From Sipunculus nudus (Eukaryota; Annelida; Sipuncula; Golfingiida; Sipunculidae), in NCBI GenBank assembly GCA_026874595.1, contig CM049313.1, forward strand, positions 59,353,159 through 59,417,158: a stretch of 64,000 bases of DNA. The letters are read 5' to 3'. The notes under the pieces were generated by a model. The model did not search any database. It was given only the letters and a program-made list of their open reading frames with translations, and was not told the origin of the DNA. A program made the position numbers and the translations under genes. How positions within the stretch are numbered: position 1 is the stretch's first letter; every line of letters starts with the position of its first letter. Positions 1 through 64,000 of the stretch are shown piece after piece.

Positions 1-159
1 ACAGGACCAACATCTTCAACAAGATTGTGGATTGTTAGATGGAAGAAACAATAAATATGTGTCAGTATATGCTGCTAAAAATGGGGGTCTATTCTTAAAG
101 GGGGGGGGCCTACTATGTCTGGGGATACTCTGGCACCTGCCATGCCAGGAAATGTCTAG
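1..159 (+). mobile_element. 3' end of a Helitron copy
   Basis: The window opens inside an element nearly identical to 15032-15200 and 37520-37666. It ends GGGGATACTCTGGCACCTGCCATGCC, spacer, then CTAG|T at 156-160. Hairpin plus CTRR end flanked by T is the Helitron 3' hallmark; here the hairpin is weakened (CATGCC instead of GGTGCC). Confidence 0.75.
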
Positions 160-261
160 TTTATTTAGGGGACATTATATAAATCTGTAATTTGATTTTT
201 TTGCAGAATATAAATAATTGATCTGATTACTTTTGTGTATTAAGAGCAGGGTGTCATATAT

Positions 262-1990
262 AAGCAGGGGCATGTTGAGTCTTGTCATATGACATGTTCC
301 AGGCATAGCCTTGTCATATGACATGGTCAAGGCTGAGTTGTGTCAAGTCATATCATATGACATAGTCAAACTTGAGCCTTGTCATATAACATGGTCTAGG
401 TTAAACCTTGTCACATTACATGGTCCAGGTTAAACCTTGTCACATGACATGGTCCAGGTTGAAGCTTGCACATGACATGATCCAGATTGAGCTTTGTCAT
501 ATGGCATGATCCAGATTGAGTCTTGTCAAGTGACATGATCCAGGTTGGGTATTGTCAAGTGACAAGATCCAGGTTGGGTCTTGTCAAGTGATATGATCCA
601 GCTTGAGTCTTGTCAAGTGACATGATTCAGGATGGGCCTTGTCAAGCGACATGATCCAGGTTGGGTCTTGTCAAGTGACATGATCCAGGTTGGGTCTTGC
701 CAAGCAACATGATCTGGGTTGGGTCTTGTCTAGTGACGTGATCCAGGTTGGGTCTTGTCATGTAACATGATCCAGTTGGGTCTTGTCATGTAACATGATC
801 CAGGGTGGGTCTTGTCATGTAACATGATCTAGGTTGGGTCTTGTCATGTAACATGGTCCATGTTGGGTCTTGTCATGTAACATGATCCAGGTTTGGTCTT
901 GTCAAGCGACATGATCCCACATGGGTCTTGTCAAGCAACATGATCCAGGTTGGGTCTTGTCAAGCAACATGATCTTGGTTGAGTCTTGCCTAGTGACATG
1001 ATCCAGGTTGGGTATTGTCATGTAACATGATTCAGGTTGGGTCTTGTCATGTAACATGATCTAGGTTGGGTCTTGTCATGTAACATGATTCAGGTTGGGT
1101 CTTGTCCTGTAACATGATCTAGGTTGGGTCTCGTCATGTAACGTGATCCAGGTTGAGTCTTGTGAACTAACATGATCCAGGTTTGGTCTTGTCATGTAAT
1201 ATGATCCAGGTTGAGTCTTGTGAACTAACATGATCCAGGTTGGGTCTTGTCAAGTTATATGATCCAGGTTGGGTCTTGTCTAGCTACATGATCCAGGTTG
1301 GGTCTTGTCAAGCGACATGATCCAGGTTGAGTCTTGTGAACTGACATAATCCAGGATGGGTCTTGTCAAGCAACATGATCTGGGTTGGGTCTTGTCTAGT
1401 GACATGATCCAGGTTGGGTCTTGTCATGTAACATGATCTAGGTTGGGTCTTGTCATGTAACATGATCTAGGTTGGGTCTTGTCATGTAACATGATCCAGG
1501 TTGGGTCTTGTCATGTAACATGATCCAGGTTGGGTCTTGTCATGTAACATGATCCAGGTTGGGTCCTGTCATGTAACATGATCCAGGTTGGGTCTTGTCA
1601 TGTAACAGGATCTGGGTTTGGTCTTGTCATGTAACATGATCCAGGTTGGGTATTGTCATGTAACATGATCCAGGTTGGATCTTGTCATGTAACATGATCC
1701 AGCTTGAGTCTTGTCATGTAACATGATCAAGTTTGAGTCTTTTCATGTAACATGATCCAGCCTGAGTCTTGTCATGGAACATGATCCAGGTTGAGTCTTG
1801 TGAACTAACATGATCTAGGTTGGGTCTTGTCAAGTTATATGATCCAGGTTGGGTCTTGTCAAGCTACATGATCCAGGTTGGGTCTTGTCAAGCGACATGA
1901 TCCAGGTTGAGTCTTGTGAACTGACATAATCCAGGTTTGGTCTTGTTAACTGACTTGATCCAGGATGGGTTTTGTCAAATGACATGAACC
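262..1990 (+). repeat. 29-bp minisatellite, about 60 copies
   Basis: The unit is GTTGGGTCTTGTCATGTAAC followed by ATGATCCAG, tandemly repeated with about 10-20% divergence. Sub-variants differ in the middle (CATGTAAC, AAGCGAC, AACTAAC). Units 1211-1350 recur at 1791-1930, an offset of exactly 580 bp or 20 units, showing higher-order duplication. The first few units (262-480) are the most diverged. The array is non-coding. Confidence 0.95.
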
Positions 1991-2320
1991 TGATTAATTC
2001 TGGTCACAATATGGTCCATACCGAAATATGTCAAATGTTCCTTGTTGACCTTGGATAAGACATGAGTTCATGTCAAGCTTGGTGATAAAAGCTTTGTCAT
2101 TTGATTGGTGTTAAACAGGCTAAGACTCAGCAGGATGCAGGGTTTGCTGTATCCTAATGTAATATAGCATACATAATGTTCTGAATGAGTTATTAAAAAA
2201 TCATTATTGTTGCAGATTACTCAATATTCCAGAAGACTGACTGGATGAGCAATTATTTATATTCCAATCAACATATTTATTGGAAACAAAATACTTCACA
2301 TTGGTTCTCTTGCAGTTATT

Positions 2321-2370
2321 TGCACTAATTATCACCCACACTAACAACTATAAATAGCAGCTGACTCCAT
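2321..2370. repeat. 50-bp direct repeat, copy 1
   Basis: It begins TGCACTAATTATCACCCACA and ends CTGACTCCAT; copy 2 at 3591-3640 differs at one base (2360 G, 3630 A). It includes CTATAAATAG, which fits a MEF2-type site and also looks like a TATA box. Confidence 0.9.
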
Positions 2371-3590
2371 GCTTGATGAAGCCGGGGAGGCGTCATCCAG
2401 GGGCAGATGGGACCAGCAGCCACAGGAGAGGGAGGCTTGTAGTGAGAGATCGTTATGAGTGTTAATTGGTTAATGTTAATTAAGAGTTGGCTCAGTGGCA
2501 GGAAACTGTCAGCACAGCCATAAGCTGCCTGGATCATACGTCTTGCCTCCATGATTGACTCCTCAATGTCATAACCATCAGATCATATCATGCATCGCAT
2601 CTCAGTACTTACTTACTCAGCTTATTCCAATATCTGATGATTAGTTATAAACTTAAGATAATCCCTTGAACCTGTAATAAAAACAGGCCAGAAAATGCTG
2701 ATCCCATGCCACATAGGCTGTTTGTTTGCTTGTTTTTATGTGCATGTTTAAAATATGTTGGAGCCCACCAAAATAAACCAAATACATTCAACAAGGACAT
2801 CAGATGAACAAGAGCTTTGGAAATAAGGGTTTGCAGCTAGTGATCTTTCAGCTTGTACATGTATTCAACGTACCACAATAAGCTACATGGATTTTCTATT
2901 TGTCAACATGTTCACTGTTTACTTACAGCTGGTAGATAAACACAGTCATATGTCTGTCACAGAGGCGTTATAAGAAGCTTTCATAGCTGGAATTACCTGA
3001 AGTGCATTAATATGTTTGCATAGTAAACCAGAAATTACATAAATTCTGCAGATAAGGCAGGTGAGTACCTGGCTTTAATCAACATAGGTTATTTATACTA
3101 CAACTTAGTGCAATGATAATGAAATCATGAAATTCAGAGCTCCCTCTTTATGATGTGAGAGAAACTGTTTATCATAATATTTTTGTTGAATGCTGATATT
3201 TTGTTTCAGTTTACAAATTTTATACAGTGCAACTATAGAAAAAACCTCTTGTGCAATACATATGCCACCTTTGTATCTGTGTTTTCCTTTCATTTTCAAT
3301 AAATAAGCATGAAAGTAAAGATTAAAACTGAATTTTTGAAAACAAACAAAGTATTGGAGGTTAACCTGGTTTCAGCCAGAGTTTGAAAATAATTTCATGA
3401 TATAAAGGCTTCATGATCATGTGTAAGAGTAGCTGGTTCATAAATATTTATGTAGACTATTAAATATCATTAGCATATTACCCATTCTTGTGCTGGGACA
3501 GGTCTGCTTGCCTTCATGTGGGATGGATTCACCATGGGGCATGTTTGATCCAGCTGGATACACTGGCATAGTTTATAATAGATGACACTT

Positions 3591-3640
3591 TGCACTAATT
3601 ATCACCCACACTAACAACTATAAATAGCAACTGACTCCAT
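3591..3640. repeat. 50-bp direct repeat, copy 2
   Basis: This is the second copy of the 2321-2370 sequence, 1,270 bp downstream in the same orientation. The flanks are unrelated, so the duplication is sharply bounded. Confidence 0.9.
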
Positions 3641-3861
3641 CATATCACAGCCCTTTCTAAAAAAATGGTAAATTCCTCAGGATTTATTGGGAAATATGAG
3701 AAATGAACCCCCTTAGGACACACTTTGCATGGTTCTTGATAGTTCAAGACCACAATGTTCATTTCTGAGGTTGGTCACAGAGGAGTTGTGTGACAGTGGT
3801 TGATCGCCTCCACTGTCAGTTATGATGTAGATAATTTGAAAATAACATCAACTGAATTGTA

Positions 3862-4612
3862 AAATGTAGCATGTGGCATTAAGAGCCTGCAGAAACTGCT
3901 GAGGCCAACTTTGTGAAATGTAGCATGTGGCATTTAGAGCCTGCAGAAACTGCTGAGGCCAACTTTGTGAAATGTAGCATGTGGTATTTAGAGCCTGCAG
4001 AAACTGCTGAGGCCAACTTTGTGAAATGTAGCATGTGGCATTTAGAGCCTGCAGAAACTGCTGAGGCCAACTTTGTGAAATGTAGCATGTGACATTTAGA
4101 GCCTGCAGAAACTGCTGAGGCCAACTTTGTGAAATGTAGCATGTGGCATTTAGAGCCTGCAGAAACTGCTGAGGCCAACTTTGTGAAATGTAGCATGTGG
4201 CATTAAGAGCCTGCAGAAACTGCTGAGGCCAACTTTGTGAAATGTAGCATGTGGCATTTAGAGCCTGCAGAAACTGCTGAGGCCAACTTTGTGGAATGTA
4301 GCATGTGGCATTTAGAGCCTGCAGAAACTGCTGAGGCCAACTTTGTGAAATGTAGCATGTGGCATTTAGAGCCTGCAAAAACTGCTGAGGCCAACTTTGT
4401 GAAATGTAGCATGTGGCATTTAGAGCCTGCAGAAACTGCTGAGGCCAACTTTGTGAAATGTAGCATGTGGCATTTAGAGCCTGCAGAAACTGCTGAGGCC
4501 AACTTTGTGAAATGTAGCATGTGGCATTTAGAGCCTGCAGGAACTGCTGAGGCCACCTTTGTGAAATGTAGCATGTGGTATTTAGAGCCTGCAGAAACCG
4601 CTGAGGCCAACT
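3862..4612. repeat. 54-bp satellite, about 14 copies
   Basis: The unit starts AAATGTAGCATGTGGCATTT and continues AGAGCCTGCAGAAACTGCTG; copies are nearly identical, differing by single bases. Since 54 is a multiple of three, long ORFs are open on both strands (for example the full array on the minus strand). They have no start context, splice signals or known domain and are repeat artefacts. Confidence 0.95.
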
Positions 4613-7600
4613 TATATACTTATATACTAGTAAAATGTATGCTTCCAGTTGCAACCACTTTTGTTTGTAATAGCTTGTAGTATTGTACAGTATATCTGTT
4701 AACACATACATGCTGCATTTGAACTATAAATTATATCATTTATTATATTATTTTTAAAAACAATGATTATAACCTATTCAAGCAGTAACCAGTGAAAAGT
4801 ATATTTATGATAGAAGACTTGAAGTCTTGCTGTGGTAAAATTGACTTAACAGGTTCCAGGAAATAAAAATTCTTAGACAGCAAATGACATGCCGGTAAAT
4901 CCTTCAGAAAGTATTACTGATAAGGACATCTTTTTTTATGAATGTGTATATTGTAACGAGAAGAACTGATATTTATGAGTTGATTAATTTAAACCATTGT
5001 TCTTTGGACAATAGTTATGAAGATAAATGATCAATGAATATATTCACAGGTCGAGTACATTTTTCTGCTACCTCTGCTTAAAAGCAAACTCCCATCATAA
5101 AGTCACTTACAGGGGCTGCCTGTGGAGAATACTAAAGACTTAAATCTGTACAAGGGGTGAGAGGGTGATAAGAAGCCCAGTAGTACTCGAAGAACAGCGT
5201 TATGGCCAGGCATTGGTAACTTTTCTATCTCTGGTAGATAAGAAATCCCATTGTATGCAGCAGAGCGACAGCCCTGGGGGAATTGTGTATGACTTGAATA
5301 GATGATACAGTGCTTGGCATGCTCTGTGGCTGGTTTTTGGAAAAAAGGTTTGGATGGTGCAGTTTTATTTACATAACATTAGGCCCCACTGGATGCAACA
5401 GTCACAAGAAGGAGAGTGGATTTTAAACTGAGCTGACCTGCATTTTAACTAAGCTATAGCTACATACCAGTAGATTTCAAGCTGAGCTGATATATTTTCT
5501 GTGGTAAAATTGCACCAAGTCATCTAAAGCTCAGCTTACTGGATCTGATAAGCTTGAGCTATATACACTATACACTGGCTATATACAGGATCATGAGCTG
5601 TGTTGACCTGTCTGTATAAGCTATAAATATAATTCCATAAATATGCTAGTTAGAACTGCTTACTCAAACTTCATTGTTAAGTTTTGTCTTTATGCAGATT
5701 CTGACAGAAAAAATCAGCTTAAAAATAAACTGTGGCTTCATTCTCTCAGAGACCTAATCAGATTTGACCTGTTTATAAGCTGAAGTTATGCCCCAAAAAA
5801 TTTTCACTGTTTTATTCTTTTATTCGACACATATCAAGTAAATATATTCTTTGTACCTTTAATAAAAATAAGCCAAAGAGACTATCAGATGATGTGGTGC
5901 ACATGTTGTCAGTTTTGGTAAAATATCCATGTGCTGATGATGTATGGGGTCCATGAAAATTGCCACTGATCACAATCCAAACATGACCAATGACTACATC
6001 TGGCCACATCAGATGAGGCAGAGTTTTGCAGATGACTAAAGACGGCTTCTCATGCTCTTCCCAGCAAGAATAATACATTGACGGTACAAGTTAGGATTGT
6101 GATAGTTCATTTCCCCTTTCAGAGTGTCCATGATGTACATGGTCTTAGTAATCATTAGTGCAAGCATACCCATGAGTGTAATTTACCTGAAACATGGAAC
6201 TGGAGCTGGCTCATCCAAAATTCTCAAGTTGTTAGATTTTTCAAGGCCGAAATAGTGACCTTTTTAACTTGACTTGTACAGATTTCCCCAGGGTTTCATT
6301 GTAATGCTGCGGCATCCCAGTTTCTCCTTCAGTTTTTCTGTGTTTAATTAATATCCACCCCCATGGGTACATAATGACAGACCTGTTATTTTCACCCATA
6401 TCTTGTTCTTTTGGTCTGTCAGAGGGTTTCTTGGTTACTGGTCTGTGAATTGAATTAAGCAGTATTTCATAGAAAGCCACACCTGCCTGGCAGTGACAGT
6501 TTGTTAGATTGTTAAATTCTTGAATTAACATGATCTTGAAATGAATGAATTTTTGCCAGTTATCATGTTAAAATGAATAGCCACTGATTGTTCCATCTAC
6601 CAAAATATCTTTTGTGCTGTGATGGTGGTTCAGATAAGTTAGTTTATTACATAAGTTGATACATGTATATATATTATTTATGATTGAAATGATTTTTGTG
6701 TATAGAAGTCAGTGCTTAACATTTGTTTGTTTTAAGAAATTTGAACCATGAACTGTAGTTTGCACTGAGTATTAAATTAGGACGAAGTCAGTCAAATGAC
6801 AATTGATGATAGGTTACCATGAAACAATCTGGATTTCAAGGTTTCTATGTGAAAAGATGGCAGTTATAAAGCATAATAGTAACAGGCTTCTGTGATCTCA
6901 AAGCCTCGAGGTGATGAGTTAGACTCTCGGATGAGGACAGTGACATTGTTCACATTCGTCAGTACCAAGGGTGAGTGCTCAGGGAAGGCTGTGCCTGACA
7001 GCTGTGTAACACTCACAAAAGAGTGCTTATTTGGAGGGTACCTCAATGTTATGACCTGGCTATGAGGGTTATATTACACAAACATGATATACATTGGGCC
7101 TGTGTGACAGTGATCCTGTGCTGCCACTTGTTACCTGGTCCTAAATTGAAATGGATCTCTGCATATACATCCATGTATATACTTCGGATAAGCATCAAAT
7201 AAGATCTAGACAAAAAAAAGCACCATAAGGTAAAAAAAAATTAAAGGTAGGTTTCACTGGCACCGCGAATGTCAATTTTAACCCCCCAAATCAAAATTTT
7301 TATTTTGATTTTCAATAAACACCTATTTTGAGTTCCAGCCGCTCATACACTTCTTGCAAGAATACAAATAATACAATTTTGATCAGATTTCCTTTGTTAT
7401 GTAGTGCTTTTACCTGTTTAGCAAAACAATTCTGTTGTTATCAAGTTTTTCCCTGATCATATGGCATTTAAAAAAAAATTCCCCTGGCCTACTGATACCT
7501 GAAAAAAGTGCCTGGGAGCCCAACCTTTTTTTTAGGCCTTAAGCAGTTATTAATTTAAGGAAAAATCTACTCTGTCAGATAAAACTTCAACTGGTAGGGT

Positions 7601-8975
7601 TCTTGGTAGAAACTGTACTTGAACCTGGGACTTCAAGTTGCAGGGTGTTTCATTGAACAGTATTCAGCACATGCACGTTCTAATTTTGATATTTCCTGTA
7701 ATTAGATGGACATGAAACGTAGGGCAACCAGGACATGTCTCATCAAAAGTATCCCATGCTCTTCATCTCTGTACAGGGAGTGACAGAACAAGAACTGGCT
7801 TCCTGGTGGGTTGCCATGGTAACTGGGAGATGGGAGGAGGTTGATCCAGGCCAAGTCAGTCGGTGAAGGAGTGTGGGACATGATTTTAGCCTTGTTTAAC
7901 CATCTTCTTCATGAAGCACCAGCTGATATCCTTCAGATTCCCTAATATAGAAATTTAAACCTGTGCCTGGTTCAGGATTAAATGTGGCATTACAAATCCC
8001 AAGGGATATTCTGGTGTCACAGTCAACTGGCATTACTGTGTTAATTATGGTGACATTGTGTGGGAGTTCTTCTGCAGGATCAAATGTTTAATTACCTTTC
8101 AATTAAAGAGCATTTTCCTGGCACACAGGTCATTCACACACATAAGGCAAGGCATTACCTGTGAATGATTTGTCCATTGTCTCCTAGTAAAGATGTTCAT
8201 TGAGGGAGGAAGAGGGAGTGAAATATTAGATATATGTCAGTATAGTTGTCAGTCAGGCTGTGAATTAGCAGTGGGTCAGTGTCTGTCATCCTTCTGTCTG
8301 GCCAGGTGGCTGTCCATTAGGAAGGCACAAATCATAACTGTAAGACCTAGAGAGTATTTGCTTAGCATCCTGACAAGTCCTGATTAAATCTCATTGGGAA
8401 CCAAAAATTAGGTTACATTGGCCTTTATTATGCAAGCTACATGGTGAAAACATGTTTAAGATCAGAGTGAAAGTCATATCATAACACAGTGGATATTTTA
8501 TAACATAAATTTCACACTTTATTTCATCTAATTTTCTGAAGGAAGGACCCTTTAAAAATAGTTTTCATAAATGGTGATTTTTATACTTTCATAATCAGGG
8601 AATCAGTCAGTTAAATAGCATTTCCCTTACATAGTTCATAGTAAATTCAGACATAAGGCAAGGCATTACCTGTTACAATCAGGAAGCATTTGACACGGGG
8701 ATGTTTGAGGTGAAATTCATCAATAACAATCAGTTTAACAATTGCCATCCATCCTGTTGCATTGATTGCATGGCAAACAGCTAGTAATCTTGACATTAGG
8801 CTACTAATGATGAATTAACACAAAAAATATAGATGTGATCTGAAAACAAAAGTGAAAATCTGTCTCTGTTGTAAAGTCTTATCCTGTGTTACATGTAAGC
8901 CATGCTTGTATTCATGTGGCCAGAAATTCAACAGACATTGACAGGTATTTACCAATATGCTGAGTTGCAACACAG
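4613..8975. other. Intronic/upstream sequence, no gene seen
   Basis: AT-rich sequence with no recognisable exon, RNA gene or complete element. A 22-bp string (ACATAAGGCAAGGCATTACC...) occurs at about 8140 and again at about 8651. The ORFs are all under 100 codons and unrecognised. Confidence 0.5.
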
Positions 8976-9906
8976 TTTTTAGCTCAGCTGACTTTCAGTC
9001 ATGCTGGGCTATAGCGATGGCTCTTTGTCCGGCGTTCTTCCGTCTGTCCGTCCGGCCAGCCTTCCGTCCGTTAGCAGGGCACAAATCGTAACCGTAGGGG
9101 TTAGGGCCATGAACCCTATGCAGTCTTAGAGGTTCTAAAAAGATCTCCTTGCAAACCTGAAATTAGGTCACTGCGACCTATATTCTCGAAGTTATGGGGT
9201 GTGTTTGCACCCCCCAGAAATACTTCTTTTAGCCAAAATTTTCATCCAAAACCTTCCATCTTTCACATACAGCTCACCTACCAACAGGGGAAGAATCATA
9301 ATTATTTTGAGGTCACAAGGTCAAAAGTCAAGGTCACAGAACCAACTTCTTTGAAAGCCTCAGGATGCATTTTAAGCCAAACCTTTCATCCCAATTCTTT
9401 GATCTTTCACATATAGCTCACCTACTAAGTGGGAGAAGAATCCTATAGATGTTGAGGTCACAAGGTCAAAGGTCAGGGTCACAGGATCCACTTCTTTGAA
9501 AAGGTTGTGGACACATTTCAAGCTAGACCTTTCATTCCAAACCTTTCAGCACTGATATCGCTTCTCTGCAAACAGGGGAAAAGACCTGTTGATTTTGAGG
9601 TCAAAGGTCAAGTTCACAGCACCCTCTTCTTGCGTGGAGTCATTTTAAGGCAAACTTTTCAATCTATACTTTCCATCTGTCATATATGGCTTGCCTACTA
9701 ATAGGAGAAGAAGCCTATAACTGTTGAGTTCAAAAGGTCAAAGGTAAAGGTCACAATATTGTTCTAAATGCTTGTGAACATATTTCAAATGAAACTGTTC
9801 AACCCAAACCTTCAGTCTTTCACATATGCCACATCTATGCATCACTGAATTTGATTCAAACTTCATATTTATGGGTCTTTTTGCATGAAGAAATAACTAA
9901 TTGTAT

Positions 9907-11751
9907 TCGCCAAAACAGAGTTTTGCGGATACTATGTTTTCAGCTGGCCGCCGCCGCAGCCGCCGCCCCCGCCGCCGCCGCCGCCGCCGCGGCCGCGTAG
10001 GTGTCCGGAGAACTCCTCCGTAACCGCTGGGCGGAATTTTCCGAAACCCGGGATTATGTTCGGGTCACATGTGAACTGCTGCGCCCCGATTTTGTTTTGA
10101 CCTCTGACCTTTGCTTTGCGCTCTGCGTCCGTTTGTGCGTCTGTTTCCACACATAAACCCACATATCTCGGGAACCGTTTGACCGATCAGGAAAATTTTT
10201 TTGCACAAATGTAGCCCTCGGAGAGCTTTATAACATACACCAAAAATGGTGGCGCCACCTGCAACCATGTTTGCACAGTGTCCATCTGTTCGTCTGCCTT
10301 GGGTTAAAATCACTCATATCTCTGCAGTGACTTGACTAATTCACCTGAAATTTGGCATACTTAAACATCCTGGATAGCTTTTCTGATTTTATGACAGGTG
10401 GCGCCACCTACATTCACGTTTACGCTGCAGACATCCAAGCTCATATCTCGGGAACCGTTTGACTGATCAGGAAAATTCTTTTGCACAAATGTAGCCCTTG
10501 GAGAGCTTTATAACATACACCAAAAATGGTGGCGCCACCTGCAACCATGTTTGCACAGTGTCCATTTGTTTATCTGCCTTGGGTTAAAATCACTCATATC
10601 TCTGCAGTGACTTGACTAATTCACCTGAAATTTGGCATGCGTATACATCCTGGATAGCTTTTCTGATTTTGTGACAGGTGGCGCCACCTACATTCACGTT
10701 TAAGCTGCAGACATCCAAGCTCATAACTCGGGAACCGTTTGACGGATCAGGAAAATTCTTTTGCACAAATGTAGCCCTTGGAGAGCTTTATAACATACAC
10801 CAAAAATGGTGGTGCAACCTGCAACCATGTTTGCACAGTGTCCATCTGTTTGTCTGCCTTGGGTTAAAATCACTCATATCTCTGCAGTGACTTGACTAAT
10901 TCACCTGAAATTTGGCATGCGTATACATCCTGGATAGTTTTTCTGATTTTATGACAGGTGGCGCCACCTACATTCACGTTTACGCTGCAGACATCCAAGC
11001 TCATATCTCCGGAACCGTTTGACCGATCAGGAAAATTTTTTTGCACAAATGTAGCCCTTGGAGAGCTTTATAACATACACCGAAAATGGTGGCACCCCCT
11101 GCAACCATGTTTGCACAGTGTCCATCTGTTCGTCTGCCTTGGGTTTAAATCACTCATATCTCTGCAGTGGTTTGACTAATTCACCTGAAATTCGGCATGC
11201 TTATACATCCTGGATAGCTTTTCTGATTTTATGACAGGTGGCGCCACCTACAATCAAGTTTACGCTGCAGACATCCAAGCTCATATCTAGGGAACCGTTT
11301 GACCGATTGGGCCAAAATTTTGCATGTGTATAAATCTCACATAGCTCTTTATCATACGCAAAACTGGTGGCGCCACCTGCAGCCATGTTTGCACAGCTCC
11401 CATCTGTTTGTCTGCCATGGGATAAAATCACTCATATCTCGGCAGTGGTTTGACATATCTGCCTAAAATTTTGCAAGTTTATACATCCTTGACAGCTCTC
11501 TTGATTTTATGACAGGTGGCGCCACCTGCATTCTAGTTTATGCAGCAGATATCCAAGCTCATATCTTGGGAACTGTTTGACCGATTGGGCCAAAGTTTTG
11601 CATGTGTAGAGCTTTCTGGATTTTTTGGTAGGTAGCGCAACCTACATACACAATTTGGCTGCAGACATCCATGCTAATATGCAACACTTCACCCGTTCCA
11701 CTCTGATTTAGGCGGATACAAGTAGTCGCTTGTCGACTACCCGTATTCTAG
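9907..11751 (+). mobile_element. Non-autonomous Helitron with 280-bp tandem units
   Basis: The 3' end is canonical: stem GTAGTCG, loop CTTGT, stem CGACTAC (11722-11740), seven bases, then CTAG (11748-11751) before T. The 5' end is TCGCCAAAACAGAGTTTTGC, but the preceding base is T rather than the expected A, so the start is uncertain by a base or two. A GC-rich CCGCCG tract at 9950-9990 lies near the 5' end. The body is about five tandem units of about 280 bp, each with GGAACCGTTTGACCGATCAG and GGTGGCGCCACC. Confidence 0.75.
10160..11640 (+). repeat. 280-bp tandem repeat inside the Helitron
   Basis: Successive GGTGGCGCCACCTGCAACC segments fall about 280 bp apart (near 10249, 10529, 10809 and 11089), and a diverged shorter unit follows. 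Each unit carries two copies of a GGTGGCGCCACC palindrome. The short ORFs across it are repeat artefacts. Confidence 0.85.
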
Positions 11752-13081
11752 TTGATTTTGAGGTCAGCTGGTCAGGAGGTTAAAGGTTGCAGGTCTAAGT
11801 TATTCACTCATTGGTTGCCAAGTAATTACACCCGGCCAGATGTAAGTGGTAAGTAGTTACCCATCATTTAGAAAGAATCCAGTTGATATGTGGGCAAAAG
11901 GCCAAGGTCATAGGTCAGGGATGTTCACAATAACTTATTTTGTAGACCATCTCTATTTTTCTTGTTTTCTTGTATATATAACCATGGCACTCACAACTGG
12001 TACATCTCACTATGAGCCCATAATTGTCAGTGACACTTGTGATATATGACTCCCTTTTGTATCAGCTCATGGAGTGATAAGGATATATCATTAGTGCATA
12101 ACAAAAACACTGTTGCTGGAATGCTTTGGCCAGGCATTAAGTCTATGAGAGTTAAGTGTTAAGGTTTAGCTACTGATTTATAAAATGATGGGAACATTTT
12201 GCAGTTTATATCATGGAATCATAGCAATAAACTTAGTTTTCTAGATATCTGAATATTATTATACAAATCATCAGATATACCAGCAAGTGTTTGTTCTGAT
12301 AATATGTGGGTCTTTACCTGGATTTAGGATGGCTTTATTTGATTACAAGACTCTTTTCTTTTAGGTTTTGCAGTTTACCTACCCTGCTGACCCCATTGAA
12401 TAGTAAGCTGATAATTAAAACAAATTGGACTTGCACTTTTTACATTTGCATGTTCATAAATCTGATATGAGAGCTCTCCAACCTGATCATGCCTTTTGAA
12501 TTGTTTTAGACATTCATAACTGTTACATTCTTTGAAGCTATTGCTACAAGTTTAGTGTCTTATTGGAGGATGTGTGATATCAAATGTCAGACTTGTCAGA
12601 AAACCATTATGTCTGCCAGGTAGCCATTTCAGAAATCCTTTTGCCAGGGCAGTTTCTGTGATTTTTTTATGATGTTTGGTCCCTTTTAGAGGATGTTTGT
12701 TGTTCAATTTCCGACCTGTCAGAAATCCAATATGGCCACCAGGAAGCCATCTTTAAATTCCTTTAGAACATATTATCTCAAGAACTATTAAAGTGAATGC
12801 AGTGGGATGTATATTAATGTTGCATTGGGTCAAAGATTTCTTAATAAATATGACCATAATTTATGAAAGCTCAGTACAGTTGACTTGTATTGAATAAAAA
12901 TTAATATGGAAGCACCCGTTTCACAATAATTCTTGCATGGATTTCCCTGATCTTTTGCTATATTTTGATCTTAAGTGTGGCCTGTGTGGTATTCCTTTTG
13001 AGACTGACAGGTATCGAGCAAGCTGTGGGATTAGTTCCTGATAGCTCAACAACCATCCATTTTGCCTCGGACCATCATTGT

Positions 13082-15200
13082 GCCGCAGAAAAACCTTGTG
13101 AGTGGGATAACTCAAAAAATATTTCACTGATTTTTTTCAAACTTTACATTTGTATAGATAAAGGTAAGGGGACGAAGCCTATTTAAAATGGGGTCATGAC
13201 CTATGCTAGGAGAATGACCTTGACCTTGAATAGGTCCATTATTGCTGAAAATAACACAAATTCTTAAATATCTCAAGTAAGCTTGCATGGACTGGTCTAA
13301 AAATTAAGGTGACCGAAGATCTAGGATAGCCTTGTGATATACCGGAAACAGGTGGCGCCACCTATTATCCTTTTCTTGTTTTTACGCCTTTTAATACCCC
13401 CATAATTGCCACTTGACAGTACTGTAAGCATTATAAGTCAAAAACTAATGGACAGATTTCTTTCATATTATGCACATGTAGAGAGATGGGCTATGGGATG
13501 AGGTCTGTTTACATTTGGGTCATGACCTTCACCATGAGAGTGGCCTTGACCTTTAATGTGTCCATATTTGGTGAAAATCACACACCTCTTATGATATCTC
13601 GAGTGTTGATAGCCATATGGATTTCAAACGTGACTTATGTATGGCCCACTACTAAAGTAAGAACCCTATAGGTTCTAGGGTCCTGAGGTCTAAGGTCAAG
13701 GTCACTGGACTTGCATCTTACAAGATACTGTGGATGCATTTTAAGCCAAACTTTCAAGGTCTTCCATCTTGAATATATAGCTCACTTGCCAATAGTGGAT
13801 GATCCATATCAATTTTGGGGTCACAAGAACAAAGGTCAAGGCCACAGGAGCTATATGTCAAAAAATTAGTTTCTGGATGATAATTCCTGCTTTTATTGAT
13901 GTATTGATTTCAATCTTGACTTATATATGTCCCATTGAAAAAGCAAGACTCCAATTGATTTTGGGGTCATGGGGTCAAAGGTCAAGGTCACAGGACACAT
14001 CTTTAAAAAGATTGTGGATGCATTTTCAGCCAAACATTTCATCTCAGACCTTTCATCTTGCACATATAGTTCATCTGCCAATAGAGGAAGACCCCTATCA
14101 ATTTTGAGGTCACAAGGTCAAAGGTGAAGGTCACAGGAGCCATCTGACCAAAAATTAGTTTCTGGATGATAATTCCTGCTTTTATTGATGTATGGATTTC
14201 AAACTTGACTTGTATATGACCCATTGGAAAAGCAAGACCTGAATTGATTTTGGTGTCATGAGGGCAAAGGTCAAGGTCACAGGACATCTTTAAAAAGATT
14301 GTGGATGCATTTTCAGCCAAACAATTTATATCAGACATTTCATCTTGCACATATAGATCACCTGCCAAGGTGGAACACCCCTATCAATTGTGAGGTCACA
14401 AGGTCAAAGGTGAAGGTCACAGGAGCCATCTGTCAAAAAATTAGTTTCTGGATGATAATGCCTGCTTTTATTGATGTATGGATTTCAAACTTGACTTGTA
14501 TATGTCCCATTGGAAAAGCAAGACCCGAATTGATTTTGGGATCATGAGGTCAAAGGTCAAGGTCACAGGACACATCTTCAAAAAGATGTGGATGCATTTT
14601 CAGCCAAACATTTCATCTCAGACATTTCATCTTGCACATACAGTTCCCCTGCCAATAGAGGAAGACGCCTGTCAATTGTGAGGTCACAAGGTCAAAGGTG
14701 AAAGTCACAGGAGCCATATGTCCAAAAATTATTTCCGGAGATGATAATGCAAGCTTGGATTAATATATGGATTTCAAACCTGACTTATATATGGCCCATC
14801 AATAAATCTAGACCTCTATTGATTTATATATAAAAGTGGATGATCAATATCAATTTTGGGGTCACAAGGTCAAAGGTCAAGGCCACAGGAGCCATCTGTC
14901 CAAAAATTAGTTTCTGGATGATAATTCCTGCTTTTATTGATGTATAGATTTCAAACTTGACTTATATATGTCCCATTGAAAAAGCAAGACCCCGATTGAA
15001 TTTTGGGTCATGAGGTCAAAGGTCAAGGTCACAGGACCAACATCTTCAAAAAGATTGTGGATTGATAGATGGAAGAAACAATAATTGCTTGCCAAGTGTC
15101 AGTATATGCTGCTAAAAATGGGGGCCTATTCTTAAAGGGGGGTGGGGGGCCTACTATGTCTGGGGATACTCTGGCACCTGCGGTGCCAAGAAATATCTAG
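13082..15200 (+). mobile_element. Helitron copy, 5' end lost or diverged
   Basis: From GCCGCAGAAAAACCTTGTGA onward this parallels the complete copy at 35598-37666. It contains about 290-bp tandem units with AGGTCAAAGGTCA blocks and ends with hairpin GGCACCTGCGGTGCC, then CTAG at 15197-15200 followed by T. The first about 45 bp of the family (TCCCCAGAAAAAG...) are missing here. Confidence 0.8.
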
Positions 15201-15369
15201 TTCACTATGTTTTAACCAGACATATATGATAAGAATTTATGGCAATGTAGAAAGTTTAAACAAAATTGGCATATAGGTTCTGCAACAATTTTACTAGTTG
15301 TGAATCACAGCCCATGATGTTGCAGGTCATGCTTGGCAGCTGAGCGTCATGACCCATGGGTCACTTGTT

Positions 15370-18300
15370 CTTTCATGTGGTAGGTGTTATATGAAAGTAT
15401 ATTAAAAGAGCTAGAGATTGATCTGGTTAATTTCAAGTGTTATAAAAAATGATGAAAATATTTGCATCCTCCGTGAGCGTTATAGTGTGGTCCTTGATAC
15501 AAGATGCAAAGGCACTCTGATATTGTTTATAGACTCTATCATGCTCTCTTCTGTTATGCCATAGCATAGGGATGAAGTGGCACTAGAAGGTCCCCTAACC
15601 AACATTGGTTTGAATCTGGAATGGATCCTATTATATTTTCCCTTGATAAAAATAATTTTATATGTAATGTCTGTTCTGTGACACTTGACAGAAGGTCCCT
15701 AACCTGATCCCTCTGTCATTGCCTCGAAGACAAAATAGTGAAATTTGTATGAATAATAGATTTGAATAAAAAAAAATCTGTAAAGATAATAGATTTATTA
15801 ATCGTGTTATATGAAAGTCACTAAACTTCATAAAACATACTGAATTATGTAGCACCTCAATTCCTCTTATTAACAGTGTACATGGCATATGAATAATTCA
15901 GCTGATACTTCCAAGAGCCGAAGACAAAAACCTTGTGGTGAAGCTTTATTAAACAATATCCCAAGGTGCCATGTAGTTTATGTGGTGCCCTTACACTGCA
16001 GGGTATGGTTGACTGTGTCAGCAGAGGTTAATCTTTTACTTGCATAATGATTAAATATTTAAGGGAATGATAAAGCCAGCTATCACCTTCTTTTTCTATG
16101 GAAATTTAGTGAATTTAGGCTTACCCTGCTAACATATTATGGAACTCTTTGTAATTAATGCTAGGACAAGTTCTTATAATACCTCTTTGACTGATGTGAA
16201 AGGCTGTTTATGTACAAGCTGTTATAGTCCATTTCACCACCTGCTGTCCACCTGTTTTTTGTAGATGATTTTCTTAAAAGTTTATATTTTTCAATATTTT
16301 CCAGGAAAACAACATATGGAAGTGACAACCTAATATGGCAGTCTAGAATTTTACTATAAATTTATGTTTCACAACATTTAAGTCTCTTTATCATGATCTG
16401 GTAGATATGGTGTGTCCCTCCATAAGTAGCCATCTTTGTTTTAGCTGGTTATATATTTTAGATTGTTTACATGGGATCATCCAATCAGCAGCTGTCAGTT
16501 GAGACTGTTTTTGCATGTGACCAATGACCTTGACTGCCATTAGTGGGTCTGATAGGTTGTAAAATGTAGACTGATTTCTCATATTTTTAGAAAATTCTGT
16601 TACTCAAATAAGGCATAAGGTAGGAATTTAGTTACCTTGTTGAAAATTAGGTTCTGTAATCTTCTCCTCTACACTATATTTGTTTCCCTTGAGATGTACC
16701 TAATAAAAAATTTTCATAGCAAAAAACAGGTGGACAAGAGGGGGTGAAACAGACTATAGTAAACACAACAAATAGAAGAACCATGCTTGTAAACTAAGAT
16801 GAATGGTTGCATATGTGTCGAGGTTAAAAGGTCACCATTTGTTAAATGCCCTGTGCAAAACTCTGGTTTGTCTGATTTGCCAGTAAATGTCCTTGTTGAA
16901 GGTGTTTTATTTTGGTGGCGCCCCCCCCCCCCCACATGTTGTGAACAGGTGGATATAAACAAATATGGATATATATGTACAGCCTATGTGCTGTAGGATT
17001 GGCATTTTCTAGCCTATTTTTTCAAGAGGTTGCACTTTATAGAATTCAGATATTGAAAAAGGCCCCTTTAAGCAAATTTTTGACATCTTGACATTGAGAA
17101 AACCCTGTCGGATATAAATGCAGAGATAATATCCCTTAATGGAATAAAGCACATGCAGTCTCTAGCATTATGATGTCATTGTGTGCCTGGCTTTAATGGC
17201 ACAATTATCAAATGTTTAATGATATGTTTCAAGTCATAACATATATTTGATCATTAAAAAAATCTTGTATGTAGGATAGCTTTAGAAATAAATAAATAGC
17301 ATATTCTCTAGCTTAATAATGACTATGGCATTCAGGTTTTTTGGCTTTTACTCCCATAATGATTAAATATTAAATGATTTATATCCTGTCGAAGAGTGCA
17401 CAATTTAGTATTATAAAAGCATATTTTATACATGGACAGGATATACTGTGTAGCCTTGTGGCAATATATTTTGTATGCCAACTTGTATATTGATTAAATA
17501 TTGAATGATATGTAACAAGCCTTAGTGTGCAGGGATTGGGAGCATCATATCTCTCATAGAGCTGTCAGGTTGTCAGCAATGCTGACAGCCCAGGGCTGAG
17601 TTGACAGTTAATATCTCTGCAACTGAGAGCTGCTGCACCAGCCCTGCTGCAGTCTCCTGAGTGCTGGCAGCATGAGGACCGATATTGATACACTGTGTTT
17701 AGTATCCAGGCCTGCTGCTGTTGAAGCACTCACTGAGACCAGCTAGCAGTTTATGAAATTTTAACAGCTTCTGATCACAATCCAGCAGCCTAGATTTGTA
17801 TTGCAGTGCTGTATGTTGCAGATATCAGCATTACCATGCAGCCAATTGTTTTGTTTAATGAGGACTGAAATGGCTTGGTTTTATTACTCCATCATCCTGA
17901 ACCTCCTTCCATCTGGGCTGGTACAGAGTGGGATCTATATTCTGTTTAAGCTGCTGCTATTTCTGCCCAAGCCTGCGCAGTGGGCTGTCCGCAAAAGAAA
18001 CACTGTCCAATGTATTAGGAAGCGATGTGCTATAGTTGGAATCGGTGTGGCAGTGATCATCGGGGGAAGGTCTTGTTTGTTGTGTGTATTGATAATATGT
18101 CACTTGGTTCAGATTGTGTCTAAGGAATAGTAGGAGATGCTGCAGCTTGGTCCCTGGAGGCCAGCCACATCTCTCTGCTGGCCTTGGGTAATCTTTATGC
18201 CCAACTTATTGTTCATGTGATCCATGACATATTGTATTTTACATATGAGCAAGATGACTCAAGCTTTTAGCTTGTGATGGCACATGTATATTTTCAAATG

Positions 18301-19641
18301 CAACAAAGGGTGAAGTGCAACTACATATTATTAGAATAAATTGATAAAAACATTCAAGCATAAATATAATGTGCACATTATTATCATTATTTAAGACATA
18401 TATGAAAGACGGAGTTCATCATTTTATCTTGATAATTTAACAGTGATATAACACATTGACCACTGATGTTTTCATAAAGATGTATACTGAAATATATGGT
18501 AAATCTGGTTTAGTAGAAAAAATTGATAAATGAACATATTCTTATCAACAAACATTAGAGTATTTGTTTTCTAGTAATTATCCTATTGCAAAAAAATTGT
18601 AAGAACACAATGAATGTTAAAAAAGTTAATCAAGTACAAAAAGACAGTCCTAAGATAATGATCAAAATGAAAATAAATAGGTTGCAAGATAACAAGTTAC
18701 AAATAAATATTTTTTATATTTATTATAAAAAGTCTCTTACTATTTTTAATGAATATCTATTAAATGCACAGATTTTTTTAACACTGCCTGGAAAATTACA
18801 CATTACACAAGTTAAGGATATCAGTTAAATCTAGTTAAAACTTCAACATAAGATTTTTTTTGGGGCATACATGTGTGCTGTCATATTTCAGATACATGAT
18901 CACCAGCCAGCCATTTTAGAGTTCCTTCATGTACATCATCTCAAGAAACATTCAAGGAGTTGCTGTAAATTTATTTAACATATAGTCTCTATGAGTGAGG
19001 ATATGTTATTGTATTTCAGAACCAACAAAAATCTTATTTTTGTTCATCAGGCAGACATTTTTGAATTCCTTCATCAGATTAACTGCTATGAGATTTTATT
19101 TCATGTCTGGTCGGGTAGAGAATACGCCCAGGAAATTCTGTATGGCCAACAGGCAGCCATTTTGAAATTCCTGGTATTATTATTTGCTATAATTCATTGT
19201 GCCTGTCATCACTACTTTGAATATTAATGAACACACATGGCAGGGAGTCCTGGGATGAAGGAGATATTAATAAAAAAAAAAGCACTTCTCACAGAGGCAT
19301 ATAGATCTGTGGAGCATGTGAATTAACATGACATAATTGAAAGGTGCATATAAAAAAAAATTCAAATTCAAATTTGACTACCCACTTTCAGTTAAATTTC
19401 CAAATTATCTGTAGATAAATTCAAGTGTCCCATAGAAAAATTATTCTTCGACTGGTCAATTCCAGGTAAAAAAATTACCTATACTGCCTCTTGTTGAATT
19501 TCCATGTGACTGTTTGCAAGGGGGGGGGGGGGGGGGGTTACAGTTTTAATATGCATCTTTATTCATTTTCATTATAATACACTGTGTAATATTCAGTACT
19601 GTGTTTATTTGAATGAGTAACATTGCATGTTTTTGTTGCAG
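15370..19641. other. Intron upstream of the first CRTC exon in the window
   Basis: Mostly unique AT-rich sequence. It has a poly-C run at 16921-16933 and a poly-G run near 19520-19538. A slightly more GC-rich stretch lies at 17540-18180, with an open frame of 109 codons at 17801 that I do not recognise. The 18900-19200 part resembles 12590-12770 (CAGGCAGCCATTTTGAAATT-like strings), an old dispersed repeat. Confidence 0.5.
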
Positions 19642-19733
19642 AACAAATTCAGACTCAGCTCTACACACGAGTGCCATGACACAACAGGCAGATCCAAATC
19701 AGAGTCCAAACACACCGCCTACCCATCGTAGGG
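19642..19733 (+). CDS. CRTC: CRTC exon with SIK/14-3-3 phosphosite
   Basis: The acceptor is TTTTTGTTGCAG and the donor is GG|GTAATT. The first base completes an Arg codon begun in an exon upstream of the window, and one base (G) is carried over at the end. The translation starts (R)TNSDSALHTSAMTQQ and ends PNTPPTHRR. The RTNSDSALH core is the family's best-known regulatory site (Ser171 in mammalian CRTC2), phosphorylated by SIK kinases and bound by 14-3-3; the second Ser of NSDS is also kept. The rest is Pro/Thr-rich and poorly conserved, as usual for this segment. The exon lies 4.3 kb beyond the nearest upstream mobile element and 290 bp before the TA-flanked element at 20021. Confidence 0.93.
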
Positions 19734-20020
19734 GTAATTGTCACAACATTTGCGGTAAACCATATACAATATGCAAGCTTTTCCCAGCAGATATAAAGGC
19801 TGTAATGGTTCTGAATACATGGCATATATACGTTCATTCAGGGAGAAAGGGAGAGAATTATAGTTTTATGTTTAAGTTTGTTATAGCTTTGTTACCATAG
19901 CAATAACAAGGACACCCTGGAACCATATACTCAAGAAATAATGAATAATTATTTATTCCTACTTAAAACTGCACGAAGTTGTATTGGTATGAGGGACAAA
20001 CCTAATTTTTGCATGAACTA

Positions 20021-23000
20021 CCTTAAATCCTGTTTCTATCGCCGCGGCCTTAAAAACAAACTCAAAATCGAAAATCTCAACTTTTTTTCTGAACTCGGGA
20101 TGCGGCCTTAAATAGATGGTTTAACGGAAATGAACTGTGAGAAGAACACTCTACTGGACATGGAGCGCCTTTGGGCGATTATAGGTCAAACACAATAAAG
20201 GAAATACTCTTTGTAGTCAAAGAATTTTTGTTTTAATTGTATAGTCTATCATATAAAATATAATATAGTTCATATGAAATATAGTAATTATTTGAATACA
20301 AATTGTTATTTTAAATGTAAACATTGAACAATAACAACATTGATATGAAAGATTATTCAGGGTGAAGACTGGTGGTGATGTCTGTTGGACAAATTTGGTA
20401 TTACCGTTCAACCGTTCATAACTTTGACACAGCCGGATTGCCTCAGATTCAATGATGTTTACTTCTGGTTAATCATTGTTTTTTATACGATATATTTTCA
20501 CGGATACTTGGTATGCTTTTTAATACTGTTAGAGGGGAACCTGCTTGTGGATATAAATGGAAGAACATGTCACCACTGCTGATGGAATTTGGTGAATATA
20601 CAGATTTTATAGGACTCGCATGCCGTGCCGTATTCTGTTTGCAACCGATTTTCCATATTTTGGATAAAAAAATATTCTGCTCGTACTTTTTAAGTCAATG
20701 TATGTTTTTATTCTTAAATTAATATTTTGAAATCTTAATCTATGATGAAAAATCAATTTTCTTGAATTACTCGGGAGATTCGAATCATTTTCATATCAGG
20801 TATTGTCATTGTCACATCGTACATTGATACATCGCTCCATGTCCCAACTTGCTGGTGCGTTAAAAAAAATTGCCGGTCCGGTGAACTAAATATCAAAATA
20901 ACTGGTACCTTATCGAGATATGAACATACAGGAAACATGACGCGTGAAAACGTGATTTTAAAGTGAAATTAAAGTGGCTCATCGAGGTAAAATATTTTTT
21001 TTCACAAGAAGAAAGTTTCCCTGTGGGTGTCATCTTGTCAAGTCAGCGTTCGCGCATGGCACGCTGAGACGGAATTGTTGGCTGTTCTGTTTACCACCCA
21101 ACGCATACAGCCTTTTGAAATATATTCCTAGCAGAACACCGGGGGGGTTTATGCACATGGCGGCACTCAAACTTGATATGAAAACAGTCCTCAACTATTA
21201 TTGGACTATTTAAGATGTCAGCTATTTATTCATTTAACATTCTTTACAAATAAACGTTGCTAAATAATGCAGCAAAGGAGTTTTATGTAAGTGTTTATTT
21301 CCGTGCGAAGCGGGCAGCTGTGTGTTACAGCAGGGGGTTTTAAACGTATTATTTGGTGATAATTACCAAGATTTTTTAGCTCAGCTGACTATAAGTCATC
21401 TGAGCTATAGTCGTGGTCCATTGTCCGTCGTCCGTCCGTCCGTCCGTCCGTCCGTAGATGTGGCACGTTTTGAAACCGTGAGACCTAGGAATCCAAAATT
21501 CAGCATAATGTTAAATGTCCCCAAGATCTCCTACCAAGCCGAAAACTGGGTCTTTGCGACTTCATTCCTTTGAGAAATTAAGGAAAAACCTCAATTTTTT
21601 ATTAAAAACCTATTTTCTCACTTCAGGACTGCCTAATATCAAAACCACTCATCTGTTTTTCGTCATATTTCCTATAAATAATCCTCTATATAATTCCTAT
21701 GTATATGCCAGAAATTAGGTCTGTATTATATAATTTAAAAAAGTTATGGGCCCAAACATAATGCATTTTGTAAATAATCAGGAAAGAAATTTTATCACTT
21801 AACACAAAACTTGTTAAAGCTAAGCTCTTTTTTTCCAGTAATATTTCTTTTATTAATCAAAATTAAATTGTATACCCAAAATTAGATCAAAATCTTTTAA
21901 ATTTTTTAAAATATTAGCAAAAATAAAAAATTGGTACCTTAAATTTTGCCCAACTTTGACCATGGCACGTTTTTTTCCTGTAACTGCGGTGGATTTAATT
22001 TTCACAGCATGTTTTAGTAAGCATTTCAACTGTTAACATTAAAAATTTGAAACCAGTTGATCAAAAACTGTAGATTTTATTTAAGTTTTCAAGCACCATG
22101 TCACATATTGCTAGTGTTATGCAGTTTGCTAGAGCTCAACTCCCGAGCTTCAGCTCTAAGTTCCTTAAATTTGGCATACAGTTAGATTTCTCCAAAATCC
22201 CCTACCATGCCAAGAATTTGGTCACTAGGACTTAATTCCTTTGAGATATCAATGAAAAACTTCATTTTTCCATTAAAGATCCATTGTTACACTTTAAGAC
22301 TGCCTAATATCACAACCACTGATCTGACTTTGATCATATATAATATACATATTTTTCTATACATTCGCTATGCACATGCCAGAAATGATGTCAGTATTGT
22401 GTATTTTTTTTAAGTTATGGGCCCAAACATAATGCACTTTGTAAAAAATCAAGAAATATATTTACTCCCTTAACAAGGGCATTGCTGAAGCTAGAGATTT
22501 TTTTGTCAGGGATGTAACATTAGTTAATCAAGATTCAATTGAATACCCAAAATTAGTTCTGAATTTTTCAAATTTTATAAGTTATTAGTATAAATATAAA
22601 ATTAGTACCTTAAATTTTGCCCAACTGTGACCATGGCATGTTTGTTTCCCGTGAGCACTGTTGATATAATTTTTATATCATGCACACATAAGGATTTCAT
22701 CTTTGTAGTTTAGAAAGCTGAAAGAAATTGGCCAAATATTGTAGCTTTTATTAATGTTTTTTATGAGACCCTGGTAGACTTTGGCTCTCTCCAGCCCCTC
22801 TTGAGTCACCTGTATGTTGACCTTGTTGACCTTTCATCAAATTATGCACGCTTGAGGCGAGAATCCAGGCAGCTTATGGCCAGCCACAGTTGATCCAGGT
22901 GTCCAACCCAACTCATCTAGTAGTTTTAACCAACAACATAACAATAAACAATAAATTAATAAATTTTTATTGGTTTTTAATAACAAATTAAAGAAAAATA

Positions 23001-24681
23001 GAAAAGGAATTTGTTAGTTTATAATAACAGGAAATTAACTTGCAGTTACTGATGATATAAGAATCTTGTATCGATGGGTAGAATGTCACATATTCCAAAT
23101 AACACCATGCAGTCACCTATGGCATTTTTCAGTTCATTTTTAATGATAAAGAAGTAAATCATATTATTCATTACTAATCATTAGGGATTATATGAAGGAA
23201 ATTAATGATAGACAAAGATGCAGTTGATAATATTAATCTAGATTCCTACTGTGTCTAGTGTGTACATTGATGTGAAATTAGTCCAAAATGAATTTTTTAC
23301 AGTTATTTTTTAATATAAATAAAAGCCATAAAACCAGGTACTTATTATCATTATTTAAATGTGTGAATTTTGAATATTCTGGATTCTCAACATCATTGTT
23401 TGGTGAAAACTGAATAAATACCAGACATGGTGCAAATACTTTGTAATTGTATTTAAATACGAATATGATTATGTACTCCATTATAAAATTTCTTGCATAA
23501 AGAATGGGAATTCAGGTAAAAATGAAAGTATATGAATACTTGTGCAAATACTTTCAAAATGTATTCATGAATGCATTCATGAATATATTCTTTAATATAT
23601 TTTAATAATCATATCAGTTATATTTCATTTTAAAAAATCAAAAGATTCTCTTATTATTTTTAATAAAAATTATATTTGGGACAATATTTGTAATTTTTTT
23701 AATAAATAGTTAAACTCTTAAATTATATGTTCTGCTTATAAGTTATATGGCCAAGTCAAAATTTGTGTGACAGTAGTACTCCATTTGTTAATAAAATAAA
23801 AGAAATCAATCCTCTTCCCTGTCTCTAAAGGTACTATCAAAATCATACATAAGCTAAACAACAACAACTCATAATACAGCTTATATTTATTACCACACAA
23901 AACCAGCATGTGCCTCATTTCTAAATCATATTTTTTGATCATATATAACAGCTGAGCGTCGTGACCCATAGGTCCCTTGTTTATAACCAGTTATATACCA
24001 CATGAAAGATATACATTTCAAGGTTCTACATTTTAATTTTTATATTCATACCACGAGCCTTTATTAAGTATACATGTGCAGGTTAATATTATTACAGTTT
24101 CAGCAGTCTTAACCTTCATGTTGCCCCATGAGCGCTACTGCGTGACAGTGTCTAATCGTGGATAGTTTTCAGGCTTTTGCATCAATAAATAAATGTATAA
24201 ACCTCCATTCAGTGTTCATATAATGGTCTTTGACAATTGCACGTACATGTAAAGAAGCGTTTTTGACGCAAACAAGAAGCGTTTTTTACATAACCACAAT
24301 ACAAATGAAATGATTCTTTCTCAAATGAATCTTTCCTTTTCTGATAAATGCCTTCTCGTCCATGCAAAAGTCGTTTGTGACATACCGATATTTTGTCCCT
24401 ATCTGGAATGTTAAATTTATTTAGAATACATAACCTGGCAACATATTTAACCTCTGTTATATATACTTTTTTCTTCCAGTCTTCATTAAAGCAGCTATGT
24501 CGTGATTTATTTTGCTATGTGCAGCTGATTATCGCTACCCTCGGTCCAGAGACAGAGTCAAGGTGCGGCCTTTAAGGGGGGTTTTGGGTATTTGGACCTT
24601 AGGGGGAGCTCCTTTGAGAGACCTTGCAAACTCAGGGTGCGGCTATAAATAGACGTGCGGCGATAAAAACAGGATTTACGG
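20021..24681 (+). mobile_element. TA-flanked inverted-repeat element, interrupted
   Basis: The left end TA|CCTTAAATCCTGTTTCTATC and right end AAAACAGGATTTACGG|TA are inverted copies flanked by TA. The inverted similarity continues about 100 bp inward (CGCCGC, GCGGCC, AACTC motifs). TA duplication and long inverted repeats fit a Tc1/mariner-superfamily-like or similar MITE. The 21372-23982 head/tail element is nested inside; without it the element is about 2 kb. No transposase ORF was seen. A relative sits at 44130-45676. Confidence 0.75.
21372..23982 (+). mobile_element. Head/tail hairpin element, nested
   Basis: The head TTTTTTAGCTCAGCTGACT with the arm AAGTCATCTGAGCT forms a near-perfect hairpin, followed by GTCCGTCCG tracts. 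The tail is CAGCTGAGCGTCGTGACCC...CCCTTGTTT at about 23949-23982. It belongs to the same subfamily as 49019 and 55857. It is non-autonomous, and the class (Helitron/HINE-like) is inference from terminal hairpins without target duplication. Confidence 0.75.
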
Positions 24682-24683
24682 TA

Positions 24684-25299
24684 ACACAAAGCAAAGTTCC
24701 TGATATAGTTTCATTGAAAAATAACTATTTGATAAGGTCATGATTAATTACATGAGAATAATCTTTCAGAATTCTTTTTGTTTTGTATATTTTCTTAGTC
24801 CATGTTTAATATGGATCTTCTTAAATGTCCTTAAAGAAATATGGGGCTAATAAAGTAAGAGCACATTCATTCTGGATGAGCAATCATGTCTGAAATATGG
24901 CAAACAAATTTTAAAATATTTAATTGGAACATATGATGCTGAACTGGTGATCACTAAGTACTACTTGTCACTTTAAAGACTGTTAAATGAGTATTATTCA
25001 AATTGACGTGTGAACTTCACCAAGCTTATTAAAGTGAGCTGGGGTTTACTGTTACTTAAAGTTAAGTAAGTTGTGTGGTACACCTTTCTAAGAAGACCAC
25101 CTGTCTATTAAGACCAACCTTGCCTGAATGAACAGCATTCACATAAGTTATAACCGACTTGTCTAATAAGACCACCTGTTAAGTTTGACAGCTTTTTCTC
25201 TAGTCCCTCAGGTTGTCGTATTACACAGGTTTCACTTTATTCTTCTGATATCTTCAGTGTAATTTCATTTTGCTACATTTTGTGTCTTTTAATTTACAG
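24684..25299. other. Intron sequence before the 25300 exon
   Basis: No gene is seen. The 25075-25250 stretch carries repeated AAGACCACCTG motifs that resemble an old dispersed repeat. The acceptor tract TGTCTTTTAATTTACAG is at its end. Confidence 0.4.
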
Positions 25300-25367
25300 T
25301 AGCACAGCTGTCAAGTGACAACACATTACAAGCCACAGACCTCTCCCAGACGTGGGATCCTAAAAAA
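25300..25367 (+). CDS. CRTC: CRTC small exon (WDPKK)
   Basis: The acceptor is TTAATTTACAG and the donor is AAA|GTGAGT. Joined to the carried-over G it reads VAQLSSDNTLQATDLSQTWD followed by PKK, and it ends in phase 0. The W-D-x-K-K ending matches the segment just before the RPKSCEVPGIN block in vertebrate CRTCs. The remainder is weakly conserved. The assignment rests on the ending, on perfect phase match to both neighbours, and on position. The sequence upstream (about 25070-25250) contains a repeat-like stretch of AAGACCACCTG motifs that does not look coding. Confidence 0.85.
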
Positions 25368-26755
25368 GTGAGTAACGTTTTTTTTTCCAAATTCAAAGGA
25401 TCACTTAGCAAAAAAATGCCTCTTTTAACTATACGCTATTATCAGGGAAATCTTTTTATCTCTTAATTTTTGTGACCATCCATGAATGAATATCACCTGT
25501 CGGAGTTAATATTCTACATTTAAAATAATAAATTGTATTCATTATTTGTTGCAGTTATAAAAACATGTTATGGTGTCTCTTCATAGAAGATGTGATGAAA
25601 TTTTGAATGTATTGAATGCATATAATGCATATCAGAAAAATTTAACTGGGTCAAAACACACTAACTCATGTATCTTGACTAATGATATAAGCAGTATAGC
25701 TCCCTTATAATACAAGAATTCAGGTGTAACCAGAGGAGACATGTAGGTGAGAACTTAAGATGAGCGTTGAGATATAAGGTGTCATGGGTAATGTGTATCA
25801 AATTGATAATTTACAATTTTAAACACGAAACTCAAAAAGTACATGCTGTTTACATATTCAGACTTATAAATGTGTAATTTAATAAGGTAAATGTGGCACG
25901 AAATAAATACAATGTAACTTTTTCCATTCAGGTATCATACAGTTAGCCAAGAAAGTTATTTATAAATGCACTTTGTATTTCCTGCTGTGGAAGACTGTTT
26001 CTCATAATGTTGTAACATGTATACATACAATATCTGTGTTATCAGTCATACTGTGATGCTGGTGTATTGACCTGATGTAGGCAGTTTAACCATATCTGTC
26101 AGGATGTTTGAATTGTCTGTAAAGACCATAAAATCATTTGCATGTGGTAAGCAGTGGTGCTCAAACACTATCACAAGTAAATACAACCTCATATCTATAG
26201 ATATATAATTTATATGTGCTAGACAAATTTTAATGCCAAATGGCAGTGGCATTTACACATACATTTACAAATACTTCAATATAAAAAATGCAACCTCTTT
26301 TCTGTATGCCAGGATTTTATAAACATCCATGGACAACTGAGTGTCTTGACCCAATGGAACCTTGGTCTGCATGCTATGATTTTATAAACTACCATGGGCA
26401 GCTAAGCGTCATGGCCCATGGTTTCTTTGTTTTTGTATGCTTTGATTTTATAAACTTTCATTAATTAAATTTAGCTGGGTGAAGCACAATTCTGGCTTTA
26501 CTCTCATGGTCAGGGCTTGACATTAATAGGAAACTAGCACTGGCCTAAGGGCTCTGTAAAACCAAAATATAACTTGAGATTCCTTGGAAAACACTTTATG
26601 AATTTATTTTAGAAACTTTTTCAATCATCAGTTGATAAATTTAAGGCATGGCTGTGATAATTATTAGACCATTTCTGTTCAAATATCTAAAGTAAGATAT
26701 TGATTTAAGATAAAACATGAACTTGACCAGTTCTTAAATACCATACTAGGATGGG
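25368..26755. other. Intron with two decayed element tails
   Basis: This stretch is AT-rich. Two degenerate copies of the tail motif, each next to an ATTTTATAAAC string, lie near 26331-26365 (ACAACTGAGTGTCTTGACCC) and 26399-26432 (CAGCTAAGCGTCATGGCCCA). They mark old head/tail insertions whose heads are no longer visible. Confidence 0.5.
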
Positions 26756-27021
26756 TTTTTTAGCTCAGCTGACTATAAGTCATCTGAGCTATAGCCGTGG
26801 TCCTTTGTGTGTCGGCTGTCCGTCCGTCCGTCCGTTAAACTGGCACATTTTGAAACCGTTAGACCTACAAATCCGAAATTTGGCATACACTTAGATGTCC
26901 CAAAAATCTCCTACCATACAGAAAATTGGGTCATTAGGACTTCGTTCCTTTGAGATATTAAGGAAAAACCTCCATTTTCCATTAAAAAAGCCATTGTTAC
27001 ACTATAAGACTGCCTAATATC

Positions 27022-28590
27022 AAAACCACTGATCTAATTTTAAAATAGTGAATATGCATATTCTTCCATACATTTTCTATGTACATACCAAAAATTAGGT
27101 CAGTATTGTGTAATTTGTTGAAGTTATGGGCCGGAACATAATGCACCACATAAAAAAAATCAGGAAATATATTAACTCGCTTAACATAAGAATGGCTGAA
27201 GCTAGAGACTTCTTTTCAGGGATATAACTCCATTTAATCAAGATTCAATTGTATACCGAAAATTAGATCTGAATTTTTCAAATTTTATAGGATATTCGCA
27301 TAAATATGAAATCAGTACTTAATATTTTGCCCAAATTTGGGCATGGCATGTTTTTTCCCTATAAGTACTGTTGGTTTAATTTTCATATCATGCCCACGTA
27401 AGGGTTTCAGCTTCTAAATTCTTAAATTTAAAAGGAATTGACCAAAAACTGTAACTTTCATTACATTTTTTATGAGACCATGTCACACCTTGGCTGTACT
27501 GAAGCCCCTCTATATGTCCCCATATTGACCTTTCATGCTTGAAGCAAGGCATATACTGCAGTAAGCCAGCTCTTGGGTGGCCTCAGCTGGATATAGCTAT
27601 TCAACCCCCCTCCTCTTGTAATTGTTTGGCCTAAAACATAACAATAAAAATTAATTTAAAAAAAATTATTGGTTTACAATAACAACTTTAAGAAAAATAA
27701 ATGGAAAAGGAATTTTATGGTTAATGAGTAACAGGGACCTTGCAATTACTGATGTTTTATAGATCTTTCATGGATTGCTGAAAATATATTTCAGATGACA
27801 CCATGCAGACAACCACTGATCTGATTTTAATCATAGTGAATATGCATATTCTTCCATATATTTTCTATGTACATACCAAAAATTAGGTCAGTATTGTGTA
27901 ATTTGTTGAAGTTATGGGCTGGAACATAATGCACCACATAAAAAAATCAGGAAATATATTAACTCACTTAACATAAGAATGGCTGAAGCTAAAGACTTCT
28001 TTTCAGGGATATAACTCCATTTAATCAAGATTCAATTGTTTACCGAAAATTAGATCTGAATTTTTCAAATTTTATAGGATATTTGCATAAATATGAAATC
28101 AGTAACTAAAATTTTGCCCATATTTGGGCATGGCACGTTTTTTCCCTATAAGTACTGTTGGTTTAATTTTCATATCATGCCAACGTAAGGGTTTCAGCTT
28201 CTAAATTCTTAAATTTAAAAGGAATTGACCAAAAACTGTAACTTTCATTACATTTTTTATGAGACCATGTCACACCTAGGCTGTACTGAAGCCCCTCTAT
28301 GTCCCCATATTGACCTTTCATGCTTGAAGCAAGGCATATACTGCAGTAAGCCAGCTCTTGGGTGGCCTCAGCTGGATATAGCTATTCAACCCCCCTCCTC
28401 TTGTAATTGTTTGGCCTAAAACATAACAATAAACATTAATTTAAAAAAATTATTGGTTTACAATAACAACTTTAAGAAAAATAAATGGAAAAGGAATTTT
28501 ATGGTTAATGAGTAACAGGGACCTTGCAATTACTGATGTTTTATAGATCTTTTATGGATTGCTGGAAATATATTTCAAATGACACCATGC
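27022..28590 (+). repeat. 768-bp direct tandem duplication
   Basis: The segment starting near CCACTGATCT and containing GTACATACCAAAAATTAGGT (27101 and 27869) is present twice at an offset of about 768 bp with only scattered differences, so the duplication is recent. It lies wholly within the 26756 element. Confidence 0.85.
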
Positions 28591-29615
28591 AGTCACCATT
28601 GGGTATTTTTTAATTTCAATCATAAAAATTAAAAATAAATAATTAAATAAATTTGTTGTTTACTATAAGGGATTATGTGAAGCAGTTTAATGAAAGACAA
28701 GGATGCATTTGATCATATTAAATATTCTTAATTTTCAGGTCTTTTCCAGGTGTTTAATTTGTTGGTTTTTCATTACAAAATTAAAAGAAAAAATGGATTA
28801 TGTCAAAAATAAAAAAAAATTACTCAGACAAGTGCTCATTAAAGATGTCAATATGTTTGAATAATAACATTCAGTCTCATGGCTGTATCAGCTGTTACAT
28901 GATACTGGGTAAATAATCAAAATTTATATTTCTGATAACTTTATTTCAGTTAATAAAATTAAACATTCCCAACTTCAGTTTGCTAATTGTATAATATATT
29001 GGTTTGTTTTGATCCTGGGGTTATTTTTAACACATGTATTAGTTTTGTAGTAGAGATTATTTTCTTTTCTTATACAAATTAAAAAAAAATAAAATTTTTT
29101 AAATTTTTAAAATCTGATAAAAAAATCAGGTTTTAAAGACAAGTTCTCATTATGATGTCTGTAATGTTAATAATTGTCATAAGTGTCTTGACAGTGATGT
29201 GAAAGTATTCAAAAGTGAATATAATATTTTTTTTATAAATTAAAGCCATAAAACCAGGTAGTTACAATCATTATTTAAATTTGTGAAATTTGTATATTCT
29301 GGATTCTCAACAGTTTTGTTCGACTGAAACTGAATAAATATGAGACCTTGAGTGAATACTTAAAAATTGTATTCAAATATGATTAAAAAAAATTCAATTG
29401 TTCAATAATGTAAATTAATACAAATACTAATACAGGTAAAAAGAAAGAATTTGAGTGCAAAAACCTTCAAAATGTATTCATTAATGCATTCATGAATTTA
29501 TTTTAAAGTTTTATTTTAATCATTTATTTCAATTATATTATTAAAGAAATCTTTTCAAATGTTACTGTTAATATTTTTTAATTAAAATTATATTTTGCCC
29601 AATAATTCCAATTAA

Positions 29616-31518
29616 TTTTTAGCTCAGCTGACTGTAAGTCATCTGAGCTATAGCGATCACTCTTTGTCCGTCTGTCCGTCCGTCCGTCCGTCTGTCCGTT
29701 AACCTGGCACAAATCGTAACCACGGGACCTAGAATCTTCATTTTTGATACAGTGAGAGACCTATGAAAAGTCTCCATGGAAACCTGAAATACGGTCTCTG
29801 TTACCCATATCCTTTAAACTCTGGGGCCCCAAAGTACCCCCCAGAATATTCAAAAATTTCATACAAAAACTTCAATATCTCATTAACTACATCACTGATG
29901 GTCATGATTGTTTGCATACATATTGATCATGAGACGTTTCATCAGTTCCTGCAGACTGGTGGTGCCACCTGTATTTTTTCGATTTTTTACGAATTTTTTT
30001 CTCTATTTTTGAGACCTTTAAAAATGTGAACATCTGTTAACAGGGCACAAATCCTAAAGACTGGACCTGGAATCTTAATTCTTGACACACTGAGAGATCT
30101 ATGAAAAGTCTCCATGGAAACCAGAAATTAGGTCTCTGTTATCCATATCCTTTAAGCTATGGGGGCCCCAAAGTACCCCCGAGAATAATCAAAAATTTCA
30201 TACAAAAACTTCAATATTTCATTAACTACATCACTGATGGTCATGATTTTTTGCATACATATTGATCATGAGATGTTTCATCAGTGTCTGCAGACTGGTG
30301 GCACCACCTTCATTTTTCGATTTTTTTACGAATTGTTGTCTCTATTTTTGAGACCTTTAAAAATGTGAACATCTGTCAACAGGGCACAAATTGTAAAGAC
30401 TGGACCTAGAATCTTCATTCCTCACACAGTGAGAGACCTATGAAAAGCCTCCATTGAAACCTGAAATTAGGTCTCTGTTACCCATATCCTTCAAGCTATA
30501 GGCTCCCTGAAGTATCCCTCAGAATAATGGACAATTTGTTACAAAAACTGAAGTATCTGAACAACTAATGCAGAGATCACCATGATTCTTTGCATGGATA
30601 TTGATTATGGAGTGTTTCATCAGTTTCTGCAGACTGGTGGCACCACCTGTATTTGTTCGTTTTTTTACCAATTTTTTTCTCTATTTTTGAGACCTTTAAA
30701 GATATGAACCTCTGTTAACAGGGCACAAATCATAACACCTGGACCTAGAATCTTCATTCTTGTCATGCAAGGAGGCTCATGAAAGGGTCTGTGGAAACCT
30801 GAAATTAGGTCTCTGTTACCCATATCCTTCAAGCTATGGCACTCCAAAGTATCCCTCAGAATAATGGAAAAATTAATACAAAAGCTGAAGTCTCTGAACA
30901 ACTAATGCAGAGATCACCATAATTGTTTGTATGGATATTGATCATGGAGTGTTTCATCAGTTTCTGCAGACTGATGGCACCACCTGTATTTTTTAGGGTT
31001 TTTTTACGAATTTTTTTCTCTATTTTTGAGACCTTTAAAGATATGAACCTCTGTTAACAGGGCACAAATCATAACACCTGGACCTAGAATCTTCATTCTT
31101 GACATACTGGGAGACCCATGAAAAGTCTCCATGGAAACCTGAAATTAGGTCTCTGTTACCCATATCCTTCAAGCTATAGGCCCCCTGAAGTATCCCTCAG
31201 AATAATTGAAAATTTGTTACAAAAGCTGAAGTATCTGAACAACTAATGCAGAGATCACCATGATTCTTTGCATGGATATTGACCATTAAGTGTTTTTACT
31301 AGTTTCTGCAGACTGGTGGAACCACCTGTATTTTTTTTAAAGTTTATGCATTTTTTCTCTATTTTTGAGATATATAAATAGAGTCACAATATTTGCCTGT
31401 TGGTTAATCTGTTTGATGCTTCAGTTGAATGGGTATATACTACCATTCAGATGATAAAATTTCCTTTGGCAAATCTCTACCCAGTCAGCTGAACATCATG
31501 ACCCATGGGTCACTTGTT
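29616..31518 (+). mobile_element. Head/tail element with 340-bp tandem units
   Basis: The head TTTTTAGCTCAGCTGACTGT is followed by GTCCGTCCG tracts, and the tail CAGCTGAACATCATGACCCA ends CACTTGTT at 31518. Five tandem units of about 330-345 bp carry AACAGGGCACAAAT, TTAGGTCTCTGTTACCCATA and a CTGCAGACTGGTGGCACCACC segment. It is the same subfamily as 52933-55700 and is inserted in the 26756 element. Confidence 0.8.
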
Positions 31519-31917
31519 AATGAATAGTTTAACTCTCATATCATTTGTGCTAGTGGTACTTTTGGCTATGGGCAACCTTAAATTATTGAATAACAGTTAA
31601 CTCCTTTGTAAAAAGCATGCATGATAATTAACATGACTTACAGTCGACATTTATTACCTGTTACTAGTGTTAGTGGTGTGGATTTAATTTTCACATGTTT
31701 TTATAAGCATTTCATCTGTTAAAATCTGAAATTTGAAACCAATTGATCAAAAACTGTAGATGTCATTCAAGTTTTCCAAGCACCATGCCTTGATTGTTTC
31801 CATCTAGTCAGTGAAATGTGTGCTTGGGCAGTATTACATAACTGGTTCAACTTCTGACCTAGCCACTGCCTCTGGGATTGTCTGGGTGAGGCTGGGTCAG
31901 GCAGTAATTACCAGAGA

Positions 31918-31954
31918 GCCTCTCTCTCTCTGGCAGTCTATCTCTGTATCTCAT

Positions 31955-32000
<46 letters not shown>

Positions 32001-32060
32001 ACAGTCTAGCTCACTCTCTCTTGCTCTCTCTCTTTCTCTCTCTCTTTCTCTACCATTCTC
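31918..32060. repeat. CT microsatellite
   Basis: A long (CT)n tract with interruptions; a second CT tract lies at 32900-32976 and a homologous one at 50397-50450. An (AT)n run follows at 32179-32200. Confidence 0.95.
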
Positions 32061-32917
32061 TCTCACCCCTAAGCCTCCCATTCTCCCTGCACCCAATTCT
32101 GTTGACAGGTACTATAAACCAGATTAATTAGCTATGAATGTTGAAGAAATTTAGAAATGTGAATCAACTGAAACATTCATATATATATATATATATATAT
32201 GTTATACTGTAAATGTGTAGTTACATTTTTAAACCTGGAAAAAAATGATGTATTGAAAAAAAGGAATAAGGGCAAATATTGTTAATTTTTCCTGGCTCAG
32301 TAGAATGGGAATAAAAATGATTTGCTTTGTTTCTCCACCTTTCTGCCTGCTTTAATATTTAATTATGAATAAACATTTTTCTCTGTAAGCACTTGAATTC
32401 AATTTAATATCATGTATGAATATGCAAGGGAGCTGTAACTCCCACCATCCCCTTCCCCCATCTCATTGAGTCCTTGCTCTTTGGCACTGTGAACAATAGT
32501 TCTATTGCTTTTTCATAAAATTTAATAATTAAAGATAATATATACAGAAAGACTGAGGCGTTTTAATTCCCATCATAACCCCCTCCCCCCCCCCCCCCCA
32601 CCCCGTCAATCCTTCCACCTTTTAAGTGGGGACTTACTGTATACATATGATAAAATAGAAAATAGGTTTATTAAAATAATTGGATCTCATTAAACAAACC
32701 TGTAAGCTTTTGAACTGTCAACAGCTTATCAAAAAGGTAACCAATGGAAACACATGGTCAGATCTCAAAATATTATTTGCAACACTTTCTTCAATCATAT
32801 CAACCAACCATGGCCAAGATTACCTTTTCTGATCAGACTTTATCTGCTTTTCATAATTTTAACCTTCCAGGTGTTTAAGTACTGTTTAATGCTCCATCCC
32901 CTGTCTCTGTCTCTCTT

Positions 32918-32960
<43 letters not shown>

Positions 32961-33356
32961 CTCTCTCTTTCTCTCCTATTCCCCTACATTCACATCATAA
33001 CTGCCCACACTGTTCCCTTCTCTTAGCCCCATCCCAATGTCAGCCTCAGTAAACAAGAAAAAGATGAACCGATATATTCATACTTTAATATTTTGATTAA
33101 CTATTCGTCCATAGGTACCTATGTACATGCCAGAAATTATGTCAATATTGTGTAATATGTAGACATAGTGGGCATCAAAATAATGTACATTGTCAAGACT
33201 GAAGAGATATTGTGTCATACAATAACAAATTCATAAATCCCCTCATCAGCATAGTAAATCATAACATCATATCTGTCATATTGAAATCTTGCAGACTTCC
33301 ATACACTATAGATCCTTCAACAAATAGCCTATTCATCATTCTACTACTGCTTATTA

Positions 33357-34403
33357 TCCCCTCGCAACGAAGTTGCGAAGGGGATATAGTTATGCCTCTG
33401 TTCGTGCGTCAATCCGTCTGTCCTTTTGTCTGTCCAGCTGTCCAGCTGTCCGTCCGGATTTTGCTTGTGGATCCATTTCAAGCCAAACCGTTTGACCAAA
33501 ACCTTCCATCTTGCACATATGGCTCACCCACCCATAAATGAAGAACGCTATTGATTTTGAGGTCACGGGTCAAAGGTTAAGGCCACAGGGCCCACTTCTT
33601 GAAAAAGATTGTGGACCCATTTAAAGCCAAACCTTTTGACCAAAACCTTTCATCTTGCACATATGTCTCACCCACCGACGGATGAAGACCCCTTTCGATT
33701 TTGAGGTGATAGGTCACGGCCACAGGGCCCACTCCTTAAAAAAGATTGTGGACCCATTTAAAGCCAAACCGTTTGACCAAAACCTTTCATCTTGCACATA
33801 TGCATGGCTCATCCCCCCCTTGGATTAAGACCCCTATCGATTTTGAGGTCATTGGGTCAAAGGTCACGGCCACAGGGCCCACTTCTTGAAAAAGATTTGG
33901 GACCCATTTAAAGCCAAACCTTTTGACAAAAACCTTTCATCTTGCACATATGGCTCACCCACTGATGGATAAAGAAACCAATCGATTTTGAGGTCATGGG
34001 GTCAAAGGTTACGGCCACAGGGCCCACTTCTTGAAAAAGCTTGTGAACCCATTTGAAGCCCAACCGTTTGACGAAAACCTTTCATCTTGCACATATGGCT
34101 CACCCACCCATAGATGAAGACCTCTTTCGATTTTGAGGTCGCGGGGTCAAAGGTCATGGCCACAGTGCCAATTTCTTGAAAAAGCCTGTGGACCCATTTC
34201 AGGCCAAACCATTTGACCAACACCTGTCAGTGTCATCTTGCTCATTGAGCCCACCCACCCATGGATGAAGAACCTTATTTAGTTTGAGGTCACAGGAGCA
34301 AAGGTCAAGGCCAGAGAGCTGCCCTCCTCATTTTCCCACTGTGAAATACACCCATTCTAATTATGCCCCGTGCGAGGGGATGCTCCGCTTTGCGGTGCCC
34401 TTG
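33357..34403 (+). mobile_element. Helitron-like element nested in a larger element
   Basis: The 5' end after A is TCCCCTCGCAACGAAGTTGC, a near-perfect hairpin (CCCCTCGCAAC/GTTGCGAAGGGG). The 3' end has hairpin CCGC TTT GCGG and stops at CCCTTG before TT. Removing it rejoins a sequence paralogous to about 51530 and 52466, which confirms the insertion. The body has about 165-bp units with CATCTTGCACATATGGCTCA. The CTTG end is not the canonical CTRR, so the class is tentative. Confidence 0.6.
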
Positions 34404-34680
34404 TTACTGCTGTCATTGCATTCATATTTGCTCAGATATATCGCAATTTTCAACCCCTCCTAAATAAATAAAAAATAAACCACTATATTTTACTCTATTA
34501 ATCCATCAGTCAGGTTATTTCATTTATTATTTACTCACATATTATATTACATTCCTTTATAATAGCCCAACATGTCCATAATATTCATAAGCTTTATCCA
34601 CTCGATATAGTATGACAATAGAGAAACATTTATGGTCCAATCACAATCAGCTGAGCGCCGTGACCCATGGGTCCCTTGTT

Positions 34681-35512
34681 TATGATTCTGTCATGGTTCA
34701 AAATTCACAAGACTGTGAAAGGTGTTGGATTCTTTGCTTTGATTATTGATAACTGACCTGTGATTCAAATTTGGAATTATTTCACACAAATGTGTTTGAA
34801 ATTAAAACAATAAATAAGGTTTCCTAGGAGACTGATCATTTTTAGGCAAACAAAAAAAGACATTGTTGCCAAAAAAAATAAAAATTTTATCAAAGAAAAA
34901 TGAATTTATAGAAATATAAAAAATTTTGTATGGCCTAATGGATCATAGTCAGCATATAGAAATTGGCTTGTTTTGTTTCTAGCTGCCGTATGGTTGCAAT
35001 GTAAGTGATACAGTCTTCTTGTAAGCTGATAAATAAGACAAATCATTACACTTGTATGAATATCATGATCACCCTAAGTCCCTCTCAGGACACTATGTAT
35101 TCTCTGTAAATTGCTATATGCATTAAAAAATAATAAAAAAAGATATTAATTCTGGTATCTTAATTCAGTGTTCAGTTAATGCATGCAGTCAAATAAATAT
35201 GTATATTATTTGATGACTTGTTACACTCTTGTTCTATCATAGTATTGATCTCCTCCAGGTGTACCAGTGTAACTGATGTCATACCTGTCAGGTAATTCTA
35301 ATTAACCCTGGGTAACAGGGCACATGTCAATATTGAACCCTTTGATATCATGACCTGTCTGGTGGTCTAAAGTGTGGTTGCACAGGAGAGGTCTAACTGT
35401 AATTGGTTTCATGTCAGAAATTGGTAGAGTGAAGGTTACAACTACAATTTGTTTTGCAGTTTGGCATATACAGCAGTTTTAAAATATAGTGTTTAAATCT
35501 CATATCTTTCAG
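34681..35512. other. Intron sequence before the 35513 exon
   Basis: AT-rich; no gene, RNA or recognisable repeat is seen. The acceptor region TCATATCTTTCAGCAG closes it. Confidence 0.5.
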
Positions 35513-35556
35513 CAGCTCTCAAGCAGACCCAAGTCATGTGAGGTGCCAGGAATCAA
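35513..35556 (+). CDS. CRTC: CRTC microexon (RPKSCEVPGIN)
   Basis: This 44-bp exon encodes QLSSRPKSCEVPGI plus two bases of Asn (AA|T across the junction). RPKSCEVPGIN is one of the most conserved blocks in the CRTC family, so the call is secure. The donor is AA|GTAAGT. The acceptor is a tandem NAGNAG (TTTCAGCAG), so splicing could include or drop the first Gln codon without changing frame. A complete Helitron begins only 41 bp after the donor, at 35598, so the start of the downstream intron is almost entirely transposon. Confidence 0.95.
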
Positions 35557-35597
35557 GTAAGTGATATATACTTTACTGATAAAAGACAATTATTGTA

Positions 35598-37666
35598 TCC
35601 CCAGAAAAAGTCAGGATACTACGATTTCACGACGGTCCTGCCGCCACCGCCGCAGAAAAACCTTGTGAGCGGGATAACTCAAACAATATTTCACTGATCT
35701 TTTTCAAACTTTACATTTGTATAGATATAGGTAAGGGGAGGAAGCCTATTTAAAATGGGGTCATGACCTATGCTAGGAGAGTGACCTTGACCTTGAATAG
35801 GTCCATTTTTGCTGAAAATAACACAAATTCTTAAATATCTCAAGTAAGCTTGCATGGACTGGTCCAAAAATCAAGGTGACCGAAGATCTTGGATAGCCTT
35901 GTGATACACCATAAACTGGTGGCGCCACCTATTATCCTTTTCTTGTTTTTATGCCTTTTAATACCCCTATAATTGCCACTTGACAGTACTGTAAGCATTA
36001 TAAGTCAAAAACTAATGGACAGATTTCTTTCATATTATGCACATGTAGAGAGATGGGTTATGGGATAAGGTCTATTTACATTTGGGTCATGACCTTTACC
36101 ATGAGAGTGGCCTTGACCTTTAATGTGTCCATATTTAGTGAAAATCACACACCTCTTATGATATCTCCAGTGTTCATAGCCATATGGATTTCAAACGTGA
36201 CTTATGTAAGGCCCACCACTAAAGTAAGAACCCTATAGGTTCTAGGGTCATGAGGTCAAAGGTCAAGGTCACTGGACTCGCATCTTAAAAGATACTGTGG
36301 ATGCATTTTAAGCCAAACTTTCATCCCGGGTCTTCATCTTGAATATATAGCTCACTTGCCATTAGTGGATGATCAATATCAATTTTGGGGTCACAAGGTC
36401 AAAGGTCAAGGCCACAGGAGCTATATGTCAAAACTTAGATTCTGGATGATAATTCCTGCTTTTATTGATGTATTGATTTCAAACTTGACTTATATATGTC
36501 CCATTGAAAAAGCCAGACTCCAATTGATTTTGGGGTCATGAGGTCAAAGGTCAAGGTCACAGGACACATCTTTAAAAAGATTGTGGATGTATTTTCAGCC
36601 AAACATTTCATCTCAGACCTTTCATCTTGCACATATAGTTCATCTGCCAATAGAGGAAGACCCCTATCAATTTTGAGGTCACAAGGTCAAAGGTGAAGGT
36701 CACAGGAGCCATCTGTCCAAAAAATTAGTTTCTGGATGATAATTCCTGACTTGCATATGACCCATTGGAAAAGCAAGACCTGAAGTGATTTTGGGTTCAT
36801 GAGGTCAAAGGTCAAGGTCACAGGACACATCTTTAAAAAGATTGTGGATGTATTTTCAGCCAAACAATTCATCTCAGATCTTTCATCTTGCACATATAGT
36901 TCACCTGCCAAGAGTGGAAGACCCCTTTCAATTTTGAGGTTACAAGGTCAAAGGTGAAGGTCACAGGAGCCATCTGTCCAAAAATTAGTTTCTGGATGAT
37001 AATTCCTGCTTTTATTGATTAATGTATTCCAAACTTGACTTGTATATGTCCTATTGGAAAAGCAAGACCCAAATTGATTTTGGTGTCATGAGGTCAAAGG
37101 TCAAGGTCACAGGACACATCTTTAAAAAGATGTGGATGCATTTTCAGCCAAACATTACATCTCAGATCTTTCATCTTGCACATATTGTTCACCTGCCAAG
37201 AGTGGAAGAACCCTATCAATTTGAGCTCGCAAGTCAAAGGTGAAGGTCACAGGAGCCATCTGTCCAAAAATTAGTTTCTTGATGATAATTCCTGCTTTTA
37301 TTGATGTATGGATTTCAAACTTGACTTGTATATGTCCCATTGGAAAAGCAAGACCCGAATTGAATTTGGGGTCATGAGGTCAAAGGTCAAGGTCACAGGA
37401 CACATCTTTAATAAGATTGTGGATGCATTTTCAGCCAAACATTTCATCTCAGACATTTCATCGGTCCCAAAATCAAGGTGACAGAAGATATTGGATAGCC
37501 TTGTGATGTGCCAAAAGGTCAAGGTCACAGGACCAACATCTTCAAAAAGATTGTGGATTGCTTGCTAAGTATCAGTATATGCTGCTAAAAATGGGGGCCT
37601 ATCCTTAAGGGGGGCCGTACTATGTCTGGGGATACTCTGGCACCTGCGGTGCCAAGAAATGTCTAG
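35598..37666 (+). mobile_element. Complete non-autonomous Helitron
   Basis: Left flank A, 5' end TCCCCAGAAAAAGTCAGGAT, 3' hairpin GGCACC-TGC-GGTGCC (37639-37653), nine bases, CTAG (37663-37666), then T. This is the full Helitron signature with A|T insertion. The body has a CCGCCACCGCCGC tract, a GGTGGCGCCACC palindrome (35917-35930) and about 290-bp tandem units rich in AGGTCAAAGGTCAAGGTCAC. There is no Rep/helicase ORF. It sits 41 bp after the 35513 exon's donor. Confidence 0.9.
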
Positions 37667-38626
37667 TTGAATAATAAAAGGACTGCCCACTAGAGGGAGC
37701 TTTTCTACTCAGAATCGCTGCTGATATAGTTTACCTAGGTGTGCATCATAGAGTATTAAAAGTATTAACTATGTTGCATTTGAACTCTATTATCAATACC
37801 TTATCTTCTAACTATGATTTTTTCAAGCCATTTGTTTGAATGATGTATTTGGTGAATGACTGAGCATTAATAACTTGTAGGCATAGCCAGACAGCTGTTA
37901 ATATAGTCTTGTATGTATAATTTTTCTGTGAAATGCATGCTATTGGTGTGCCTAATTAATATCAAGCATTTTACAAAATATATTGTTGATTGCCATGTTA
38001 TCTAAATATTGTGTCTAATAGATAAGTATTAATGGATCAGCCTTGTTGCCATTGTGTTATTTGTTTTTGTATATATATATGTAAATTTTATATAGAGATA
38101 CATTAATTTCCTTCATGCATATGCATTATTTTGTATTTAAAGCACTATCAAAGGAAAATATTTTATTTTTTTTTCAACTCAAAATCAGATTTTGAATTTG
38201 TATTTTTCACAGTAGTTTCATCAAAATGAATTGAAAAAGGAGAAAATAATTAAACTATATAATCATGCAGGAGTTAAAAACAGGGTATATTGTAAATTTT
38301 ACATTAAGGTAATTATTGAATAAAATACTTGATCAACCTACCAATGAAAAAGCCCAGGATTGCTTGTCATATGTACACAGCAAATTATCATCTTCAGATC
38401 ATGGCTGATTATCAAATTACATGCTACTTTATAGGACTATAATAATAGTTTTGGTAATATCCAATACACATTTATGGTTTGTTTATAAAGTTTACTTCCA
38501 AAATAACTTAAAATGTTATAAGTTTGATCATATATTTGTAAATAGGGTTGAAAAGTTGGTCGGTAATGTAAACTTATAATTTATATGTACCAGGTTTGGT
38601 ATGGTATCTTAAATGATGTACTGTAG

Positions 38627-38697
<71 letters not shown>

Positions 38698-38782
38698 CAA
38701 GATAATGTATGGTTACTTCCTTTATTATTGATGAATAATTTATGAGTGGTTATTTATCATGACTTTTAACTGTTTTTTGCAG
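37667..38782. other. Intron sequence before the 38783 exon
   Basis: AT-rich with no gene. It contains an (AT)n microsatellite at about 38627-38695 close to the acceptor. Confidence 0.6.
38627..38695. repeat. AT microsatellite
   Basis: An almost pure (TA)n tract about 70 bp long, roughly 90 bp upstream of the 38783 exon's acceptor. Confidence 0.95.
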
Positions 38783-39095
38783 TATTTATCCCTCACCTGA
38801 GCAGGACTCGGGGATGCATATACCCATTTCCAACAACACAGGCTCATTGCCGGATCTCTCAAGCTTACACTTCCCCCCTCCTCTTTCACAACCGCTGGAC
38901 ACAGACGATCAGAACTACCCACCAGGGGGCAGCCCTCTCAGCTTGTCACCCACCAGTACCCCCGGTCACATCGGAGCTGTGCGCACTTCCCAACAAACAA
39001 GTCCATCCCTACGGCGTAGACATCCTCATGGTGGCCCAAGCCCCCTTGTAATACATGGCAGCCCCACACAGATGCGACACAATATCCCACAACAG
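38783..39095 (+). CDS. CRTC: CRTC exon (TGSLPDL; repeat-derived 3' end)
   Basis: The acceptor is GTTTTTTGCAG and the donor is CAG|GTAAGA. The exon begins NIYPSPEQDSGMHIPI, then NNTGSLPDLSSLHFPPPLSQ, then PLD, the family's N-T-G-S-L-P-D-L and HFPPPL.PLD block; in mammalian CRTC2 this is where the MARK2 site (Ser275) is reported. GGSPLSLSP and SPSLRRRHPHGG follow, and the Arg-rich stretch may help nuclear import (inference). The last 49 bp, encoding VIHGSPTQMRHNIPQQ, are the first unit of a 66-bp tandem array that continues about 1.6 kb into the intron with copies of the donor site. The end chosen is the first donor, because reading on meets a TGA at 39135-39137. Confidence 0.93.
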
Positions 39096-40720
39096 GTAAG
39101 ACACCATTTATCTGTAATACATGGCAGCCCACATTGATGTGACACAATATCCCTCAACAGGTAAGACACCATTTATCTGTTATACATGGCAGCCCCACAC
39201 AGATGCGACACAATATCCCACAACAGATAAGACACCATTTATCTGTAATACATGGCAGCCCCTCACAGATGCCACACAATATCCCACAACAGGTAAGAAA
39301 CCACTTATCTGTAATACATGGCAGCCCCACACAGTTGCGACACAATATCCCACAACAGGTAAGACACCGTTTATCTGAAATACATGGCAGCCCCACACAG
39401 ATGCGACACATCCCACAACAGGTAAGACACCATTTATCTGTAATACATGGCAGCCCCACACAGGTGCGACACAATATGCGACAACAGGTAAGACACCATT
39501 TATCTGTAATACATGGCAGCCCCTCACAGATGCGACACAATATCCCACAACAGGTAAGACACCACTTATCTGTAATACATGGCAGCCCCACACAGATGCC
39601 AGACAATATCCAACAACAGGTAAGACACCATTTATCTGTAATACATGGCAGCCCCACACAGATGCGACACAATATCCCACAATAGGTAAGACACCATTTA
39701 TCTGAAATACATGGCAGCCCCACACAGATGCGACACAATATCCCACAACAGGTAAGACACCGTTTATCTGTAATACATGACAGCCCCACACAGATGCGAC
39801 ACATCCCACAACAGGTAAGACACCATTTATCTGTAATACATGGCAGCCCCACACAGATGCGACACAATATCCCATAACAGGTAAGACACCATTTATCCCA
39901 AATACATGGCAGCCCACATTGATGACACAATATCCCTCAACAGGTTAGATGCCACCATCTATCTGTAATACGTAGCAGCCAATATACATGACACAATATT
40001 ACACAACAGGGAAGATGTCCTCTACCCAATATACATAGCAGTGTTCATTGATAATATAATATCCTACAAGAGGTAAGATGGTATCTAACTGCATTACATG
40101 GCAGTGTACATTGATGACACATTGTTCTGCAACAGGTAAGATGGTATCTACCTGCATTACATGGCAGTGTACATTGATGACACATTACCCTGCAACATGT
40201 AAGATGCCATTTACCTGCATTAAATGGTAGCATACACTTATGACAAAATAATGTACCACAGAGAAGAAGGTATCTACCTGCATTATATGACCGTGTACAT
40301 CGATGACACAATATCCTAAAATAGGTAACATGACATCTTTCTGTAATACCTGGCAGCCCTGCACAAATGTGACAGGGTTCAAAAATAGGTAAGGCCTAAT
40401 CTGTCTGTAATATATGGCAACTTACATTCATGACACAATAAATGAAAACAGGTAAGAAACCCTCTACACAATATACATGGCACCCTACATTGATGAACTA
40501 ATATCCCACACCAGCTGAACAGGTAAAATGCGATATATTCTGTATTACATGGCAGCCCCACACCAATTAGATAGAAGCCATAATATTGTAATACATGCAA
40601 GCCTACATTGATGAAGTGATATCCTACAACAGGTAAGATGCCATCTCTCTGTAATACCTGGTACCTCCACACAAATATGACAGTATTCAACAAAGGTGAG
40701 GCATATCTACCTTTAATTCA
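39047..40720 (+). repeat. 66-bp array of exon end plus splice donor
   Basis: Each unit is the last 49 bp of the 38783-39095 exon followed by GTAAGACACCATTTATC. Units repeat about 22-25 times. The first about 12 (to about 39900) are nearly identical; those beyond 39950 are progressively diverged. Most copies keep a good CAG|GTAAG donor; the third has ATAAGA. The unit is 22 codons, so long minus-strand ORFs are open across it; these are artefacts. Confidence 0.95.
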
Positions 40721-41895
40721 AATCAGGCTTTACATGTGACACTATTCCACATCAGTTAAGGCCTGGTTTTCTTTAATAAATGGTAGCCCTACATTGTTAA
40801 GGACTTCTTGCAACCCCACATGGAGAGCTACATGCTCCAAAATAGGTCTACTTATATTAAATGGGAGGACACACTCTCCACAACATATGGCAGCCCCGAA
40901 TAATATAACTACATGATAGCCTCATTATAAAATAACCACACACTTCTTGAAAGACATTGAAGCCACTGTAGACATAAAACTGCACAATATGGTAAATTAT
41001 TAAAAGTCCTCATAATAACAATCATCGTTACACCCCTATCTCATCCACTGTTAATTATTTTTACATTCACATTCAGTGATATTCCTTAAGTAAGACATGA
41101 TATCAATAGACACTTAAACAGTTGGAAATTTATGCCTGAAACTTTGAAGAAGACGATAAAAGTCCATAGAAAAATTGTTTGAAATCTCCGATTTTCAAGA
41201 CCATATTTTTGGGGACACAAATTTCTGATCAGTTCAGTGAGACTGTGTAACAGGATATAACAGGCTTTGAATCAGATAAGGTTAACAGAATGAAAGGTTT
41301 GCTGGGATTCTTCAGTTTTCAGGTAGGTGGTATTTACTGTAGTAAGAAAGAAAAATGGTGCAATATTACCACAGTTGAAACATACAGCACACCAGTATTT
41401 ATTGCTTTCGTTTATACATGTAGTGTGGAATGCATTTTCTTTTTTACATCCTATATTAGTATTAATGTAATGTAACTAGTGCAGCACAAATTCAGCTTCA
41501 ACACAGGCACTCTTTATATATATATATATATATATACTAACCTTTGTTTATTGTTTAAATGTATGATTTGGTTACATATTGCTGTTGCAACTTTCTGAAT
41601 ACGCCAGTGCTTTGGTGTTTTTTGTATTTGAATTGTACTTTGTGCATTCCCAGTGCTGGTGGTCGATATACTTGGTTTGATATTTTAGCAAGTGTTTATT
41701 TATTTTGATGTACATTATTTATTGTATTGTTTTGTGCCTACATGTGGCTGCTTTGCCACTTATCTATTTGTCTGTTAAACATGTAGAGGTCAATAATCAT
41801 TTTGGATGGTGCCTATAGCATCATGTTATTTGTAGACAAAGGCTCAACACACCAAATCTTATCACTCATCTACATTTACACCTAAATTATTGTTA

Positions 41896-41961
<66 letters not shown>

Positions 41962-42602
41962 TAGATACACTTTCAATAACATGTAGAAATGAACTAATTA
42001 AAATTACATTTTGTTTTCTTTAGGTCTGGTATGATGGGCCTGTTGAATTTAATATATTTAAGCAGACACAGTCCATATTGAAGAAACAAAATTTACTTTC
42101 ATGCTGGGAATAATGGGGTGTTTTGTTGTGAAAGCACCATCTGTTTGCAAAGTTTGGAATCAGAATGAGACTCTGTTACACCATGGCCATTTCAGTAAGA
42201 GAGAGGGAAGCAACTGAAAATATTGCAAACATTGTATGGCAAGTTGTAGATGCAAATGTGGAAATTTATTCAGAAAGAGAATGTTATGGTAATCAGCATA
42301 ACTTTGGTAACATGGACTTAAATTTTGTTTTCCACATTCATGTCAGGAAAATGGTTTGTGGTCAGCCATTTGATTGAAATTCTTTTGTAAATTTGCAATT
42401 TGACTACACCCAAGTGTTTACCAATATTTTTGGGCCAGACTCCCAGCAGGAAATTATGGGTCTTCCAATTTTATTTTTGACAGAATTTGGTTTCTAAGAC
42501 GAGTTTGATGTGTTGAGCCTGTATGATTGTACTCTTGTTTTTTTCCACATTCTCTGCTTTCGTCCTTTTTTGTTGTTGCATGGTGTGTTGTGATGTTTGT
42601 AG
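40721..42602. other. Intron sequence before the 42603 exon
   Basis: No gene is recognised. (AT)n tracts lie at about 41513-41535 and 41898-41965. The 42040-42500 stretch is a little less AT-rich with a 70-codon open frame (42165) of no known family. Confidence 0.5.
41898..41965. repeat. AT microsatellite
   Basis: A (TA)n tract of about 70 bp in the intron upstream of the 42603 exon; a shorter one lies at 41513-41535. Confidence 0.95.
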
Positions 42603-43052
42603 GCAGGCTCACTAGATGGCGCTAGGGTGGATCAAAGACTACATGTACAGGGCCCCTACCATCCTTACAAGCCAGCGTCCCTGCACCAACAAGCAGTGTT
42701 CAATCAGGCTCAGAATCGACAGACTGTTCACAACAGGAACTCTTTATCGCCCCTTGGGGGCGCTGTGCCCCCAAATCACATGCGACTACCTGGGGCCAGT
42801 CCTACTTCAGTGTTAACAATTCCAGTATCCCATTCACAATACAGTCCCAACAAATCCCCGGACTACTTAGAGAACATGGTGATATCAATTCCAAATTCTA
42901 GTATTACTCTGACTCTAACAGACACTAATAATCAGGTGACAGTGCCGGTGGTGGAGAACGGAGTCTCAGTGAAACCAACACACTCTATAGGCAACTCTCA
43001 TCCCCCTTGCCAGTCTCATAACGGACCAACGTTACATGGTGATAAGTCATCG
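42603..43052 (+). CDS. CRTC: CRTC large middle exon
   Basis: The acceptor is GATGTTTGTAG and the donor is TCG|GTGAGT; 150 codons, phase 0 at both ends. It begins AGSLDGARVDQRLHVQGPYH and includes NRNSLSPLGGAVPPNHMRLP, an SQYSPNKSPDY stretch and a Thr/Val-rich segment (TLTLTDTNNQVTVPVVENG). This is the low-complexity regulatory/splicing region of CRTCs, rich in Ser, Pro, Gln and Asn; it aligns poorly between phyla, so identity comes mainly from frame and position. The open frame continues past the donor to a TAA at 43182-43184, and a second strong donor (GTAAGT at 43105) lies inside that extension. Confidence 0.88.
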
Positions 43053-44127
43053 GTGAGTATAATGGCATCTCATCCTGCGCTCTACACAGCTCTAAATAAA
43101 ACTAGTAAGTACTCTGCACAAACGGGGTGTTATGCTTATTGCACCTGTCATTGTGGTTCTTGTATGGTTTGCATGGACAATTAATGAATTGTTGCCTGTT
43201 TGAGAAATAATGTTTTGCTTAAATATTGTTCAAGGATTGTCTATTTAATTTGTATTAAATGTGAGAACTGTGAGATGTAACTCGGGCAGAAGTATTGGAA
43301 GGTACCAGTCTGAAAAAATGTGACCTAAATGGGTAAATACAAGGAGCCATTCTAAATGTTATACCTCATTCTGGCTTGGGCAACCTTCCTGAGTTTTATG
43401 TCAGACTAAATAAGATTGGAAACCAGTCTTTTATAAATGGGATTATTAATTGGATAAAATGCTTTATTTCAGGAACACATTTTGATCTTCTGAACTTAAG
43501 ATCACTCATAGCTGTACTGAACCATTTCAGCAATTCTTTTCTTTCCTCTCATACAGCTTTGGTTTTGAGATTACAGTGAACAAAATGGAAGATTATAACT
43601 TACAACTGTCACAGTTTAGAAAAAAATGGTACAGATGGCAGTTTCACCAGGACAAGATTAAATTCCACACTTGTTCCTGGAAGATTTAATTTCAATCAAT
43701 ACAATTGTGATTATCATCTCAGCTAGGCATATATTGCTATAATTTCCTGCTTTTCCAAATATTCTTAATGATGGCTGATTTCCTGAAACTGTAATACAAT
43801 ATTATAGTTTGTTTATATATGAGCATCTTACTGAATGGTATATGTATAGCATACTTGTTAATATATCAGAGTTACCTTATGAAATGACTCAAAACTTCTT
43901 ATACTTATATTCTTTTATTTTACATGTATTATCTGTATCATACATTATTAAGTATTTTCCAGTAATGATATTTCAGTGATACTCCAGTATCTGCTGAAAA
44001 TATCAGCTCATCATGCATGGTCATTGTGGAAAAATCCTTTCTGCTGCTGTTTTAAGTAACATTTATTTGCACTACATTTTGGGAAAACTGATTTGTTGAC
44101 CCAAATCAATGGTTTGTTGACCCAGAG
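43053..44127. other. Intron start after the 42603-43052 exon
   Basis: The exon frame stays open to 43184 and a second GTAAGT donor lies at 43105. Beyond that the sequence is AT-rich with no visible gene or element. Confidence 0.5.
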
Positions 44128-44129
44128 TA

Positions 44130-45676
44130 CTGTAGATCTGCGTTTTGCCGCCGCGGCCATAAAATGAGACTTAGAACCGAAAATCCTGACTAATTTTACT
44201 CGACAAGGGATGTGGCTATAAAACGCAGGTTAGGCTAAAACCAAACATGTGCAAGAGACTTGACGATGCACAAGGGGCGATATTAGGCAGAGGAAGGTTG
44301 AAGTGAATACTAAGAACATATATTTAATGATACTGCATATTTGTGTATTAATTTTATTCATTGTTAATTTCATAAAATGTAAAGTTATATTTTAAACAGG
44401 CTTATATGTATTAACAAACTTCTTTGAGTCAGTCATAAACCACGGCCATTTTCGAGCCATGACTGATAAATGATCGATATTCACTCACCAAATTATGCAC
44501 TCTAACAGTTGTACCTAAATTTGAGCATGGCTGCAATACCAGTAAAACATTTTTTTAAGATATTTCTGGAACATATCCTTTCTTTTAAATTAAACTGTAA
44601 AACAAAAGATAGCCAAAGACCATACGGTCTTCGGCAATTAAACCTGCGTTCACGTTCAGCTACTTCTTCTTTCATCACATTGTCAATAGATGGCGCTCAA
44701 AGGTCATAACCTCACCAGCTAGTTCCGTGATCATTCAATATAGCACGTTTTGCCAGCAGACGGTTCGGGCACCAGTGTGCATACATTATGATCAGCAGGA
44801 CCCTGGGAGTATGCGTACAGGCTGTGTGAATATCAACGCGGGATTCATTTATTCAAAGGTTTTGTCAAGGTTGTTAATTGACCTGCGTTACATAGAGTCC
44901 AAATTAAAGTTTGTCATCACAATGAGTACCGTTGGCTTATATAATGCTTTGATGTCCCACTGAAGTATAATTTGTCAGTGTAATGGCACAAGGTATCTTA
45001 AGGCCCGCTTGTTTCATAATCATTTTATATGGCATGTTTTGCCGGTAGACCATGCAGACACCATTTTGCATATATTATGAACAGCAGGACCCAGGGGTTC
45101 AGGCGGTATGATCACCGATGCGGGTTTCGTTTATTTAGAGATTTTGTTGTTAAATGACCGACGATGTATAAAGTCTAAATACAAGTACCGTCGTCCTATA
45201 CAATGCTTTGATCTGTTGATGTCCCATTGAAGTTTAATTAGCAAAGTTAAAGGCGCAAGATTCTCCGGCATTCAGTGATGTGTCAAATTAATTTTGCGGC
45301 CCTACTAGGATTCGTCTTGGATGAGTCGTCATAAATCGAACAAATTGTCATCTATTCTAACTGGGTAGATCAGGCTGTTTAATTAACAAAGCCAAGCAAC
45401 ATACACAGTTGCAACTTGCTCAGTTTCCCAAAACTGTTATGCCTGATCGCATATCAGCATACCACAGCCTTCCAAGCTGCAGTCTAGCTTTTGAGGGAAA
45501 CCTTTTTACGTTATGTTTCCATACACCACCTGGCAATGGAACCTGGTGAGAATGTGGTGCGGCCATTAAGTAAGGTTTTGGGTATTTTTTACTCCAGTGA
45601 AGGAGCCTTACTGGTATTTTACGAACATGGGGTGCGGCCATTAGACGAAGTGCGGCGGCAAAATGCGGATCTACGG
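44130..45676 (+). mobile_element. TA-flanked inverted-repeat element
   Basis: The left end TA|CTGTAGATCTGCGTTTTGCC and right end GGCAAAATGCGGATCTACGG|TA are inverted repeats flanked by TA. Inner GCGGCC(A)T motifs continue the arms. The interior holds two diverged copies of a roughly 250-300-bp segment (GCACGTTTTGCCAGCAGAC and GCATGTTTTGCCGGTAGAC; TGATGTCCCACTGAAG). It is the same superfamily as 20021-24681. No transposase ORF is present. Confidence 0.8.
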
Positions 45677-46049
45677 TATCCACATGTATTTTTTCATAGC
45701 TAATGCAGAGCTGTGCTTCAGTGTCCAACCAGGGGAAGAAAGTTTTAAGTGAGATTTGGTCTTATGAGAGGGTATAATATTCCAATGGAAAAAGTGATGA
45801 AGATATAGATTTTAAAGTAGTCTGTTAATAGTGTAAAAATCAATACCTTTACGTTATATAATTTTTGGGGGGAAATTTGAGTTTGACTTACCTAAATTAT
45901 CAAGTGATAGATAAATACTGAGACTGATCATAGGTAATGTCATCTAGTAACTAATGACTATTAATCAGATATCTGTAGAACCTTTTTGCATTATTATGGC
46001 TCCCTTCTCATGGGGGAGTGTTTGGTCTGTTGTAATCAGCATCAGAAGT

Positions 46050-46720
46050 CATCAGCTTGGTTATGTCTTGTGATGAGATAACTTTTGAACAAGGCAATAT
46101 TTTTCCATGAAATTTGAAATTAAAATTGTTTCTACCAAAATCTCGGATGAGTTTGAAAAACGGTGACCTTGACCTTCATCATCAAGGTCAAATAGACTGA
46201 AATAGAATGTTTTTGTGAACCCCATTACTTTTGAAGTATAAGTATCTCATATTTTCCCCTTAAATTTGAAACACTAATTGTTTCAACCAAGTTCTCTGAG
46301 GTGGTTGAAAACTGGTGACCTTGACCTGGAACTTCAAGGTCAAATCAGCTTGAATACAAAATATTTATGAACACTTTACCTTTTGAACCACTCCATTTAT
46401 TTTCATGAAATTCAACTCGTGAAATGATTCTACAAGAATGAGAGAAGTGTTCAAAACCCTGTGACCTTGAGCTTAATTTTCAGGGTCAAATCAGCAGAAA
46501 TAGAAATATTTGGTTTACACTATCACTTTTGATCACTCAACATATTTTCATGAAATTGATATGTGAAAAGTTCTTGAAAATCTAGGAGGTGTTTGGAAAT
46601 AGGGAACTTTGACTTGCATCTTTAAGGTAAAATCAGCCAGAAAAAAAAAAAATTTGTTAATGCTGTGACTTTTGATGTAGTCCATATTTTTTCCTCAAAT
46701 TTAGGGATAGGAGACCAATA
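46050..46720 (+). repeat. Tandem units of about 150 bp with TCAAGGTCA motifs
   Basis: Diverged units carry GTGACCTTGACCT...TCAAGGTCAAAT and CATGAAATTTGAAAT. About four or five units are recognisable. It is an old dispersed repeat type, non-coding. Confidence 0.65.
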
Positions 46721-46827
46721 TGGAGAGGAGACATATTTGTTTTTGCATAGCAAAAACAACCTCATTCTAATTGGTATATAGATATACCAATATGATGAAT
46801 GTTTGTGTATTTGGTTATAATTTGCAG

Positions 46828-46965
46828 TTAACCATTGTGACCCAGTGTTTTTGAATGTTTTTTTTTTTTGTAGGGTTCCAGTATTAACTAATTATTATGA
46901 ATAATTTTAGGTTTTGCAGGGATCCAATATTACAAAATGATTATGAATGTTTCTGTGTTTTTTAG
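46828..46965 (+). repeat. 46-bp tandem copies of the exon's acceptor
   Basis: Sequences starting at 46874 (GGTTCCAGTATTAAC) and 46920 (GGATCCAATATTAC) copy the start of the true exon at 46966 (GGTTCCAGTATGACC). All are spaced exactly 46 bp and each is preceded by a T-rich tract and AG. A fourth, weaker copy with TGACCCAGT begins about 46828. Only the last copy continues into an open frame. Confidence 0.85.
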
Positions 46966-47178
46966 GGTTCCAGTATGACCCAGTATCGCAACAACACAAC
47001 AGATAATTCGTGCCAGTCCCCTACGTCACCTTTGTCTCAGCCCTCCTATTCTCCATCGCAGTCTCCAGGTCTCCCACCTAGCACAGTCAGCAGCTCCCCC
47101 TTCACAGACCCCTACTGGCAGCAACACTCACAGCAACAAACCACGGCACTACAGCACCAGTTTGAACAATTCAGTATG
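46966..47178 (+). CDS. CRTC: CRTC exon (QSPTSPLSQ...HQFEQFSM)
   Basis: The acceptor is GTTTTTTAG and the donor is ATG|GTAGGT; 71 codons, phase 0 at both ends. It reads GSSMTQYRNNTTDNSCQSPT, then SPLSQPSYSPSQSPG and, at the end, TTALQHQFEQFSM. Vertebrate CRTCs have matching NQSPTSP and HQLEQFNM segments, and the exon end falls at the same FxM residue. The middle is Ser/Pro- and Gln-rich, as in the family. Both borders are repeat-bearing: the acceptor is the last of at least three 46-bp tandem copies, and the donor begins an array of near-identical CAGTATG|GTAGGTC units. Confidence 0.93.
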
Positions 47179-47618
47179 GTAGGTCAATGTTTTAAATTAA
47201 TCAGTATGGTATGTCAAATTAAATCAGTATGGTAGGTCAACTCATGTAATAAATCAGTATGGTAGGTCATCTTAAATCAGTATGGTAGGTCAACTCCTGT
47301 AATAAGTCAGTATGGTAGGTCAACTTAATCAGTATGGTAGGTCATCTCCTGTAATAAGTCAGTATGGAAGGTCAACTAAAATCAGTATGGTAGGTCAACT
47401 CTTGTAATAAATCAGTAAACTTAAATCAGTATGGTAGGTCAACTTAAATCAGTATGGTAGGTCAACTCCTGTAATAAGTCAGTATGGTAGGTCAACTAAA
47501 ATCAGTATGGGAGGTCAACTCCTGTAATAAATCAGTATGGTAGGTCAACTTAAATCAGTATGGTAGGTCAACTCCTGTAATAAGTCAGTATGGTAGGTCA
47601 ACTTAAATCAGTATGGGA
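47169..47618 (+). repeat. Array of exon-end/donor units (23 and 30 bp)
   Basis: The exon's last bases and donor, CAGTATG|GTAGGTCAA, are repeated about 19 times with alternating spacers (CTTAAAT or CTCCTGTAATAA). A few copies have GGGAGGT or GGAAGGT. The array continues, more diverged, after the inserted element, to about 48400. Confidence 0.95.
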
Positions 47619-47627
47619 GGTCAACTC

Positions 47628-48167
47628 TAGACTGGTACCCTGCTCTATTATGGCCCTCAGCCAAGCATAGAGACAGGCGTACAACGCCATCTTAGGTACT
47701 CCCAGTTGCAACTCCTAACTTACCTGTAGACTGGTTCCAACTCCAGTATGCACGCTCATACCGGTTGTCATGGACGTTCACGCGATCCTGGTTAATTGTT
47801 CTTGAAGATTTCCTATAAAATAACTTTCTTTAGTTATATCTAGTTTTCAAATATTTAAGAATAAGTTGTTGCACAAAAATTGAATGATGGATGTATAGAT
47901 AATACGATATATTGAATCTTTGATATTCCACTGTGTGAAGCAGTGATTTATTACTAATAGCTGTTAATCTAATCGTTAATGTCACACGTAATGTACAGCC
48001 AACTTTTAGGAACTTCTCTGATCATACAAAATGCTTATTTTTATCATATATATAATACATACTGGAGTTGGAACCAGTCTGCCGGGAGTACATAAGATGG
48101 CGTTGTACGCCCGTCTCTATGATTGGCCTAGAGCAGCGGTGCCATAATAGAGCGGGGTACCAGTCTA
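47628..48167 (+). mobile_element. MITE with long TIRs and 9-bp target duplication
   Basis: The terminal sequences TAGACTGGTACCC...GCTCTATTATGGC and their reverse complement extend about 110 bp inward (including GCGTACAACGCCATCTTA and GACTGGTTCCAACTCCAGTA). GGTCAACTC flanks both ends (47619-47627 and 48168-48176). At 540 bp with no ORF, it looks like a MITE; a 9-bp duplication would suit a Mutator-like source. Because the target is a tandem array, the flanking match could be partly fortuitous. Confidence 0.8.
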
Positions 48168-48420
48168 GGTCAACTCCTGTAATAAATCATGATGGCAGGT
48201 CAACTTATTTAATTAATTCAAATGGTAGGTCAGCATATTTATAAAACAGTATGGTTGGTCAACTTAATTAAATCAATATGGTAGGTCAACTTCATTGTAT
48301 AAGTATTATTGTTCATCTTATTTAACCAGTATGATAAGCTGGTTCCTGTAATAAATCAGTTTGGTTGGTCAGCAATGTTAATTAATCAGTTGGGTTGGTC
48401 TGCTCGGTAAAAAAAATAAG
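48168..48420 (+). repeat. Diverged continuation of the donor array
   Basis: About ten degenerate copies of ATCAGTATGGTAGGTCAAC follow the MITE (for example CAATATGGTAGGTCAAC and CAGTTTGGTTGGTCAG). They are older than the units before the insertion. Confidence 0.75.
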
Positions 48421-48572
48421 AATAGCAGGTTAGCTGATCAGGATTCTTGACTGGTCCAGTCACTGAGAGTGATCAAATTTTGAGGGATCATATCAACCCC
48501 TGTGCTCAACAAGGTAGGTTTTGCAGCTTGGGAAAAGAAAAATTGTAAAATAGTTCTCTGTACTTTTTATAG

Positions 48573-48918
48573 CTCCAGGACAATCAGCCCAGTCAGTCCA
48601 GCACTAACGGCAGCGTGAACCTTCCTCTGTATGGGGGTCAGATGAACCTACAGATGTCTCAGGCCATGGTCGCGGGCCTCTCTGGCAGCCAGGACTTTGC
48701 TCAGCCACAACAGACCCAGCAACAGGCTGGGCGCTACTACCAGCAACAGTCCACTCCCCAGCAGCAGAGCCCTCAGCAGGGCTCACCCCAGCCACCCTCC
48801 CCACAAGCCCAAGGCTCCCCACACCAGGTGGCACCACCCACATCCAGCACAGCTGAGCAGACTCACCAGACGCTAACCCCACAAAACAGCAACCAGATTC
48901 CAGATATAATATTAACAG
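48573..48918 (+). CDS. CRTC: CRTC Gln-rich exon ending in IPDIILT
   Basis: The acceptor is TACTTTTTATAG and the donor is ACAG|GTCAGC, with one base (G) carried over. It starts LQDNQPSQSSTNGSVNLPLY, then GGQMNLQMSQAMVAGLSGSQ, matching the SQAAMMGLTGS region of vertebrate CRTCs. A Gln/Pro/Ser tract follows, and it ends NSNQIPDIILT, matching the family's I-P-N/D-I-I-L-T-G motif; this motif resembles a PxIxIT calcineurin-docking sequence, a role suggested for CRTCs (stated from memory). The Gln-rich tract is typical of the transactivation region. An element of the head/tail class begins 100 bp after the donor. Confidence 0.95.
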
Positions 48919-50396
48919 GTCAGCTGGTGCTTCTTACTTATTTATTTTACATTTTATTTAAAAGGCATATGTGTACATCCTGATTTTATATTGTGGGGTG
49001 AGACCTAGAGGTTTTGCATTTTTAGCTCAGCTGACTATAAGTCATCTGAGCTATAGTCGTGGTCCATTGTCCGTCGTCCTTCCGTCTGTCCGTAGATGTG
49101 GCACGTTTTGAAACCGTAAGACCTAGGAATCCAAAATTCAGCATAATGTTAGATGTCCCCAAGATCTCCTACCAAGCCGAAAACTGGGTCTTTGCAACTT
49201 TGTTCCTTTGAGAAATTAAGGAAAAACCTCAATTTTTTATTAAAAACCTATTTTCACACTTCAGGACTACCTTATATCAAAACCACTCATCTGTTTTTCC
49301 TCATATTTACTATAAATATTCCTCTATATAGTTCCTATGTACATGCCAGAAATTATGTCTGTATTATTTAATTTAAAAAAGTTATGGGCCAAAACATAAT
49401 GCATTTTGTAAAAAATCAGGAAAGATATTTGATCACTTAACACAAAAAATGTTAAAGCTATGGACCTTTTTTCCAGTAATATAACTTTAATTAATCAAAA
49501 TTAAATTGTATACCCAAAATTAGATGAAAATCTTTTTAATTTTTTAAAATATTAATAAAAATAAAAAATTGGTACCTTAAATTTTGCCCAACTTTGACCA
49601 TGGCACGTTTTTTTCCTGTAAGTACTGTGGATTTAATTTTCACAGCATGTTTTTGTTAGCATTTCAACTGTTTACACCAAAAATTTGAAACCAGTTGATC
49701 AAAAACTGTAGATTTTAATCAAGTTTTCAAGCACCATGTAACATATTGTTTACATCAAGCTAGTGTTATGCAGTTTGCATGAGCTCAGCTCCCCAGCTTC
49801 AGCTCTAAGTTCCTTAAATTCGGCATACAGTTAGATGTCTCCAAAATCCCCTACCATGCCAAGAATTTGGTCACTAGGACTTAATACCTTCGAGGTATTA
49901 ATGAAAAACTTCATTTTTCCATTAAAAACCCATTGTTACACTTCAAGACTGCCTAATATAAAAACCACTGATCTGACTTTAATCATAAATAATATACATA
50001 TTTTTCATTCTCTATGCACATGCCAGAATGATGTCAGTATTGCGTAATTGTTTTAAGTTATGGGCCCAAACATAATGCACTTTGTAAAAAATCAAGAAAT
50101 ATATTTACTCCCTTAACAAGGGGATTGCTGAAGCTAGAGATTTTTTTGTCAGGGATGTAACATTATTTAATCAAGATTCAATTGAATACCCAAAATTAGT
50201 TCTGAATTTTTCAAATTTTATAAGTTATAAGTATAAATATAAAATTAGTACCTTAAAGTTTGCCCAACTGTGACCATCATTGTTTGGTGAAAACTGAATA
50301 AATACCAGACATGTTGCGAATACTTTGTAATTGTATTTAAATACGAATATGATTATGTACTCCATTATAAAATTTCTTGCATAAAGAATGGCTTTT

Positions 50397-50405
50397 TCTC
50401 TTTCT

Positions 50406-50450
<45 letters not shown>
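50397..50450. repeat. CT microsatellite
   Basis: A (CT)n tract homologous in position to the one at 31918 in the sister element. A poly-C run follows at about 50971-50983. Confidence 0.95.
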
Positions 50451-50452
<2 letters not shown>

Positions 50453-51537
50453 CCTTATTGCCTCCCTTCCTCCCTCTATCCCATTCTGTTGACAGGTACT
50501 ATAAACTAGATACATTAGCTATAAATGTTAATGCAATTTAGAAATGTGAATCAACTGAAATATTCACAATCACATGTATGTTATACTGTAAATTTTTAGT
50601 AACATTCGTAAACCTGGATAAAAATTATGTAATGAAAAAAAGGAATAAATGCAAATATTGTTAATTTTTTATTGGCTCAGTAGAATGGGGAAAAAAATGA
50701 TTTGCTTTGTTTCTCCATCTTTCTGTCTGTTTTAAATATTTAATGTTCATGAATGAACTTTTTTTTATAAGCACTGTTGAATAAAATTTCATATCCTGTA
50801 TGTATATGCAAGGGTGTTGTAACTCTCACCATCCCCTTCTTCATCCCACTGAGGCTTTGCTCCTTGGCACTGTGAACAATAGTTCTATGGCTATAGCATA
50901 AAATTTAATAATTAAAGAAAATATCTGCAGAGAGACAGAGGCGTTGTAACTCTGATCATAACACAACACCCCCCCCCCCCCATCAAGTCTTAGCACCTGT
51001 GGAGTGGGGACGTTATGGCAACTGTATACATATCATAAAATTGATAAAAAAAGGTTTACCAAATAAATTGGATCTCATCAGACAAATGTGTAAACTGTTG
51101 AACTGTCAACAGCTTATAAAAAATGTAACCAATGGAAAGGCATGGTCAGATCTCAAATATTATTTGCAACATTTTCTTCAATCATATAAACCAACCATGG
51201 CCCAAATTACCTCTTCCTCTCAAACTTTATCTACATTTCATCATATTTTTAATATTTTAACCTTCTAGGTGGTTCAGTAATGTTGACCATTTGTCCATAG
51301 GTACCTATGTACATGCCAGAAATTATGTCAATATTGTGTAATATGTAGACGTGAGGGTCATCAAAATAATATTCCTTGTCAAGACCGATCTTGTCAAGAT
51401 ATCATGTCATACAGTCACAAATTCATAAATCCCCTCATCACCATAGTTAATCATAACCTTGTATCTGTCAAATTGAAAGTTTGCAGTTTTCCATACACTT
51501 TAGATCCTTCAACAAATAGCCTTATCATCATTATACT

Positions 51538-52465
51538 GTTACAACGGGGAATTAGGGGAGTTCTTCCCTGGCCATAACACAGTCACACGGCGCGTCAGGT
51601 GAATAACTGAGACAGTCCAAGTTGGATATTGTGCTGTTTTATTTCCAGTTGTCTTGGTTTACATGTTGATGATGGCGTGGGTCTGTCTGCCAGTTCCCAG
51701 CCCAACACAGGATTTTGTATCAGTATTACTACGTCACAACCCTTTACATCATCTTACACTTTTTCTATTGGATATTGGATATGTGTCATTATGACATACC
51801 TGAATGTTTAGATAACCATATATGGCTTCGGCTTTCGCCTACGCACAAACTTTTTCCTTGTTTTACCTAAAGCTCATGTAATATCATTATATTCCTGTCA
51901 CTGATAGATTCAGGGTATATATTTGTCTCCTGATCGATTCTATGTGACCCAGCTACTTACTGACTCACTTTTGGTACTGTTTTCCTGTCCTCAATTAATG
52001 CCTTATGCGTTGGCCGGTATTCACCGTACCTTTGACTTTTATATCATTTTACACTGTCATCCAGATCTAAACCTGGCTTCTGCTGATGCCTATAATAACA
52101 GAATCTATTTTGGCTTACTTGATTAAGTTTACGTTCACATGGCTATAACAATTATACCAGTCTATACTAATCACTGGTTGTCTGCATTCAGAATTTATGT
52201 CCATTAAAATACTCATTTATCAGCTTTTAAACCTATATGCTAACCGACATATGGAGATCGGAATCCAAACACCTGTCTTACAATGGTAGACAATGCGTTG
52301 GTACACCAATTTAGGCTATTATCATTTCTCTCTGTCGCTCTATCTGTCTTTCCATCTGCTGAACTGGTAACTGATCTTATGTGTACCAAAATATTGTGTT
52401 AAAATCAGTAATTATTTATAATAGATATTAACACCTCTTACCACATAACAATAACACTGCTTAGT
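51538..52465. other. Insertion of unknown type in the element
   Basis: This stretch has no counterpart at the same place in the sister element, where a different element is inserted. It is slightly richer in GC and includes short open frames, none recognised. Clear terminal repeats were not found, so its borders are approximate. Confidence 0.4.
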
Positions 52466-52932
52466 ATACTGTCATTGCATTCTTATTTGCTCAAATAAAT
52501 TGTTTTTTTCGACCCCTCCCAAATAAATAAAAAATAAACCACTATATTTTACTCCATATTAATCCATCAGTCAGATTATTTCATATATCATTTACTCATG
52601 ATCAGCTGAGCGCCGTGACCCATGGGTCCCTTGTTACTTGTTACTAACATTGTGTCATTCACTATCATACAGCATCAGTTATCAAGCATTCACTTGATAG
52701 AAAATATCTGCAATCATTCATAAATATTTCAGCTGTTATTATAACATACCCTTACTTGTATAACATGCCGTAACTAATCAATAAGCTTGAAAGTGTACCA
52801 TTTATTATGATACTGTTTGTTTTCATTCTCTCATCATCATAACAGTATGCAATCTGCATTACCAAAAATGTTATGTGTCAATTACTGTAGCACAACAGAC
52901 CAACCAAGATATGGGGTATTTGAAAATGATAA

Positions 52933-55700
52933 TTTTTAGCTCAGCTGACTGTAAGTCATCTGAGCTGTAGTGATCACTCTTTGTCCGTCGTCCGTCCGGC
53001 CGTCCGGCTGTCTGTATGTTAACAGGGCACAAATCGTAACCACTGGACCTGGAATCTTCTTACTTTACATCCAGAGAGGTCCATGAAAAATCTCCATGAA
53101 GAATCTTCATTCTTGACATTCTGAGAGACCTATGAAAAGTCTCCATGGAAACCAGAAATTAGGTCTCTATTATCTTCGAGCTATGGGGCCCCAAAGTACC
53201 CCCCAGAATAGTGAAAAATTTCATACAAAAACTTCAATATCTCAGTAACTACATCACTGATGGTCATAATTTTTGGCATACTTATTAATCATGAGATGTT
53301 TCATCAGTTTCTGCAGACTGGTGGCGCCACCTGTATTTTTCAATTATTTACGAATTTTTTTTTTCTCTTTTTCAGACCTCGATGAAACTGTCATCTGTTA
53401 ACAGGGCACAAATCTTAACCACTGGACCTAGAATCTTCATTCTTGATATTCTGAGAGACCTATGAAAAGTCTCCATGGAAACCAGAAATTAGGTCTCTGT
53501 TACCCATATCCTTTGAGCTATGGGGCCCCAAAGTACCCCCCAGAATAGTCAAAAATTTCATACAAAAACTTCAATATCTCATTAACTACATCACTGATGG
53601 TCATGATTTTTGGCATACATACTAATCATGAGATGTTCCTTCAGTTTCTGCAGACTGAAGTACCCCTCAGAATAATGAAAATTTGATACAAAAACTCAAA
53701 TATCTGAACAACTAATGCGTTGATCACCATGATTCTTTGCATGGATATGAATCATGGAGTATTTCATCGGTTTCTGCAGACTGGTGGCGCCACCTGTATT
53801 TTTTCTATATTTTACAATTTTCTTTCTCTATTTTTGATACCTTTAAAGATGTGGTCATCTGATAACAGGGCACAAATCATAACGGCTGGACCGGTAATCT
53901 TCTTTCTTGACATGCAGAGAGGCCAATGAAAAGTCTTCTTGGAAACTGAAAATAAGGTCTCTGTTACCCAAAACCTCAGAGCCATGGGGCTCTGAAGTAT
54001 CCCCCAGAATAATGCAAAATTTGATACAAAAGCTTAAGTATCTGAATAACCACTGCATTGATCACCAAGATTCTTTGCATGAATATTAATCATGGGATGT
54101 TCCATCACTTCCTGCAGACTGGTGGCCCTACCTGTATTTTTTTTCAAATTTTTGCAAATTTTTTTCTCCTTTTTTTTCAAACCTCAATGAAACTGTCATC
54201 TGTTAACAGGGCACAAATCATAACCACTGGACCTGTAATCTTCAAAATTAATATCCAGGGAGGTCCATGAAAAATCTCCTTGAAAACCTGAAATTAGGTC
54301 TCTGTTACCCATATCCTTGGAGCTATGGGGCTCCGAAGTACCCCCCACAATAATGCAAAATTTGATACAAAAGCTCAAGTATCTGAATAACCACTGCATT
54401 GATCACCATGATTCTTTGCATGAATATTGATCATGGGATGTTCCATCATTTCCTGCAGACTGGTGGTGCCACCTTGTATTTTTTCAATATTTTTACAATT
54501 TTTTTTCTCTTTTTCAGACCTCGATGAAACTGTCATCTGTTAACAGGGCACAAATCGTAACCACTGGACCTGGAATCTTCAAACTTAATATCCAGGGAGG
54601 TCCATGAAAAAATCTCCTTGAAAACCTTAAATTAGGTCTCTGTTACCCATATCCTTGGAGCTAAGGGGCTCCGAAGTACCCCCCCAGAATAATGCAAAAT
54701 TTGATACAAAAGGTCAAGTCTCTGAATAACTACTGCATTGATCACCATGATTCTTTGCATGAATATTGATCATGGAATGTTACATCAGTTCCTGCAAACT
54801 GGTGGCGCCATCTGTATTTTTTATCAATTTTTACGAATTTTTTTCTTTATTTTTGAGACCTTCAAAGAAGTTGTCATCTGTTAACAGGGCACAAATTGTA
54901 ACCGCTGGACCTAGATTCTTCTAACTTGACATCAAGGGAGGTTCATGAAAAGTCTCTGTGAAAACATGAAATTAGGTCTCTGTTACCCATATCCTTTGTA
55001 GTAAGTACCCCTCAGAATAATTAAAAATTTGATACTAATTTAAACTCCAGTATCTGAATAACCAATGCATTGATCTCCATGATTCTTTGCAGGCATATTG
55101 ATCATGGAGTGTTCCATCATTTCCTGCAAACTGGTGGCCCCACCTGTATTTTTTCAATTTTTTAGTCATTTTTTCTCTATTTATGAGACCTTCAAATTAA
55201 GTGGTCATCTGTTAACATGCCACAAACTGTAACTGCTGTACTTAGAATCTTCTTACTTGACATCCAGGGAGACTAATGAAAAATCTCCTTGGAAACCTGA
55301 AATTAGGTTTCTGTTACCCATATTCTCCGAGCTATAGTGCTCATAAATACCCCCAAGAATAATTAAAAATTTGATACAAACAAAAGCTACAGTATCTGAA
55401 TAACTAATGCCTTGATAGCCATGATTCTTTGGATATATATATATATTGATCATGCAGTGTTTCATCAGTTCCTGCAGACTGGTGGCACTACCTGTATTTT
55501 TTTCAAATTTTTACGCATTTTCTTTTCTATTTATGAGACCTTCAATGAAAGTTGTCATCTGTCCAAAAGCCCACTGAAACCCATTTTCTAAGGACTTTTC
55601 ACAAAATTCTTTTTTTGTTTGCACTATGGCAGTCATTTTGCTTATTGTTCAACATTCCTTGAATTCAGCTGAGCGTCATTGCCCATGGGCCACTTGTTTT
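52933..55700 (+). mobile_element. Head/tail element with about eight 340-bp units
   Basis: The head TTTTTAGCTCAGCTGACTGT is at 52933 with GTCCGTCCGGCCG tracts, and the tail CAGCTGAGCGTCATTGCCCA ends CACTTGTTT about 55700. Tandem units of about 330-345 bp contain AACAGGGCACAAATCGTAAC, GAAATTAGGTCTCTGTTACC and CTGCAGACTGGTGGCGCCAC. The 29616 element is the same subfamily with five units. The short ORFs are repeat artefacts. Confidence 0.8.
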
Positions 55701-55856
55701 ATTGTGACTGTGCAGTTGCTTATGAGTGCCATCTAGTGTTCAAACTTGAAATGATTATGTTGTTTAGAGTTGTTTGCTAATATTTTACAGGAGCTTGATT
55801 TAAAGTTCAGTTCATTGGAGCTTTAATATTGTTACCTACATGTGTAATTCTCCCCT

Positions 55857-58029
55857 TTTATTAGCTCAGCTGACTATAAGTCATCTGAGCTATAGTCGTG
55901 GTCCATTGTCCGTCGTCCATTGTCCGTCCGTCTGTCCTTCCGTCCGTCCGTAGATGTGGCACGTTTTGAAACCATAAGACCTAGGAATCAAAAATTTGGC
56001 ATAATGTTAGATGTCCCCAAGATCTCCTACCAAGCCGAAAACTGGGTCTTTGCGACTTCGTTCCTTTGAGAAATTAAGGAAAAACCTCAATTTTTTATTA
56101 AAAAACCTATTTTCACACTTCAGGACTGCCTAATATCAAAACCACTCATCTGTTTTTCCTCATATTTACCATAAATATTCCTCTATATAGTTCCTATGTA
56201 CATGCCAGAAATTAGGTCTGTATTATATAATTTAAAAAAGTTATGGGCCAAACATAATGCATTTTGTAAGAAATCAGGAAAGATATTTGAACACTTAACA
56301 CAAAACATGTTAAAGCTATGGACTTTTTTCCAGTAATATAACTTTAATTAATCAAAATTAAATTGTATATTAACAAAATTAGATCAAAATCTTTTTAATT
56401 TTTAAAAATATTAACAAAAATAAAAAATTTGTACCTCAAATTTTGCCCAATTTTGACCATGGCACATTTTTTTCTTATAAGTACATTTGATTTAATTTTC
56501 ACAGCCAGTTTACATATGGATTAATCTGATGAATTTTGAATTTGAAAGTGTAAGCTTAAAAAATAGTCTAGCTATTGAAGTTTTTTAGAAGACTTAATGT
56601 ATTTGTATTTTCTAGCATCATGACCCTACTTTTGTTTACCTGGTAATCCAAAAATTAGCATAATGTTAGATGTAATTGTAAATTGTAAATATTCATATTC
56701 TTCCATACATTTCCTATGTACATACCAAAATTTAGGTCAGTATTGCACAATTTGTTGAAGTTATAGGCCCAAACATAATGCACTTTGTAAAAAATCAGGA
56801 TATATATTTACTCACTTAATATAAAAATGGCTGAGACTTTTTATCAGGAATATAACATCATTTTATCAAGATTCAATTGTATACGGAAAATTAGATCTGA
56901 AATTTGCAGTTTTTTTTAAGTTATTAGCATAAATATAAAATCAGTACCTTAAATTTTGCCCAACTTTGGCCATGGCACAATTTTTTCCTGTAAGTACTGT
57001 GGATGTTATTTTCACAGCATGTACGCATAAGGATTAAATCTGTTAAAATCTTAAATATGAAAAATAAAAGCTGCAAAATTAGGCTAGTTTTTTAATTTGT
57101 TTGGAGGCTCTTGTTGTATTCCTTTACATTGTCAAGCAGTCCACTGAGGTCACTCTGGGTCATTCAATGCAACTCTCTATGCTCCCCAGGCTGTTATGTA
57201 ATCCCATCACTGTGGCAAGCCCTCTCTCTTGTTGAGCTTGATCAGGCTGCCAGCATAAATACCACAGGGAGCCTTTCTCCCCCCCCCCCCCCCCCCCACC
57301 CCACCCCATTCTGTTGACAGACCTGTACTCTAAACAAGATGAATCTTATAATTTCAGAGATGAACAGTAACAACAGAGACCCCTCACTGAACCCACCACT
57401 TCGATACACAGGACAAATATACAAGACAAAGCTGATAATTTTAATGTTAAAAACTTCTTTTTGTTGAGACTTGGACAATTTTGATTTTTTTTTTAAATAT
57501 TCAGGAATTTAATCCTAATATTAATATATGATAAAATATTAGGACCTAATGAAAGTGCTAACTGACAAGATTTAAGAAGATATAAATACTTTGTAGCATT
57601 TCGTTCATATCTCTTAAAGTTGGTGGGGCCTAGTTATCTAGTTTTTAAAATTAGAAATATTGGTCAAACTTTGTGGGATTAATTTTTAACTCATATGGCC
57701 ATATATTTAACTTTTGAAAAATTAATTATCTTCACACATTATTTGTTTATGAAATGGAACTTTTATATGACACTTACCGTAAGCCCATTTTTTCCCTTTG
57801 TGCATCACTAAATGGTTTCAGGCCAAAGGTTTCATTTATTACACAGTCCATATGCTTTAGCTCATGTCCATTATTCTATAATTTACAGAGTTTCATTTAA
57901 GCTGGGCCATTTTCTCTTAGCTTTTCAAATGGTAATATATATGGAAAAACCATAAGAAACAAAAATATTTGCAGTTACTAATATTTTCCAAAATTCAGCT
58001 GAGCGACGTGACCCATAGGTCCCTTGTTT
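55857..58029 (+). mobile_element. Head/tail element
   Basis: The head TTTTATTAGCTCAGCTGACT is at 55857 with GTCCGTCCGTC tracts, and the tail CAGCTGAGCGACGTGACCCA ends CCCTTGTTT about 58029. The first about 650 bp matches 21372 and 49019. A poly-C run lies at 57278-57298. It is non-autonomous. Confidence 0.75.
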
Positions 58030-60577
58030 AGTTAGGGTACATAAGTATAAACATAACCGGCAGGGCTTAGTTTAATTTATTGGGCACCAGATTGCACTGG
58101 GAGGCAGATGCAGTATTTTGCACTGTACAAAATAATCAAGTACCCCAAATTGAATGAGAAAAATGTGTTCATTTCTTAAAATTACAGCTACTACTTAGAA
58201 ATATAACCTTGTATGTTTTGATATTTTGCTGTTTTAGTTTAATATGAGCATGGTTTACAAGAGATATAATCTTTTTGACTTTCTAGGAAGCAATCACCCA
58301 ATGACTCCTTTACCCCTTGAAAATAAATTTAAAGAAAAAATTTATTTTAAATCAGATTTTTGTTTCTCTAACAGAATTTAATTTGAGATAAAGAGTTCAT
58401 TTAGGTATTTTTCCCTCATTTGTACTTTTCAAGTTTATCTCTGTTAAGATATTTATGTTATGCAGAAGTATGGTATCTAAGATTATATTGTTATGAAGTG
58501 GTAACATATAATCCACCCAATAATTGTTCTCATTATAAAATGTAAACAAGTTTATAGTTAAAATTATCATTTTCCGAATCTTGTAAAGGTCCATTGAAGG
58601 GGTTTGATTTAAAAATACAATTTGTGTAATTAATATCAAATTTTAAATTCAGTTGAAAAAAAGGCATCCCTTTCTAAATGTAGACTTGCTCCCTGGTAAG
58701 GTCTGCTGCAGGGTTGTATTTTATTTGGAAGCCCACCTTCCTGTGTTTTATCAGTCTTAGAAAGAAAGTGAAGAAACCAGTCTAGGCCCTAATGGGGGTT
58801 GCTTGAGAACTGCTAGTACTGGAATTTTGTATGGTCTGATTGAGCTGAAGAATTGACTTTGTGCTGTAAGTGATAGGTGCAGACATTACTAATATAACTC
58901 CTTTGCGTACCACCAGGTGGCACCGAAGGGTCATGGGTTCCCATTTTGCAAGGAGCAGCTAACCCAGTGTATGGTCAGTGTCAACTTGTCACCTCCCGCG
59001 CTGGCTGTGTCATTCTTACTTTTGCTTGTTGCTGCATCCTGCTTAATTACAGTAAATCTCCACCAGAGGTCTCTGTCATACACTAGCATTTACCTTTGCT
59101 GTGCCATTTCAGCATGCTGTAGAGTAAATCAGTGCGAGAATAACACTCCTTTTACAATTCAAATGCAAAACAATTTCAAACCACTGAGTATGAGAATTTG
59201 GTGTTCACACAGCAATCAAAAGCATTTTTATCCATTTCGGCCAAAACATTTTGAATCCAAGCCAGGAAGTTGTATCAAACCATTTCCAGTGCAAATCAAA
59301 TTAGCCACACAACTGAAGTGCTGTGTGAACATTCTAGAATGGTTCAAACCTACATTGAAGTACTTAGTAACAGCAATGATCAGATTCTTTGTTTTAGGCA
59401 TTTTCCTCCAGGGAAAGGCTGTCTGTCACAAGCCTGAGTTTGCTTTGGCCTTATGGCTAGATTGAAACTCATTTGTTGAAATTGGGCAGTGCCCAACTTG
59501 TTTTGAATAGTTTTCAGTAGGAGAGGGTATGAAACATCCAAGCATAATATATCATGTAAATTGGATACTAATATTACTATCTTTTATTCATTTGTACTGG
59601 TCTGCCAAAAATGAAAACTCAGCCATTTGAAAATTTATTTATTTTTTGGAATAAATGGACAGGAAATTTGTGTTTGTTAGGGTACAGATAGGCCAGCAAT
59701 CATTTTACCATTGATTAAGGCTGCTGGATATAACGATTTAATGAACAGTCACTTGAAATGACAGGTGTATCAGAGTGAAGGTAGCAGCCTCTGGTGGGAG
59801 GTTTAATTACTGATTTTTCTTTTGTTTCAGCCTTTGAAAGTTAACCACATGAGGCCTTCATAAAATATATTTTAATTTGTAAACATTTTTTTCTTGATAT
59901 TGCATATGTTGTTTCCATTGTACTTCAGGCTTTGCTTTCTTTGCAAGTATCTTTCCTGCTACATTTGGCCTGGCTCTTTGGTTTAATTTTGTAATTATTG
60001 AAGACTGTGCATTCATGAGAAACTATATTTTGTTATATTTCTTTCTGTGTGTTCTGCATTAAAGATATGTTGACATGATGAGACACAGTTTCATGATATT
60101 TCTTTTGAACTCATTAGTTGTTGATTTTGCACATTATTAACTTCCTCAATATACATTAAATCAACCATAAAATGTTTTGGTTGTTAAATAAGGCAGATTA
60201 AATGATTAATGAGAGTCCAGGAAAAAAAAGATGATCAGGCACTCAAAGGAAAAGATATCCCCGTGTCAAAAATGTGGGACATGCTTTTGTGCAAAAATGA
60301 ATCCCATGGCATCGCATTGGTCGAGACAAATCCTCAAGGCATCACCTATTACAGTGCTTTGATCCTGTTATCTTTTATAGACACCTGTAGTTCATCTAGC
60401 CAGAGATAGATGGCACTAAGTATACCAGCTCAACCAAATAAGGCAGATCCTTTGCCCATTTGGGTGGACATGCCTGTTGCCATGACCACCACTGGTTCAT
60501 CCAATTCATTGTAAATACTTAATCATGTACAGCCAAAGATATTAAGACAAACCTCTCTTCAAAACTCTTATTCTTTA
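58030..60577. other. Last-intron sequence with one longer open frame
   Basis: No mobile element is recognised here. The only notable structure is the open frame at 58917-59465, listed separately. The remaining sequence is AT-rich and unannotated. Confidence 0.5.
58917..59465 (+). CDS. Unrecognised ORF in the last CRTC intron (tentative)
   Basis: This is a 182-codon open frame, the longest here not made of tandem repeats. It opens with GTG after CCACCAG; the first ATG is at 58971, giving 164 codons. From that Met, residues 8-24 are hydrophobic (ALAVSFLLLLVAASCL), resembling a signal peptide or membrane anchor, followed by a Cys-rich stretch (YLCCAISACCRVNQC). I recognise no family. In DNA of this base composition an ORF this long is uncommon but possible by chance. 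It could be a single-exon gene nested in the intron, an alternative exon entered at the CCACCAG acceptor-like site, or noise. It ends in TGA-free sequence up to the TAG at 59458-59465 region; no polyadenylation signal is obvious close by. Confidence 0.2.
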   Translation: MAPKGHGFPFCKEQLTQCMVSVNLSPPALAVSFLLLLVAASCLITVNLHQRSLSYTSIYLCCAISACCRVNQCENNTPFTIQMQNNFKPLSMRIWCSHSNQKHFYPFRPKHFESKPGSCIKPFPVQIKLATQLKCCVNILEWFKPTLKYLVTAMIRFFVLGIFLQGKAVCHKPEFALALWLD

Positions 60578-60636
60578 GTTTGAATGATAATTCAGTTATT
60601 GCTTTGTATTGTTCAGGATGTTACAGTGATATTTCC

Positions 60637-61392
60637 TCTTGTGTGTACTTGTCATCATTCAGTGTATACTTGTCATCATTCAGTGTGTACTTGTCATCAT
60701 TCAGTATGTACTCATCATCATTCAGTGTATACTTGTCATCATTCAGTGTGTACTTGTCATCATTAAGTGTGTACTTGTCATCAGTCAGTGTGTACTCATC
60801 ATCATTCTGTGTGTACTTGTCATCATTGTGTGCACTTGTCATCATTCAGTATGTACTTTTCAGATAGTGTGTACTAATCATCAGTCAGGGTATACTTGTC
60901 ATCATTCAGTTGGTACTCATCATTCAGTGTGTATTCATCATCATTCAGTGTGTACTTGTCATCAGTCAGTGTGTACCATTCATCAGCCAGAATGAACTTG
61001 TCATCATTCAGTGTGTACTGGTAATCATTAAGTATGTATTCTTCATCAGTAAGTGTGAACTTGTCATCATTCAGTGTGTACTTGTCATCATTCAGCGTGT
61101 ACTTGTCATCATTCAGTGTGTACTTGTCATCATTCAGCGTGTAATTGTCATCATTCAGTGTGTACTTTTCATCAGTCAGTGTGTACTTGTCATCAGTCAG
61201 TGTGTTCTTGTCATCATTCAGTGTGTATTTGTCATCAGTCAGTGTGTACTCATCATCATTAAGTGTGTACTCATCATCATTCTGTGTGTACTTGTCATCA
61301 TTGTGTGTACTTGTCATCATTCAGTATGTACTTTTCATCAGTCAGTGTGTACTAATCAATAGTCAGGGTATACTTGTCATCATTCAGTTAGA
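60637..61392 (+). repeat. 21-bp minisatellite, block 1
   Basis: The unit is TACTTGTCATCATTCAGTGT plus G, about 36 copies, with point variants (ATCAGTCAG, CTCATCATC). Because 21 is a multiple of three, ORFs are open in many frames (VYLSSFS, CTCHHSV, VLVIIQC; NDDKYTL on the minus strand). These are repeat artefacts. Confidence 0.95.
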
Positions 61393-61744
61393 CCAGCAAC
61401 AGGTCGAGGAATAATTTTTTTCTCATTTTTTTATCATGTTTATAAATCTTCAGTGATCATTTTATAATTCATGTACTGACTCCTACTGTGAGGTGCAAAT
61501 AGTTTAGTTTCTTTCTCCAGGGGGCCCCACTATCACTTCAGGGGAGAGAATACACAAGAATCCTCTATAATTGAGCACACAGACGCCACCTGTAGTTATA
61601 ATTGTGTATTACTGGAACTGGTCATGGCAGCAACAGGGCAGCTGAACAGAGGGTCAACAGAGTACCAGAATAGGGGTTGCTTTTACTTGGGGTATATTTA
61701 TGTAAAATCAGAAATAGACAAAATTATAGGGACCTATGCAGGTC
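61393..61744. other. Unique island between minisatellite blocks
   Basis: Non-repetitive sequence with a good acceptor, TTTCTTTCTCCAG, at 61508-61520 and a short phase-compatible open frame ending in TAA at 61568-61570. It may be an alternative terminal exon or merely spacer. Confidence 0.4.
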
Positions 61745-62525
61745 TACATTCAGTGGGTACTCATCATCATTCAGTGTGTATTCATCATCATTCAGTGTGT
61801 ATTTGTCATCAGTCAGTGTGTACTCATCATTAGCCAGAATGAACTTGTCATCATTCAGTGTGTACTTGTCATCATCAAGTATGTACCCATCATCAGTCAG
61901 TGTGTACTCATCATCAGTCAGTGTGTACTTGTCATCATTCAATGTGTACTTGTCATCATTCAGTGTGTTCTTGTCATCATTCAGTGTGTTCTTGTCATTA
62001 TTCAGTGTGTACTTGTCATCATTCAGTGTGTACTTGTCATCATTAAGTGTGTTTTCATCATCATTCTGTGTGTACTTGTCATAATTTAGTGAGTATTCAT
62101 CATCAGTCAGTGTGTACTTGTCATCATTCAGTATGTGCTTGTCATCAGTCAGTGTGTACTTGTCATCATTCAGTGTGTACTTGTCATCAGTCAGTGTGTA
62201 TTCATCATCATTCAATGTGTACTTGTCATCAGTGAGTGTGTATTCATCATCATTCAGTGTGTACTTGTCATCATTCAGTGTGTACTTGTCATCATGCAGT
62301 GTATACTTATCATCATTCTGTGTGTACTCATCATCAATCATCGTGTACTTGTCATCATTCAGTGTGTACTTGCCATCATTCAGTGTGTACTCCTCATCAG
62401 TCAGGGTATACTAGTCATCATTCAGTGTGTACTGGCCATCATTCAGTATGTACTTGTCATCATTCAGTGTGTACTGGCCATCATTCGGTATGTACTTTTC
62501 ATCAATCTGTATGTACTCATCATCT
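61745..62525 (+). repeat. 21-bp minisatellite, block 2, abutting the last exon
   Basis: The same 21-bp unit as block 1, about 37 copies, reaches to within about 15 bp of the last exon. One frame is open from 62236 through the acceptor into the last CRTC exon. Variants with CTGGCCATCATTC cluster at the 3' end. Confidence 0.95.
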
Positions 62526-62539
62526 TTTTTTCCTTCCAG

Positions 62540-62757
62540 GAGCAGATGACAGTATACAGAGACAAGACTTTGCAAGAGAATTAGGGAATGCAATGGCCGG
62601 CATGACAGATTCGCTGGATTCTGATTTATTTACTCCTGATGAAGCCCTTAGGGTTGGTCTGGATCCATTAGATCTGGATGGTCTCCAAATGCTAGATCCA
62701 GGCAGTTTAGTTACAGATCCGGCCACTGAAGACTCATTCCGAATGGACAGGCTCTGA
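62540..62757 (+). CDS. CRTC: CRTC last coding exon, transactivation domain
   Basis: The acceptor is TTTTCCTTCCAG. Joined to the carried-over G it reads GADDSIQRQDFARELGNAMA, GMTDSLDSDLFTPDEALR, then LDPLDLDGLQMLDPGSLVTD, ending DPATEDSFRMDRL before TGA, with TAG directly after. The vertebrate family ends in the same way (LTLDGLHML...DPATEDTFRMDRL), so this is the complete acidic C-terminal transactivation domain that contacts p300/CBP and TAF components. Upstream, a 21-bp minisatellite runs to within a few bases of the polypyrimidine tract and is in frame with this exon without a stop from 62236. Confidence 0.97.
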
Positions 62758-63680
62758 TAGACAAACAAATTTGGAAAAAAATAAAAAAACAACATAAAAT
62801 GCCCTCATAGTTGCACTGGAATACTCTTCAGGAAGATTCAAGGGAAATTAATAATTCTTTGATAAATTCAGTGGTGACATAATACTGAGACAACCAAGGG
62901 TGGTTCCAACTGCTTATACTAATTCGTTTTTTTTATCAGCAATTCTAGAGATTGGTGCTGTAAATAATATTGTAATTTCTGTTCAGGTGTTTAAACCGAG
63001 TAATGTATGGCTCGAAGTTAATTATATTTGTCTTGTCCGGGCAGCCATTGCTACCGAGACTTGGCACCAGGACATTCCAGACAGAGCCAAATAGCTAGAC
63101 GAATCCTGAGGTGGCTGAAAGGTTTCTCAATTTAGTATCATTTCAATATTCAGTTTTTTTCATCACGGTGCATGTCAGTGTATAAGAAGTATTCTTGTAA
63201 TGCGTCTTTTATTTTGTGTGTGTGGTTTGCAATAACAGAAGGACTTCGCTTTTGGTTCAGTACATATGGAGTTACCTTTGCCAATATTGGGCCTGGTTTT
63301 TTCTCAGGCTGTGAATGTGTTTTTTATCTTTGGATTTAATCCTGTTTGTGTAATTCAGAAAGTCTTGTGAGTCCCTTGATGTTTTACCGTCATTAGACAA
63401 AAATGCATGCACTCTCAATTACTTGAGTTTGAATGATAATTCTGTTATTGTTTATATTATTCAAGATATTACAGTGAAAATTTCTCTTGTGAGAAAGTCC
63501 ATGGAATTTTGCATAGAATTTCGATTAACCATTTCACTCAGCTAGATTTACTAGGATTTAATAAAAATATAACTCCTAGCTATATGATTTCATACCAGTT
63601 CAGTATTTATCATATCTGTTATCATAATAAAATCAATGTTTTATTTAAGAATGAATTGAATAAATGTGGTTGGGGGGATC
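62758..63680 (+). other. CRTC: CRTC 3' UTR (end approximate)
   Basis: AT-rich, non-coding sequence follows the stop codon. The two best AATAAA signals are at 63626-63631 and 63659-63664, the second followed by a G/T-rich stretch suited to cleavage, so the 3' UTR is probably about 0.9 kb. AATAAA also occurs at 62780 and 63560. A 66-bp stretch at 63427-63492 resembles 60578-60643 in the last intron. No coding sequence is seen here; small ORFs are chance. Confidence 0.7.
63626..63664 (+). promoter_or_regulatory. Polyadenylation signals
   Basis: Two canonical AATAAA hexamers lie at 63626-63631 and 63659-63664. The second is followed within about 10 bases by GTGGTTGGGGGG, a G/T-rich downstream element. 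This is the most likely end of the CRTC transcript; which one is used cannot be told from sequence. Confidence 0.6.
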
Positions 63681-64000
63681 ATCGGTCAGTGAGTTATTAC
63701 AAGTTACTCACACTGTGCTCTAAACAGCACTGTTAAAAGTGTTAAGGAGTAGAAAAAGGAGCACTTCTGAACAATATGGATACAATGGAAGTTGTCATGA
63801 AGAAAGAGAAAATAGCTGAATTTGCTTTGGGGGCAGTTTCAATTTTTTACAGAAGCATCTTCATATTATTTTATACTGTTTCTGGCAGAGTTGTATATTA
63901 ATTAGGTTTCCCGACCGGGGGGGGGGGGGGTCAAAGGTCATTTGCCTTGGTTCATGTGATGGCAGATAGTCAGATATCATGATTTCGTAATGACACCAAA

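Follow-up and report, generated by a model that had tools for sequence, protein, structure and literature searches.

The window, the whole 64,000-nucleotide stretch of Sipunculus nudus DNA analyzed here, lies on an 80.9-Mb contig of a 1.43-Gb assembly. It contains the 3' part of a gene for a CREB-regulated transcription coactivator (CRTC). Five exons on the plus strand (38783-39095, 42603-43052, 46966-47178, 48573-48918, and 62540-62757) together form a single open frame once spliced, and the last of them includes the stop codon. A start at 48579 leaves the fourth exon equally open. The spliced product has Pfam matches to TORC_M and TORC_C, the latter at its end. The TORC_M match takes up the first 47 residues of the exon at 38783-39095 and stops 57 residues short of the exon end. 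Two earlier exons were found at about 19642-19732 and 35513-35555. Three more were found upstream of the window, at 3 kb and 93 kb, and further ones may be missing. TRF reported no array with a period above 6 within about 1 kb of these three upstream exons. The protein of the exon at 38783-39095 had no relatives in a scan of genome contig and viral contig collections, and a 139-residue stretch of it matched no PDB sequence. MRHNIPQ and short vertebrate CRTC strings had no match in paper texts.

The 3' end of the exon at 38783-39095 (IYPSPEQDSG...VIHGSPTQMRHNIPQQ) appears to have seeded a tandem array that spans the exon-intron boundary. Its 66-bp unit consists of 49 bp of exon end and 17 bp of intron, as an earlier note on this DNA had proposed. 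TRF reported 39047-40015 with a period of 66, 14.8 copies, and a score of 1519, with a 63-bp continuation to 40332. The wrap-around alignment to the exon unit gave 27 units and a 22-bp remnant (27.3 copies, 39047 to 40793). About 26 tandem copies of the exon end and its splice site therefore lie in the following intron. The count of more than 20 repeats in the earlier note holds, as does its start at 39047, but the array reaches 73 bp farther than the end given there (40720). A search of the 1.43-Gb genome with the unit returned at least 14 matches, all inside this array. The array contains two AATAAA and one ATTAAA poly(A) signals, and the rest of the intron contains 0 and 3. These counts bear on the idea, which we do not adopt, that the many U1 sites guard against premature polyadenylation. 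The unit has an open frame of 22 codons. An open stretch of 180 codons (39143-39682) runs in a frame other than that of the exon; we rejected it as a gene and regard it as a consequence of the unit's open frame. A separate 54-bp array at 3857-4613 (14 units, 97% matches) has no recognized exon alongside.

All units lie on the plus strand. Unit 1 (39047-39112) is the exon copy. It is identical to the TRF consensus and carries the donor CAG/GTAAGA at 39096 (a slash marks the splice boundary). Unit 2 (39113-39177) appears chimeric, with three marks of unit 14 on its left and the 17 bp of the exon copy on its right, and it contains an in-frame TGA at 39135-39137. Units 3 to 13 (39178-39897) form a young block with 94 to 98% identity to the exon copy. 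Unit 14 (39898-39963) is of the old type, with 80% identity. The old block (39964-40793) contains units 15 to 27, of 58 to 64 bp and 54 to 74% identity to the exon copy, and the 22-bp remnant.

Identity to the exon unit is 0.92 to 0.98 in units 2 to 13, 0.80 in unit 14, and 0.54 to 0.74 in units 15 to 27. Pooled over units 2 to 27, it falls with distance (rho -0.74). The Spearman correlation with distance is +0.47 (P 0.13) within units 2 to 13 and -0.07 (P 0.83) within units 15 to 27. Because identity does not fall with distance inside either group, the array contains two age classes and not a slope. The earlier statement that near units are alike and far ones decayed survives as two levels, but the change is a step, and unit 2, which adjoins the exon unit, has the lowest identity among the first 13. 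Growth at the exon side survives only as a recent expansion near the exon; the block of units 3 to 13 lies between unit 2 and unit 14, which does not fit an array that grew outward from the exon edge.

Unit 2 bears old-type marks. In common with unit 14 it has a TT, a T, and the loss of one base, and all three are absent from units 3 to 13. Its last 17 bases are those of the exon copy; unit 14 matches there at 15 of 20 aligned positions. The whole left half of unit 2 matches the exon copy at 44 of 49 positions and unit 14 at 43 of 48. The unit tree, in which 20 of 24 inner branches were drawn open and none of the 24 was strongly supported, placed unit 2 in the young clade, together with the exon copy (support 92/97, zero branch length). 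On the three shared marks, unit 2 looks like the recombinant product of an exchange between the exon and an old unit. A single unequal crossover that joined an old unit to the exon copy may have produced it, as may a conversion tract. We favor copying from the exon into the intron, and the reverse direction, from the intron array to the exon end, is unlikely in CRTC.

The CRTC gene contains further junction arrays, and both boundary types are represented (5' at 39047 and 47171, 3' at 46852-46976). The second donor array was retrieved by TRF and a core search at 47171-48402 on the plus strand. It contains mostly alternating 23- and 30-bp units (CAGTATG/GTAGGTCAAC) and is interrupted by an insert. 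The exon at 46966-47178 ends in ...TTCAGTATG/GTAGGTCAAT, and CAGTATGGTAGGTCAAC is repeated through the following intron. Of the 23 cores found, the 17 proximal ones keep 16 to 17 of 17 bases and the 6 distal ones keep 12 to 16. Splicing at the first decoy donor (47209) would insert 10 residues (VGQCFKLISM) and keep the frame, and the 15 later decoy donors listed lead to premature stops. The insert (47627-48168) is 542 bp long, with inverted terminal repeats and GTCAACT on both flanks. Units past the insert are more decayed, as if homogenization had been stopped by it.

The same exon has a repeated 3' splice site at 46852-46976 (plus strand, TRF). The unit is 46 bp, in 2.7 copies, and contains a T-rich tract, AG, and the first 11 bp of the exon. 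Its decoy exon starts, 46874 and 46920, both lead to a stop. A 21-bp array (...CATCATTCAG) at 60641-62524, also on the plus strand and reported by TRF, stops 16 bp short of the last exon's acceptor, and its unit does not include the exon. Arrays built from short CAG-bearing units that stop 16 to 20 bp short of a real acceptor occur here and at one kinesin locus (L084:15-414), and in both the unit excludes the exon.

Exons of two unrelated families were sampled in the same genome. There were 74 matches to the myosin head, of which 65 were examined, and 109 to kinesin, of which the best-scoring 21 were examined, for a total of 86. Arrays were sought within 100 bp of each match, and those at more distant exon edges would be missed. 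TRF arrays crossed the exon edge at 6 of the 65 exons for myosin and at none of the 21 for kinesin (6/86 overall, or 5/86 if the weakest in exon content, L065, is left out). Five are donor arrays. L044, from a myosin-like exon that ends in ...GSTNSILT/G (C7:52358784-52359041, minus strand), has about 28 copies of 36 bp with about 14 exon bases in the array. L052 has at least 20 copies of 30 bp and about 7 exon bases. L054 has 1.9 copies of 83 bp and about 50 exon bases. L064 has 3 copies of 61/35 bp and about 23 exon bases, and L065 has 2 copies of 35 bp and about 3 exon bases. The sixth, L027 (L027:1823-2299), is an acceptor array with 5.8 copies of 82 bp and about 26 exon bases, which makes it a 3' boundary case beyond CRTC. 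In L027, L054, and L064, the repeated exon part is inside the Myosin_head match (in L027 it encodes the start of MKDERNYHIFY), so these exon ends are older than their arrays.

Other candidates were rejected as spanning arrays. The array at 60641-62524 in the window and that of L084, which ends about 20 bp before an acceptor, are merely beside the junction. The array of L076 starts a few bases into the intron, and that of L085 ends a few bases before the acceptor. Those of L042, L062, and L086 are in the intron. A row of myosin-head matches on the minus strand at C2:44848559-44852248 covers overlapping profile stretches, four of them ending at 152-153. These are possibly mutually exclusive exons.

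The siting of arrays at junctions was compared with chance. In the window, arrays with a period of at least 7 make up 24.8% of bases and cover 3 of 13 junctions, where 3.2 would be expected. Their edges come within 20 bp of one junction (0.28 expected, P 0.25) and within 60 bp of two (0.78 expected, P 0.19). A second test found a spanning duplicate at 3 of 13 junctions, and the scores of the two weaker ones were reached at roughly one random position in four. Terminal repeat units make up 2.8% of 122,141 myosin bases, 1.7% of 20,986 kinesin bases, and 9.5% of the 164 kb around CRTC. They contain 3 of the 18 known CRTC junctions (1.7 expected, P 0.24) and, with two junctions assumed per match, 6 of 172 sampled myosin and kinesin junctions (4.3 expected, P 0.27). 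The pooled count is 9, against 6.0 expected (P 0.16). The test is conservative because its background includes the junction arrays. A rougher tally based on founder-unit length gave 3 against 0.48 (P 0.013, or 0.07 without the 66-bp array). We set it aside, since it depends on how arrays are counted.

These counts bear on the possibility that splice junctions are a hot spot, at which co-transcriptional splicing prompts tandem duplications. Both junction sets are slightly above expectation, and the founder-unit count points the same way. Against this stand the P values of the terminal-unit test, singly and pooled, and in the window the coverage at expectation and the edge counts. We consider a hot spot unlikely. 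The existence of the 66-bp array is plainly not due to chance, but the same is not clear for its position at a junction. Junction arrays abound in this genome because tandem repeats do. They show no sign of being avoided and no firm sign of being sought, and the lack of an excess fits random duplications that were tolerated.

The earlier note had also suggested that the array wrote the exon end. An intronic repeat with a donor would have converted or replaced the original end and added about 16 residues. The exact identity of the exon unit to the consensus of the young block is what conversion in either direction would give. The unit's open 22-codon frame would suit such an origin, and the TORC_M match stops too early for Pfam to show conservation of the end. 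However, unit 2 joins old-type marks to the intron part of the exon copy, as an exchange at the exon side would do, and the exon copy sits at zero branch length within the young clade. In the three myosin exons with their repeated part inside Myosin_head, the exon came first. The end of the second CRTC exon (EQFSM), moreover, resembles vertebrate CRTCs. We regard the suggestion as quite improbable.

The donor is repeated with the unit. Of the 27 units, 14 retain CAG/GTAAG (11 among units 1 to 13 and 3 among units 14 to 27), so the claim that most units keep it is right for the exon-side half but not overall. AGGT is present in 22 of 27 units. Counting the exon copy, the array holds CAGGTAAGA 14 times. 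The other 1.8 kb of the intron lacks it and has a single further site with a weight-matrix score above 4. The TGA in unit 2 is in frame, and all 18 later GT[AG]AG donors meet it. Counted from the start of the exon at 38783, donor 1 gives 512 residues and each of the 18 others gives 117. By reading frame, then, the gene is predicted to depend on donor 1, and on these points the earlier account of a donor ladder, of the TGA behind the second donor, and of reliance on the first stands. In the old units, the donor 8-mer ranks second in conservation among 66 windows (0.84; mean 0.67), which may hint at donor use. TACATGGC is kept nearly as well (0.82), and for this reason we do not take the donors as evidence of selection.

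The ladder could instead be a working switch that yields a truncated CRTC without TORC_C, or a decay-marked mRNA, and so tunes the CRTC dose. The 18 further donors, 13 of them with the same CAGGTAAGA as donor 1, would all give the same truncated tail, and the decoy at 47209 in the second array adds its residues in frame. The good preservation of the donor 8-mer in old units would also fit, as would the repeat-keeping transcripts reported for human boundary repeats (PMC2812944). On the other side, unrelated genes of this genome carry such arrays too, about as often as random placement would give. The amphioxus papers describe no interference of such arrays with regular splicing (PMC3087553, PMC3902484). 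We find a switch hard to credit.

An assembly artefact is extremely unlikely even though tandem arrays are difficult to assemble, because no two of the 27 units are identical and the longest exact repeat is 76 bp, which leaves no large copy-paste as from an assembler error, and because there are two age classes and similar arrays in several genes.

Our reading is that the array is very probably a minisatellite of the mirage type, copied from the exon into the intron, near-neutral, and tolerated because the exon-proximal donor is used. The old block would date from an ancient tandem duplication, into the intron, of a 66-bp stretch over the CRTC 5' splice site. Renewed duplication by exchange with the exon copy would later have produced the young block and the chimeric unit 2. 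Coding for protein and serving as the working donor would hold the exon copy constant, and the intron copies would drift nearly free. Use of the exon-proximal donor would follow from its being transcribed first and giving the shortest exon. Were splicing to slip to a later donor, the mRNA would meet one stop codon and probably be lost to nonsense-mediated decay. The array would have no function of its own. Such silence is not the rule everywhere, to judge from human repeat-keeping transcripts (PMC2812944) and from the stochastic splicing of human UBC (PMC10809524).

The wider point is how ordinary junction arrays seem in this genome. With three junctions affected in one gene and 6 of 86 sampled exons elsewhere, their recurrence suggests a by-product to be expected in repeat-rich genomes. 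They may be a way for introns to grow and a trap for gene annotation. They are also ready-made constructs for studying how the spliceosome chooses among identical sites. It is conceivable, if somewhat less than probable, that the genome runs a natural splice-site competition assay, with 2 to about 28 similar sites, in which the site giving the shortest exon must win nearly always; this would concern a few percent of sampled exon edges, and the winner would be the first donor or the last acceptor. If true, position (transcription order and distance across the exon), and not sequence, would decide site choice. A bolder suggestion is that an mRNA spliced at donor k could undergo a second splicing step that joins donor 1 to unit k at its CAG. 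This is possible because many units end in CAG/GTAAG. It would restore the exact normal junction, and the array could thus be self-correcting.

Single human cases of this kind exist. The gene for CBS contains a 31-bp VNTR, c.1444_1467+7(16_21), with 16 to 21 units (PMC2630376), and a table places it at exon 13-intron 13 (PMC1395315). From these coordinates, its unit would consist of 24 exon and 7 intron bases, with a donor in each unit. The CRTC unit is likewise an exon end plus the first intron bases; it differs in its length of 66 bp (49 + 17 bp) and in its decayed old block. PMC2630376 also describes a 68-bp duplicate of the CBS intron 7/exon 8 junction that is spliced to normal mRNA. In human duplicated genes, repeat-keeping transcripts are given for 66% of intron-modifying exon-intron boundary repeats (PMC2812944), and intron gain by tandem duplication is described in PMC4974935. 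The CRTC array shares with these cases a tandem duplication across a junction that supplies spare splice signals. It differs in that an existing intron was lengthened and no new intron is inferred.

Tandem AGGT sites can serve as both donor and acceptor, and human UBC repeats are spliced stochastically (PMC10809524). The CRTC array resembles these dual-specific arrays in its AGGT-bearing units and in a unit length that is a multiple of 3. Its repeats are intronic, whereas those of UBC are coding monomers. In the 20 bases before NAG, the T fraction is 0.15 to 0.30 in the seven units shown and 0.50 to 0.60 at seven real acceptors.

Among the matches listed from open-license PMC texts, "mirage" in the minisatellite sense was found in only two papers, both on amphioxus. 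PMC8309469, which has the word only in a reference title, is unrelated, and so, from the portion seen, is PMC12294457 as a mirage report. The part seen of PMC12783039 describes earthworm intron minisatellites, and no boundary-spanning unit was noted in it.

The closest known system is that of the amphioxus mirages, tandem repeats across exon-intron boundaries. PMC3087553 describes them at 5' and 3' boundaries, with homogenization of units, length differences between haplotypes, and apparently regular splicing, and considers them possibly a cephalochordate phenomenon. The named cases are Adh3, the globins BflGb6 and BflGb9, troponin C, and PGBD5 (PMC3087553, PMC3902484); PMC3902484 adds PGBD5 and names Adh and troponin C. 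The CRTC array shares four features with mirages: a boundary-spanning unit, AG/GT splice signals in many but not all units, occurrence at both 5' and 3' boundaries, and concerted evolution with the edge excluded. The last is seen in the homogeneous young block, the diverged old block, and the old-type character of units 2 and 14. The two BflGb6 haplotypes have 3 and 6 units and the CRTC array has 27; the CRTC case further differs in its two age classes and its three junctions in one gene.
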